Shown: positions 1 to 64,000 of the stretch, one piece after another
Position numbering within the stretch: the stretch's first letter is position 1
Layout: every line of letters begins with the position of its first letter
Assembly (NCBI RefSeq): GCF_020283565.1
Contig: NC_060064.1
Coordinates: 10,344,266-10,408,265 of the forward strand
Source: Trifolium pratense
Lineage: Eukaryota > Streptophyta > Magnoliopsida > Fabales > Fabaceae
Direction: 5' to 3'
Length of the DNA: 64,000 nucleotides
Translations under genes and position numbers: made by a program
Notes under the pieces: generated by a model
What the model was told of the DNA's origin: nothing
Seen by the model: only the letters and a program-made list of their open reading frames with translations
Databases searched by the model: none

Positions 1-722
1 TTATATTTATTTTAAAAAAACTTTTTTTATTTAATATAAAAATAAGACAGAATTATTTAAAATGAAGAAATTTTAGATAGAGAAATACTTACCAAAATGA
101 AGAAAAACAAGAGTGAAATGATAAAAAGTTGGAGAATTTTTAGAGTTAAGAATTTTTAGAGAGATGTTGGAGAAATTTTAGATAGAGAAAGGATTGTAGG
201 AAATGAGAGTTGTGAAGTGAAGGAAGATATATATAGAGGGGGATAAAATTCGTGGAAATCTGTTCTTGGAGCTTATTGGCGGTCAAAGCCGCCACTAAGC
301 CCTAACGGTTATATTTTTTTTTCAATTTCCAACCACTTTGCGGCGGCCCAGGCCGCCATTAATGTATGGGCGTGTTTCAAGAATATTACCGGCGGTCAAA
401 ACCGCCACTAAGTCCTCCAACGGCTACTTTTTTAAATTACCAACACTTTGTGGCGGCCTAGGCCGCCAGTAAGGTCTGAGGCGCCAGTTTTTTTTTTTTT
501 TTAATATTCTTGGTAAGTTAGTGGCGGCCTGGACCGCCGGTAATGTCCAAGACAATTACTGACGGCCAGGACCGCCAATAAATTCAAATTTTCGTAATTA
601 AATATTATTTGATAAGTTTGTGGCGGTTTTGATTAATTATTGGGGGCTTAGGCCGCCAGTAAGCTATTGAGGGCCAAAACCGCCAGTAAATTTCGCCGGT
701 AAATGAGTATTTTCTTGTAGTG
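1..722 (-). mobile_element. CACTA (En/Spm) transposon terminus, left-truncated by the window
   Basis: The right edge reads tattttcttgtagtg, which on the - strand is the CACTACAAGAAAATA terminus typical of plant CACTA elements. Inside it, from about 270 to 700, lie many copies of a GC-rich subterminal motif of the form tggcggcctaggccgcca, in both orientations, which stand out in AT-rich DNA. Such motifs are known transposase-binding sites in this superfamily. Further in (60-240) is purine-rich sequence; on the - strand it reads as a TATA-like tctatatatat followed by a pyrimidine-rich leader, which fits the promoter and 5' leader of the element's own gene. The rest lies outside the window. The 3-bp target duplication cannot be tested. 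Confidence 0.85.
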
Positions 723-886
723 TAATGTTATACACTGAAACCATTAATCTTGTTAAATGGTTTCAATAAGCTATACAGTGAAATTATTAGTCTTGTTAAA
801 CGGTTTCAGTTTTGTTAACCCATTAATATTGACTAATGTTATATACTGAAACCATTAGTCTTGTTAAATGGTTTCAATATGAGGGT
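723..886. repeat. Short tandem repeat able to form hairpins
   Basis: About three copies of a unit of roughly 40-50 bp, carrying tgaaaccatt, ttgttaa and aatggtttca, lie directly beside the CACTA end. Each unit contains inverted arms (tgaaaccatt / aatggtttca), so single strands could fold. The copies differ by several substitutions. No gene is seen in it. Confidence 0.6.
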
Positions 887-2245
887 AAAATAGATTTTTT
901 GAATCCTTAAATTTCAGCAACAAGAGATGCTTCTTGCCATGTTTCCCTGGACTCAAGTGCTTATAAAAGCACTTGTTCAAGTAAGCACTTATTTGATTAA
1001 GCTAAAAATAAAAACATAAAAATTAAGCAAGTAGAGGGGGTGCAGAACGTAAGTCAGGGGGGTGCAGAAAACAAATACAGAAGTCCAGGCCCAAGCCCAA
1101 TCCATTTTCAAAAAAAAAAGTAGAAAGGAAGAAACGATTCAGTGCGGCGCCAGTCCATGGCGCGTGATACAGATCTCAGATGTCGGCCTTCTGATCCATC
1201 AGATTGCTAGGATTTAATAAATCAAAATAGATCTGAGCCTTTGGATCGTTTTATAATAATCTAACGGTCATGACTTAAAATTTGAGGGAGCCAATGACGC
1301 GTCGCCACGTCATCGTCTTCAACCTCCACCTTCTTCTTCAAAAAACCTTCACAACCACAACAACAACACTAAATCTCAACCGAAAATTACAAGTGGGTAT
1401 ACCATTTTACTCAAAATTTAACGTTGATCATGAATTCATGCTTAGATTTCACAGTGGAGGTATAGATTTTAAAAAACGATTCAATCTTTAAAACCTAAAA
1501 AAATTGAAAACACGATTATTTGAGCGAAATAAGCAAAATAAACGGTTGGAAAAGCTTGAGGACATGATTTGGAACATGAATCAATTCGAAACTTACTTAG
1601 TTTGACTTTTAATTCGAAACTTACTTACTTAGTTTGGGATTTTGAGATGATAACATGTGTCATCAAAATGTCTATGATCGGATGGTTGTGATTAACTTAT
1701 GCACCGTACATAAGATTGATCTTATGCATATTAACTTGTGCCCCTCACTTCTATCACGTCTCAATTCTCTATTTTTGTGCATATCCTTTATACATGGCCG
1801 GCCTTGTGTGAGGGCAAGGTGCCCTATGGCGCCGGGTCTCACTTTTTAGGGGCTTCAAAAATAATTTATATGGTACCAAGTTTCTTAAAAAAAATATTTC
1901 AAAAAATTAAATAAAAAATCCTAATATCTTTTTAATCTATTTTTGTTGGTTTAATCTAGAGTGTTTAGGTTCAAGTTTCAGAAAAATAAAATAAAATGAA
2001 TAAAAAAAAAGGTTTTATTGTCTGAAATACACACATAAACGACCTTAGCTTCTCCTTCTCCCACTCATTGCTAAAATGAAGCCATTTTTTTAAGTAGTTA
2101 GAAGATACGCATATGAAACCAAATGAAACACTAGTTAAGGTCCAATGCATATGTCAAAAAAAAAAAAAAAAGGTCCAATGCATATTTCACTTGATTAAAA
2201 AAAATAAAATGAAAAATAGAGGCACGATTTCATATTTTCATTAGT
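887..2245. other. Intergenic stretch, no supported gene
   Basis: AT-rich sequence with poly-A runs. The open frames at 1282-1491 and 1655-1849 are short, have no recognisable domain and no splice context, so I do not call them genes. I see no RNA gene and no clear transposon termini. Confidence 0.5.
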
Positions 2246-2510
2246 ATGTGGAAGCAACATAATAACAAGCATTGGAACAACATTTTAGACCTCTTGACCC
2301 ATGTTTTTCCACATGCGGTTGATATGATACACAACTGGTGTAGTGTCCGGTATATGCAAACTAGGACAATAACAAATCAGCATGTTCAGTCAGCTGTTGG
2401 ATGGAAGAAATTGGCTTTTGGTAGGGTAAAATTCAATATTGATGTTTCTTTTTTGTCTCATAACAATGTACTTTTATTAGAGGTGAAGCTGATTTTTATA
2501 TACAATCTAG
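2246..2510 (+). pseudogene. Relic of RNase H-like region of a non-LTR retrotransposon
   Basis: The frame contains WKQHNNKHWNN, a tryptophan-rich spacer and then GWKKLAFGRVKFNIDVSF. This resembles the linker and start of the RNase H-like domain (RVT_3 type) found at the end of plant LINE polyproteins and in related host proteins, where the pattern is W.KP..G..K.N.D.S. The catalytic Asp of the first RNase H strand is in the NIDVSF stretch. Nothing downstream continues the domain and a CACTA element starts at 2559, so this is a short decayed fragment. The call rests on pattern recall only. Confidence 0.5.
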
Positions 2511-2558
2511 GTTCTGTTGTTTTTTCTCAGCTGAGATTTTGACTTTGACAATTTAAAA

Positions 2559-3110
2559 CACTACAAGAAAAATCTTATTTACTAACAAAACTTGCCCTTA
2601 ATAACTTATCAAGGTTTCTTTTTGACAAAATAACCTATCAAGGTTTAAGCCCTCAATAAGTAAGACAAATCGTCAATAACATTGTTCTAATTTAAAAAAC
2701 AAAAAGCGAGAGAACATTTCGGAGATGGCCACCAAGATATTATTCTATTTGAAAAAAAATTAATGTGTTATTTATTGGCGGCTGGGCCAACAATAAATTT
2801 GATCCGGTTAAAATAAATGTGCGAGAACATATCGACGATTTAGACCTCCAGATTCTACAACAACCTTATCCTCATTTCTCTATACATACATCGCTTCCAT
2901 TTCATTTCTACACGACCATTCTCTCTTTAAACCTTTTCAAACTTCTCTCTAAATCTCTAAACTTCTCTCATACTTTTCTCTTACAAACTTCTCTCAAAAA
3001 AAAATTCATTTCTCCATTTTCATTTGACTCATCTTATCTAAAAATTTGTAAGTGTTTACAATTTTTAAAAAGTTTAGCATATTTATTTAATATTTAAATT
3101 AAATGTGTAA
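2559..3110 (+). mobile_element. CACTA transposon 5' terminal region
   Basis: The sequence cactacaagaaaaat at 2559 is the standard plant CACTA terminus, here in + orientation. It is followed by AT-rich subterminal sequence with repeated atcaaggttt motifs, and then by a long pyrimidine-rich tract (about 2870-3010, many tctct/cttctc units) that looks like a transcribed leader. This leader resembles the reverse complement of 60-240, so the two CACTA ends are probably related families. I did not find the partner end (…ttcttgtagtg) further right, so the element is truncated or degraded and its right limit is a guess. Confidence 0.6.
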
Positions 3111-4650
3111 ATGCTTTAATATTATAATAAGTTTTTGCCCCTACTTTTTAATCAACTCATGTGTATTTTCACATTTTTTAATAGTTTTTTATTTATGTTT
3201 ATAATATTATAAGAATCCCTCCAAAAAAAATTAGAATTTTTTAACATAAAATGAATTATTTATAAATTTTTAAGTGCAAAAAACAAAAAAAATCATATTT
3301 AATTCATCCATTGTTAAAAAAAATATAAACTTTTGCAAGACCTAGAGATTCATATAATGTACTAAATACGACTGCGGGAAAGAAAATTAAAATTTCGAAT
3401 GATATACACGAGTTGACTGAAAAGCAGAGACAAAAAATTATGACAGAAAATATTTGAGGGAACAAAACTTGCTAAAAAAATTTATATGGGCCAAAAACAA
3501 AATTTGAAATATTTACGGGGACCAAAAACATATTCAACCCTAATTTTTATTTAATAACTGCCTACTAATACGATATTTGTGGTTCATTCTTGTGTCGTGA
3601 TTGAGAGTGCATAAAGCTTAAAGTCGGACACTACTCGACACATCAAGTAAGTAATGTAATTTTAATTTATAATAATATTTTTTAACAACTTTAAAACAAA
3701 TATTTTAAGTTGAATATTTTTTTTTTACTAATTTTAAGTTTGATAAAAAAAATTTACAAAAAGTTTAATCGCTATTTATTATTGCTATTGTTATCAAATT
3801 ATTGTTAGTTTTAGGAAAAAATTTAGTAATCCAAAAGTTTTTTTTTTTTACAATAGAATTGATGATTGAACTTGTAACAAAAAAAAAATTTGATGATTGA
3901 ACTCATAACTTCTATCATACTATCCAAACTCTCACCACTAGACTAAATTTAGTGGCTTTGAAAAATAGAGCAAATATGATATTGATCTAATTAATGATTG
4001 TGTTGTTGATATATTATGTTTTATTTTCATATCTTAATTATGAATTGTAGTTGGATGTATGATAGAAATTATGCCAGAAAGACATGACAAGTTAAACAAG
4101 TTTTTAAATTAGGGGTTGAACTATTAACAATGTCATAAAAATAAAATATAGGTCTACTGTCGTAAGTGAGGGGGAAATTAGATGTATGTGTGTAATTTGT
4201 CAATGTAGACGTATCAACAAAGAAGATGAAATTAAGTTTCATTTATATACTAATGGATTCCAACGTAATTATTGGATTTGATTAAGTTATGATGAATCAA
4301 TTTTATTGGATCCTTTCAACAATGTTAATATGAGTGTTGCTTAAGAATAGGAGTTGATGGGTAATGGAATAAGTACCCCTCACGTACTCTGCATGTATCC
4401 TAGGGGTGTGCAAAATAATAAGGTTAACCATACCCAAATTACTAACCAAACCATTTCCATTTTTTAAAAACCTAGTCCATTTTATAAAAAAACCAACCCA
4501 GACCATAAAACATAAAAATGGTAAACCGGTTTACCATTTCACTTAGTTGGTTTAGAACCGGTTTATTCTTCTGAGAATTAATTTCACGCATGAGAAACCA
4601 AATCAACACAATCAGAAATCAAATCACAGTTTCATCGCAAATCCCCCTCC
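3111..4650. other. Intergenic AT-rich DNA with repeat relics
   Basis: No gene is supported. At about 3430-3540 are phrases such as gggccaaaaacaaaa and ggaccaaaaacatattcaaccc, common at the ends of legume TIR transposons. From 4391 to 4570 there is a segment beginning taggggtgtgcaaa and containing two partially inverted aaccggttta phrases, probably a degraded MITE. Confidence 0.4.
3866..3962 (-). repeat. Possible tRNA-derived SINE relic
   Basis: On the - strand the sequence contains tctagtggtgagag, resembling a Pol III A box, followed some 35 bases later by gagttcaatc, resembling a B box. This spacing and wording is common in plant SINEs. No poly-A tail or target duplication was found, so the call is weak. 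Confidence 0.3.
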
Positions 4651-4658
4651 GTCAAACC

Positions 4659-5684
4659 CAGGGGCGGAGCTACATGTGGGCTCGGCAGGGCCTTGGCCCG
4701 CCCCAGTTTTTTTTAAATTTTTTTCTTACATGGGAAATTACTATTATGCCCCTGGTAACTCTTTTAACGTACAATATAATCTTTTCATCCTAGAATCACA
4801 CGCGTGAGAAACTGAGAATATTCTTGCTCCTTCACCCTCACACCGTCGCAACTGTCTACGGCAAGTCGGCAACCACACGAAAGCACCGTCTGTGCAACCC
4901 ACGACACCACCTTCCACCGTCGACCTCGTTTTCTCATCTCTCTGATTTCTGTTCTCATGTATGTCTCAGGAAACCCCTTTGTTCTCTCAGATTTTTATGT
5001 TAAAGTGTTATTATTGAATGTTGTTGTAGGTCACCTGTTGTTAAATTGTTAGAAAACTTGCTCAATTTTAGTTGTTTGTTGTTAAATTTGATAAAGAAGT
5101 GGTGTTTTTAAGTTAGTGGAATGATGTCATTGAGTTTTATTTGCCTTCAATTTTGAGTGAGTAGAAAGCAATAGAATCAACAAAGTTGAAGTGGTGTAAA
5201 ATTAATTAGTGAAGTGTTTGATTTTATTTAAGTGTTTGTTTGTACTGGTTTTGGAATGCAATGTGTAGGAGCTGTTTTGGGTTTTGTTGTTTGCCTGCTA
5301 TTAGGACTAGGAGTGTGTTGGTTCAATTTGCAACTTTTTATGGCTTGGGGTTGCACATCTTGTTGTGATTGTTTGAATTTGTGGTGGTGTTAGGTGTTTT
5401 GGTATGTAATGCAGCTTTGTAATGGTGTCCCTTTACCTTAATTTTTTTGGTGGTATAGATGTGGCTAGGTGTATTTTGTAATAGTGATTACTCGGATCGT
5501 TCATGATCTGATGTGGTGTCCTCCTAGTTGTTGTGTATTAGTGGAGGCCTAGACAAAGATACATAGGCTTGAGGTGTGTTGGTGTTGGTGTTGTGTATTT
5601 GGTGTTTTTGCATTCATGACTTTGGATTTTCTTTAAAAGAAAAATTGCGGCCCTCCCCAATATTTTGAGCTAGCTCCGCCACTG
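4659..5684. mobile_element. Non-autonomous hAT element with 8-bp target duplication
   Basis: Left end caggggcggagctac and right end gtagc-like tagctccgccactg are inverted repeats (CAGKGGCGGAGC). The element is flanked on both sides by gtcaaacc (4651-4658 and 5685-5692), an 8-bp duplication as expected for the hAT superfamily. The 1026-bp interior has no transposase frame; from about 4800 to 5630 it is GT-rich non-coding sequence. It must have been mobilised by a transposase made elsewhere. Confidence 0.85.
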
Positions 5685-5790
5685 GTCAAACCCACTCCCA
5701 CCGGCGAATCCTCCTCCGTCAAACCCACTCCCACCGGCGAATCCTCCTCCGTCAAACCCACTCCCACCGGCGAATCCACCTCCTCCTCCG
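5685..5790. repeat. 33-bp tandem minisatellite
   Basis: About three near-perfect copies of a 33-bp unit start with gtcaaacccactcccaccgg and end in gaatcctcctcc. The hAT element at 4659 landed in the first copy, since the sequence just left of it (ccccctccgtcaaaccca) is the same unit. On the - strand it reads as a repeated GVGLTEEDSPV peptide, but no gene structure supports translation. Confidence 0.75.
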
Positions 5791-7290
5791 TCGCACAACC
5801 ACTCACCATCGACGACAATCCAATCAGCTTAAATCGCATCAAAATCAGCTTAAATTGCAAAATCAGCTTAATCGGTGAGTGAATCTAATAATCTAATGTT
5901 GATTTCTGTTGAATAACTTGTTGAATCTGTTGAATAATATATTCATTAGATTTTTAGCTTATTGAATAATCTGTTGAATAATATATTCATTAGATTATTA
6001 GCTTATTGAATAATCTGTTGAATAACTTGTTGAATCCGTTGAATAATATATCCATTAGATTATTAGCTTTCTTAATATGTTTGTGCATTTAAAACTATTA
6101 TCAATTGTTGTATGTTACGTTGATGAAGTTATTTTGCTAAACTTTCCTGAAAATTTGATTGGAGAATCATATTCTGTGGGACTTTTTTGCTATGTGTTTT
6201 GGTGCCAATCATTGTCCACAATTGCCAATGGTGGATTTTTGGAATATGGTTTGTTTTGTTGTTTCCACAATTGTTAGTAAAAATCAAGTTTATTGTCGAG
6301 GCGATTATATTTGAAGTAAGGTGTTGATTATATTCATTAGCTTATTATGATTATGATAATGAGAATGGAATTGAAGAGAAGGGTGAGGTGTGAAAGAGCT
6401 TGGGGAATTTCTTTTGTGTATGCATGAGAGAAACTAGTAAATAATAATATATTATCTCCAAATTGTTTTCTCGTACATTTTGGTGCAAGCAACTTATGCT
6501 GGGTTAAACCCTGCACTCAAATTGTGCAGATAAATACTCATTAACTAAGATCTTCAAGTAGTGCAATTATACAGAAGCATATAAATACTAAAACATGAAC
6601 AAAATGAAGCAAAATCACTTTTTCTACCTCTAAATACTTTTACTTTTCAAGGCACACAAACAATGAAACATGTTATCAAATATTGGATACTCTGAATACT
6701 TCTCATATCATATCACTTAATTTATGCCAACTTGATCCAGTATTGCTGATCAAAGAAAGAACATCCATTAAGATGCAAGGGCTGCAGCAGCTTTCTGAAA
6801 TGGAATGAAAATATTAAAGTTTATAGTGGAAATGCTACTACTTCTCTTTAGGAGATGATAATTTAGAGAAAAAGATAAAGAAAATAGAATTTTTAATCAA
6901 AGTTTACCCGTTTTTGCTCTTCCATGTTTGCTTTTATCAGAGAATAGACAGCAACACCTGCAATTGCAATAGCAGTGCCAATGCCAGTTTGTGTGTATAT
7001 TGTGTTGCCTGCAGAAATTCACAAAATGTTAGAATAGAACATCAGAGTTATTGTTAATTAATCACAGCTTATTATGATTGTCTATTTGACAGTGTTGAAA
7101 TGAACACTCATGGCGCTTCCGAGACATCTGAACAAAAAGTTTGTTACACAGCTAACCCATTACCTCCTCGCCCTCGACCACGCAAGAACCGTTCTGAAGC
7201 CTGGGATCACTTTACAATAGAGCCGGGAGAGGAAAAGAAAGCAAAATGTTACTATTGTGGAACCTTCATCAGATTTGTATTGGCATTTGT
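5690..7290 (+). pseudogene. Fragment of a BED zinc-finger hAT-type transposase/host gene
   Basis: Translation from ATG 7100 gives an N-terminus with a proline/arginine-rich basic stretch (PLPPRPRPRKNRSEAWDHF) and a half BED finger (KAKCYYCGTFIR). This order is typical of plant RICESLEEPER/DAYSLEEPER-like hAT proteins. The frame then loses similarity before the second zinc ligand pair, so the protein is truncated and not functional as a BED finger. An upstream non-coding exon ending near 5873 (aatcggtgagtg, a good 5' splice site), with an acceptor at tttgacag (about 7085-7092), would give the 5' UTR intron common in such genes. That pairing is inference. The region is interrupted by the hAT element to the left and by a translocator gene fragment inside the putative intron. 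Confidence 0.5.
6353..7065 (-). pseudogene. Inserted 3' fragment of a triose-phosphate/phosphate translocator gene
   Basis: On the - strand an acceptor ttctgcag is followed by an exon (about 7008-6908) encoding [20 protein letters not shown] and then [14 protein letters not shown] donor gtaaac and an intron follow, then an acceptor tttcag and a last exon (about 6796-6770) encoding KAAAALAS and a stop. This is the last transmembrane helix and tail of the chloroplast triose-phosphate/phosphate translocator (TPT), where TQT.IGT.IAIAGVA.YSLIKA is conserved. None of the earlier exons is present. The piece, with introns and some 3' flank, is bounded by a 14-bp direct repeat agcttattatgatt (6339-6352 and 7066-7079). 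Retained introns exclude an ordinary retrocopy. Confidence 0.75.
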
Positions 7291-7299
7291 CTTTGGAAT

Positions 7300-7690
7300 T
7301 GATGAAATTGTGAACATGGTATCTCAAAAACCCAAAATTCATGTGTTCTGTATGAAAAAAAATATTAAAAAATATATACGGCTTCGATTCATACCATAGG
7401 AGTACTGTCGGCGTACTCTCTCTCAAATTGAGTACTGATGCTTCATAGATCGAAACCGATAAATAAAAGACAAAACACATTGACTAAATTAACAAGATAT
7501 TTTTAATTTAAATAGTTAAATATCCACAATTGTTAATGTGAGTATAATTTAGAAACATTTTCATTGCTTTTAATAGTTTACGCATCAGATTGATTGTTTA
7601 CTTGGTTTATCACTCTGTCTACTCCATTTTACCCATTATAATGAAATGACTCTTTTACCCTTATTAATAGTTGATATTTACAAAATTACC
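7300..7690. other. Intergenic, no gene seen
   Basis: AT-rich sequence between the BED-finger relic and the HISN2 leader. The open frames on both strands in this stretch are short and show no domain. Confidence 0.4.
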
Positions 7691-8763
7691 ATCTGTTCCC
7701 TCTTTTGTTCTTCCACTCTCTGGCGCTCTCGTTTATCAGTTTCTCGTTTGCCGTTCAAAACCCATCCGGCTCCACTCCACCTCCGGCCTTCGTCCGCCTA
7801 GCCATCCACCTGCCACCGCTGGTCTCTGCTCTAACTAGTGAGGTTTTTGAATTTTCCATATTTGCCAATTCGTAATCTATGCATGCCATATGTTTGTTTG
7901 TTGGCTGAGCTGAAATCTGAGACAATGAGTTTTTTATGTTTGTTTCTTAACATTCATATCAATTTATGAGTGCTGGTAGTTGAATTTTAGAACTTTGGAT
8001 TTGGAACATTACATTCGTTTTTGTGCTGTTTTCCCCCCAACAATTACTTCACTTTGTTACTAATGCATACTAATTGTTTGCAAGAGTCTCTATAATTCAG
8101 TATATTGTATCTAATTTCCATGTTTCTTATTTGAGTTATTATATACACATCTGTCATATGGAACTTGGCTTCTGAAATTCTGTCATTAAAACCATAGTGG
8201 ATGCAATTTTTGTTGGCATCATCATACTGTTAGGATACCCTACTGCTAGTTATATTTAGAGAGATGGGAATAAGAAGATATAATAAATAACAAAGTGAAA
8301 GAAAAGGGGTTGCAACTAGGCATTAAAATGAAATTGAGACACAGGGAGGTGTAGGCTCTAGAAGAAATGTAGTATGTAGTGTTTCTGACACCTTTCCCCT
8401 AATTTTTAACTGCAAGTCTTGCTTCAATTGCCTTCTCTTTGCTTATAGTCATTCTTATGTTGTCGCTTAGATCAAAGAGCTTTAAGTCATAGAATGTTGA
8501 TAACTTACAGCAGAATCTCATGATTAGATGTTGGAATGAATAAGAAGGTAGGTCATCCCGTTTAAAATGGTTGTTTTAACTTAAGGCCCACGGTGCACAG
8601 TGTTTTTAAACTTTTGGGCCTGTGGACTTTTCTACAATATGGCCTATGGTCAAGGGGTCATGGGTGAGCCCATATTGAGGTTCTATGAATTGGTTCTTAA
8701 CAAAACATTGTTTGTTTCTTTACAATTGCAGAGTCAAGTGGCTCTAAGAGGCGTTTCAATTCA

Positions 8764-11484
8764 ATGGCTATTTCCAACGTTCACATGCTTCAATCTGCCA
8801 GAGGTTTTCAGAAGTGCAATCTCTCCTTTTCCAGCCACGGCTATCCCAGATGCGGTTACCGGACTCGCAACTTAGCTTTTGCTTCTATGCACACATCTGA
8901 TCCTAAGGTACTTCCATGTCAACTAGCTAACTAGTTCCTTTCATAGATTTGGACATCTGGTTGCTTTAAACAATGGGCAATGAGAGCCCTTAAGAAAATA
9001 AGGGGGTGTGCGGTTTGTCGCTTGTCTTCATTTTCAGTTGACATGTTCTTGCAAATAATTATAAAATTACCAGTTTGTTTTAACTTCTTTTTTGCTGATT
9101 TTTAAACTTTGGTAAAGAAAAAACTTCTATAAGTAAAGTAATAAAAACAATATTCTTACAATTTCATTCACTAATTTTTGAGCACATAACAAAATGAAAA
9201 TAGCTTGATATTTTTATAATTATCAGCAGAAATCAAAAACAAAGAGACCAAGTTTTTGTATTGGCCGCCACAGTGCATTCTCCTTATGGTGATGTTTGGG
9301 CTTTATGTTAAATGATGGTTCTCATGTTGGAATTTGTCATTGTGTCCCTGAAATAGACAGAATGGTTTTATGTATGTATTGTTTTTATTTTATTTTAAAA
9401 AAATATAGGAACCGGGTTCATGCTTTAGGTTTGTATAATCTGTTAACATGTGAACATCTGCTCACCTGGTTATAGATGTTAATGTCCGAGAGATATTGTC
9501 AATAAATAAATAAACAAGGCCTTTGAGACATCAATGTGTGCTAATACAGAGGAATTACTACTTTTTTGACTATGTTCCAGATATATGAGGTCTAGGATTT
9601 CCGAGTATAAATTATCTAGTGTCATTGGATATACAATATGATTCTGCATTCTATTTTATTGTCAATTAGACTGTGTAGAAATATCTGGGACAAGCATCCA
9701 CTTTGCTCTTGATTTTTAAAAATGATTTGTTGCATGAGCATCTATGACAGTAATCGTGCATATTCAGTTGGGAACATGATTGAGAATCAACTGGTAACTT
9801 TTGCCCCTTCATGAGACTGAAAATACGGTAGATCAGAAGTACATACTAATAGTTCTTTTCGATCTTGAACAAATCATTTTTATTTAACAACTACCATTGT
9901 TTCCTTCTGGTATCTTTAAAGCTTTGGTGCTGTTTTAGTTGTTAAGTTTTCTATTTTAGTTGTGAGAATAACCATGTGAGTCTGATGTATATTTCTTGGT
10001 TCAAATTGGATAACCATTTAGTTGTTGCATCAAGTCCCCAAATTCTTTTAACATTTTTATGATTGTAAATATGCTGTTAATACAAGAAAGTTTATCACTT
10101 CATCCTTTGAATACTTATGTAGTCATGACATTTGTTATTTTTGTTCCTTCTCTCTTTGAAGGCTCTTTTTGATGATATAAATAATTTTTTTTCACGTTAA
10201 AAGGCTAAACTTTTTGTCACAGGTAGATTCATTGTTGGACGGTGTAAAATGGGATGATAAAGGTTTGGCTGTGGCAATAGCTCAAAATGTTGACACAGGG
10301 GCCATACTGATGCAAGGCTTTGCAAATAGAGAAGCCGTGGCTACAACCATATCTTCTCGCAAGGCCACATTCTATAGCCGGTCACGATCATCATTGTGGA
10401 CCAAAGGAGAGACCTCTAATAATTTTATCAACGTCCATGATGTCTTTCTTGATTGTGACCGTGATTCTGTAAGCTCTTGCTATTTTTGCCCATTGTTTTT
10501 TTTCTTTTTCTTTTCCATTTTCTGTTTTTTGTACCATATGGAAGTTATGTACTTTTCTTATTCCTTGGTAACAACTTAGATAATATACCTTGGGAAACCT
10601 GACGGGCCTACCTGCCACACAGGGGCAGAAACATGCTACTATACACCAGTCTTTGACTTGTTGAAAGAGGAAGAGGTTAGCTTCGCTCAATTAAAACCAG
10701 CACGCTATTGTCCTGTTTTCCCACAGAGAAAGGTCAACAACATTGAAATTTGTTTGGTTATCTGTTACAGGCTGAAGGAAACAAATTGGCATTAACCTCT
10801 CTGTATGCATTAGAGTCAACAATCTCCCAGCGCAAGGCAGAGTTAGTAGATGAAGAAAATGGGAAGCCTTCATGGACAAAACGATTATTACTTAATGATA
10901 AGTTGTTGTGCTCTAAAATCAGGTGGGTTATAAAATGTTATTCTGTTGAGTTTGATTAAAATAAGTTGCTTTTTCACCCCGAAAACCATATTCTTCTTGC
11001 TGTTCAGTCAATAGGAAGCCTTGTAGCTACTAGTTGCCACTGTATAAAAGCATTTCCCCGAAAAAGGGACTTATTTGATTAAAACAAGTCCCTTTTTCAC
11101 CCCCAAAACCATATTCTTCATGCTTTTCAGTCAATGGGAAGCCTTCTAGCTATATAGTTTCCTCTGTATAAATTCATTTCCCTGAAACGCTAATATGATT
11201 CTAATAGTTCACATTGATTGAAGAAAACAGATGGACTATATATATAATGCCTATTTTCTACTTGCAGAGAAGAGGCAAATGAGTTGTGTCAAACACTAGA
11301 GAATAACGAGGACAAGTCACGCACTGCTTCAGAAATGGCTGATGTACTCTATCATGCCATGGTTCTGTTGGCGCTGAAAGATGTCAAAGTAGAAGATGTT
11401 TTGCAGGTTCTACGCCAGAGATTTTCCAAGTCTGGTATTGAAGAGAAGAGAAGTCGCACAACCCATAAATCAGTGGAGAATTGA
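8764..11484 (+). CDS. HISN2: Histidine biosynthesis bifunctional protein: phosphoribosyl-AMP cyclohydrolase / phosphoribosyl-ATP pyrophosphohydrolase
   Basis: This enzyme performs steps 2 and 3 of histidine synthesis, hydrolysing phosphoribosyl-ATP to -AMP and then opening the adenine ring. Plant forms act in the plastid. Five exons join in frame: 8764-8907, 10223-10468, 10580-10675, 10771-10922, 11268-11484, giving 284 aa, the usual plant length. Residues 1-48 (MAISNVHML…) are Ser/Arg-rich with few acidic residues, like a transit peptide. The cyclohydrolase domain is residues 49 to about 162, with LMQGFANREA, the metal-binding DCDRDS and the zinc motif TCHTGAETC near residue 142. The pyrophosphohydrolase domain follows, with LESTISQRKAE, KIREEANEL and the helix ASEMADVLYHAMVLL. 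All introns are GT-AG. A pyrimidine-rich leader near 7700-7850 and an acceptor near 8722-8731 suggest a further 5' UTR intron. Nothing suggests a broken gene. Confidence 0.95.
10955..11190. repeat. Tandem duplication in HISN2 intron 4
   Basis: Two copies of roughly 115-120 bp, about 10955-11067 and 11078-11190, share phrases such as accatattcttc, ttcagtcaat and ggaagccttctagct. They differ by scattered substitutions. The duplication lies wholly in the intron and leaves the splice sites alone. Confidence 0.65.
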
Positions 11485-12228
11485 ATGTTCTTCATCAAGT
11501 GAACAACATATTTAGCTTTTGGTGTCATAGTTCGATGTACAAGACAGGTTACCGTGTGGCTGCGGTTTCGTAGGGGTAACTCTAGCCCATACAGCAAACT
11601 GCAAGTCTGTAATACCTTAGTTTTTATTCTTTGTCGTCTTAGCTCATTTACCTAAAACTTAAATTGTTGAAACTTGTGTCCTGTAATTTTCTCAATTTGT
11701 TGATTTTAGCTTTGACTCTTGTTTGATTCCATACTATCATCACAAGAATTAAATGAACACCATGTGATTTTTCTTGAATAAGCATCTAATAATAACTATG
11801 GTGAAAATATAAATAATTATCATGAAATAGATTAAAATATTAGAAATGATTTTTATTTATTTATTGAGAAGTGTAGTATTTGAAGTTAATAATGTCTTAA
11901 ATGTTGTGTTGGGGCCAGGTTCGTCGTTCTTATGTGATTTTATGTTGTAGTAGTCGATCTCAGTAGTCGATCTTGGCCTTTGATTTGAGATCGGAATACC
12001 TAAAATGGTTACAACATTTTGCTGTAATAATAGGAAATCTAATTCATTACATGCACATACTGACATACATACATTCTTATGAAAAGGTAGTACATCAACA
12101 AATACTATTTGTTTATTCCCATAATAATATAATTAGTAAATACAAAATGGTAAATTATAATATCCAAGCATGCATCTGCATAATGAATATGATTCAACAA
12201 TACTTTTTCACCAAATTATTCCCATATA
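11485..12228. other. 3' flank of HISN2 and intergenic DNA
   Basis: The HISN2 3' UTR probably runs to about 11720. Beyond it the sequence is AT-rich, and I see no gene or mobile element. The two overlapping open frames on opposite strands near 11857-12242 have no recognisable content. Confidence 0.4.
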
Positions 12229-12252
12229 GATTAGATAGATAGATAGATAGAT
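12229..12252. repeat. (GATA)n microsatellite
   Basis: About six units of gata/agat lie just 3' of the small - strand peptide gene, probably in or beside its 3' UTR. Confidence 0.85.
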
Positions 12253-12274
12253 CATAATAGAATATGTGAGCAAA

Positions 12275-12535
12275 TTATGGAAGTGGAGGCATTAATATGG
12301 TACTTGTGCACTTGGTCATGCACGATGTATTAACTCCTTCACATTTCATGGCACAACCTAAGAAATTCTGAAGCTGGCTATTGTAACATCCAACAACACA
12401 AGAAAGAACACCTTCCCCACATTTACCAAGACACTGCCCTAGATTTTCCTTTTGGCTAACTTCATTAGCAGTTGCTAATGAAATCAGCATAAGCATTCCA
12501 AGAATTTGGATCACATGCTTGCCTTGTAGAGTCAT
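12275..12535 (-). CDS. Small secreted eight-cysteine peptide, thionin-like/hairpinin-like
   Basis: The 86-aa product has a short basic start and a hydrophobic stretch (IQILGMLMLISLATA) ending in Ala, a clear signal peptide with a likely cut near residue 23. The mature part has eight cysteines in the pattern C-x3-C-x6-C-x3-C-x10-C-x3-C-x6-C-x3-C, i.e. the same four-cysteine block twice. Its centre (C-x3-C-x10-C-x3-C) matches the spacing of alpha-hairpinin peptides. The overall layout also fits small plant thionin-like proteins. The spacing does not match the four- or six-cysteine patterns of legume NCR peptides. The single exon has a TATA-like tatataaatg on the - strand about 95-105 bp before the ATG, in keeping with a short leader. 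Function is not known; defence or reproductive signalling are typical for such peptides. I cannot name the family with certainty. Confidence 0.75.
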   Translation of the reverse strand: MTLQGKHVIQILGMLMLISLATANEVSQKENLGQCLGKCGEGVLSCVVGCYNSQLQNFLGCAMKCEGVNTSCMTKCTSTILMPPLP

Positions 12536-12838
12536 TGTTAAACTGAGCTTGTTTTTATGAGTTAATTAAATATTTCACAAGTTACACTAAGCTAGTTGTT
12601 TGTGAATGAAATTTATTGAAGCTAAATACATTTATATACTTGTTATGGAGAAGGTGGTAGTCATCTTCACGATTGAAACATGTCTCATACATATTACATG
12701 ATATAGTAGTTGGGTATTTCTAAGTTTCAAAAACATCTTTCACACGAATCAATTGCATCATTAAACATTTTATATTTACTTGAGTCCAAATTAAAATCAA
12801 CGAAAATGAAATTGGGTTAAATATGTTTTTTTTACGAT

Positions 12839-13756
12839 AGGGTTAAATATGTTTTTAGTCCCTATATTTTGGAGGACTTCTAAAAATAGTCCCTACATTT
12901 TTTTATTATATTTTTAGTCCAAGCGTTCTTGCCGTTTCCAACATTAGTCTCTACTGTGAAATTTTGGTTGACTGGACAAACAGAAAATGCCATATAGATG
13001 TAGGGATGACAGGAAAACCCAAACCCGATAGACTCACCCAAACCCTAACCCAAGTCAACGGGTGAAACACGACTTGACTAAGTTTGGGTTCAGGTGACAC
13101 CCAAATATATGAGTGTGAGTTTGAATCAAACTCACACTCGAAACTCATTCATCCACCCAAATATGTATTAAATTACCTAATTACCCCTATGCATATATGT
13201 ATTTATCCTTTTGAGCTTGAAGCCATTTGACTCTTTATATACTTGTTTGCCAACTAATTCACGGTGGCAATTTGTTAAGGATGTTTGTGGGTGTTTGACA
13301 TTTGCAAACTATATTATCAAATTATGCTACATTATGCATTTTATACAATATAATTCGGGTCGGGTTTGAGCCGGTAATTAATTATGCGTGTTCTTGTTGC
13401 GGGTTTCAGGTTTGGGTGGAAAAATCCGAACCCAACGGGTGTGGGTGTGAGTTTTATTTTCTCACCCGAACAACCTTTTGAGTTTGGGTAGTATCAAACC
13501 CGCACCTGTGGGCACCCATTGCCATCCCTACATAGATGTCACACAAATTCATTTAATAATATGGACTCACAAATAGTAAGCATTAAATGAGTCTATGTGG
13601 CATCTATGTGGAAATTTTCATTTGTCCAATCAACCAAAATTTTACTGTATGGACCAATGTTATAAACGACAAAATCGTGGGGACTATAATTAAAAAAATG
13701 TAGGGACTATTTTTAGAAGTCCACCAAAATATATGAACTAAAGACATATTTTCCAA
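12839..13756. mobile_element. Long-TIR (MULE-like) non-autonomous element with a nested insertion
   Basis: Sequence at about 12843-12995 (tatgtttttagtccctat, gacttctaaaaatagtccct, aaattttggttga) recurs inverted at about 13615-13752. This gives terminal inverted repeats of about 140-150 bp at roughly 80 percent identity by eye. No coding capacity is seen. A second element (13002-13530) sits in the middle. A clean 9-bp target duplication at the outer ends was not found, so limits are approximate. Confidence 0.6.
13002..13530. mobile_element. TIR element nested in the 12839-13756 element
   Basis: Left end agggatgacaggaaaaccc and right end gggcacccattgccatccct are imperfect inverted repeats of an AGGGATGRCA type. 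The flanks tatagatgt (12993-13001) and catagatgt (13531-13539) match at 8 of 9 positions, in line with a 9-bp Mutator-type duplication. The interior carries several gtttgggt/acccaaa phrases in both orientations and no transposase. Confidence 0.6.
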
Positions 13757-14285
13757 TGAAATATGGGTTGAAGTTCGAACTTGAGATTCTTCACTTATTC
13801 ATTTTAAGAGGGTAAATTTTAGCTAACAGGCTAAAAAAAATCAATTGAAATTGTTTATTTGAATAGCCAATAGGCTAAACGAAGAAGAATCAATGTGAAA
13901 CAGTCGAATTAGTCGATTTTTGAATCGGATACCGAGTTTTTTTTTAAAAAAATAAACACGGGTAGAAAATTATAAAAATTAATTAATTATACTTAAAGGA
14001 CTAAATTGCAATTATTTTACCTTTTGTTTGTCCTGCATCTGCATTCTGCACCATCCATTGTCATTGTGCAGAAAAGACATCGTCAATTTATCTTAACCCA
14101 ACAATAAACTAATCATTTCAATGTTTTGTTCATTTGGATGATACATAAAAGATATTTCTGTAGTTTCTTGGTTCAAACAAAACCTCTCCAAAACCCCCAC
14201 TTTCATATCTGTGTTATCCTCTTCAAAAAGATTCAAACTTTCTGATGACCCTTTGAATTCACACACACCCATTTCCTTCAATTCA

Positions 14286-17200
14286 ATGGCTTCTCTTCTC
14301 AAACCTCCACAACCCATTTCCTCACCCCCCTCCATTACCAAACTCACCTCTTACCCAAAAACATTCAACTTCTTCATTTTCAACTTCAACTACCCTTTTC
14401 ACCATAAAACCATCAAAAAGCACTTTGTTCTAGCAAGACCCTTTTTCCCTCTCAATGCAGCCTACACACAAGGACTCTATGTCCCTTCTCCACCCTCCAA
14501 AACTAACAAAATTGAGCTTGAAAATGACCCTATCTCAGTCCTCAACAAGAGAATTCGTCGCGAATACGGTAAAAAAGAGGTTACAAGGACTGTTATGGAC
14601 TCTGAGGAAGCTGATAAGTACATACAAATGGTGAAGGAACAACAGCAGAGGGGGCTTCAAAAGCTTAAAGGTGATAGAGAGAGTAAAGATGGTACCATTA
14701 GTTATAAGGTAGACCCTTCTACACTTCGTTCTGGTGACTATGTTGTGCATAGGAAAGTTGGTATTGGAAGGTTTGTTGGGATTAAATTCGATGTTTCGAA
14801 GAATACAAATGAACCTACTGAGTATGTTTTCATTGAGTATGCTGATGGATTGGCAAAGCTTCCTGTTAAACAGGCTTCTAAACTGCTTTATAGATATAGT
14901 CTGTGAGTTTTCTTTTGCACCCTTAAATTAGTCTTGTTGTTCGAGTAAATAGTTGTTTTGATGTTTAAATGTGCGAGGCAATGTCACAATAGTCCTTGAA
15001 TGTATGAAAATCTCAAAAACATATCTAAATTTGTCTTTTGTTAATCATTTTGGTACTCAAACGTGTCTTTCGTTGATTAATTTAGTCATCGAGCGAGTCT
15101 TTTGTCACTCAATTTATTCCTAACAAAAGGGATACTAGTACTTGAGAATGTGTTTGTAATTTTGATACATTTGATGATTTGAGGACTATAGTGGCAGTGC
15201 ATTACACATTTAGGGACCAAAATTGCTATTCTTTATTATTTTTGAACTTTAGAGGATGATGAAATAGGAGTTTGAATTGCTTTAGTGAAAATATGAATGA
15301 CTTTGTTAATTGTTGTGTGGATTTTGGGGTGTGCTTTTTCAGTCCAAATGAAAAACAAAAGCCTAGGTCATTGAACAAGTTGCATGATACTAGTGCTTGG
15401 GAGAAAAAAAAGATTAAAGGAAAGGTTGCAATACAGAAGATGGTTGTTGACTTGATGGAACTCTATCTGCATAGGCTTAAACAAAGAAGGCCTCCCTATC
15501 CTAGGAGTCCTGCCGTGGCTGAATTTGCAGCGCAATTTAATTATGAACCTACGCCGGATCAGAAACAGGTGGCGTCATTGTAAATGCTTTGTGTTTTAGT
15601 CCAAGGGGATTGATTAATTTATGTTTTTATGATCTAGTTTTACTTTTAAGCACCGTTACCTCAAATCTCATATGTTGATATATCTTTATGTGATGATTGT
15701 TAAGTTGTTTTCCAAATGCATATTCTTGCAGGCTTTTATTGATGTTGAGAAGGATCTGACAGAACGAGAAACTCCAATGGACAGATTAATTTGTGGAGAT
15801 GTTGGTTTTGGTAAAACTGAGGTTGCGCTGCGTGCTATCCAATGTGTTGTCGCAGCTAAAAAGCAAGCGATGGTTCTCGCACCGACAATAGTTCTAGCAA
15901 AACAACATTTTGTTGTTATTTCAGAGCGCTTTTCTGTATATCCTGATATTAAAGTTGGACTGCTTAGCAGATTTCAGGTATAACAATGATTATTTTTCCC
16001 ATTTTAGTCATAGTTTTATTAACATAATTATGGTTAAATAAATATGCGCTACATGCTTATATAGGTATATTTATGAATTATGAATAATCTTCACTTTTAT
16101 ACTGATTACAGTTATTTCACTTATCCCACCATACTTGCAGAACAGATCAGAAAAAGAACTGGCCTTGGAAATGATTAAGAATGGTGATCTAGATATTATA
16201 GTTGGGACTCATTCACTCCTAGGAAACCGTGTTGTTTATAACAATCTTGGCCTGCTTGTGGTCGATGAGGAACAGGTTTACCAAATATCTTGAATAAATA
16301 TTTTCCTTCTTGTGATTATAGTGTAACTCCTCCCCCTCTACTAAGCAATGATTTATTGTACTGCAGAGGTTTGGTGTCAAACAGAAGGAGAGGATTGCTT
16401 CTTTTAAAACTTCCGTGGATGTACTTACTTTATCTGCAACCCCTATACCACGGACTCTTTATTTAGCTTTGACAGGATTTCGCGATGCTAGGTAACTAGC
16501 CTTCCACAAGTTATGAAGGAAAATTTGTTGTCTATGGTTACTTGGCCCTAGGAAAATTTAGCTTTTATGTGTGCTTAGATCAAATTTTGCATGGTTGGTA
16601 TTTTTTTATTAAGCTTAAGACTAATGAAGCATCCATTAAGTTAAACTAATCTCTGAGATTTGGTAAAATACGATTGTAAATTCTATCCTTATTTTCCATT
16701 TCAGTTTAATTTCAACTCCACCGCCAGAAAGAGTTCCTATCAAGACTGAGCTTTCATCATTCAGTAAGGAGAAAGTAATATCAGCCATCAAGTATGAGCT
16801 GGACCGTGGTGGTCAAGTTTTTTATGTTATGCCATATATTAAAGGTGATTCATCTCAACTAATCATTTTTTAATATAGATCCATATTAATTGGTTTATTA
16901 TCTAATTTTGATCATTGTTGTCGAATCACACAACAAAGTGGTGCTATTAAGCATATTCGCTAATGTGCCTCTATTGCAGTATTGACACTGGTTTCTTGAC
17001 AATTGTTTTTCTTACAGGACTTGAAGAAGCGACGGAATTTCTTGAAGAGGCATTCCCCGATGTGGAAATAGCCGTTGCCCATGGGAAGGTATTTACTCCT
17101 TTTATGTGTCTGTTGCTGTGTCACGAGGGCTCTCATGCATCATATACATACTCAGTTCACAAAGTCATTACTCTTATGTTGAAGTTCTGTGATTGTTTGG

Positions 17201-20200
17201 CTTTACCAACTCCAGAATTTGATTGTCTTGTATCGAAAGTATATACATTACAAAATTGTTTACAAATAATTATATTTTGTCTCTGTAAATTTGACTTTAT
17301 TTCTGGTGCAGCAATTCTCAAAGCAATTAGAGGATTCCATGGAGAAGTTTGCTCAAGGTGAAATAAAAATCCTTATCAGTACAAATATAGTTGAAAGTGG
17401 GCTTGATATTCAAAATGCAAACACCATCATCATTCAGGATGTTCAACAATTTGGCCTTGCACAGTTGTACCAGGTTTTGTTCTTCCTAATTTAATGTTAT
17501 TTTTTTGGTTTAGATATTGTCATATTTTCTGTTCTTGACTTTAAGCATTGTTTAGAAATGATTATCGTTATTATATTTGCATTGTATTATGTATTGTCTT
17601 AGAATTTAGGATTTGCCTAGCACAGCCCCAACAACTAGCTCAAGGGGGGAAGAACCGACGATTGCTCAAGTTTTATATGAACTACTTTGATTATATCTTT
17701 GTTCGATATAGGATATTGTTACAAACCAGAAAATAGTAATAATAATAAAACAGTAAAAGAAGAGAACAGAGGGAATATTGATCTTTATTGATGAAATGAT
17801 TATGGAATCAATTACAGAGTGAGAGTACAATCTCAGATCTGACACAGAGCAAAGCTCCTATAGGGAGGTTAGTACCCCCTATCCATTCTAGAATATAACT
17901 ACAATCCAAGATGATTCCTCTTCTCATACTAAGACTCCTTATATTGTGGAAGTAAGCTCCCCTCACTCCAATGCAACGTCACCTCAAGTATAACTAACTT
18001 TGCCTGCAATGACTCCTTTGCCCTTTCTTCTAGAATATACCTTCCATGTCACAGGCCCATGTGATCTTTGATGAATCATTTGCTGATGTGGATTTTCTGT
18101 ATTGACTGAAGTCGTAACAACACCTCCTCCTTCAGCTGTAACCTTGTCCTCAAGGTTGAATTTTGGGAATTGGCTTCTTATCACTAATTCATCCTCCCAA
18201 GTTGCCTCTTCCACCGTTTTACCTTTCCAATGCACCAGCACCTGTTTAATGTCTTCTCCTTGCTGCTTCACCAACCTTGCTGCCAGTACAGATTCCGGTT
18301 CAAACACCTCAATTGGCTCCTCCATCAGTTCGGGTAAATCTTTCTCCTCGTGATAATTTCCCACAGCCTTCTTTAACAATGAAACATGAAAAACCGGGTG
18401 GACTCTCGATCCATCAGGTAGCTTCAATTTGTAAGCTACTGCCCCAATTCTCTCTATAATGGGATACAGGCCATAGTAACGTGCAGCTAATTTGGCATTG
18501 ATTCTAGTAACCACCGACTGCTGCCTGTGAGCTCGCAATTTCACAAACACCCATTCTCCACAAACAAAACTCCTATCAATCCTTTTCTTGTCTGCCTGCA
18601 TCTTCATTCTCTCTTGGGCCTTTAGTAATTGACTCTTTAACTGTCGAAGAGCTTCATCTCTGTCTGCTAAGTCCCTTTGCACTGTCTCCACTCTAGTTTC
18701 TCCTTGCACCCATCTGGTTATGACTGGTGGGGGTCTCCCATATGGGCCTTACTATAGTAAGCTATGGGTTTCTTATCCTGCATCAGAATTGCCCCCAATC
18801 CTACTCCCGAGGCATCACATTCTATAACAAACGGTTTGGAAAAATCCGGTAAGGATAACACCGGAGTTGAAGTCAGTTTCTGTTTTAATTCCTCAAACGC
18901 CTTCTGAGCTTCCATTCCCCATTTAAAACTATCTTTCTTTGTGAGATCGGTGAGAGGCCGGGCAATCTTCCCATAGTCCTTTATGAATTTTCTATAATAA
19001 CCAGTAAGGCCCAAAAAACCTCTTACCCCTTTGACATTCTTTGGTTGAGGCCAATTAAGCACACTAATCACTTTACTGGGGTCTACGGCTACCCCTTCAC
19101 ATGTAATCAAATGCCCCAAGTAATCCACTGACTTCTTAGCAAAACTACACTTCTTTTTGTTAACCACCAAACTGTGTTCAGCCAGCAAGCTCAACACCTC
19201 TTCTAAATGTTGCAAGTGGGAATTCCAATCTTTGCTATATATAAGGATATCATCAAAGAAAACTAGCACATGTTTTCTTAATATCGGCCTAAACACATCG
19301 TTCATGAGACTTTGGAAGGTTGAAGGAGCATTCATGAGTCCAAATGGCATCACGAGAAACTCATAATGCCCTTCATGTGTGCGAAAAGCTGTTTTCTTAA
19401 TGTCAATTTCTTTCACCCTTACTTGGTGGTAACCAGATTTCAAGTCCAGCTTAGTAAAACACTTTGCTCCATGTAATTCATCCAGTAATTCTTCAATGAC
19501 AGGTATAGGAAATTTGTCAGGGACTGTTACCTTATTCAACGCTCTATAATCCACACACATCCTCCATGTATTGTCTTTTTTCTTCACCAAAATAACTGGA
19601 CTTGAGAAAGAGCTCGTGCTGTGTCGAATGATACCAGATTCCAACATCTCTTTGACCTGTTTTTCAATCTCATCTTTATGATGGTGAGGATATCGGTATG
19701 GACGAACATTTACGGGGCTTGTCCGTCTATGAGATTGATCGCATGCTCTTTACTTCTTCTAGGTGGTAGGCTCGAAGGAGTTCGGAAAACGCTTGCGTAC
19801 TTGCCTAACACCACCTCCAACTCCCGGTGTTGGCTTTTGGACAAGTCGGATTCACGAGTTGTTTGGAAACCATTCGCGTACTTACCCAACACCACCTCCA
19901 ACTCCCGGTGTGGGCTTTCGGACTTAATGGGATCACAAACCTCCCTAGGCTCGACCCCCTCAATCTTCCACATCTCCCCCTGTTTCGTGGGCTTGGGCCT
20001 GCTAAGAAAATTTTGCAAAGCCATTAATGACTTTCTGCACCCCTCCCTTCCTTTTAACGTGACCCATTTATGCTCTGCCCAAAAACTCATGGATTGTTGC
20101 TTCCAATTTGTAATGGTATCACCAAGTGTCTTGAGCCATTCAATGCCCAACACTACGTCAATTCCCCCTAACTCAAACAAATGTGCATCTGGCCTCAATT

Positions 20201-23200
20201 TGTATTCTCCAATTTCTATTTCTAAATTTCTGCACACCCCTTGTGTAGCTACCTGCACCCCATTGCCCAATTTGACTTTCATTTGAGGAGTACTTTCAAT
20301 GGCCCAATCCATTTGATGGGCTAATTTTTGAGACACAAAATTATGAGTTGCACCACTATCTACCAAGATCAACACCTCCACGCCATGTATTGACCCTTGG
20401 AATTTCATTGTATGATGTGTTTCGAGTGCTATGTGATATAAGTCTAACACACTCATCTCACCCTTCTCCTCTACTTCCTCTTCATCAATTTCTACTGCTA
20501 ACAAGTCACCCTCCTCCCCTCCATTTACTTCATCATCTACCACCAAAATTCTAAGGTGTTTGTCGAGACATTGATGCATAGGGTGGAAAGGTTGTTTACA
20601 TTTAAAGCACAACCCCTTTTTCTTTCTATCCATTAGTTCATTGTAAGAGAGATGTGTAAAACCCCTGTCACGAGGCCCAACACGCTGCCCATCACCTTGG
20701 GTTGATTTGTCATTTCTAGGCCCATTACTTCTTGCACCTCCCCCGGTTCCTCCTTCTCTCCCCTTCACAATCACCCAATCAGACCCATTCCTACTTCCTC
20801 CTCCTTGTGAATTAGAGCGATTGGGCCCAATTCTAGGCCCACGATTGTAGTCCAACCCACTACTTCCCCTCATCTCCTTTTCAACAGCACGTGTCACCTG
20901 TAAAAGCTTAGCTCTACTCATCTCCCCCACCGCTATTAAACTTTGCACTTTACCTCTTATCTCCATTTTTAACCCATGAAGAAAATATCCCAAGAACTGT
21001 TTGTCAGGCAGTCTCGGAATTTGAGCGATTAAATACTCAAATTCGGTGATGTATTCATCCACCGTCCCTTTTTGCTTCAAATCGGTTAATTGTTCGTAAA
21101 CGTCTCCATCCCCGTGACCTCCATAACGTCCTAACAACGCTTCCTTCAATCCCTCCCAATTCAACCCTTCATCTTCACCAATCAGTGAATTGAAGAAGTG
21201 AATCGTAGCTCCCTCCATACATAGCTGTGCCAGACTGACTTTCACCTCCGGCGAAGTCCCCTGAACTCTGAAATAAACCTCCGCCCGCGAAATCCATCCC
21301 GCCGGATCTTCGCCGTTAAACATTGGGAGCTCAACCTTCTTAACGGAACGACGAAACTCTAGTAATGTTTCATCGTTGAGCTGGTTTGAAAACGAACCTT
21401 CCGTCTGCTTCTTCGACCCTTCTGTTCGATGTTTCGAACCTCCTTCACCAGATCCCTTTCCGGCACTATCATTCAACACCACCAACTCTTCATCTCCCTT
21501 CGCAATCGACTTTCCCAGACTTCTCTCCATCATCGCAATGAGTGTAGCCTGACCCTGTTCCATTGACGACAGGGTTGCTTTTACTCCGGCGATTTCTTCT
21601 TCCAACGCAGCGATTCTAGACTCCATTCTTCGAATCAACGTGATTTGGTTCTGTTTAGGTGGCATTCACTTCACTGGTCCCGTCAACGTAATCCGGTAGG
21701 TCGGACCACTTGTTACAAACCAGAAAATAGTAATAATAATAAAACAGTAAAAGAAGAGAACAGAGGGAATATTGATCTTTATTGATGAAATGATTATGGA
21801 ATCAATTACAGAGTGAGAGTACAATCTCAGATCTGACACAGAGCAAAGCTCCTATAGGGAGGTTAGTACCCCCTATCCATTCTAGAATATAACTACAATC
21901 CAAGATGATTCCTCTTCTCATACTAAGACTCCTTATATTGTGGAAGTAAGCTCCCCTCACTCCAATGCAACGTCACCTCAAGTATAACTAACTTTGCCTG
22001 CAATGACTCCTTTGCCCTTTCTTCTAGAATATACCTTCCATGTCACAGGCCCATGTGATCTTTGATGAATCATTTGCTGATGTGGATTTTCTGTATTGAC
22101 TGAAGTCGTAACAGATATCAACATATTTCATCATCTCAGTGAAGATTTCATAGGCATTATTAAATCTATTTAGACTTTATCTCTGTTGAGATATTGTTAT
22201 TTATTGGCTAAATTGCACTTTTGGCCCCCTATGTTTTAGAAAGTTGCAATTTTGGCCCCCTATGTTTCAAAATAGCAGTTTTGGTCCCTTATGTTTATAT
22301 CATTTTGCAAAAGGTCAATTTTGACCAAGTCAATGCTGATGTGATGTGGCAAGTCACTTAAGTGACTCAGTTGTCACATCAGTTTTTTTTTTTGTCAATT
22401 ATAATTAAAAAAAAGGAAAGGAAGAGTCACGATCAAGAACACAACCAGGGTTGGGAAGCATCATATTCTTAACAGACACCAAGGATGCCGATGACGAGAT
22501 GGCGGTAAACGGCGCGAGAAGACAATGATTCTGCCTTACCCCTTCCTCTTTCTTACAATTCTGGTTGTTTTTAACCTTGTCTATTTCATAGAAAGTGGGC
22601 ATGATTCAATTTATTCAATGAGAATATGCAGAATTGATCTGTCTATAAATTGTTTTCTTTCATTGAACAAAAAAAACACAATTGTTATGACTTATGACAT
22701 GGGGAATTTGTAGATTTGATTTGTTTCATGGGTTTAGATGGAGATTGAGACGATATGGAGCTTGAATTTATCATAAGATTAAAAGTGGGAGTAGATAAGA
22801 TTCTGAGTTTTTAAAACAAAGAGGACATGAAGACTTTAAGTATCGAAAGTGGCCACCGCTGTTATGTTGCCAGCGTTCTACACTTGGAACGATCATATGA
22901 TCGTAATAGATAAAATTAAGTGCAAGATCATAGATTAATTTATCAAATTGATAAAGTATTTGAATTTTTTTAATTATAAGTGAAAAAAAACTGACGTGGC
23001 AGCTGACTCACTTAAGTGACTTGCCACATCAGCGTTGACTTGGTCAAAATTGACCTTTTGCAAAGGGAATAAACGTAAGGGGCCAAAACTGCTATTTTAA
23101 AACATAGGGGGTCAAAATTGCAACTTTCTAAAACTTAAGGGGTCAAAAGTGCAATTTAGCCTTATTTATTTTAGTATGATTTGTTAGTATCTTTTGGAGT

Positions 23201-25731
23201 TATGACAGGATAGCATTCCTATTTAGACATGCTCCATCTCTTATGTATATAAATAGTGGTTTCAACCTTTTTCAAGTCAATGAGAAATATTCATATTCAA
23301 GTATCTCTACTCAATGGGGGGCTAGGGGTTTTCATAATAGACACGCTCACACACAACAATATTGAGTTTAATGCGTGAATAATATGGGCGGTCCAATAAC
23401 AAATCATATTATTATATTTTCTAGATGTTGAAGGTGTTGCAAAATGAGATATATTTGGCTTGTGACTAGGCTTAGCCATCTCAATATTTCTTTTTTGAGA
23501 AACATTGTTTGGCTTGTGAGTCGTGACTATTTCCTTATGAAATATAGTATTCTCAATAATGAGGTTAAACACTTACCAAATAAGTAAGTATTATTTCTTG
23601 GGAGAGTTTGTCCGTGACATGGTATGAGCAACTCTGACCGATCGATCCAAAGTATTATCCTTGCCAAAGTTGGTGCTTGACAAATACGATGTAGCTCTTT
23701 GCAATGAATGAATATTTCCAAATTTGTTATCAAAAGATAAAAGTACCTATATGCATTGGTTAAAGTTTCTCATATTTCACTAATATTGACAATATTTTCT
23801 TTTTTCAATATACTGGTAGTTGCGTGGAAGAGTTGGGCGGGCAGAGAAGGAAGCTTATGCATACTTATTTTATCCTGATAAGAGTATGCTCTCTGATCAA
23901 GCCGCGGTATGTTTTTGATCAATCTTTACCTTTTATTTCCGAAAGATATTACATGAAATAATCCTTAATACAACAAAGTGTATTCCATACAACTAAAGTA
24001 TTATTTGGAAACTTCAATTTATTCATTCATTTGAAATATTGAAAATCGGTTGCAAAAGTTGCCTAAAACTAACATTCTCCTTAGTGACTTCCTACAGGAG
24101 AGGCTTGCAGCTCTTGAAGAATGCCGTGAACTTGGTCAAGGCTTCCAACTAGCTGAGAGAGATATGGGTATAAGAGGTTTTGGTACTATTTTTGGCGAGC
24201 AGCAAACTGGAGATGTTGGAAATGTTGGCATTGATCTTTTCTTTGAGATGCTCTTTGAGAGCTTATCCAAGGTAAACTTTGATTCCTGATATGTTTCTTC
24301 CTATGTGCAACTAGTTCGAGTTAAAGTAGAAGTATTCTTTTGTTTATTTTGCGTGAACTGTTGGCTGAAAAGTGAAAATATGCTTCCTTAGGCATTTTGG
24401 TTTTTAGTTAGTTTTTGATTCTTTTTGGGATTGATAAATACTCCTTCTGGTCTCATATGTAAGCAAAGTTTCATTTTTCAGGTTAATTGAATAACTGATG
24501 TCTCTGGTTTATATTATGGACTAGATACATTAGTTATTCAATGAACCTGAAAAAGGAATCTTTGCTTATATATGAGACCGGAGGGAGTAGTGAAATTGAG
24601 TATGGAAGTATGTGTAACACAAGTACACAACTAATTTGATCTTGGGATTTTACTTCCAGGTTGAAGATCACCGTGTTGTATCAGTTCCTTATCACTCGGT
24701 GCAGGTATGCATATTAGAGAAAAATGTACCACAGTGAATTAATGAAGTAACCATAATTTATGTTGCAGCTGATGCATTTTATTACTTCTTTGTTATTTAG
24801 GTTGACTTAAATATCAATCCTCACCTTCCTTCAGAATACATAAATCATTTCGAGAACCCTATGGAAATTATTAATGAAGCTGAGCGAAACGCTGAGAAAG
24901 ACATTTGGAGTCTGATGCAATTTACAGAGGATTTTCGCCGCCAATATGGCAAAGAACCTCACCCGATGGAGATTATCTTAAAGAATCTTTACTTGAGGAG
25001 AATGGCAGCTGATATAGGGGTAACTAGAATTTACTCTGAAGGGAAGATAGTGTTTATGAAAACAAAGATGAGTAAAAAGGTTTTCAAAATTATGATAGAG
25101 TCAATGACATCGGATATATATAAAGATTCAATGGTTCTTGAGGGGGATCAAATTAAGGTAACTTTCTCTCTTCCTTTCTCTATTCTGGTGGTCTAAATGT
25201 AGCGATTAGGGTTGTGTGCACATAGTCAACCTCATATAGATCGTTCGATTGAGATCAAATGGTCTATATTTCAACGTAGATTTTGATTTCTTTTAAAACC
25301 TAAATTACCGAGCTTGAAATTTAAACCGTCTGATCTTGATCGAACAGTCAAGATGTGGCTGATTGCATGAAGTCACAAGGTTATGACTGCATACATAAAT
25401 TTTTCGTTATGATTTTTCTGGTGCAGGTTGAACTTCTATTAGAGCTGCCAAAAGAACAACTTCTTAATTGGATCTTTAATTGCATGGCTGAACTTCATGC
25501 TTCGCTAGCATCCCTCATAAAGGTACTAGTTTTTTGCCTGTTCAGTTTCACCAACATGTAAGTTGGATCCTTGACTCATTGCATTCTTCACATTTTACAA
25601 ATATTGGGCTGATTCATTGTGTTGAAAAGCTGCAAAACTAACCGCGGCTGATGCAAAAAAATTGGCATTGCCTGATACCATGATCATCTTTGCAGTGCAT
25701 GACATCAGAACAAATTGAGACAATTAGTTGA
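14286..25731 (+). CDS. Mfd/TRCF-like ATP-dependent DNA helicase, probably chloroplast (At3g02060-type)
   Basis: Related to bacterial transcription-repair coupling factor, a translocase acting on stalled RNA polymerase. Exons joined in frame: 14286-14902, 15343-15568, 15732-15977, 16141-16275, 16367-16491, 16705-16844, 17018-17088, 17312-17473, 23820-23906, 24098-24271, 24660-24704, 24801-25157, 25427-25522 (827 codons). A last exon at 25696-25731 is only a candidate; reading through 25522 is the alternative. Features: Ser/Pro-rich transit-like N-terminus; CarD-like polymerase-interaction domain from about residue 145 ([17 protein letters not shown]); Walker [10 protein letters not shown] near 303; DEEQ 405-408; SATPIPRTL near 431; [20 protein letters not shown] near 576; C-terminal TRCF domain. 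At about 830 aa it lacks the UvrB-like N-terminal part of bacterial Mfd, as the Arabidopsis protein does. An upstream in-frame ATG (14211) exists, but the second ATG better fits the family. Intron 8 (17474-23819) holds two transposons, yet the splice sites and frame are intact. Confidence 0.92.
17717..18119 (-). repeat. 3' LTR of the gypsy element
   Basis: 403 bp, tgttac…taaca on the + strand, no difference seen from the LTR at 21711-22113. The pol frame runs into it before stopping at 17984. Confidence 0.93.
17984..18750 (-). pseudogene. Gypsy pol 3' remnant: integrase C-terminus and chromodomain
   Basis: The frame encodes [18 protein letters not shown], the segment after the integrase catalytic core, then a coiled stretch ([19 protein letters not shown]) and the integrase C-terminal [22 protein letters not shown] domain. 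It ends with a chromodomain ([15 protein letters not shown]). Chromodomains direct chromoviruses to particular chromatin. The catalytic D,D-35-E core is absent: the RT/RNase H frame is joined to this segment in another frame near 18740-18755, so no integrase can be made. Confidence 0.85.
18718..19700 (-). pseudogene. Gypsy reverse transcriptase with truncated RNase H
   Basis: On the - strand the frame reads [32 protein letters not shown] and the catalytic FFDDILIYS, then the RNase H start [20 protein letters not shown]. It continues to YYSKA and then leaves the family at the deletion junction, stopping shortly after. The upstream gag/protease frame stops at 19710, and the two are joined by a one-base frame change just before [11 protein letters not shown]. 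The reverse transcriptase core itself looks whole. Confidence 0.88.
19710..21665 (-). CDS. Gypsy gag-protease polyprotein
   Basis: 651 aa. Residues about 1-60 form a coiled coil with a basic start. A gag domain follows ([19 protein letters not shown] … LGYFLHGL), then a zinc knuckle [14 protein letters not shown] near 355 and a retropepsin with active-site [10 protein letters not shown] near 433. Close to the end, [12 protein letters not shown] occurs twice within a roughly 75-base tandem duplication (about 19786-19935). The frame ends at a stop one base out of phase with the RT, which breaks the usual gag-pol fusion. The gag part may still be expressed. Confidence 0.85.
21711..22113 (-). repeat. 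5' LTR of the gypsy element
   Basis: 403 bp, same sequence as the other LTR as far as I can read. In element orientation this is the promoter LTR, so any transcript runs leftward against the helicase gene. Confidence 0.93.
22206..23161. mobile_element. Mutator-like non-autonomous element with long TIRs in helicase intron 8
   Basis: Ends ggctaaattgcac…gtgcaatttagcc. Inverted repeats of about 180 bp (22206-22387 and about 22985-23161) contain phrases such as tggccccctatgttt, ttgcaaaaggtcaatttt and agtcacttaagtgact. A perfect 9-bp duplication ttatttatt (22197-22205, 23162-23170) identifies it as Mutator-type. No transposase is encoded. The interior at 22425-22545 is richer in GC than its surroundings and could be captured sequence. 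Confidence 0.9.
23171..23819. other. Remainder of helicase intron 8
   Basis: Ordinary AT-rich intron sequence between the MULE and exon 9. The short open frames here have no domain content. Confidence 0.5.
24441..24587. mobile_element. Stowaway (Tc1/mariner) MITE in helicase intron 10
   Basis: 147 bp with near-perfect inverted ends (ctccttctggtctcatatgt and its partner tatatgagaccggagggag), flanked by the dinucleotide TA on each side (24439-24440, 24588-24589). This is the classic Stowaway signature CTCCCTCCG. The arms pair almost along the whole length, so the transcript could form a hairpin. Confidence 0.9.
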
Positions 25732-27435
<1,704 letters not shown>

Positions 27436-27440
27436 GTGAC

Positions 27441-28366
27441 TGTTGTTTTTGATATTGAAAAAATAATTTTCTAAAAATTTAGAACTGAAGATTTTATTGG
27501 CTGAGTCGCGTACTAGGTCGCTCTCTTTAAGACGTTTTGCGGTACTGCTCAAATTGTGCAAAGCAGACAATCCAACCGCGTCGTCCCCAGGATAAAACAA
27601 CCCTGTTCAACACAGAACCGATCAAGTACTGCACTGTAATGATCGGAGAAGGATCACCTTCTTGAATGGTTCTACAAAACCACTCGAAAATAGATACAAC
27701 TATATCAATCTCACTGATACAACAATATCAGTGCTGGTAAAACAATACCAGTTCACAAAACCAATGAAACACAAAAGAAAGAATAATTTATTTTGATGAA
27801 AAAATTATATGGAAGAGAAGAGAATTTTGTATATAGAACAAGGCTTCAAAAGAGAGTGGTGTTTTGATTTTTTTATGAATTCTTGTTATGTGTCTTTCAT
27901 ACTTGAAACAATAAGAAATTAAATATATATGTTGTATTGCTTTCTAAAATATTGTTCGTACGTAGAAACAAGCTTTAGCCAATGAATAGAAAAATTGTAA
28001 CGTTAGGGACAAAACACTAATGTGCACTAATATGTGTGGATCAATGTAGTAATGGAAGAATATGTTTTCAACGGAACAAAATCAAGCCGGCTGCTATGAT
28101 GAGTCAACACTAAGTGGCTTCTTGGACCAGCTTAATTAACTAAAAAATTAGTTAATTTTGTGAATAAGAAATGTTAGTCACAATGGGATATATACACCTT
28201 ACTAAAGAGAGTGTTCTAAGCAACGTGAGATTTTTTCCCACTTTTTTTAATTCACATTACTTAGTTCCAAGTCCTACAAGACCAAAGTGTTCATCCCATT
28301 TTATTTCCAATCACAATGGATCAACTTCCACACATAAATGAACACTACTATGTTCATTTTCCAACA
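27441..28366 (-). repeat. 3' LTR of the copia element
   Basis: Begins tgttgtttttgatattg and ends ttttccaaca, TG…CA on both strands. It carries the complete outer end, whereas the other LTR lacks the last few bases at its inner end. Confidence 0.9.
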
Positions 28367-28876
28367 ATCCCCCACTTGAATTTAAAAAAGTGTTTCAAAG
28401 GTTTCTAAAAGATTGTGCATAAACAAAGGTGTCTATGACTTGAACCTTTGCATAGCGAGTAAGAGCCCGATTTAGCAAGAGTGACACTTGTCTTGAACTC
28501 TATCTCAGATTTTTCTCAAACCCGCACACAACCTTTTCACAAGGTGTTTCTTAATAGCCCGTGCTTTATTGGCCCTGCACGATAATCCCGGTTTCATGAA
28601 AGCTCTAGGAATTCGCCTCTAAATTCCATAGGAACCGGCCTCAGTTCCACATTCATATAGGTGAGTCTATCAAGAGTACTCCTGAAGCTCGGTACTCCAC
28701 TCATACAGAGTATAGATCTCATTAAGAGTTTCAACTCATCCTTTCGCTTTCAGGAATCATGCTTTTCTTATTTTTATTTGCATGATCATTATTAACTTCT
28801 CACGACTTGTTATTACCCATTGAACCTAATTCTTGGGATCTCCAGTCTTTTAGGTTGGGTTTCCATCATGAGAAAT

Positions 28877-31531
28877 TCATATAGGCATTAGTCCCATCTT
28901 TTTAGATGTATTATGGACTTTCTCTCTAGCTAGTCCTTTCATCAAAGGATCCGCTAAATTTTCGTCAGTGCGTACATGATCCACTCTCACAGCACCTTTA
29001 GTGATCATCTCTCTCACTGTGCTGTGCTTACGTCTTATTTGACGTTTCTTGCCATTATAGAATCGATTCTCAATTTTAGCAATAGCCGCGGTACTATCGC
29101 AGTGGATCAACACAGCTGGCATAGGTTTTTCCCACAAGGGAATCTCAGATAGCAAACATCTCAACCAACTTGCTTCTTCACTAGCAGTGGCAAGCGCTAT
29201 CATTTCAGACTCCATAGTGGACTGAGCCAATATAGTCTGTTTCTTTGATTTCCATGACACAGCTCCTCCAGCTATATTGAATATATAGCCACTAGTCGCT
29301 TTGGAATCATCCGACAAGGTGTTCCAATCAGCATCACTGTACCCTTCAAGTACAGGAGGAAATCTCTGATAATGCAATCCAAGATTCATGGTCCTTTTAA
29401 GGTACCTCATGACTCTCTCAATGGCCTGCCAATGCTCATTACTAGGCCTACTAGTAAACCTGCACAACAGTCCGACGACATATGCTATGTCGGGTCTGGT
29501 ACAATCAGTGGCATACCTAAGACTGCCAATGATGCTCGCATATTCAGTTTGTCTTACGCTTTCACCAGTGTTCTTAAACAATTTTACACTGGGATCATAC
29601 GACGTACAAGCAGGTTTACAGTCAAAGTAATTATATTTCTTTAGAATCTTTTCCACATAGTGGGATTGATCTAAAGTTATTCCCTTCTTTGACCTAGTGA
29701 TCTTGATCCCAAGAATCACACTTGCCTCTCCGAGGTCTTTCATATCAAAGTTGTTACACAACAATGATTTCACTGCGTTTACAGCAGTCATGTTTGATCC
29801 AAAGATGAGTAAATCGTCTACATAGAGACATACAATAGTGCAAATGCCATTTTCATATTTATAATAAATGCATTTGTCACTTTCATTCACTTTGAATCCA
29901 TTTGAGATCATCAAATCATCAAACTTTACATGCCATTGTTTTGGCACTTGTTTAAGTCCATACAAGGACTTATCTAACTTACAGACCTTATGTTCTTGTC
30001 CATGTATTACAAATCCTTCAGGTTGTTCCATATAAATTTCTTCGTCTAAGTCACCATTTAAAAAAGCAGTTTTAACATCCATTTGGTGTACTGTTAGATT
30101 ATAAATAGCGGCAATTGAAAATAGTACCCTTATGGATGTTATTCGAGTGACCGGAGAAAAAGTATCGAAGAAATCTATATTTTCTCTTTGTCTAAAACCT
30201 TTGGCCACAAGGCGAGCCTTGTATTTATCAACAGTGCCATCGGGTTTTAGCTTTTTTTTCAAAATCCATTTACAACCAATTGGTTTGCAACCAGGAGGCA
30301 ACTCTACTAAGTGCCAGGTCCCGTTAGATTCAAGAGATTCCATCTCATCATTTATAGCTTCTTGCCATAAATCTGCATCCAAAGATGACAAGGCATCTTG
30401 AAGACTCGTAGGGTCTGCTTCTAAAGAATATACCGAATAATCCGGTCCATAATCTTTAGGTACTCTTACTCTTTTACTTCTTCGAAGTTCAATTTCTTTG
30501 TTGCTCTCAAAATTTCTTATCACAGGAATGTGACTTGATTCGGTGCCCCCACTATTTGTGGATTCATTGCCCCCACTATTTCTTGATTTAAAAGGAAATT
30601 TATCTTCATAGAAATCAGCATCAACCGATTCTATGGTAACTTTAGCATTTAGGTCAAAAAACCTATAAGCCTTACTGTTTGCCGCATAGCCAATGAAGAC
30701 ACACTCATAGGCACGACTAGCGAGTTTAACCCGCTTTGGATCTGGTATCCTGACATAAGCTAGACATCCCCAAGTTCTCAAATAAGACAAGTTAGGTTGT
30801 CTTTTCTTTAATATCTCGTAAGGTGAGACCACATTATTAATAGCCTTGGGGATTCTATTCAGGACATAGCAAACAGTCAATATAATTTCCCCCCACCAGT
30901 GTGAGGCAGCACCAGAGTGGAGCATACTAGCTACAACTAGTTCAGTAAGAGTTCTATTTTTTCTTTCTGCTTTACCATTCATTTCAGGTGAATATGGCGC
31001 AGTCGTTTCGTGTATAATTCCATGTTGTTTATAAAATTCATTGCACAAAATAGAATCATACTCAGTTCCCCTATCACTACGAAGCCTTTTAATTTTCTTA
31101 CTAAATTGATTTTCAATTTCAGTCACAAAAATTTTAATCATATTAAGCGCTTCACTTTTATTCTTTATTAGATATACAACAATATAATCATAGCAATCGT
31201 CGATAAAAGTGATAAAATATCGTTTACCATTTCTAGTTAAAGTTCCATCAAGTTCACATATATCAGAATGAATTAAATCTAATGGTTCAGATTCTCTAAT
31301 AACTGATTTATGTGAAGTTTTAGTTATTTTCGCTTGACTACAAAATTCACATTTTCCTATGTTGTTATTATTATTATTATTATTATTAAACTTTGGAATT
31401 AATCCTACGTTGCTTAGATTAAACATAGATTTTTTACCAACATGACAAAGTCTAGCATGCCAAATATTAAAATCACACACATAGTAAACGGAAGGAGAAA
31501 TTTTATTCAAATCAACATTAAGCTTAAACAT
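28877..31531 (-). CDS. Copia pol: integrase, reverse transcriptase, RNase H
   Basis: 884 aa. In order: the GAG-pre-integrase motif (WHARLCHVGKKSM) near 25-35, with a nearby run of nine Asn from a (tta)n repeat at 31365-31388; integrase core with DLIHSDICEL, DRGTEYDS and APYSPEMNGKAERKNRT carrying the D,D,E triad; RT with MDVKTAFLNGDL and catalytic YVDDLLIFG; RNase H with GYSDADW and STMESEMIAL. Every catalytic motif I checked is present and the frame is open to the stop. It is cut off from the protease frame upstream by a 2-base AT insertion (tatatgcc for tatgcc) near 31545. Without that it would continue as GYATDGMFKLN. Confidence 0.9.
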   Translation of the reverse strand: MFKLNVDLNKISPSVYYVCDFNIWHARLCHVGKKSMFNLSNVGLIPKFNNNNNNNNNIGKCEFCSQAKITKTSHKSVIRESEPLDLIHSDICELDGTLTRNGKRYFITFIDDCYDYIVVYLIKNKSEALNMIKIFVTEIENQFSKKIKRLRSDRGTEYDSILCNEFYKQHGIIHETTAPYSPEMNGKAERKNRTLTELVVASMLHSGAASHWWGEIILTVCYVLNRIPKAINNVVSPYEILKKRQPNLSYLRTWGCLAYVRIPDPKRVKLASRAYECVFIGYAANSKAYRFFDLNAKVTIESVDADFYEDKFPFKSRNSGGNESTNSGGTESSHIPVIRNFESNKEIELRRSKRVRVPKDYGPDYSVYSLEADPTSLQDALSSLDADLWQEAINDEMESLESNGTWHLVELPPGCKPIGCKWILKKKLKPDGTVDKYKARLVAKGFRQRENIDFFDTFSPVTRITSIRVLFSIAAIYNLTVHQMDVKTAFLNGDLDEEIYMEQPEGFVIHGQEHKVCKLDKSLYGLKQVPKQWHVKFDDLMISNGFKVNESDKCIYYKYENGICTIVCLYVDDLLIFGSNMTAVNAVKSLLCNNFDMKDLGEASVILGIKITRSKKGITLDQSHYVEKILKKYNYFDCKPACTSYDPSVKLFKNTGESVRQTEYASIIGSLRYATDCTRPDIAYVVGLLCRFTSRPSNEHWQAIERVMRYLKRTMNLGLHYQRFPPVLEGYSDADWNTLSDDSKATSGYIFNIAGGAVSWKSKKQTILAQSTMESEMIALATASEEASWLRCLLSEIPLWEKPMPAVLIHCDSTAAIAKIENRFYNGKKRQIRRKHSTVREMITKGAVRVDHVRTDENLADPLMKGLAREKVHNTSKKMGLMPI

Positions 31532-31995
31532 GCCATCAGTGGCATATACCCTTTTCCAATAAAAATACCATTCTTAGTGATGGTGTACAAATTTGCCCCA
31601 ATATTCTGATTAAACCTAGCCTTATTAAGAAGAAAACCAGAAACTAAATTCTTTCTCATGTCAGGCACATGCATGACATCCTTCAAGATCAGAGTCTTTC
31701 CATATGTGAACTTCAATTCAACATCCCCAATACCAGCAACATCAGAAGTGTGAGCATTACTCATTTGCACCTTCTTATTTTCAGCAGTCGTGTATGTCTT
31801 AAACATAGCACGTTCAAAACAGACATGGCGTGTAGTGCCAGTATCTATCCACCAACCATCAGTACCACCAATCATATTGATTTCGGTGATCATAGCCACA
31901 TATGGCTCTTCAATCACGTTAACTTGTGCATTAGAGGCAGCAACAAGTTTTTTTTCTGAGTCTACAAGTTTTAGCATAATGACCAGGTCTACCAC
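31507..31995 (-). pseudogene. Copia protease segment, frame-broken at both ends
   Basis: Contains the retropepsin-like active site WWIDTGTTRHVC followed by a beta-rich stretch and DVMHVPDMRKNLVS, typical of copia protease. It is in a third frame, separated from gag by one extra A in an eight-A run near 31955 and from integrase by a 2-base insertion near 31545. The active site reads DTG rather than the more common DSG. Confidence 0.8.
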
Positions 31996-32932
31996 AAGTG
32001 AAACATGTTACACCACTTGCACCATTGTCATTTCTTGGTGGCTGCTGCTGAGCATTATGGGCCCTTGAAGGGTTACCATTCTTATTTCGGTTCATTTGAC
32101 CACGGTTCTGATTCTTTAATTGTTTGCCTTTAGACTTCAGAATCGCGCCGAAATTCTTTTTGTTACCGGTGACCACATAGGCCTTTTCTTCTTCTTTCTG
32201 ATCTTGTCTCCTGGATTCCTCCTCAATTCGGAGGCGGGTAATCAGACTTTCAATAGAAAATTCTTTTGTTTTATGCCAAAGTTGGTTTTTGAATTCTTTC
32301 CAACTCGGGGGCAGTTTGTCAATCATCACTGCAATTTGAAATTGTTCATCAAGAGGCATACCTTCAATTATGATTTCTTGTGCAATTTTCTGGAGCTCAT
32401 GGGATTGCGCCTCCACAGATCTTTCATCCACCATCTGGTACTTCAGGTACCTACTAACAACATACTTCTCCACACCAGCCTCCTCAGTATCATACTTCTT
32501 TTTCAGCGCCTCCCAAACATCTTTAGCACGGTTATATGTACTATAATAGTCATACAAATCATCACAGAGACCATTTATGATATAACCTTTGCATAAATAA
32601 TCATTATGCAACCATATTTGTTGTTCCTTTTTCAGTTGAAGCTCTTGGGCGTTAATTTGTGCTGCAGGATCAATCGAATCCTTTTCTTTTTGTTTTTCAG
32701 CATCAGATTTTTCACCGTTTTCACCATTGATGGTGAGAGTTTGATTTGTTCCTGAACTTGAACCAGCAGAAACAACAAGAGGCATCTCATCACTTAAAAC
32801 GTAGACAACTTTTTTTAAGGTTAAGAAGAAAAACATTTTCTGTTGCCAACGTTTGAAGTGGAGTCTTTCAAACTTAAACGGTCTTTCAGTTGCACCAACA
32901 ACCGAATTGCCAATAACATATTCAGTATCCAT
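31931..32932 (-). CDS. Copia gag
   Basis: 333 aa beginning MDTEYVIGNSVVG. The capsid-like part (FKRWQQKMFFFLTL … ALKKKYDTEEAG … YLKYQMVDERSV) matches the UBN2-type gag of copia elements. Near residue 313 comes one zinc knuckle CFTCGRPGHYAKTC, and a basic stretch rich in Asn/Arg precedes it. The frame then runs into an A8 run and stops early, where loss of one A would join it to the protease. Confidence 0.85.
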   Translation of the reverse strand: MDTEYVIGNSVVGATERPFKFERLHFKRWQQKMFFFLTLKKVVYVLSDEMPLVVSAGSSSGTNQTLTINGENGEKSDAEKQKEKDSIDPAAQINAQELQLKKEQQIWLHNDYLCKGYIINGLCDDLYDYYSTYNRAKDVWEALKKKYDTEEAGVEKYVVSRYLKYQMVDERSVEAQSHELQKIAQEIIIEGMPLDEQFQIAVMIDKLPPSWKEFKNQLWHKTKEFSIESLITRLRIEEESRRQDQKEEEKAYVVTGNKKNFGAILKSKGKQLKNQNRGQMNRNKNGNPSRAHNAQQQPPRNDNGASGVTCFTCGRPGHYAKTCRLRKKTCCCL

Positions 32933-32956
32933 AGCAGTTTTGAAAACGTCTTAAAA

Positions 32957-33890
32957 TTGTTTTTGATATTGAAAAAATAATTTTCTAAAATTTAGAACTG
33001 AAGATTTTATTGGCTGAGTCGCGTACTAGGTCGCTCTCTTTAAGACGTTTTGCGGTACTGCTCAAATTGTGCAAATCAGACAATCCAACCGCGTCGTTCC
33101 CAGGATAAAACAACCTTGTTCAACACAGAACCGATCAAGTACTGCACTGTAATGATTGGAGAAGGAACACCTTCTTGAATGGTTCTACAAAACCACTCGA
33201 AAATTGATACAACTATATCAATCTCACTGATACAACAATATCAGTGCTGGTAAAACAATACCAGTTCACAAAACCAATGAAACACAAAAGAAAGAATAAT
33301 TTATTTTGATGAAAAAATTATATGGAAGAGAAGAGAATTTTGTATATAGAACAAGGCTTCAAAAGAGAGTGGTGTTTTGATTTTTTATGAAATCTTGTTA
33401 TGTGTCTTTCATACTTGAAACAATAAGAAATTAAATATATATATGTTGTATTGCTTTCTAAAATACTGTTCGTACGTAGAAACAAACTTTAGCCAATGAA
33501 TAGAAAAATTGTAACGTTAGGGACAAAACACTAATGCACTATAATGTGCACTAATATGTGTGGATTAATGTAGTAATGGAAGAATATGTTTTCAACGGAA
33601 CAAAATCAAGCTGGCTGCTATGATGAGTCAACACTAAGTGGCTCTTTGGACCAGCTTAATTAACTAAAAAATTAGTTAATTTTGTGAATAAGAAATGTTA
33701 GTCACATTGGGATATATACACACTACTAAAGAGAGTGTTCTAAGCAATGTGAGATTTTTTCCCACTTTTTTTAATTCACACTACTTAGTTCCAAATCCTA
33801 CAAGACCAAAGTGTTCATCCCATTTTATTTCCAATCACAATGGATCAACTTCCACACATAAATGAACACTACTATGTTCATTTTCCAACA
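32957..33890 (-). repeat. 5' LTR of the copia element, inner end altered
   Basis: About 934 bp, matching 27445-28366 with scattered differences, for example an extra AT unit and a short extra actataatgtgca phrase near 33537. At the inner edge the expected …caaca is replaced by sequence reading into aaaacgtcttaaaattg, and no primer binding site follows. Confidence 0.88.
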
Positions 33891-33968
33891 GTGACATTAG
33901 GCTATGTGTGTCAAAAAAAAATTGTCTGATTATCATTTCTCAAAAAAATATGTCGACTCTAACTAAAA

Positions 33969-36325
33969 ACTAGTATAACTTACCCGTGCAAATGCACAGG
34001 TTAATGTTCAATGAAAAATATAGATATTTTTTGACACATGAAAAATATGGATTATTAAATTTTCAATATTTTGTGGTTTTTTTAATTATTTGTAAAATTA
34101 ATTTTATATTTAATGTAATAATTTATTTAAATATGATAAATGATCCAAATTTTGGAGATTTTAAGGAGAAATGGTAGAACGGAGAGTGATACTCCACTCC
34201 CCGTTCCCAACCCACATGTTCATATATTTGTTCTTTTATTTTCATAAAAAAAGGTCATTAAGCGAAAACTAATCTAACGGTTAATATATATTAGTTCTTA
34301 ATCTTCATCTCTCTCCGTGAAAAAATTTCACATTTGTGTAATGAACAGTAGAATTATTTGTCATTTGCTTGACACAAAAAAAAAATTATATCATTTTTTT
34401 TATGCATATCTCATTTGTTAATGGTGCAAATTTTATAAAATTTATCTATTTGTTTATCTTACAGTGATGTTTGGAAAATAAAAACAAAGTAATACATGAT
34501 ATTATTACTTTTAATTCTTTCTTTTTTATATATAAAATCATTGTTACTTTCCTTACTTTCAATTGATATTTATCGTATTTTTTATATAATAAAATCTACA
34601 AATGTATGTCTCACCCCGTGTAAGTTATTTTTTGCTTAACACCTCCATGTAGATTATTTTTTTATCAATACCCCCTATTGTAATATTATGTTTGGTATAA
34701 ATCACTATGTAACTTTTTTTTATTAATAAAATTAATAAAATAATAAAATAAAATAGAAAAATAATTTATGAAGTCAATTACTTCATTCCTTTTATATTTC
34801 AGACAATCACACAATTTTCTTTGTTCGATAAGTATGAAGTTTAAGAATAACTTTTTTTGTGAACAATTAAATTACTATTTTTATTTTTTTTTATATTCCT
34901 TTTAAGGTGTGTATTTTTGTTAAGAGATTCTTAAGCCTTCAATTTTGTTTTGAAACATATTAAGCCTTCAATTTCTCAATTCCACATTTGGCCAATTCGT
35001 TCTGTATAATTTTTTTTGATAAGCAATTCGTTCTATAGTATAGTCCTTCGAGGAGTTTCTATTATTTTATCGGTATATTTGTTAAATATCACATGAAAAA
35101 TTAGACAAACAAAAAAATAATGAGTAAGAAAAAGAGTTCAACATTTATTAATAATAGTAAAAAAAAAAACATTTATAAGCATGATTTACACCAATAAAAA
35201 ATAATATGAACAAAAAGTGTTTTTTAATAAGTAAACATGATTAAAAAAAATGACAATAAAATATAAAAAAAATATAAATAAATACTTAAAACTCTAACAT
35301 CAGTTGATAATACCTAATCCTAATTTGAATAACGAACAATATGTTCTTCCGTATGGACCTGCTAATAAAAAGTTATAGCTCAAAATTAGTATAATTATGA
35401 TTAATCATAAACATCATTTAAATACAAAGCTTATATATATAAAAAAATGCATAGAACATCTTCGAAAATAAGAAAATAGAACAACGAAAAAGTTGAAGAT
35501 TATCTCCTTGTAAGCACAAAAAAGACGGGCACCTGCTGTAAAATAAGAAAAGAAGATTATCTCCTTGTAGGCACAAAAAAGGATAGCATCAAAATACAAA
35601 AATATACTATATAATATTAAACTTGAAAAAAAAACATGGAAAGAAGAAAATAGAACAACGAAAAAGTTGAAGGAAATGAGAGTGAAATCACCCAAAAAAA
35701 GAATAGAGATAAAAGATTGCAAAAAGTATAATTTTGAATTGCAATAGTGTGTGAAATCGGTTGCAAATCACAGCTATTTATATTAATAGAATGAAGATCG
35801 AAATTATAAATGTCATTTAATAACAATTATCTAATTGACAAATTATGAGATAAAATGACTTTGTTTCTAAAATATAATATAATAATAATAATGTAATAAT
35901 AATAATAATGAATGAAATATCAAATTATCAAATTAGAAGTAAAAATTGACATTGTCATTAAAAAATTTGAAATGTATTCAATTGTTTTCTTTCGAATGAT
36001 TATTTTTGAATTAGCATTAAATTTTGATTGAGAAGGACAACAAAAAAAAGTAAAAATTGACATTGTCATTAAAAAAATTGAAATGTATTCAATTGTTTCC
36101 TTTTGAATGATTATTTTTGAATTAACATTAAATTTTGATTGAGAAGGACACAAAAAAAAATCCTTATATGAGTACATACATTACATAATTTCTATTGAAG
36201 TTCTCAAATGTTGCCACATAGGAAAACATGCTCTCACAAGTTGCCACATAAATTATGATAAATGAGAGGATGTCACATATGAAAGTGATCAAGAAAGAGA
36301 AACTCCTAAACATATAATATATAGA
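33969..36325 (-). mobile_element. Non-autonomous Helitron
   Basis: On the - strand the element starts TCTATATATTATATG at 36325 and ends with an imperfect hairpin (acctgtgcatttgcacgggt) followed by …tatactagt at 33969, the TC…hairpin…CTAGT structure of plant Helitrons. Flanking bases are A (33968) and T (36326), the usual AT target. There is no Rep/helicase gene. Inside are tandem repeats of about 105 bp (35937-36040 and 36043-36150) and doubled shorter phrases near 35470-35670. The right part overlaps a 163-codon - strand frame (36164-36655) that I could not assign. Confidence 0.75.
35937..36150. repeat. 105-bp tandem duplication inside the Helitron
   Basis: Two copies share ttgaaatgtattcaattgtt, aatgattatttttgaatta and cattaaattttgattgagaa with a few differences. 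They produce the repeated peptide seen in a - strand open frame, which I take as a by-product. Confidence 0.8.
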
Positions 36326-36655
36326 TGAAAAGACCCTACAACAAAGGAATGAAACTCGAGAACACTCCCGCGAGGAACACTTTCCACGCAGTAGGAAGGA
36401 TCCAACATAACAAATTTCCTTGTATAAACCAGTAAGTAGTAACGCAATTACCTTACTCCCTGTTTGTTTATTGTACACCACAAATACGTTGATTACTCGC
36501 TTTATTTTTTGACGAGCTACTCTGATAAAAATAACGGTTAGCTGATAAGTTAATCTTTTACTAGTAAAAGGAAGGTTGAATTGCTCATAGGCCTTCATTG
36601 TGATGATGTGGCATGCTTTAGAGAGCTTCTCATATCTATTTAAAATTTGTCCCAC
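36164..36655 (-). other. Unassigned 163-codon open frame spanning the Helitron edge
   Basis: Begins MGQILNRYEKLSKACHIITMK and becomes Phe/Ile/Tyr-rich toward its end, as AT-rich non-coding DNA would. The first 50-70 residues look more protein-like than the rest, so a captured or flanking exon fragment is possible. The Helitron 5' end (36325) falls inside it, so a single intact gene is unlikely. Confidence 0.25.
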
Positions 36656-36712
36656 AATTTATTTTGTGTGTCCATTCATCCTCCAAAGTAATTATTTATA
36701 TGTTACAATAAT

Positions 36713-38890
36713 TGTAACATCCCGGATTTTTATCCAAGATATTTCTAAAAACCATATTTAGTTAGAAAATGTGCCGCTATTTTTTTTTTATCAAATGAAA
36801 TAGTATAATAAAATCTGAATTGAAATTCAATTAAAATATAAACTTAATTAAAATGAGTAATAGTTTAAAATTTCCGGCGGAAGAAAATACAACAAGGAAC
36901 TATTTATTACATAAAATTCACAAATTACAAAACCCATTTTTTTTCCCCGTTCGTACGCGCTTCAAGCATCACATCACATTCAATCAAAGCTTTCTCCTTG
37001 AGTACCTAAAATGTTGGTTGTAAGGGTCAATTTCCGGATCCATATTGAATCATACTCACCACAAGAAAATGTTATAAAATAATAACAAAACACTTCACCT
37101 TATAGAAAATATAATTATTAGTTTATTATAAAAACTTTTGGGTGATAAAAGTACACATATACAAACATAGGTAGCATCTTATTGTTCAACGACAGTAATA
37201 AACAAGGCAATATTACACATATTACAAATTGCACGACAAAATTAAATGAAAGAGGAGAAGGTAACGATCACCGCTTTACCCTGGACTAACTATACTTTTT
37301 CTTTAATCTTTTTTTTTGTTGATTCTTCTGTGACCAAGATCATCACTTACTACTATTGTTAATTGTTCCATCTCTACATGAAATGAAATGTAACTAAGAC
37401 CATCCTATATGATATACTAATGATCCGGATAATAAGTCTCATACCAATGAGAGAACCAGCCACACAGGCTCCAAGCCACACAGGCTAAATTAAACCAGCC
37501 ACACAGGCTAAAAAAAAATAAACCAGCCACACAGGCTAAAAATAAACAAGCCACACAGGCTAAAAAAATAAACCAAGCCACAAAGGCTACCTATAGGAAC
37601 ACTGCTATACACATCCTATATGATGCATGAAACTCCACTTCCTTAACAAGACCAACTTGACCTGCGACATAACTAACACTCCCTGTATTTTTATTCACGT
37701 CCCTTAATTTATATTTATTAGATCACACCCACAAACTAATATTCATACGCTTCAAAGAAAAGAAGGAAACCAAAATCTTTAATCATATGAAATAAATAGG
37801 AAATTAACAAACATATATATACACGGCATGCATGACAAGGCATATGCAATAATAAGCAAGCACTAGGCATATGTATAATTAGTCTAATTACTAGAAGCAT
37901 ATATACAAACGAATTTATTTATTTTTATAGAATTAATTCCTTTGGTTTATTTTAAGTGATAAAGGTTCTACCATCATCTCACAACAAATCCCTATGTAGC
38001 ATGAATGTATGGGGAAAAAGCCCTTACCTCAAGTGCTTTCTTCCAATCACTATACTATCTTAAATTCGCAGCTACAGTGCATATACGATATCTCACGCTC
38101 CAAAGGTTCGATTCGACGATCCGACGGTTAACGGAGACAACCCAAGGGAAAATGAAAATGACATAGAATTAGGATTCACAAGGTGAAACAAGGGATAAAA
38201 TAGAGAAGGATGTATAGAAAGACTTACATGAAATATAGAAGAAAATAGATGGTATATAGATACTTGAGAGACTTAAAATATTTTCAATGGACTATAGATG
38301 ATGATCGTGAGACTTGAAAAATCAAGAGAATGGTGTGAGAGTCTCAAAATTTGCGTGAGGCTTCTAATAGAGATTTTTGATATTTTCCTCAATATACGTG
38401 GCTGAGCAATGAACTAATAGAATGGTCTAGATTAAATAGAATAATGGTAGTTAAGAGAAATTACTATAGCTTAATTGCCTTGACCTTATATAAGGAATGG
38501 AAAATAAAAAGGTATGAATTTGGTCTCATCAAGAGAGTAGGAGAATGGTTACTGGCAGCATAATGACGTAATAATTAGTATTCACAACTTAAGAAAGTAA
38601 TTAAGGTGCTAATGAATGATCATGGTTGGCCAATATTCCTTAACTGATACATTGGATCTACGTGTGACATATTTTGAATACTATGTAAGGCAAGGCTTTC
38701 AATCTTTAAGACTAGCTAGCGTGGACTATTCCCTTAAGGTAGCCAAAGTTGATTTGATTATTTCATAATTCAATACTAAAATACTAAAATAATTAAAGAA
38801 TACAAAATAATTAATATCGATATTACTATAGAATTTATTTATCAAATAATAAATTAATAAAGTGCATATATAAAATATTGGGGCGTTACA
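36713..38890 (-). repeat. Outer LTR 1 of the dimeric element
   Basis: 2178 bp, tgtaacatcccgg…ggggcgttaca. No difference from 42844-45021 was seen where I compared them. Contains a minisatellite with ccacacaggct at 37458-37590. Confidence 0.92.
37458..37590. repeat. ccacacaggct minisatellite in LTR 1
   Basis: Seven units, the last with one change (ccacaaaggct), of ccacacaggct separated by A-rich spacers of variable length. The same array appears at 43589-43721 in LTR 3 and, with more units and different spacers, at 40508-40660 in LTR 2. Confidence 0.85.
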
Positions 38891-39770
38891 TTATTACCCC
38901 CTTAAAAGAGTTTCGTCCTCGAAACTAGAAAATAAAAGATTAACTTAAATTTCTCTCATAAAATCAAGCGTGATAAAACCACTTGTTATAAAAGACGAAG
39001 TTAAAGCATTTTGATAGTTATCTATATATTAAAATAAAGTTCTCGGGTCTTACATTCTACCCACCAAATATTTAGTTTTGTCCCCGAAACTAGACAAAAA
39101 ATTTTGAAGTATAATTTTCAAAAACTCTTTATGTAAAGAACTTCTTTAAATAAATTTTGACAAGATAAGAAAGTTTAAGAATAAGGTGAGACATAAAATA
39201 TATTAACGTAGTATTTCTGCTGCGCACTCTGATGCTAAATAAAAGCCAATAACATAACTAGCAAGAAAAATTGCAAAGGTAAAAGTATTTTTGCAGCTTT
39301 AAGAAAAACCTCTAATCTCTAATTCAAAATATGGTAAAAGCATTTTTCTAAAAATCATATTACTTCATAGATATTCTCTACGAATTTACTTATCTTAAAA
39401 TCATAGTAGGAAAAACAATCGTTCACAACTAAAGACCACAAAATTATTCAAAAATATTTCACTCATAAAAATGCCTTATAACATATAGTCATCCTAAAAA
39501 TTCATTCCTTTCAATTAAAATAGTATAAAGACTATTCAATAGAAAATTCATAAAAGCAAACATAGCTTCTAACAATCACAAAATCATTTCCTTTAAACAA
39601 GAAAAATCATACAATCATTTTCATACAATCACCTTACAAGAATCACACAAGAAAGCATCAATCATAAAAATTAAGCACGACCACAAAATCACACATAAAT
39701 CAAGGTATTCGTCATACAAAATCGCTCCCACCCCAAAAATTTGTCCGAGGATTATTGCTCTGATACCAAA
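38891..39770 (-). other. First non-coding interior of the dimeric element
   Basis: Bounded by a polypurine tract on the left (+ coordinates) and a primer site on the right. About 150 bp from the LTR edge, the phrase cttacattctacccaccaaa…gtccccgaaactag echoes the LTR/polypurine boundary gttacattattacccccttaa…gtcctcgaaactag. No open frame of note. Confidence 0.8.
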
Positions 39771-42060
39771 TGTAACATCCCGGATTTTTATCCAAAATAT
39801 TTGTAAAAATTCTGCTTAATTAGAAAATGTGAAGCTACTTTTTTTTATCAAATGAAATAGTATAATAAAATCTGAATTGAAATTCAATTAAAATATAAAC
39901 TTAATTAAAATGAGTAATAGTTTAAAATTTCCAGCGGAAGAAAATACAACAAAGAACTATTTACATAAAATTCTCAATTTACAAAACCCAATTTTTCCCC
40001 CGTTCGTACGCGCTTCATGCATCACATCACATTCAATCAAAGCTTTCTCCTTGAGTACCTAAAATGTTGGTTGTAAGGGTCAATTTCCTGGTCCATATTG
40101 AATCATACTCACCACAAGAAAATGTTATAAAATAATAACAAAACACTTCACCTTATCGAAAATATAATTATTAGTTTATTATAAAAACTTTTGGGTGATA
40201 AGAGTCACATATACAAACATAGGTAGCATCTTATTGTTCAACGGTAGTAATAAACAAGGCAATATTACACATATTACAAATTGCACGACAAAATCAAATG
40301 AAAGAGGAGAAGGTAACGATCACCGCTTTACCCTGGACTATCTATACTTTTTCTTTAATCTTATTTTTTGTTGATTCTTCTGTGACCAAGATCATCACTT
40401 ACTACATTTGCTAATTGTTCCCTCTCTACATGAAATGAAATGTAACTAAGACCATCCTATATGATATACTAATGATCCGGATAATAAGTCTCATACCAAT
40501 GAGAGAACCAGCCACACAGGCTCCAAGCCACACAGGCTAAATTAAACCAGCCACACAGGCTAAAAAAAATAAACCAGCCACACAGGCTAAAAAAAAATAA
40601 ACCAGCCACACAGGCTAAAAGTAAGTTCTGCCACACAGGCTCCTGCCACACAGGCTAAAAGTAAATTCTGCGACAGAGACACTAAAAGACTCTTCTATCC
40701 ACACCCTATATGATGCATGAAACTTCACTTTCTCAAAAGACCAATTTAACCTATGACATAACTTAGTCCTCCAAGTACTTTTATTTACATCCCTTAATTT
40801 ATATTTGTTAGATCACACCCCCGAACTAATGCCCATACGCCACAAAGAAAGGGAGCAAACCATATATACACGACATATGTAAACAAGCACAAGGCATATA
40901 CAATAATTCCACAACATAAGCAAACGCAAGGCATGTACATAATTATTCTAATTACTAGAAGCACATGTATACAAACTGAGTATGCATTTATTTATTTATT
41001 TTTATAAAATTGATACATTTGGTTTATTTTAGTGATAAAGGTTCTACCATTATCTCACAACAAATCCCTATGTAGCATGAATGTATGGGGAAAAAGCCCT
41101 TACCTTGGCCGCTTTACTTCCTAGCGCAACTTTTAAGTCTCAAATTCGCATCGCCCATCCAACTCTCACTACGGATTTTGTTTCGATAGCCCAACAGTTG
41201 AAAAATATGTTCTACGTTTGGTGAAACTAACGAAGTATTGAAGAAGTAGATGCTAGGAAATGATCGATGGAAGTCAAAATATTTTGTATAGACCGAAGAT
41301 GATGATGATGAGTTAAATGATAGCTAGGTTGTATTGTTTCATGTTTGTAAACTAATGCATGGCACTTAGAAAAATAATGATAGAGATTGGCGTTTTTATA
41401 TGGCTAGTTTGACGAAGGAAAATACTTGGGCAATCTCTATGCAAAGATAAAGAAGGAATAATTTGCAATTAAAAGCAATTCAAAGAAATTCAAAGGAAAT
41501 AATTTCACATGTGAGAAAATAATGAATATTTAGTGTCTTGCCTCCCTAATAAATCATTTATAAGAAACGTAGGTGGAGATAAATTGGCAAGAATGGTTTT
41601 TCATCACATGAATAGAATTTAACACGAGAAGACAACAAGAGAAAGTCTCTTTTGGCAAATTAGGATGCTAGCATTTGTAGAAATTAAGAGCTATTAAGAG
41701 AGAGATTAACATTGAATCCAATAAATGAGGGAATGATCAAATAAATAAGGGAATGATGAGCAATTGAATCAAGAATATTATCTTTTAATAACCTTAATTA
41801 ACATTGGCTCGTGAGAGAGAAAATTGGAAATAGAAACAAGTCTTCAAAGTTTGAAATAGAGATAAGTGTGCAAGATTACTTCAATTTTGACTTAACCAAT
41901 AATTTAGCTCATACTTGAAAATAAAACGAATCATTCAATGATTAACGTAAAGTATGAAATTAAAATATATCAAATAGAATATACAATATAAAATAATTAA
42001 TAAATATATTATCAAATAATAAATCAGTAAAATGCGTATATAAAATATTGGGTTGTTACA
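39771..42060 (-). repeat. Middle LTR of the dimeric element, diverged
   Basis: 2290 bp with the same ends as the outer LTRs (tgtaacatcccgg … gttaca). It has many substitutions and indels and a largely different segment from about 41105 to 41990. The ccacacaggct array at 40508-40660 has eight or so units. Confidence 0.9.
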
Positions 42061-42843
42061 TTATTACCCCCTTAAAAGAGTTTCGTCCTCGAAACTAGAA
42101 AATAAAAAAATTAACGTAAATTTCTCTTATAAAATCAAACGTAATAAAACCACTTGTTATAAAAGACGAAGTTAAAGCATTTTGACTCATAAATAAAATA
42201 GTTATCTATATATTAAAATAAATTTCTCGGGTCTTACATTCTACCCACCAAAAATTAGTTTCGTCCCCGAAACTAGACAATAGAAAAAGATTTGAAGTAT
42301 AATTTTCAAAAGCTACTTATATAATATACTTCTTTAAATAAATATCAATAATATAAGAACGTTTAAGAATAGAGTAGAATATCGTTCCGCTGCGCACTCT
42401 GATGTCAAATAAATACGTCATCCAAATTGAACTATTCTCATAAGAATTAAAAACATCATTGTATGAATATAGAATTTTGTTTTAATAGAATAAAAATAAA
42501 AATGAAGCACCTACAAAATAAGAGGGTAGAACAGTAACAATAATAAATATTTTTTTTTCCTTCTAAGAAGTTGAAACGGTTCGCAAAAATAGTGCTTCTT
42601 TTCTAAGTAAAAGGTTTAAAATTCATTCAATACGAAGTTCACATAAACGAAAATATAGTTTCTAACAATCATTCCTTTAAACAAAAGAAATCACACAATT
42701 ATCTCAAACAAATCACACTAAGAAACATCAATTTTAACAAAGTCGAACATAGGTCACAAAACAATCAAAGCATGCGTCATAAAAATAAAACATCGTTCCC
42801 ACCCCAAAAATATTTGTCCGAGGATTATTGCTCTGATACCAAA
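42061..42843 (-). other. Second non-coding interior of the dimeric element
   Basis: 783 bp, related to the first interior at both ends but diverged in the middle. Carries its own primer site and polypurine tract and the same echoed boundary phrase near 42230-42280. Confidence 0.8.
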
Positions 42844-45021
42844 TGTAACATCCCGGATTTTTATCCAAGATATTTCTAAAAACCATATTTAGTTAGAAAA
42901 TGTGCCGCTATTTTTTTTTTATCAAATGAAATAGTATAATAAAATCTGAATTGAAATTCAATTAAAATATAAACTTAATTAAAATGAGTAATAGTTTAAA
43001 ATTTCCGGCGGAAGAAAATACAACAAGGAACTATTTATTACATAAAATTCACAAATTACAAAACCCATTTTTTTTCCCCGTTCGTACGCGCTTCAAGCAT
43101 CACATCACATTCAATCAAAGCTTTCTCCTTGAGTACCTAAAATGTTGGTTGTAAGGGTCAATTTCCGGATCCATATTGAATCATACTCACCACAAGAAAA
43201 TGTTATAAAATAATAACAAAACACTTCACCTTATAGAAAATATAATTATTAGTTTATTATAAAAACTTTTGGGTGATAAAAGTACACATATACAAACATA
43301 GGTAGCATCTTATTGTTCAACGACAGTAATAAACAAGGCAATATTACACATATTACAAATTGCACGACAAAATTAAATGAAAGAGGAGAAGGTAACGATC
43401 ACCGCTTTACCCTGGACTAACTATACTTTTTCTTTAATCTTTTTTTTTGTTGATTCTTCTGTGACCAAGATCATCACTTACTACTATTGTTAATTGTTCC
43501 ATCTCTACATGAAATGAAATGTAACTAAGACCATCCTATATGATATACTAATGATCCGGATAATAAGTCTCATACCAATGAGAGAACCAGCCACACAGGC
43601 TCCAAGCCACACAGGCTAAATTAAACCAGCCACACAGGCTAAAAAAAAATAAACCAGCCACACAGGCTAAAAATAAACAAGCCACACAGGCTAAAAAAAT
43701 AAACCAAGCCACAAAGGCTACCTATAGGAACACTGCTATACACATCCTATATGATGCATGAAACTCCACTTCCTTAACAAGACCAACTTGACCTGCGACA
43801 TAACTAACACTCCCTGTATTTTTATTCACGTCCCTTAATTTATATTTATTAGATCACACCCACAAACTAATATTCATACGCTTCAAAGAAAAGAAGGAAA
43901 CCAAAATCTTTAATCATATGAAATAAATAGGAAATTAACAAACATATATATACACGGCATGCATGACAAGGCATATGCAATAATAAGCAAGCACTAGGCA
44001 TATGTATAATTAGTCTAATTACTAGAAGCATATATACAAACGAATTTATTTATTTTTATAGAATTAATTCCTTTGGTTTATTTTAAGTGATAAAGGTTCT
44101 ACCATCATCTCACAACAAATCCCTATGTAGCATGAATGTATGGGGAAAAAGCCCTTACCTCAAGTGCTTTCTTCCAATCACTATACTATCTTAAATTCGC
44201 AGCTACAGTGCATATACGATATCTCACGCTCCAAAGGTTCGATTCGACGATCCGACGGTTAACGGAGACAACCCAAGGGAAAATGAAAATGACATAGAAT
44301 TAGGATTCACAAGGTGAAACAAGGGATAAAATAGAGAAGGATGTATAGAAAGACTTACATGAAATATAGAAGAAAATAGATGGTATATAGATACTTGAGA
44401 GACTTAAAATATTTTCAATGGACTATAGATGATGATCGTGAGACTTGAAAAATCAAGAGAATGGTGTGAGAGTCTCAAAATTTGCGTGAGGCTTCTAATA
44501 GAGATTTTTGATATTTTCCTCAATATACGTGGCTGAGCAATGAACTAATAGAATGGTCTAGATTAAATAGAATAATGGTAGTTAAGAGAAATTACTATAG
44601 CTTAATTGCCTTGACCTTATATAAGGAATGGAAAATAAAAAGGTATGAATTTGGTCTCATCAAGAGAGTAGGAGAATGGTTACTGGCAGCATAATGACGT
44701 AATAATTAGTATTCACAACTTAAGAAAGTAATTAAGGTGCTAATGAATGATCATGGTTGGCCAATATTCCTTAACTGATACATTGGATCTACGTGTGACA
44801 TATTTTGAATACTATGTAAGGCAAGGCTTTCAATCTTTAAGACTAGCTAGCGTGGACTATTCCCTTAAGGTAGCCAAAGTTGATTTGATTATTTCATAAT
44901 TCAATACTAAAATACTAAAATAATTAAAGAATACAAAATAATTAATATCGATATTACTATAGAATTTATTTATCAAATAATAAATTAATAAAGTGCATAT
45001 ATAAAATATTGGGGCGTTACA
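42844..45021 (-). repeat. Outer LTR 3 of the dimeric element
   Basis: 2178 bp, same length and, as far as I read, same sequence as LTR 1. In element orientation this is the 5' promoter LTR. Confidence 0.92.
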
Positions 45022-45074
45022 ATAATAATGGCTCCCAATAATAATGAAAGAAAGAAAAGAAAAAAAAAGACAAA

Positions 45075-45300
45075 TTAATTAAATTACAAAAAGAACAATG
45101 AATAGATATATGCTCTTTCATATTTTACACTACCAAACATAAAATATAAATCATGCATGCGTAAATATGATTTGCAATTTGCAAAATTTTACTTTAAATA
45201 AATAAACCAAATAAAAAAATTACTCCTCAAAAAAATTTCATGCTTGACAAAATAAATTTTAAGAAAAAAAAAACACTTTAGTTATATTGTTTATTAATTA
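45075..45300. repeat. First half of an old tandem duplication, left of the Helitron
   Basis: Shares long phrases (atagatatatgctctttca, aaatcatgcatgcgtaaata, tttgcaatttgcaaaatttt) with 48521-48742. With 48454-48520 it forms one full unit of about 290 bp split by the Helitron. The region between 45027 and 45075 holds nothing recognisable. Confidence 0.75.
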
Positions 45301-45469
45301 ACTAGCATGACACCCGTGCGTCCGCACGGGAGTCGCGGCGTTGCCGCTCCTCATTTGGTAAGATGAAATTTATTGGAAAGTAGATTAAAATATAAAAGAA
45401 AAATAGAAGGGATATAATATTTGGTAAAAAAAATAGAAAAAGAATAATGGTAAAATTATCACCAAAAAA

Positions 45470-47350
<1,881 letters not shown>

Positions 47351-48244
47351 GGAAACCACCTCAATAAAATATTAAAATATTGAAATTTAGTTATTAAAAT
47401 ATCTAACCAATGTATTGATGACACAAAATATTAAAATATTAAAATGGAAGTAACCACCTCAAGAAAAATATTAAAATATTGAAATTAGTTATTAACTTTC
47501 AAATATGACACAAAATACCCTTGAAAATAATTATGTGTCAAAAAATGAAAAATGAGGAAAATTGGTGATTTCATATGTATCTTCTTTTTTCCTTAAAAAA
47601 AAAAGTATCTTCTTTTCATATATTGTAGATGTGTCATTATATTCATTCATCGGTCATAATTATTAATTTTATGTGGATTTCTATATGTTATTTATTTTAT
47701 TTTTTTGTAAAGTAAAGAAACGTTTTAAATTGAGTAGTTAAAACAAAATTAATACCGCCTATATAGTAGATTGTATAGGATATATCGATGCCCAGCTAAT
47801 TGATTTTTGTTTAATAAAAAAATTGAATTTATATAAAGTGAGGTAATTTGAATTTGGGTTACATACAAAAAATTGGAGTTTTAGATAAAAAGAAAAAAAT
47901 TGTGGGAGAAGTAACAAATAAAATGGTGTTTTGTGGTTACAATTGGACATTTAACTCATATTGGTTCCAAAAATTTGCAATATATGAAAAGAAAATACAT
48001 ATGAAATCACCCTTGAAAAATATTATGTCTCAAAAAATGAAAAAGGGGCAAATTGGTGATTTCATATGCATCTTCTTTTCATATATTGTAGATATAAAGT
48101 GAGGTAATTTAATTTGAATTTGGGTTACATACAAAAAATTGGATTTTTAGATAAAAAGAAAAAAATCGTGGGAGAACTAACAAATAAAGTGGAGTTTTGT
48201 GGTTACAATTGGTTATTTAACTCATATTGGTTCCAAAAATATAA

Positions 48245-48345
48245 CAAATTAATTTATATGGCTTAGTGGTAAATATAATAAAAAATGTAACTAAAAGGTT
48301 AAGTGCTCGAATCCTACTTAGAAATGTTTTAGCATTTTTCTACTA
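48245..48345 (+). repeat. Possible SINE/tRNA-like relic
   Basis: tggcttagtggtaa resembles a Pol III A box and, about 35 bases on, gtgctcgaatcc resembles a B box, the usual spacing in tRNA-derived elements. No full cloverleaf can be drawn and no target duplication was found. Confidence 0.35.
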
Positions 48346-48453
48346 ATTTTTTTAATAAAGACACAAAATACCCTTGAAAATGATTATGTGTCAAAAAATG
48401 AAATAGGGGCAAATTAGTGATTTCATATGTATCTTCTTTTTATATATTGTAGA

Positions 48454-48802
48454 TTACTATTGTGCTATTATTTTAAAAAAAAATTAACTTTGTCACACCA
48501 ACTTTTAAACTACCAAATTACAAAAGAACAATGAATAGATATATGCTCTTTCAGATTTTACACTACCAAATATAAAATATAAATCATGCATGCGTAAATA
48601 TGATTTGCAATTTGCAAAATTTTACTTTAAATAAATAAACCAAATAAAAAAATGACTCCTAAAAAAATTTTCATGCTTGACAAAATAAATAAATAAATTT
48701 TATGAAAAAAAAATACTTTAGTTATATTGTTTATTAATTAATTACTATTGTGCTATTATTTTTAAAAAAAAATTAACTTTGTCACACCAACTTTTAAACT
48801 AT
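48454..48802. repeat. Second half of the split unit plus intact copy of the tandem duplication
   Basis: The phrase attactattgtgctattatt followed by aactttgtcacaccaacttt occurs at 48454-48511 and again at 48739-48802, and the 220-bp block in between repeats 45075-45300. Confidence 0.75.
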
Positions 48803-49029
48803 CATTCTTTCATATTCCTTAACTCTTATTCCTTAACTATGACAAATAAATTTATCATACAATTCTTTAAACATTCATTTTTTCTCATCCCTAACCATTG
48901 TGTGTATAAATAACTAAAAAAAAATTGGATGAAGGTAAACCTCGCAAAGAAAAAAAAAATAAAAAAAAAAGAATTAAGCAATTAAAAAAAGGTAAACTGG
49001 ACAATAAACAAAAAAATCATCACAAATAA

Positions 49030-51123
49030 AAGTTGAGATAAAATTTCACCAAGTAAAAGTTTGAGAGGAAAAAAAGTTAATATATCAACACAAAAATTGT
49101 ATTATTGTTAAATATAAGTTATGTTTAATTACATAGAGTAGAATAAGCGCGCGGCTATGTTATTTGGTACATACATTCAAAGAATGTGATCAAATGATGA
49201 AAAAGGAAAAATTAATATCTATGAATCACATTATATTCTATAATTGAAACTTATTTCAATCTTTCTCACGAGCAATATTGTTAGCAAACCGCCTCTAACT
49301 CTTTTTGAAAATAATAAGAAATACACCGTAGTAAAAAAGCAAAACAACTTACGACTGCTCCACTACGATCCATAAAAAGAAAATATGATGCATCTCTTCA
49401 AACTTATGAGATATATTAGTTTTTCCTTTTATTTATTATTTTATACGAACACACTTAAATTTTTAATTTTATTTTATACCATTACACTATTAGAATAAAA
49501 TATGATACATGTCTTCAAACTTATGAGATATTATAAGAGACTCGCTAAAAATTATATTGATTGTGTCCTTAATCTACAATATAAAATCTCATTTTCCTAA
49601 ACAACTTTCTTATTTTTAATATAACAGAATTACAACTAAATCATGTTACTATAATTTAAATATATATATATGTCATTATACTTATCTTAATTATTATTTT
49701 TCATTTGTAATAATATATTTTAAGTATGTTCTAATCAAACCTGCATGCATTCATTTGCAATTTCTTTGGTAGTTAAAATAAACTTCACCAAGTGAAAGTT
49801 TGACGTAAAATTTTTAAAAAAGTCAATATATCAGCACAAGAATTTTATTTTCATAAAATATAAGAAAACATAAATTGGATGGAAGATAATAAGTCGTTTT
49901 GCTATTTTATACATAATTTCATGGAATATAAGCAAAAGATGAAAAAGACAAAACTACCATATATATATATATATAAATTACATTCTATAAGTTGAGTTTG
50001 GTTTTTTCTTTCTCATAAACAATATTTTTAGCAAGAATGACTGCTGCTATAATTCTTATTGAAAAGAATAAAAAATATACCAAAATAAAAAACAAAACAA
50101 CTTGTGAGTGCACTAATGAGACCCATAAAAAAATTAAATTAAAATTACACAATTAAGATACAATATAATACATCTTTTCACACTTATAAATAATATAAGA
50201 GATCATTTTACGGAATATTATAAGAGATCATTAAAAACTATATTAATTGTCTTTAAAATATATTTTTGAGCAAAAATATATATAAAAATAAAAAATCAAT
50301 TATATAAACCAATACAAAATTTCATATAAACCCTCTTATTTTTAATATAAATTAATATTAAATCTACTATTTCACTATATTTTAAAATATTATCAATCAT
50401 TTAATTATATATAATGATACTTATCATAATTATTATTTTTTATTTATGAAAATATTTTAAATGTGTATTTTAATCGAGCCCATAATTAAATTTTGGGTTG
50501 ATATATTTTCCTGAAAATCGAGACTAATAAAATCGGGATAAAATTTCACCAAGTGAATAATTGATAAGAAACTTCAAGAGAACGAGAGGGAGGTAAGTAG
50601 ATAAGTTATTTGGCATATTAAATTGGAGAAAAGGGAGTAAGTAGTAACGTTGCTATTTGATAGGTAATTTTCAGAACACGAGATCACGTGATAAAAAATG
50701 TCAAAACCACCATACTTTTTAGTTCAACATTACTCATGAGCAATATTTTTACCAAGTACAAGTATGTATGACATCTAACTCTTATTGAAAATAAATAAAT
50801 AAGGGATATATTAAAAATTTAAAAAAAAAGTGATTTGTGACTAAAATTGTAACTCATATAATGAAAAATAAGATTTTATACAATAACACAATTAAAATAA
50901 ACTATGATACATCATTTCAATAAAAAATATTTTAATTCTGAACAACTTTTTTTGTTTTTACACATATATAATATTGAATATAACCATATCGTAAAAAGTA
51001 TTTAACAATGTATTTTAATCAAATGTGTGATTATACTTATCACAATTATTATTTTTAATTTATAAAAATATTTTAATTATGTATTTTAATCGAACCCGTG
51101 CAACGCACGGGTTTACCCCTAGT
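49030..51123 (+). mobile_element. Helitron 3' region with about 750-bp internal repeats
   Basis: The right end is a perfect-stem hairpin aacccgtgcaacgcacgggtt (51093-51114) followed by tacccctagt and T, the Helitron 3' signature. The body contains three diverged copies of a unit of about 740-760 bp, recognised by caccaagtraaagtttga (near 49047, 49786, 50548) and by cattctataa…ctcaygagcaatatt phrases (near 49240, 49980, 50715). The 5' TC end was not identified, so the start given is only where the repeats begin. Confidence 0.6.
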
Positions 51124-51587
51124 TTATATAGCTGATGGTTGAGATATTAAAATACCTATTTAAGAGCAATTTACAGAGACATAGATCAATGTGGTGGTTC
51201 GCTCCAAATTAATGATTATTAAAAACAAAATAATAAATATATTTTACTCAAAATACATATATTAGTTAATAATTTCTAACCTATAGCATATTTCAAATTT
51301 AAAAATCAAGAAATATAAAATTAAAGGAATAATTAAAAATAAAAATTGTTTTCTCATTCCACAAAAAAAAAAAAAATTATTGTCTTCTCAATTCAATTTT
51401 TTTTTTTTTGAATATCTTAATGAAGGAAACTCCAAAGACAGATGGGTGTGGGGACTGTGAAAAGTATGTCGTCGTCACTTTAAGCTGCCACCATCCAATT
51501 CGTTCAACAATTCAATTTATTATTAAACTTTTCGCATTTTTGCTTTAATTTCATACATACTTGAGACTTCAGAAGATCACTTCAGCT
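51124..51587. other. 5' flank and leader of the SYP2-type gene
   Basis: AT-rich sequence. From about 51420 composition becomes less AT-rich and probably includes the promoter-proximal region and 5' UTR. No clear TATA box was chosen. Confidence 0.4.
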
Positions 51588-54280
51588 ATGAGTTTTCAAG
51601 ATATTCAACATGGCTCCAATCCTCCTTCTCGTCGAACTCAGTCACCGTCGCAAGCTGTTGCTGCCGGAATTTTCCAGATCAATACCGCCGTTGGTACTTT
51701 CCGACGACTCGTTGATTCTGTTGGAACCGTTAAAGACACTCCAGAGCATCGTCAAAAACTGTAAGTTACATTTTTTTTTAATTGTTTTAATGTGCTTTGT
51801 TTAATTTTATGATTATGCTGTGTTTGGTTGGTAGGCACAATACGAGGCAGAGGATATTGCAGCTTGTAAAGGATACTTCTGCTAAGCTCAAATCTTTGTC
51901 TGAATCTAATCGTGATGCTAATGCCAATGTATGCTTAATGCTTCTTCCCTAATTTTATTATTTTTTGCATATTTGTTTATTTCATTTATTTTTATTTATT
52001 TTTTATGTTTAGTTAGTGACTATGAATTTTGATTGCCATTCAAAAAAAAAAAAAAAAAAAAAACTATGAATTTTGATTACACACAATTGATCATATCATT
52101 ACATAGAAAAGATTAGGAAATAATTTGACTACTAGTTTGTATTTATTTAGAAATTTTAATTTTCCAAGAAAGTCAAGCCTTGTTGAGACATTGTTGTCGA
52201 TCGCGGAAAATAGTGGTTGGTTCAAATTTTGTTAGGCAATACTGCTATAACGCCACAAATACTATAGCTGCTATTTCACAATATTTTTGTACTAAATAGC
52301 GTATTGCATAACTACAACAGATTGGTCAAGTAGCCTAGTGGCTTAATTCCGCCCTTTTAAGGTGAATAAGTGGGAACCCCGGCCCTTGCATATAAAATGC
52401 GATATCCCTACCAATTGAGCTAAGTATAGCAAATTATGTGATAGCGCTATATCTACTTCACATTGGGAAATTCGTTAAGTATAGCAAGTTATGTACCATA
52501 AGTCAATTGATCATAACCTTTGTGTAGTTTTTCTTGGTCTTGCAATTGAGTTTTGAGTTTTTGGTTATGTGTTTTTGTATAGTAGTCCAATGTGTTGTTT
52601 CTTTTTCATTATTGAAAATTAGGAATGTTGGTCCTAATGGCTGAAATTTGCTTAAGCAGGCTAATAAGAAAATTGAAGATGCTAAGCTTGCAAGAGATTT
52701 CCAAACTACATTGCAAGAATTCCAAAAAGTTCAACAGCTTGCTTCTGAGCGCGAAACAACTTACACTCCTGCTGCCTCAACTTCTTTACCAACAAGGTCA
52801 ACCATTCTTTGTATTGATGTAGAATTAATTGAGAAAATTATGCTTTTAGTCCTTAAAAAATTCAGAACTATTCAACTTCAATTCCTATAAAATCTTCATT
52901 CATTTTTAATTTCTTTAATCTCAATAGAAACTTTATCTGAGGCTCAATATTTAGGGACTAATGCTGATGAGTGTTGATTTTATAGGACTAAAAACTTCAA
53001 ATTATGCATACCTTCTTTTTCCAGTTATCCTTCGGATTTCCTTATTTATGTACATTAACAAATATTGAGCTCTCCTCTATCATTTGTGTGCTTGTAAACA
53101 GCTCTGGCCCTGGTGAAGAATCAATTGAGATAGACGCCGAAAGCCAACCTTTTATCAGAGGGCAGTTGAGGTTAGTCTGCGACATTTCAGCTATTACCCT
53201 GGGCCAATTGAATTCTTTTCGATCTTCATTTTTATTATTGTAAATTTATTAAAGACTTGTATCTTTGTTAACTCTTGATTTTAGAAAGGTTCTGTGGGAT
53301 ATTTTTGTATGGTTTAGATTTGTTTGATCAGTGAAATAAACTGCAGGCAAGAGATAGTTCTATTGGATAATGAAATATCCTTCAATGAAGCCATGATTGA
53401 AGAAAGAGATCAAGGTCTTAGAGAGATAGAAGAGCAAATTGGAGAAGCAAATGAAATATTCAAGGACCTTGCTGTTTTGGTTCATGATCAGGGGATTGTT
53501 ATTGGTAAATAAAGTTACCATTGTAAAAATAGAAATATATATATAGTTATCTTGCTACAAAATTTAGCTAGTCCTTTTGTTCAATTTGTTTGCGTGGTTC
53601 TTGCAGATGACATTCAATCAAATATAGACACTTCTGCTGGTGCAACATCTCAAGCTAAGGTCCAGCTAGTCAAAGCTTCCAAAAGTGTGAAATCCAAAAA
53701 TAAATTGGTGAGTCATAAAGATTTGAATATAATGCTGTAGTCAATTTCATACTTGATATTGCAAATTATTTCCAGAATATGATTGTTTTATCTATTTGCA
53801 CACTACACTATACATAACATCTACACACAGCTCATTTGCTGCTGATAGAAATATGCCAAACTTGTAAGAGATGCAAGGGTAGTATGTACGGTGGGAATAG
53901 GTTAGGCTTTGCAAAGTCTGAGTCTACTATGTAAATATTGGCCTGAGCCTGACCTATTACCCGTTATAGGCCCATTTTTAAAGCACGACTGGCTTTTTTG
54001 AAAGTCTACTTCTCTACTTTTATTTACTAAAGCCGCTTTCGTAAATAGGACAATGAGATTAACGTTCTATTTTGAAATCTGATACGACCTTTTATAGACT
54101 CTGAATTTATATGACATTCTATTTAAATTCGATTTATAACTTCAATTTAACTTCTGTGTTAAAACACTAGCAAGTAAACCATTCTCATATATAACTTTGA
54201 TTTCAACATTGCAGTGTTGGTGGGTGCTTTTAGTTTTTGTGGCGGTGCTGGTGATCTTCCTCATTATACTTCTTACTTAG
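51588..54280 (+). CDS. Syntaxin of plants SYP2 group (SYP22/VAM3-like Qa-SNARE)
   Basis: Qa-SNARE of the prevacuolar/vacuolar membrane, pairing with VTI11-type and SYP5-type SNAREs in vacuolar fusion. Seven exons join in frame: 51588-51760, 51835-51928, 52660-52796, 53102-53170, 53347-53504, 53607-53707, 54215-54280, for 265 aa, close to the Arabidopsis SYP22 length. MSFQDIQ and [20 protein letters not shown] mark the N-terminal Habc bundle (about 20-120). An acidic Ser-rich linker follows ([19 protein letters not shown]). The SNARE helix spans about 170-235, with [20 protein letters not shown] and the zero-layer Gln in HDQGIVID. Residues 245-265 ([19 protein letters not shown]) are the C-terminal membrane anchor. 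All introns are GT-AG. Whether it is SYP21, 22 or 23 cannot be settled by eye. Confidence 0.93.
52187..52445. repeat. Transposon/SINE relics in SYP2 intron 2
   Basis: From 52325, tcaagtagcctagtggctta (A-box-like), gtgggaaccccgg (B-box-like) and ctaccaattgagctaag suggest a tRNA-derived SINE. Just before it (52187-52310) gttgtcgatcgcgg and ctataacgccacaaatac resemble common legume hAT MITE wording. No target duplications found. Confidence 0.35.
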
Positions 54281-55116
54281 TTTGGAAGGACTATATATAT
54301 GCTGGACTTACTCCCTCGATATTACTTTTTCAAGATTGATTTAAATTGATGAATCTCGTCATATTCTGTTAATTTCTAAGTGTCTTGTGGTGTGAAAGAT
54401 TGTTTGGACCAAAAGAAATTTGTTAAAAGAGTGTATTACGGCTCTCCACATCCAGCAGCCAGCAGTTTGATGTCTTAAGTGAGCATTAGCAGGTGGAAGT
54501 TGGAAGAAGTTACTTTCTGCAAAGCGATTTTAGGAAAATTATTCTGTAACTTTATATAGATTTGTATTATACAATCTGTAGTTGCTAGTTTGCAAACCAT
54601 GTAAAACAAATTACCAAAGTTTTAATAGCAAACTGCGTGTGTGTATTTTAACATTCATGCTCAAGCCATCTATCAGAAGAGATTATGGGTTTACTATTGG
54701 GATTGGATTGCCTCAAATGTTTCTCTTTAATATTCTCAAATTTTTATCTTTAAATCTCCTATCCTCTTTTATTTCGTTGGGACTTCTATCTTTTTTATGA
54801 AGTTAATGATTTAAGTGACCTTCATGTTCTTTGTTCGTAAATGAACATGAAGATTATGCAAGTAAGACAAAGGATGGTGGATCGATGGAAGATATATTCT
54901 GTGAACGGTGATGTTTGACTGTAATCCATAATAGAGATGAGATGAGATGATATTCAATAGTTGAGGTGTCTAAGATGCTGGCGGGAATGGATTCTTGAGC
55001 CCCTTATTTACCGGACGCCAACCTAATAAAGTACCAAATGCTTAGTTCACCCGAGAGAGACCTGCGGGGCATTACGAGATAAAAAGGTAGTACATGTAAT
55101 TACTCGAACAGTCAAG
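54281..55116. other. 3' UTR of the SYP2 gene and intergenic DNA
   Basis: The transcript probably ends near 54560-54640. The open frame at 54582-54800 has no domain. Nothing else recognised. Confidence 0.4.
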
Positions 55117-55427
55117 TTCAAAAAATTAGAGGAGTTTGGTAACAAGTTTTTTTTACTAGTTTATAGCTTTTTTTTTAGATGTTATTTTAAGTAACTTTTG
55201 AGCTTATAACTTTTTACACTTTATTCATTTTTACTCTTTATTTTAATAACTATCCACTCTAAAAAAAACTACTTACTATCAATTATGTTATTTTATATTT
55301 ATTAATCACTTTAAAAGTTAATTTTACCAAACACTTTAATTTTAATTAGCTAGTTTTTCAGCTATTAGCTATAATCTAGCTTTTCAGCTATCAGCTAGTT
55401 TATAGCTTATTTTTACCAAACAGACCC
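55117..55427. mobile_element. PIF/Harbinger-like MITE copy A, left-truncated
   Basis: The right end ttaccaaacagaccc is followed by taa. The sequence is an inverted, diverged copy of 57339-57673, sharing rich agctataagctagc wording and the phrase tcaaaaaattagagg at its left limit. The left terminal repeat present in copy B is missing here. Confidence 0.65.
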
Positions 55428-55435
55428 TAAAGTGA

Positions 55436-55462
55436 ATAATAAGAAGAAAAAAAAAACTTAAT
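55436..55462. repeat. 27-bp direct repeat, left copy
   Basis: ataataagaag, ten A and cttaat; the identical 27 bases recur at 56903-56929, bracketing the Helitron pair. Confidence 0.85.
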
Positions 55463-56935
55463 CTATATATATAAATCCTAGATAGTTGTCCAATTGTCTA
55501 TCTAAACCCTAATCCACAAACCAATCAAAACCTTTCATTTAGCCACATCACTTACATCCATTTAATGTGTGGTACTAATTATAATTATAATTATAATAAT
55601 AATAATTATTATTATTATTATTATTATTGTTTTGGGTTTTTATCCATTTTAATTTTTTTTAATTTTATTATTTTGTGTATTTTATTGTTTTTTGTTCAAA
55701 ATAGTTAATGTTCAAAATTTGTCTATTCTTTGTGTATATAAGGAGTTGGTCGATTGTTAGGACTACTTCCTAATGTTAGTAAAAAAAAAAAAATACTAAT
55801 GGTTGGTATGCACCGCATGATTTTTATCATATTCGATTTTGAGTATGAGTTAAGTTGGTTTATCGTTGCTCCAATGAGTTTCAAATTAATATAAATGACA
55901 AATTCAATAATAAAGTAGTTTATCCAACTCATAATCATGCCTTATTCAACGTCAATTGTTTTTCATGGTCAATTATATGTTGTCATTTCCAAAGTTATTT
56001 TAAAGAATGAGTTAAAGATATTGCTAATCAATGTTAACGAAGAAAATACCAAAGTAACTTCAAATGTGATGTATAAATAAATAAGTTTTTTAAATGTATA
56101 AACACATATTTAACATCTATATCACATTTAGATAACTTTTATTGTTACTATTATTTTGATAATACCAATTATTTCAATTTTAAATTACTACTTATACAAA
56201 TAATTTTTTGACATTATAATATAAAATAGAGCATAAGACCCGTGCATTGCACGGGTAATATATATATAATTCCTAGATAGTTCTCCTACTATTTATGTAA
56301 ACCCTAATCCACTTAAGCAATTGAATTTTTTCCATTTAGCCACGTCAGCCACTTACAATGCCACATCACTTATCTCTACATCATTATCATCTCTAGACTT
56401 TATCTACTTTTCATATACCTACATTTATATAGATGACTTTTCATATTGTCCACATTAAAACATGAGGAACTTATACTAAAGAGCCACACTTTACTACATA
56501 TATTCCATCGGTTGCAAAAAAAATTTCATACATTTACATCATGCATGCTCCATAGTTAATGCATTAAAAATTCTTTATATTTTATTAAATTGATCAGATT
56601 CATTTTTAAATTATTCTTATGCACTCTATACCTATATGGCTATATAAACGGTGCATAGATATTCATCATTTTCTCGGTGAAATGTTGTGATGGTTTTTAT
56701 CTCCACAAATCCATTTCTCAAGACATATACAGACAAGTGTATATATACTATATCAATTTAAAAATATTTACCTTACTTTTTCCATTATTATAGAAAACAT
56801 TTTTAGTTTTCTCATGCTCATTTACAAACCAAAATGAAATTTAATCTATGCATTGTTATAACAAGTGTCTAATTTAGTATAAAACAGTGTTCACACCCGT
56901 GCATAATAAGAAGAAAAAAAAAACTTAATACTAGT
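55462..56935 (+). mobile_element. Two joined Helitron-like elements with truncated ends
   Basis: Element 1 starts TCTATATATATAAATCCTAGATAG at 55462 and reaches its 3' hairpin gacccgtgcattgcacgggt at 56237-56256. Immediately after comes a second 5' end (tatatataattcctagatagttctcc, about 56258), followed by the same taaaccctaatccac wording. Element 2 reaches a half hairpin cacccgtgcat at about 56893-56903 and then actagt at 56930-56935. The first lacks a clean CTAGT end and the second lacks half its hairpin. No coding frames. (att)n repeats occur at 55600-55630. Confidence 0.6.
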
Positions 56936-57338
56936 TAATATTTCAACACTCAAGTCACTCGCTGTCACTCTCTTATTATAGGAACTTTTTACAAAAATGA
57001 ATATTAAGAAAAATTGTTGCAGTAATAAAATATCCTTTCTATTTTTTTTTTTGACTTAAAATATCCTTTCTATAAATGCATTCATTATTAACTTTTTATA
57101 TTCTAAGATAAATTGATAGTATTAGTAAAATGTATATTTGAAAAAGAATAATAAGTGCATCTAAAAATGTGTTTTTAGGTACCATTGTTTTTTTGAAAAA
57201 GTCTTATAATTAGGAATTAAGGGAGTAATTTTTTTAATAAGAAAGTATATTAAATTTTTATGTGTCTAAATATTTGGTAGAAATTTTTTTATTTTATTTT
57301 TGGAGAAACCGTTAATAAAAGTACTGAGATATAATTAA
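56936..57338. other. Intergenic AT-rich DNA
   Basis: No gene or clear mobile-element ends between the Helitron pair and the Harbinger-like element. Confidence 0.4.
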
Positions 57339-57739
57339 GGGTCCGTTTGGTAAAAATAAGCTATAAGCTAGCTGATAGCTGATAAGCTAGCTGATAGCTG
57401 AAAAGCTAGCTTATAGCTGATAGCTGAAAAACTAGCTGTTTGAAATTAAAGTGTTTGGTAAAATTAGCTTTTAAAGTGGTTATTAAATATAAAATTACAT
57501 AATTGATAGTGTGTAGTTTATTTTTTAGAGTGGGTAATTATTAAATTAAAGGGTAAAAATGGAATAAAGTGTAAAAAGCTATAAGCTATAAGCTTAAATG
57601 CTACTTGAAATAGCATCTGAAAAAAAGCTATAAGCTAGTACAAAAAGCTTGTTACCAAACACCTCTAATTTTTTGAAACAAGCTTATAAGCTCATATAAT
57701 AAGCTATAAGCTAGCTTATTTGTGTTACCAAACAGAGCC
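57339..57739. mobile_element. PIF/Harbinger-like MITE copy B
   Basis: 401 bp with ends gggtccgtttggtaa and ttaccaaacagagcc, flanked by TAA on each side (57336-57338, 57740-57742), the target duplication of this superfamily. The interior is dominated by agctataagctagctgatag-type short palindromic phrases and does not code. Confidence 0.8.
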
Positions 57740-58213
57740 TAAAACATTGAACTCAATAGATTAATGTGTTCCCCCGACGAATTATTGAGAAAAATTTGAG
57801 TTGAGAAGAATCCGAGTTTAATTTCTAGTGAGGACAACTCTTGATAAAAAAGAAAATACTGAGATATGATTATTATCAATTCATTTTTCTTATAAAAAGA
57901 AGGAGATTAATGTAAATTTCTTTTATATATCCAGAGAAAAAAAAATTAGTGAGATATGAGATTCATAAATATAAATACTAACCACCTTGTCTTTATTCCA
58001 CTTTTTGAGAAAAATCGAAAAAGAGAATCCCAAACAAAGTGTGAGAGAGGGAAAGAAATCAAGATCAGGATCCAAAGGAATGATCCGTCCCTTTCCATTA
58101 TTCCTCTTCACCACGCTTCAATCGTTGACAAAGAAACCATGAACAAATAATCACTTCTGGTCTTCTCCTCCCTCAATTTCATTCATTACTACTTCAAACA
58201 CTACTAAGCTAAA
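57740..58213. other. 5' flank and leader of the DUF716 gene
   Basis: From about 58020 the sequence is less AT-rich and probably is 5' UTR. Several ATGs precede the main one (for example 57956 and 58139) and could act as upstream reading frames, but the long frame beginning at 58214 is clearly the coding one. Confidence 0.45.
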
Positions 58214-59116
58214 ATGGGGAGCTTATTATATCAAGCACTATCATCAACAGCACTTATCTCATTAGGTCTTTACCATCTAATCTTCACAACCCTAAACTAT
58301 CTCAAATCCCCACACACCTACACATCCAAACCCTACCACCCACTCCCTTCAACAAACCACCCTCGTCTCCGCCCAATTCAACTCTACTTCATAATCTTCT
58401 CTCTCTCCATCGCCATCTTTCACCACCTCATCCTCGCCACCGATTCCGATCCTCTAATCAAAGGCTCAACCCCCGTCCACCGTCTCACTTCTCTCCAATC
58501 CGCCTCCCTCCTTTTCCTCTTCTTAATTCTCTCAATCTCTCTCCTCCTCCCTCTCCGTCTCCCTCACGACTTCTCTTTCTCTCTCCTCTCTCTTCTCTTC
58601 CTCCTCCATTCTTCTCTCCAAACCTCTCTCTCTTCTCTCCAAACCTCTTCCCTCGAAGCCAAATGCGATTCAATCTCATCAACTCTCTCCGCACTCTCTT
58701 CCTTCCTCTGTTTAATCCTCGCTTGTTTCCCTCGTCTTTACCCCGCTGATGCTGCTCTCGCCTCTACCTTTTGTTTACGTGGACTCTGGGCGCTTCAAAC
58801 CGGTTTAATTCTTTACGCTGAACCGTTTATTCCGGAAGGATGTCATCGCCTTCTTGATGTTGTTAATGGTGTTGAAGGTTCGACTCAATGTGATCTTGAC
58901 GAGTCTAAGTTTCGTGCTCTAGCGATTCTTGATCTAGCTTTTGTTGTTCATGTTATGTTGGTTATGATTATTGTTTTGGTTACTTATGCTCTTGTTAATG
59001 CTACTGTTGGTGGTGTTAGAAGAGTTGGATCTTATGAAGCTTTGCCTACTTCTTCGGCTACGCCTACCGATTCTAATCATATTCAGATGAAAGCTTTGGC
59101 TGGAACACAGGCTTGA
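58214..59116 (+). CDS. DUF716 / TMEM45-like multi-pass membrane protein
   Basis: 300 aa, single exon. Begins MGSLLYQALSSTALISLGLYHL. Hydrophobic segments lie at about 7-30, 52-75 (LYFIIFSLSIAIFHHLILA), 92-115 (SASLLFLFLILSISLLLPLR), 121-140, 158-175 (LSSFLCLILACFPRL), 187-205 and 238-262 (VVHVMLVMIIVLVTYALVN), giving about seven membrane spans. The order, the paired His in the second span and the later LRGLWALQTGLILYAEPFIPEGCH motif match the plant DUF716 family, related to TMEM45. The cell role is unknown; in some plants members are linked to virus or pathogen response. The coding sequence is rich in ctc/tct up to about 58700 and in gttt/gatt afterwards, a common drift in intronless plant genes. 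A frame on the other strand (58485-58694) is a shadow. Confidence 0.9.
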   Translation: MGSLLYQALSSTALISLGLYHLIFTTLNYLKSPHTYTSKPYHPLPSTNHPRLRPIQLYFIIFSLSIAIFHHLILATDSDPLIKGSTPVHRLTSLQSASLLFLFLILSISLLLPLRLPHDFSFSLLSLLFLLHSSLQTSLSSLQTSSLEAKCDSISSTLSALSSFLCLILACFPRLYPADAALASTFCLRGLWALQTGLILYAEPFIPEGCHRLLDVVNGVEGSTQCDLDESKFRALAILDLAFVVHVMLVMIIVLVTYALVNATVGGVRRVGSYEALPTSSATPTDSNHIQMKALAGTQA

Positions 59117-60190
59117 ATCTTACTCTTTACTCTTATTAGGAGGTTCTTAATTTTTTCAGATTTATTTGGTTTTGATTGTTGTCGTAGGGTATGATATGTG
59201 ATTTTGAGCAGAGTTACTTACAGTGTGTTTTTAATTGATATTATTATCGGAAAATGTAGGGACTTTGTGAATATACATCGAATGATTATTTCATGAGAAT
59301 TAATGAGATCATAGTGTAGTTTCTGTTTACTTTCAGATATATAATAGTTAATAGTTTTCGTTTATTTTCAGATATTTGTTAGTTACTGGTGTTGCATATT
59401 CCTAAAGACCTTGATTGATATATGGAACCTGGCTTTTTTGTTTTTATCAATTGACTTGATTGGTATTTGATATGGTGTAGTAGTGTGTGTTCTTATTCTG
59501 TTATGAAGTAAGTATTAGCACAGACACGACACTAACATGTTGACACTAGTAATAACTTGAGAAAATGGAATAATTGAATATAAACATGTGTCAGTGTCTA
59601 ACACCGAACACACCTTCAATTGGAAGTATCGGTGTTACACGTATTTGAGATATGATTTCAGTGGTTATACTGTGTTGCTCTTATCTTTTTCTCGTTCGTC
59701 TTGGACAATTCATCTGCTGGATTATTTGTTTTGAATTTGTGTAGTATGGCTTATCCGGTTTGGCATTGATGCTTTTGAATTTAATCCATTGTGGCACCAA
59801 ATTTCTGAAATGGTTAGATGAGTTCCTGTGTCTCACAAATCTTGTCATGAGGGTTAGTTATGTTTTTGTGGGACTTGGATTCACTGAAGTTTGGATTATC
59901 CCTCATTCACGCAGTCATGCAGTCTAAATCATTCAATCTTAATTGGATGATTCACAAATGTTTGATTGCACCAAATCTATTTATTCTTTTGTGGGAGGAA
60001 AATATATGATGTGTAATGTGTCGGTGGTGATAAAATTATACAATCCATTAGTGCTTGAAAATTTCAAGCTGTAGAGTCTAGGTTGAGCCAGCTTGGAATA
60101 TGACTGCTTCATACGCAGTAAATATTGATAAGCAACACATCTAATTTTGAGGGTAAATGAACATAATTGAAGTTCATGGATTCTGTGTTC
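59117..60190. other. 3' flank of the DUF716 gene
   Basis: 3' UTR probably to about 59400. Beyond that no coding region, RNA gene or transposon end is evident. Confidence 0.4.
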
Positions 60191-61290
60191 TTCAACTACC
60201 CTTTCAGGTGGATAACTCAGGCTGTTCTTTCATGGACTCTCAAGTTAAATTGAGGGCAAGAAATCAGTACATGTTTGGTTTTGCATTTGAAATATCCCAG
60301 ATTATGGTTTCAACGCAAGTTTGTCTTTTATAGTTGTCCAAACCTTGGTTTGGAATTCAAAATGTCAGACCAAATACATTCGTAGTGATTTATCCAGCTT
60401 AAGGTCCTATCTGCCATTGTTTTCTCTTTTGTCTGAGGTTGTTCTAGAGTCCTAGCTTGGAGTTTACATAGGTTCTTTTTGTACACTCTCCATGTTAGTA
60501 TTTGTGTGTTAGACTGTTGGCATGACTGTGTCTCTTAAGTTTTATATAGTACTGGGTATCATAGTAAGTAAAGGGTAAAAAAAGAGTTTTGAATTATTTG
60601 ATTATGTATTCATATTCATTACATCATAGAAAGATATGTTCATACATTACAATTTATCATTATAGGTTAAAAGATACGTTGGCTTCAGTTGTGGAGCATG
60701 GAGGTGCATAGATTGCTGGGCCTTATGCTCTAGCTTATAGATATGTTCAGTGTTCCTGTGTTCGTCCTTGATTTCCAGATGATTAGCGTACAATGTAGAT
60801 AATTCAGCCTATTCTTTCATGGTTTCTCAAGTTAATTGGGGACATGAAATTAGTACACGGTTTTGGGTAGCAAAATTGTCTTCTGTAGTTTTAACTTGTC
60901 CAAACCAGTGTTATCGATGGTGAACCATGGTGAAAAAGCCAAAATTCCGCCATATGGCGCCACCATTCTTCACAAATTGGTCGCAACAGTTGCCAAAAAA
61001 CCGCCATGGCCGACAATTGACAACACTGGTGCAAACCATGGTTTTCGATTCCCAACATCAAACCAAATACTCTTGGTGGTTTTTGAGGTTAAGGTCCTTT
61101 CTGCCATTCTTTTCCCTTTGATCTAATGTTGTTTTGTAGTCTTAGCTTGTAAATTACTTAAATTCCTTTTCTACGGTCCACATTGTTAATGTGATGGCAT
61201 GCAAATGTCTCAACTTTATGTATTATCATATATCATAGCTAGTAAAGGATCTCAAAAGATAATGAGTTTGAATTATTTGATCAGGTTTAA
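60190..61290. repeat. Diverged tandem duplication of about 450-600 bp
   Basis: Copy 1 (about 60195-60620) and copy 2 (about 60785-61290) share, in order, ttctttcatgg, tctcaagtta, gtccaaacc, accaaata, aaggtcct, ctgccatt, tcttagctt/cctagctt, ttggcatg/gatggcatg and tttgaattatttgat. Identity by eye is moderate. Copy 2 contains the hAT MITE at 60906. No coding function seen. Confidence 0.7.
60906..61028. mobile_element. Short hAT-type MITE inside duplication copy 2
   Basis: Ends cagtgttatcgat and attgacaacactg are inverted repeats. Flanks gtccaaac (60898-60905) and gtgcaaac (61029-61036) match at 7 of 8. Length 123 bp. The corresponding place in copy 1 (about 60340-60350) lacks the insert. Confidence 0.75.
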
Positions 61291-61654
61291 TGTTATTGCT
61301 GTTTGTTTCAATGTTCCAGTAGCTGAACACAAGGTTGACCAACCTATTATTTTTTGTATTTCTAACATAAGATAGCATCATCATTCAGGGACGTGCAATA
61401 AGTATCCCTCTGTTTCATGTGAGACTGAGACCACGTGTTCAATATCTCATTTGTGATCCACATCCACTGTCATGTTTAAGCACATGGAATGCATTTTTTT
61501 GAGGGATATATGGAACTGTATGCATCAAGTTGTGGCACAAGATTTGTTTAATTGATCTTTAGAGCATGATCATAGATTATAGAATATAGATTGTTGGGGT
61601 GGAAATTGTTTATCCTTCGCAAAACATTTATTTTTTCGAGCAATTTGGTGCTTC
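61291..61654. other. Intergenic, nothing recognised
   Basis: No coding frame or repeat ends. It leads into the plastid-derived segment. Confidence 0.4.
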
Positions 61655-61842
61655 CCTATGGGGGATTCCACCCTCAAACGCAAAGTTTGTGGCTGACCGA
61701 TATGGCACATCATCATTTAGCTATTGCAATTCTTTTTCTCATTGCCGGTCATATGTATAGAACTAACTTCAGGATTGGGCACAATATAAAAGATATTTTA
61801 GAAGCGCATATTCCTCTGGGGGTAGATTTGGGCGTGGTATCA
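61655..61842 (+). pseudogene. Nuclear plastid DNA fragment of psaB
   Basis: Translates as [20 protein letters not shown], then [17 protein letters not shown] and [10 protein letters not shown]. This is a conserved membrane part of photosystem I P700 apoprotein A2, including the HHH region. Changes from the usual plastid wording include RIGHN for GIGHS and a shift after HIPLG, where the GGRLGRGH motif is lost. Flanking DNA shows no psaB continuation on either side, so only about 190 bp was inserted or survives. It is intergenic and has no function I can see. Confidence 0.88.
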
Positions 61843-63204
61843 TATTTTCTCGTTGCTTCAGCATTTCGTCTTGTTATTTCTGTCTAGATCCATTCCATAT
61901 GATAAAATTTTGAAAGCACTAGACTGCTTGATTCATCTTTTCAACTGAATGGTGTTGTGTCATCGTCATTTAACTGAATCATCACTAATGAGCCATTTTT
62001 AACATGTTGTGCCGTAATTCTATTGGACAATTGTGTGATTTTAGTCCTCCAAATTAGCCATTTTTTTAATTATAAAATGCAAAAGAGTGTGAACTCCGGG
62101 GGCCAAAATCACACAATTGAAATTTGGAGGATCAAAATCACACAATCCTCAAACTTAGAGGATTAAAATCATACAATTGAAACCTAGGGGGCCAAAATTG
62201 CACAATTGTGAAACTTAGGAGTTTAAAACTGCATTTAAACCTAAAAAAAATCAATGACAAAAAATCTATTGTTGTCTTCCCCAAATCTCCAAGAGTATAA
62301 GTTGCTAATCAAACAGATTCATATGCATATAAAGCATAACAGAAGCTTGAAGTTTCCGTGCCATTTACCTTCTTCAACCTAGAGAAAAAAACTCTTTGAA
62401 ATTAGTATCTGAAGTGTGATGCCTCAAAGCTACAACACCTTGACGGAAACCAATCTGTTGCAATCCACACATAACCAATATGTTAGCATCAACTACCTCC
62501 ATTGATCAAACTTTGAAAGAAACCAATCTGTTGCAATCCACACATAACCACTAGTCATCATTTCGAGATTATTTGCAATAGAAAAAGTAGCCAAACCATT
62601 ATCAAGATTAACATGGAGAACGAAGACTCTTGATTCCATTAAGTTAATACTATTTAACATGTACTGATATCACTCTTGGCGACTCCAGGAGATAATGGAG
62701 CTCCGAGTACTGAAACACCATTTCCATTTCTAACAATTGGAGCTTTGGAGAAGATAACATTCATTTAAGTTTCTTTTATTAAGCATATTATTTGTGTAGT
62801 AATAATGCCATAAATTAATAGTTAACAAATATAAAATACTTAATTAATCATAATCGTTTCAGTACCTGTTGAACCACAACCAACACCAGTTGAACCTCAA
62901 ATTAATACTTCCTCCCCTTCCTCCTAATCAAAGGAGGAAGCCTAATGCTAATAGTTCTACTAGGAGGATCACTCCGATTTGGATAGATTTTAATGAATTA
63001 ACTTATGTAGAGTAGAGGAACCCACCACCACATGTAAACACTGTCATCAATGTTACCGCTGCGATACTAAATTACACCGGATATCTAACATGTTAGCTCA
63101 CACCAAAAGCAGTCAAAAGAATCCAACAAACATGCAAAAAGATCCTAGGCAAACAAACCTTGTAAGTGGGGAGGGTGGGCTTTTTTTAGTGCCACAAAGC
63201 CAAA
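61843..63204. other. Intergenic DNA with repeat phrases
   Basis: At 62030-62225 repeated and partly inverted phrases (gattttagtcctcc, gggggccaaaatcacacaattg, gaggattaaaatcatacaa) suggest a degraded TIR transposon. A phrase gaaaccaatctgttgcaatccacacataacca is repeated at about 62437-62472 and 62519-62552. No gene is supported. Confidence 0.45.
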
Positions 63205-63462
63205 GATGATGTTTTCTCTTTAGGCCCCCCATGGTTTTTTCTCCCTGGATTTTACTTTTTTGCCCTTTAATTAAAACTTCGGTTGCTACGAACCGAAAAT
63301 TTTTTGCCTTGAAAAAAAAATTCGGTTTCTGTTAACCGAATTTTCCCTGAATTTGAACTAGAAAAAACTTTAGTTTCTGCAAACCGAAGTTTTTAGCAAG
63401 GGCAAAATTGGAATATTTGGGGGTATAAAAGATACATGGGAGGCCTATAGAGAAAACATCAC
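63205..63462. mobile_element. Short TIR element (MITE), superfamily unknown
   Basis: gatgatgttttctctttagg at 63205 is mirrored by cctatagagaaaacatcacc ending about 63463, giving inverted ends of about 29 bp. Inside are three imperfect inverted pairs of the type ttcggtt…aaccgaa. No convincing target duplication. Confidence 0.6.
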
Positions 63463-64000
63463 CAAAAATTTAATATGAAAGGTGACGAACATGCATTTAG
63501 AGTTGTAGAAGGTGAGAGAGGTTTAACTTGCACATAGAGATTAAGCATAGCACTATTTTACTGTTTTATGTGTCTAAAATATTCCAAGTTCCAACCATCT
63601 ATATTCCTATTGACAGAACTTCATGATAATCTTTTGAAGTAGATTTCACCAAATGCAAATCAATAATAACAAAATTTGCATTGTATTTGACGTGATGTTG
63701 TCGTCCCATTTGCAAAAGATGAACTACACTGACTTGATGAGTATTATTAATACACAAGAAATGTAGCAAAGAAAACACGACATAAAGATTAAAAAAAAAC
63801 AGTGACTCATCATATCCAATATAAATCATATAAGTACAATGGTGTATTTCTCAAAATTTTATAAAACAAAATCCCACCACCATACTAATAACTTTAGCAA
63901 AAGCTCCTACAATTACTACACGAGCCTATAAATAATTGGAATCGTGTAGTAAGCTCCGAGAAATATTACCTATGATTTTTCACCGCGCTGTCATTTCTTT
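63463..64000. other. Intergenic to window end
   Basis: No supported gene. The - strand open frame at 63599-63829 has no domain. Confidence 0.4.

What the first reader, a model, noticed from the sequence alone, without database searches (positions are those of the whole stretch)
36713..45021. Three-LTR retrotransposon that appears to have moved as a dimer
Seen: LTR-interior-LTR-interior-LTR, one 5-bp duplication (ataat) only at the outer edges, two primer sites and two polypurine tracts in the same orientation, outer LTRs of equal length (2178 bp) with no difference noticed, middle LTR 2290 bp and strongly diverged. Established: reverse transcription copies both outer LTRs from one RNA, which makes them the same, while an internal LTR is carried along unchanged. 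Inference: a transcript of a tandem dimer was packaged, reverse-transcribed and integrated as a single unit. Unequal crossing-over between separate insertions would not by itself make the outer two identical and the middle one different.
Basis: partly seen in the sequence, partly recalled or inferred. Interest (0 to 1): 0.78.

Follow-up and report, generated by a model that had tools for sequence, protein, structure and literature searches.

The report
Heterodimeric three-LTR retrotransposon in a legume
Two related but distinct non-coding retrotransposons are fused through a shared repeat and appear to have jumped into a legume chromosome as one piece, an already described kind of event that here can help to show how such tandem elements arise.

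Summary
On the minus strand, 36713-45021 reads LTR-interior-LTR-interior-LTR with one 5-bp duplication (ATAAT) outside. The outer LTRs are identical (2178/2178). The middle LTR (2290 bp) has a mostly unrelated first ~900 bp and a homologous remainder (85-99% over the last ~850 bp). No coding capacity was found.

Searches of the window's own 413.6-Mb genome show two different subfamilies. Interior 2 (880/880) and outer-LTR positions 1-1454 (one mismatch) equal a three-LTR element on C5; interior 1 and the middle U3 belong to other subfamilies. Four other three-LTR loci of the family have their own outer duplications; a further array has lost an interior.

Best reading: a heterodimeric cDNA made during reverse transcription and integrated once, as in the "template-switching complexes" of Sabot and Schulman (2007). 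Insertion of a circle into an older element at the LTR/primer boundary is a weaker rival that I could not exclude; the donor of the upstream unit was not found.

It is a new member of a known kind, useful because sister-chromatid exchange alone cannot make it.

The parts
36708..36712 (.). target-site duplication ATAAT, low-coordinate side
36713..38890 (-). 3' outer LTR, 2178 bp, identical to the other outer LTR; X type (L009) to LTR position 1454, L011-like after that (switch at about 37413-37436)
38891..38907 (-). polypurine tract of interior 2
38891..39770 (-). interior 2, 880 bp, non-coding, identical to both interiors of L009
39046..39065 (-). upstream PPT-like sequence followed by LTR-like start TGTAAGACC, interior 2
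39757..39768 (-). primer-binding site TGGTATCAGAGC of interior 2
39771..42060 (-). middle LTR, 2290 bp; Y-type U3 at the high-coordinate end; last about 230-250 bases (39771 to about 40000-40018) of L009 type
42061..42077 (-). polypurine tract of interior 1
42061..42843 (-). interior 1, 783 bp, non-coding, 97% to L030 and 96% to L031
42230..42249 (-). upstream PPT-like sequence followed by TGTAAGACC, interior 1
42830..42841 (-). primer-binding site of interior 1
42844..45021 (-). 5' outer LTR, 2178 bp (switch from X type to L011-like at about 43544-43567)
45022..45026 (.). target-site duplication ATAAT, high-coordinate side

Best explanation
This is a non-autonomous LTR retrotransposon insertion whose cDNA was a heterodimer. 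During reverse transcription the minus strand copied one element (X: U3, interior 2, primer site, middle-LTR tail), did not stop there, and passed by LTR homology to the 3' end of a second, related RNA (Y: U3 of the middle LTR, interior 1). The normal strand transfers made both outer LTRs identical, and an integrase supplied by another element inserted the 8.3-kb product once, giving ATAAT on both sides. Shown: the anatomy, the identity of the outer LTRs, the different subfamilies of the two halves, other dimers in the genome. Inferred: the strand-transfer steps, two co-packaged RNAs in place of one dimeric transcript, and the helper element.
For: Outer LTRs 0/2178 different, middle unrelated in U3. 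One outer duplication. Interior 2 is 880/880 and outer LTR 1-1454 one mismatch to L009; the adjoining last 230 bp of the middle LTR has no substitution against the middle LTR of L009, so one X stretch runs from the middle-LTR tail through interior 2 into the 3' LTR. Switch points at outer-LTR 1455 and about 1926-1944 equivalent lie past the U3 modules. The same U3 is found with different downstream halves in other copies, as expected if strands often transfer between co-packaged RNAs; Sanchez et al. 2017 report that for Onsen (passages seen). Four other three-LTR loci have their own outer duplications.
Against: No locus with the whole Y unit was found, and two of the planned searches did not complete. 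The outer-LTR tail is closest to L011, an X-type array, while the strict two-RNA model needs Y to bring it. The middle tail is only slightly closer to L009 than to L018, a Y-type U3 element (412-407 against 400 bits). In the stretch that both LTRs should have from Y, they differ at about a dozen positions in roughly 480 bp. R was not mapped; if the AATAAA about 415 bp from the LTR end is the one used, the second switch lies outside R.
Confidence: 0.55

Rival explanations
1. A transcript that reads through a pre-existing tandem dimer (chromosomal, or a one-LTR circle transcribed more than once round) was packaged and reverse-transcribed, the middle LTR being carried along.
For: Three-LTR copies exist as possible sources, among them the X homodimer L009 with the same interior. 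Circle transcription and weak terminators are proposed in Morales-Diaz et al. 2025.
Against: No X-Y dimer that could be the source was found. The fusion of unlike halves needs an earlier recombination. An AATAAA-loss idea for read-through does not hold across the copies examined.
Confidence: 0.22
2. A Y circle or cDNA recombined into an existing X monomer at the LTR/primer-site boundary; identical outer LTRs and ATAAT are those of the older monomer.
For: Integrase-independent insertion, reported to give tandems and to occur at PBS and PPT regions (review PMC12786077, passages). Unrecombined parents are imaginable: L011 has an X U3 with a tail like the outer LTR, L018 a Y U3 with a tail like the middle LTR.
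Against: The crossover must lie in one 57-bp tract, of 943 bp in exact shared tracts of 20 bp or more. The middle tail would match L009 without substitution by coincidence.
Confidence: 0.15
3. Unequal crossing-over: between two neighbouring insertions, or between sister chromatids at one monomer.
For: It is the commoner source of complex elements in the Triticeae sample of PMC1950507 (20 recombinant against 2 template-switching complexes). It could explain the homodimers L009, C1, L031 and L032.
Against: Neighbouring insertions would give different outer LTRs and no shared duplication. Sister exchange would give three like LTRs and two like interiors; here the interiors are 77% alike and the middle U3 is mostly unrelated.
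Confidence: 0.04

Closest known systems
Template-switching complexes (Sabot and Schulman 2007, PMC1950507, read in full)
   Same: Three LTRs, two cores, one outer 5-bp duplication, outer LTRs alike; their model allows RNAs from two slightly different elements
   Different: Their examples are coding families (Angela, Squiq, Opie; the coding nature of the last two is recalled). Here the interiors are non-coding and the middle U3 is mostly unrelated to the outer U3
Tandem LTR-retrotransposons of rice and other plants (Morales-Diaz et al. 2025, PMC11899658, parts 1-4 of 6 seen)
   Same: Shared internal LTR, outer duplications, in rice often Tekay-type gypsy elements
   Different: Their two detailed loci have like halves (94% and 99% identical interiors; LTRs 85-89% and 99%); here the interiors are 77% alike
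Cassandra tandem arrays (Kalendar et al. 2020, PMC7215508, part 1 of 8 and passages)
   Same: Non-autonomous, same primer site TGGTATCAGAGC, short arrays of about three LTRs
   Different: Cassandra is a TRIM with 5S sequence in its LTRs; LTRs here are about 2.2 kb, and no 5S search was made

Membership tests
Template-switching complex (Sabot and Schulman 2007) | an internal LTR between two core sequences | tested here: met
Template-switching complex (Sabot and Schulman 2007) | target-site duplication at the outer edges | tested here: met
   ATAAT
Template-switching complex (Sabot and Schulman 2007) | high similarity of the outermost LTRs | tested here: met
   2178/2178
Template-switching complex (Sabot and Schulman 2007) | LTRs chimeric between the two parents | tested here: inconclusive
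   switch points seen against L009, but the outer tail is nearest to L011 and the Y parent was not found
Template-switching complex (Sabot and Schulman 2007) | two co-packaged RNAs shown in the particle | not testable with these tools
   needs virus-like particles
Recombination complex of neighbouring insertions | outer LTRs differ and no flanking duplication | tested here: not met
Non-autonomous, LARD-like LTR retrotransposon | LTRs, primer site and PPT without coding capacity | tested here: met
   longest listed ORF inside is 60 aa; no stop-to-stop frame of 150 aa or more inside; motifs
TRIM | short LTRs, almost no internal domain | tested here: not met
   LTRs of 2178-2290 bp and interiors of 783-880 bp; definition from PMC7215508
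Ty3/gypsy (Tekay-like) | reverse transcriptase/integrase phylogeny | not testable with these tools
   the element encodes none; only the look of primer site, PPT and TG..CA ends suggests it (recalled)

The most novel reading that the evidence does not exclude
This retrotransposon family routinely transposes as dimers and reshuffles its modules: co-packaged RNAs of different subfamilies are joined during reverse transcription, strand transfers swap U3 modules, and two alternative polypurine tracts give two integration-competent left ends, so dimer formation is a regular mode of replication and not an accident.
Probability: 0.25. Interest if true: 0.65.

Novelty: new member of a known kind. Interest (0 to 1): 0.48.

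Why it matters
Whether three-LTR tandems are born during reverse transcription or by later DNA recombination is open: the 2025 survey says both mechanisms seem possible and that more research is needed (PMC11899658). Tandems with like halves cannot tell. This locus speaks against sister-chromatid exchange because its halves come from different subfamilies, and a near-identical relative of one half is in the same genome. A family with several independent dimers gives a practical system to test the mechanism.

Tried and rejected
Rejected: chance (identical 2178-bp repeats, exact ends, paired motifs). Rejected: nested insertion (no duplication at the inner edges, same orientation, shared LTR). 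Rejected for this locus: unequal crossing-over alone. Kept as rivals: a dimer transcript, and recombination of a circle into an older element.

Led nowhere: the exact 28-base primer-site pattern in genome contigs and viral contigs, 0 hits; a paper search on one-LTR circles and read-through, nothing on target in the 20 listed of 31; a search on the middle LTR, nothing new in the 15 listed of 373. C5:15955500-15960500 (L033) was checked as a possible Y parent and is not one. L034, L035 and L036 share the middle U3 at 97-99% but have other downstream halves. Two literature searches on extra or duplicated polypurine tracts: one returned no paper, the other 9, whose titles and abstract starts show nothing on a plant element with two integration starts (none was opened). 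Never answered: genome searches with interior 2 and with the private segment 40620-41105, so a Y donor may exist unseen. No empty-site test was possible: the tool holds no relatives of this genome. A read-through idea based on missing AATAAA was not borne out across the 9 LTRs compared.
Full report
WHAT IS THERE. The window lies at C6:10344266-10408265 of a 413.6-Mb genome in 90 contigs. A DUF716 protein encoded at 58214-59113 is closest, apart from its own entry, to proteins of chickpea (90%), pea (89%) and barrel medic (86%), so the host is probably a cool-season legume; I did not identify the species. The element occupies 36713-45021 on the minus strand: 5' LTR 42844-45021, interior 1 42061-42843 (783 bp), middle LTR 39771-42060 (2290 bp), interior 2 38891-39770 (880 bp), 3' LTR 36713-38890. 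The outer LTRs are identical, 2178 of 2178. ATAAT flanks the outer edges only; for flanks of this composition the chance of a 5/5 match is 0.4-0.5%. Each interior starts TTTGGTATCAGAGC and ends TTTTAAGGGGGTAATAA. No coding capacity was found: the only listed ORF of 60 aa or more inside is one of 60 aa.

HOW THE MIDDLE DIFFERS. Against the outer LTR, the middle LTR keeps about 52 similar bases at its start, is mostly unrelated for the next 800-900, resumes homology at GGTAAGGGC (outer position 868), runs at 43-94% per 100-column block to about position 1330, and at 85-99% after that. The two interiors are 77% identical where aligned; their first 32 and last 47 bases are identical.

WHERE THE HALVES COME FROM. 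Eight short loci came with the first genome search; twenty stretches were fetched next, then eight more in five calls. Interior 2 is identical (880/880) to both interiors of L009, a three-LTR element at C5:44528671-44536918. The outer LTR matches the first LTR of L009 with one mismatch in positions 1-1454, then diverges abruptly. Its last 724 bp match best, at 99%, the three LTRs of L011 on C5:15.29M. The last 235 bp of the middle LTR, next to interior 2, match the three L009 LTRs best (412, 408, 407 bits), then L018 (400, twice), then nothing above 352. Over the last 230 bp there is no substitution against the middle LTR of L009, only extra bases in a run of A, and four substitutions plus one extra base against L018. 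Interior 1 matches L030 (97%, C7, a monomer) and L031 (96%, C3, a dimer); no other scored hit covers the whole of interior 1 above 74%. The middle U3 is 97-99% identical to those of L016, L018, L034 and L035, and L036 shares most of it at 98%, but each of these has a different downstream half. In the same way the outer U3 is shared at about 99% or more by L009, L011 and L012, which differ downstream. No locus with the complete Y unit was found.

OTHER DIMERS. The interior-1 search scored 40 of 218 first-look candidates: 35 loci, of which 5 have two interiors. All five were looked at and are three-LTR structures with a duplication at the outer edges (contig strand unless noted): this window (ATAAT); L009 (ATATA; outer LTRs 2 differences in 2162; interiors identical); C1:46725822-46733548 (CACTC; one outer LTR internally deleted; the middle and the other outer LTR identical over 2482); L031, C3:17376016-17385352 (GTGAG; one difference in 2595 between the outer LTRs); L032, C7:12169-19410 (CCTGT in element orientation; outer LTRs identical over 1881; long left end, see below). 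L011 is an LTR-10 bp-LTR-interior-LTR array with CTCAG. An automatic duplication test on 21 fetched loci gave an exact pair in 14: the four dimers other than the window, L011, monomers L018, L025, L026, L027 and L030, and single-LTR loci L012, L015, L016 and L028 (the A-rich pairs at L015 and L028 could be chance). It gave none for L013, L014, L019, L020, L022, L023 and L024. Flanks printed later show pairs by eye at the single-LTR loci L033 (AGACG), L034 (AAAGG), L035 (AAGAA) and L036 (TCCCT). The fetched set was chosen partly because of tandem spacing, so only 5 of 35 is usable as a rate, and that is itself a sample of the best-scoring hits, truncated copies included.

HOW IT MOST LIKELY WORKS. 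Shown: a single outer duplication, identical outer LTRs, a foreign middle unit. These fit one reverse-transcription and integration event. Inferred: the minus strand ran through X (U3, interior 2, primer site, LTR tail) and crossed by LTR homology to the 3' end of Y. The two switch points seen against L009 are at about 1455 of the outer LTR and 2043-2061 of the middle LTR, equivalent to about 1926-1944 of the outer. Both lie downstream of the U3 modules and upstream of an AATAAA 196 bp from the outer LTR end; R itself was not mapped, and another AATAAA 415 bp from the end would leave the second switch outside R. Sanchez et al. 2017 found most LTR recombinants of Onsen consistent with the first template switch in R (passages seen).

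WHAT SPEAKS AGAINST. The strict two-RNA model needs the Y RNA to bring the outer tail, yet that tail is closest to L011, which carries the X-type U3. In the stretch that both LTRs should then share from Y they differ at about a dozen positions in roughly 480 bp, so Y's own LTRs would have to be diverged. The middle LTR could instead be an unrecombined Y LTR of the L018 kind, an X monomer having received a Y circle at the LTR/primer boundary. That rival needs the crossover in one 57-bp tract out of 943 bp of exact shared tracts and a coincidental match of the middle tail to L009. I therefore give single-unit integration about 0.77 (0.55 co-packaged RNAs, 0.22 dimeric transcript) and the circle rival 0.15. 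An assembly error is unlikely, as the middle unit differs from both neighbours, but reads were not available.

COMPARISON WITH WHAT IS KNOWN. Sabot and Schulman 2007 (read in full) describe this class, with the same diagnostic features and a model that allows heterodimers. Morales-Diaz et al. 2025 (parts 1-4 of 6 seen) find tandems in all the plant genomes they ran and leave the mechanism open. The kind is known. What this locus adds is unlike halves with a near-identical relative of one half in the same genome, in a family with several independent dimers. I make no claim that such a heterodimer is unreported; I made two searches for tandem or three-LTR papers and opened five papers.

Noticed in passing
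window 39046-39065 and 42230-42249; L011, L016, L032, L033, L019: A second PPT-like sequence followed by an LTR-like start (TGTAAGACC) lies about 150-175 bp upstream of the real LTR start. Loci L011, L016, L032 and L033 begin exactly there with duplications CTCAG, GCTGA, CCTGT and AGACG (L019 4 of 5 bases), which suggests that integration can use either of two left ends.
   Followed up: partly
L011 3873-3882: Two LTRs are joined by only 10 bp (TTTGGTATAA: eight bases of the primer-site side and two or three of the PPT side), like a two-LTR junction, next to a complete interior and LTR; an interior deletion with ends so close to both LTRs would be odd.
   Followed up: partly
L009, L011, L012, L016, L018, L034, L035, L036: Nearly identical U3 modules are joined to different downstream LTR halves in different copies, a sign of frequent recombination in this family.
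   Followed up: partly
window 36702-36718: The sequence just outside the low-coordinate duplication is GTTACA, the same six bases as the LTR end, so the left edge reads GTTACA-ATAAT-TGTAAC; probably chance.
   Followed up: no
window 17984-21665: A minus-strand Ty3-type element: gag, protease, reverse transcriptase, part of RNase H, and a C-terminal SH3 and chromodomain; no integrase core was found in the three frames scanned.
   Followed up: no
window 28877-32950: A minus-strand Ty1/copia-type element with gag, zinc knuckle, integrase core and reverse transcriptase, read in several frames.
   Followed up: no
window 46516-46636, 47013-47348 and 37471-37589: A pure AT repeat of about 60 copies, a 115-bp tandem repeat, and a short minisatellite (unit around GCCTGTGTGGCT on the minus strand) found in all three LTRs of the element.
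   Followed up: no
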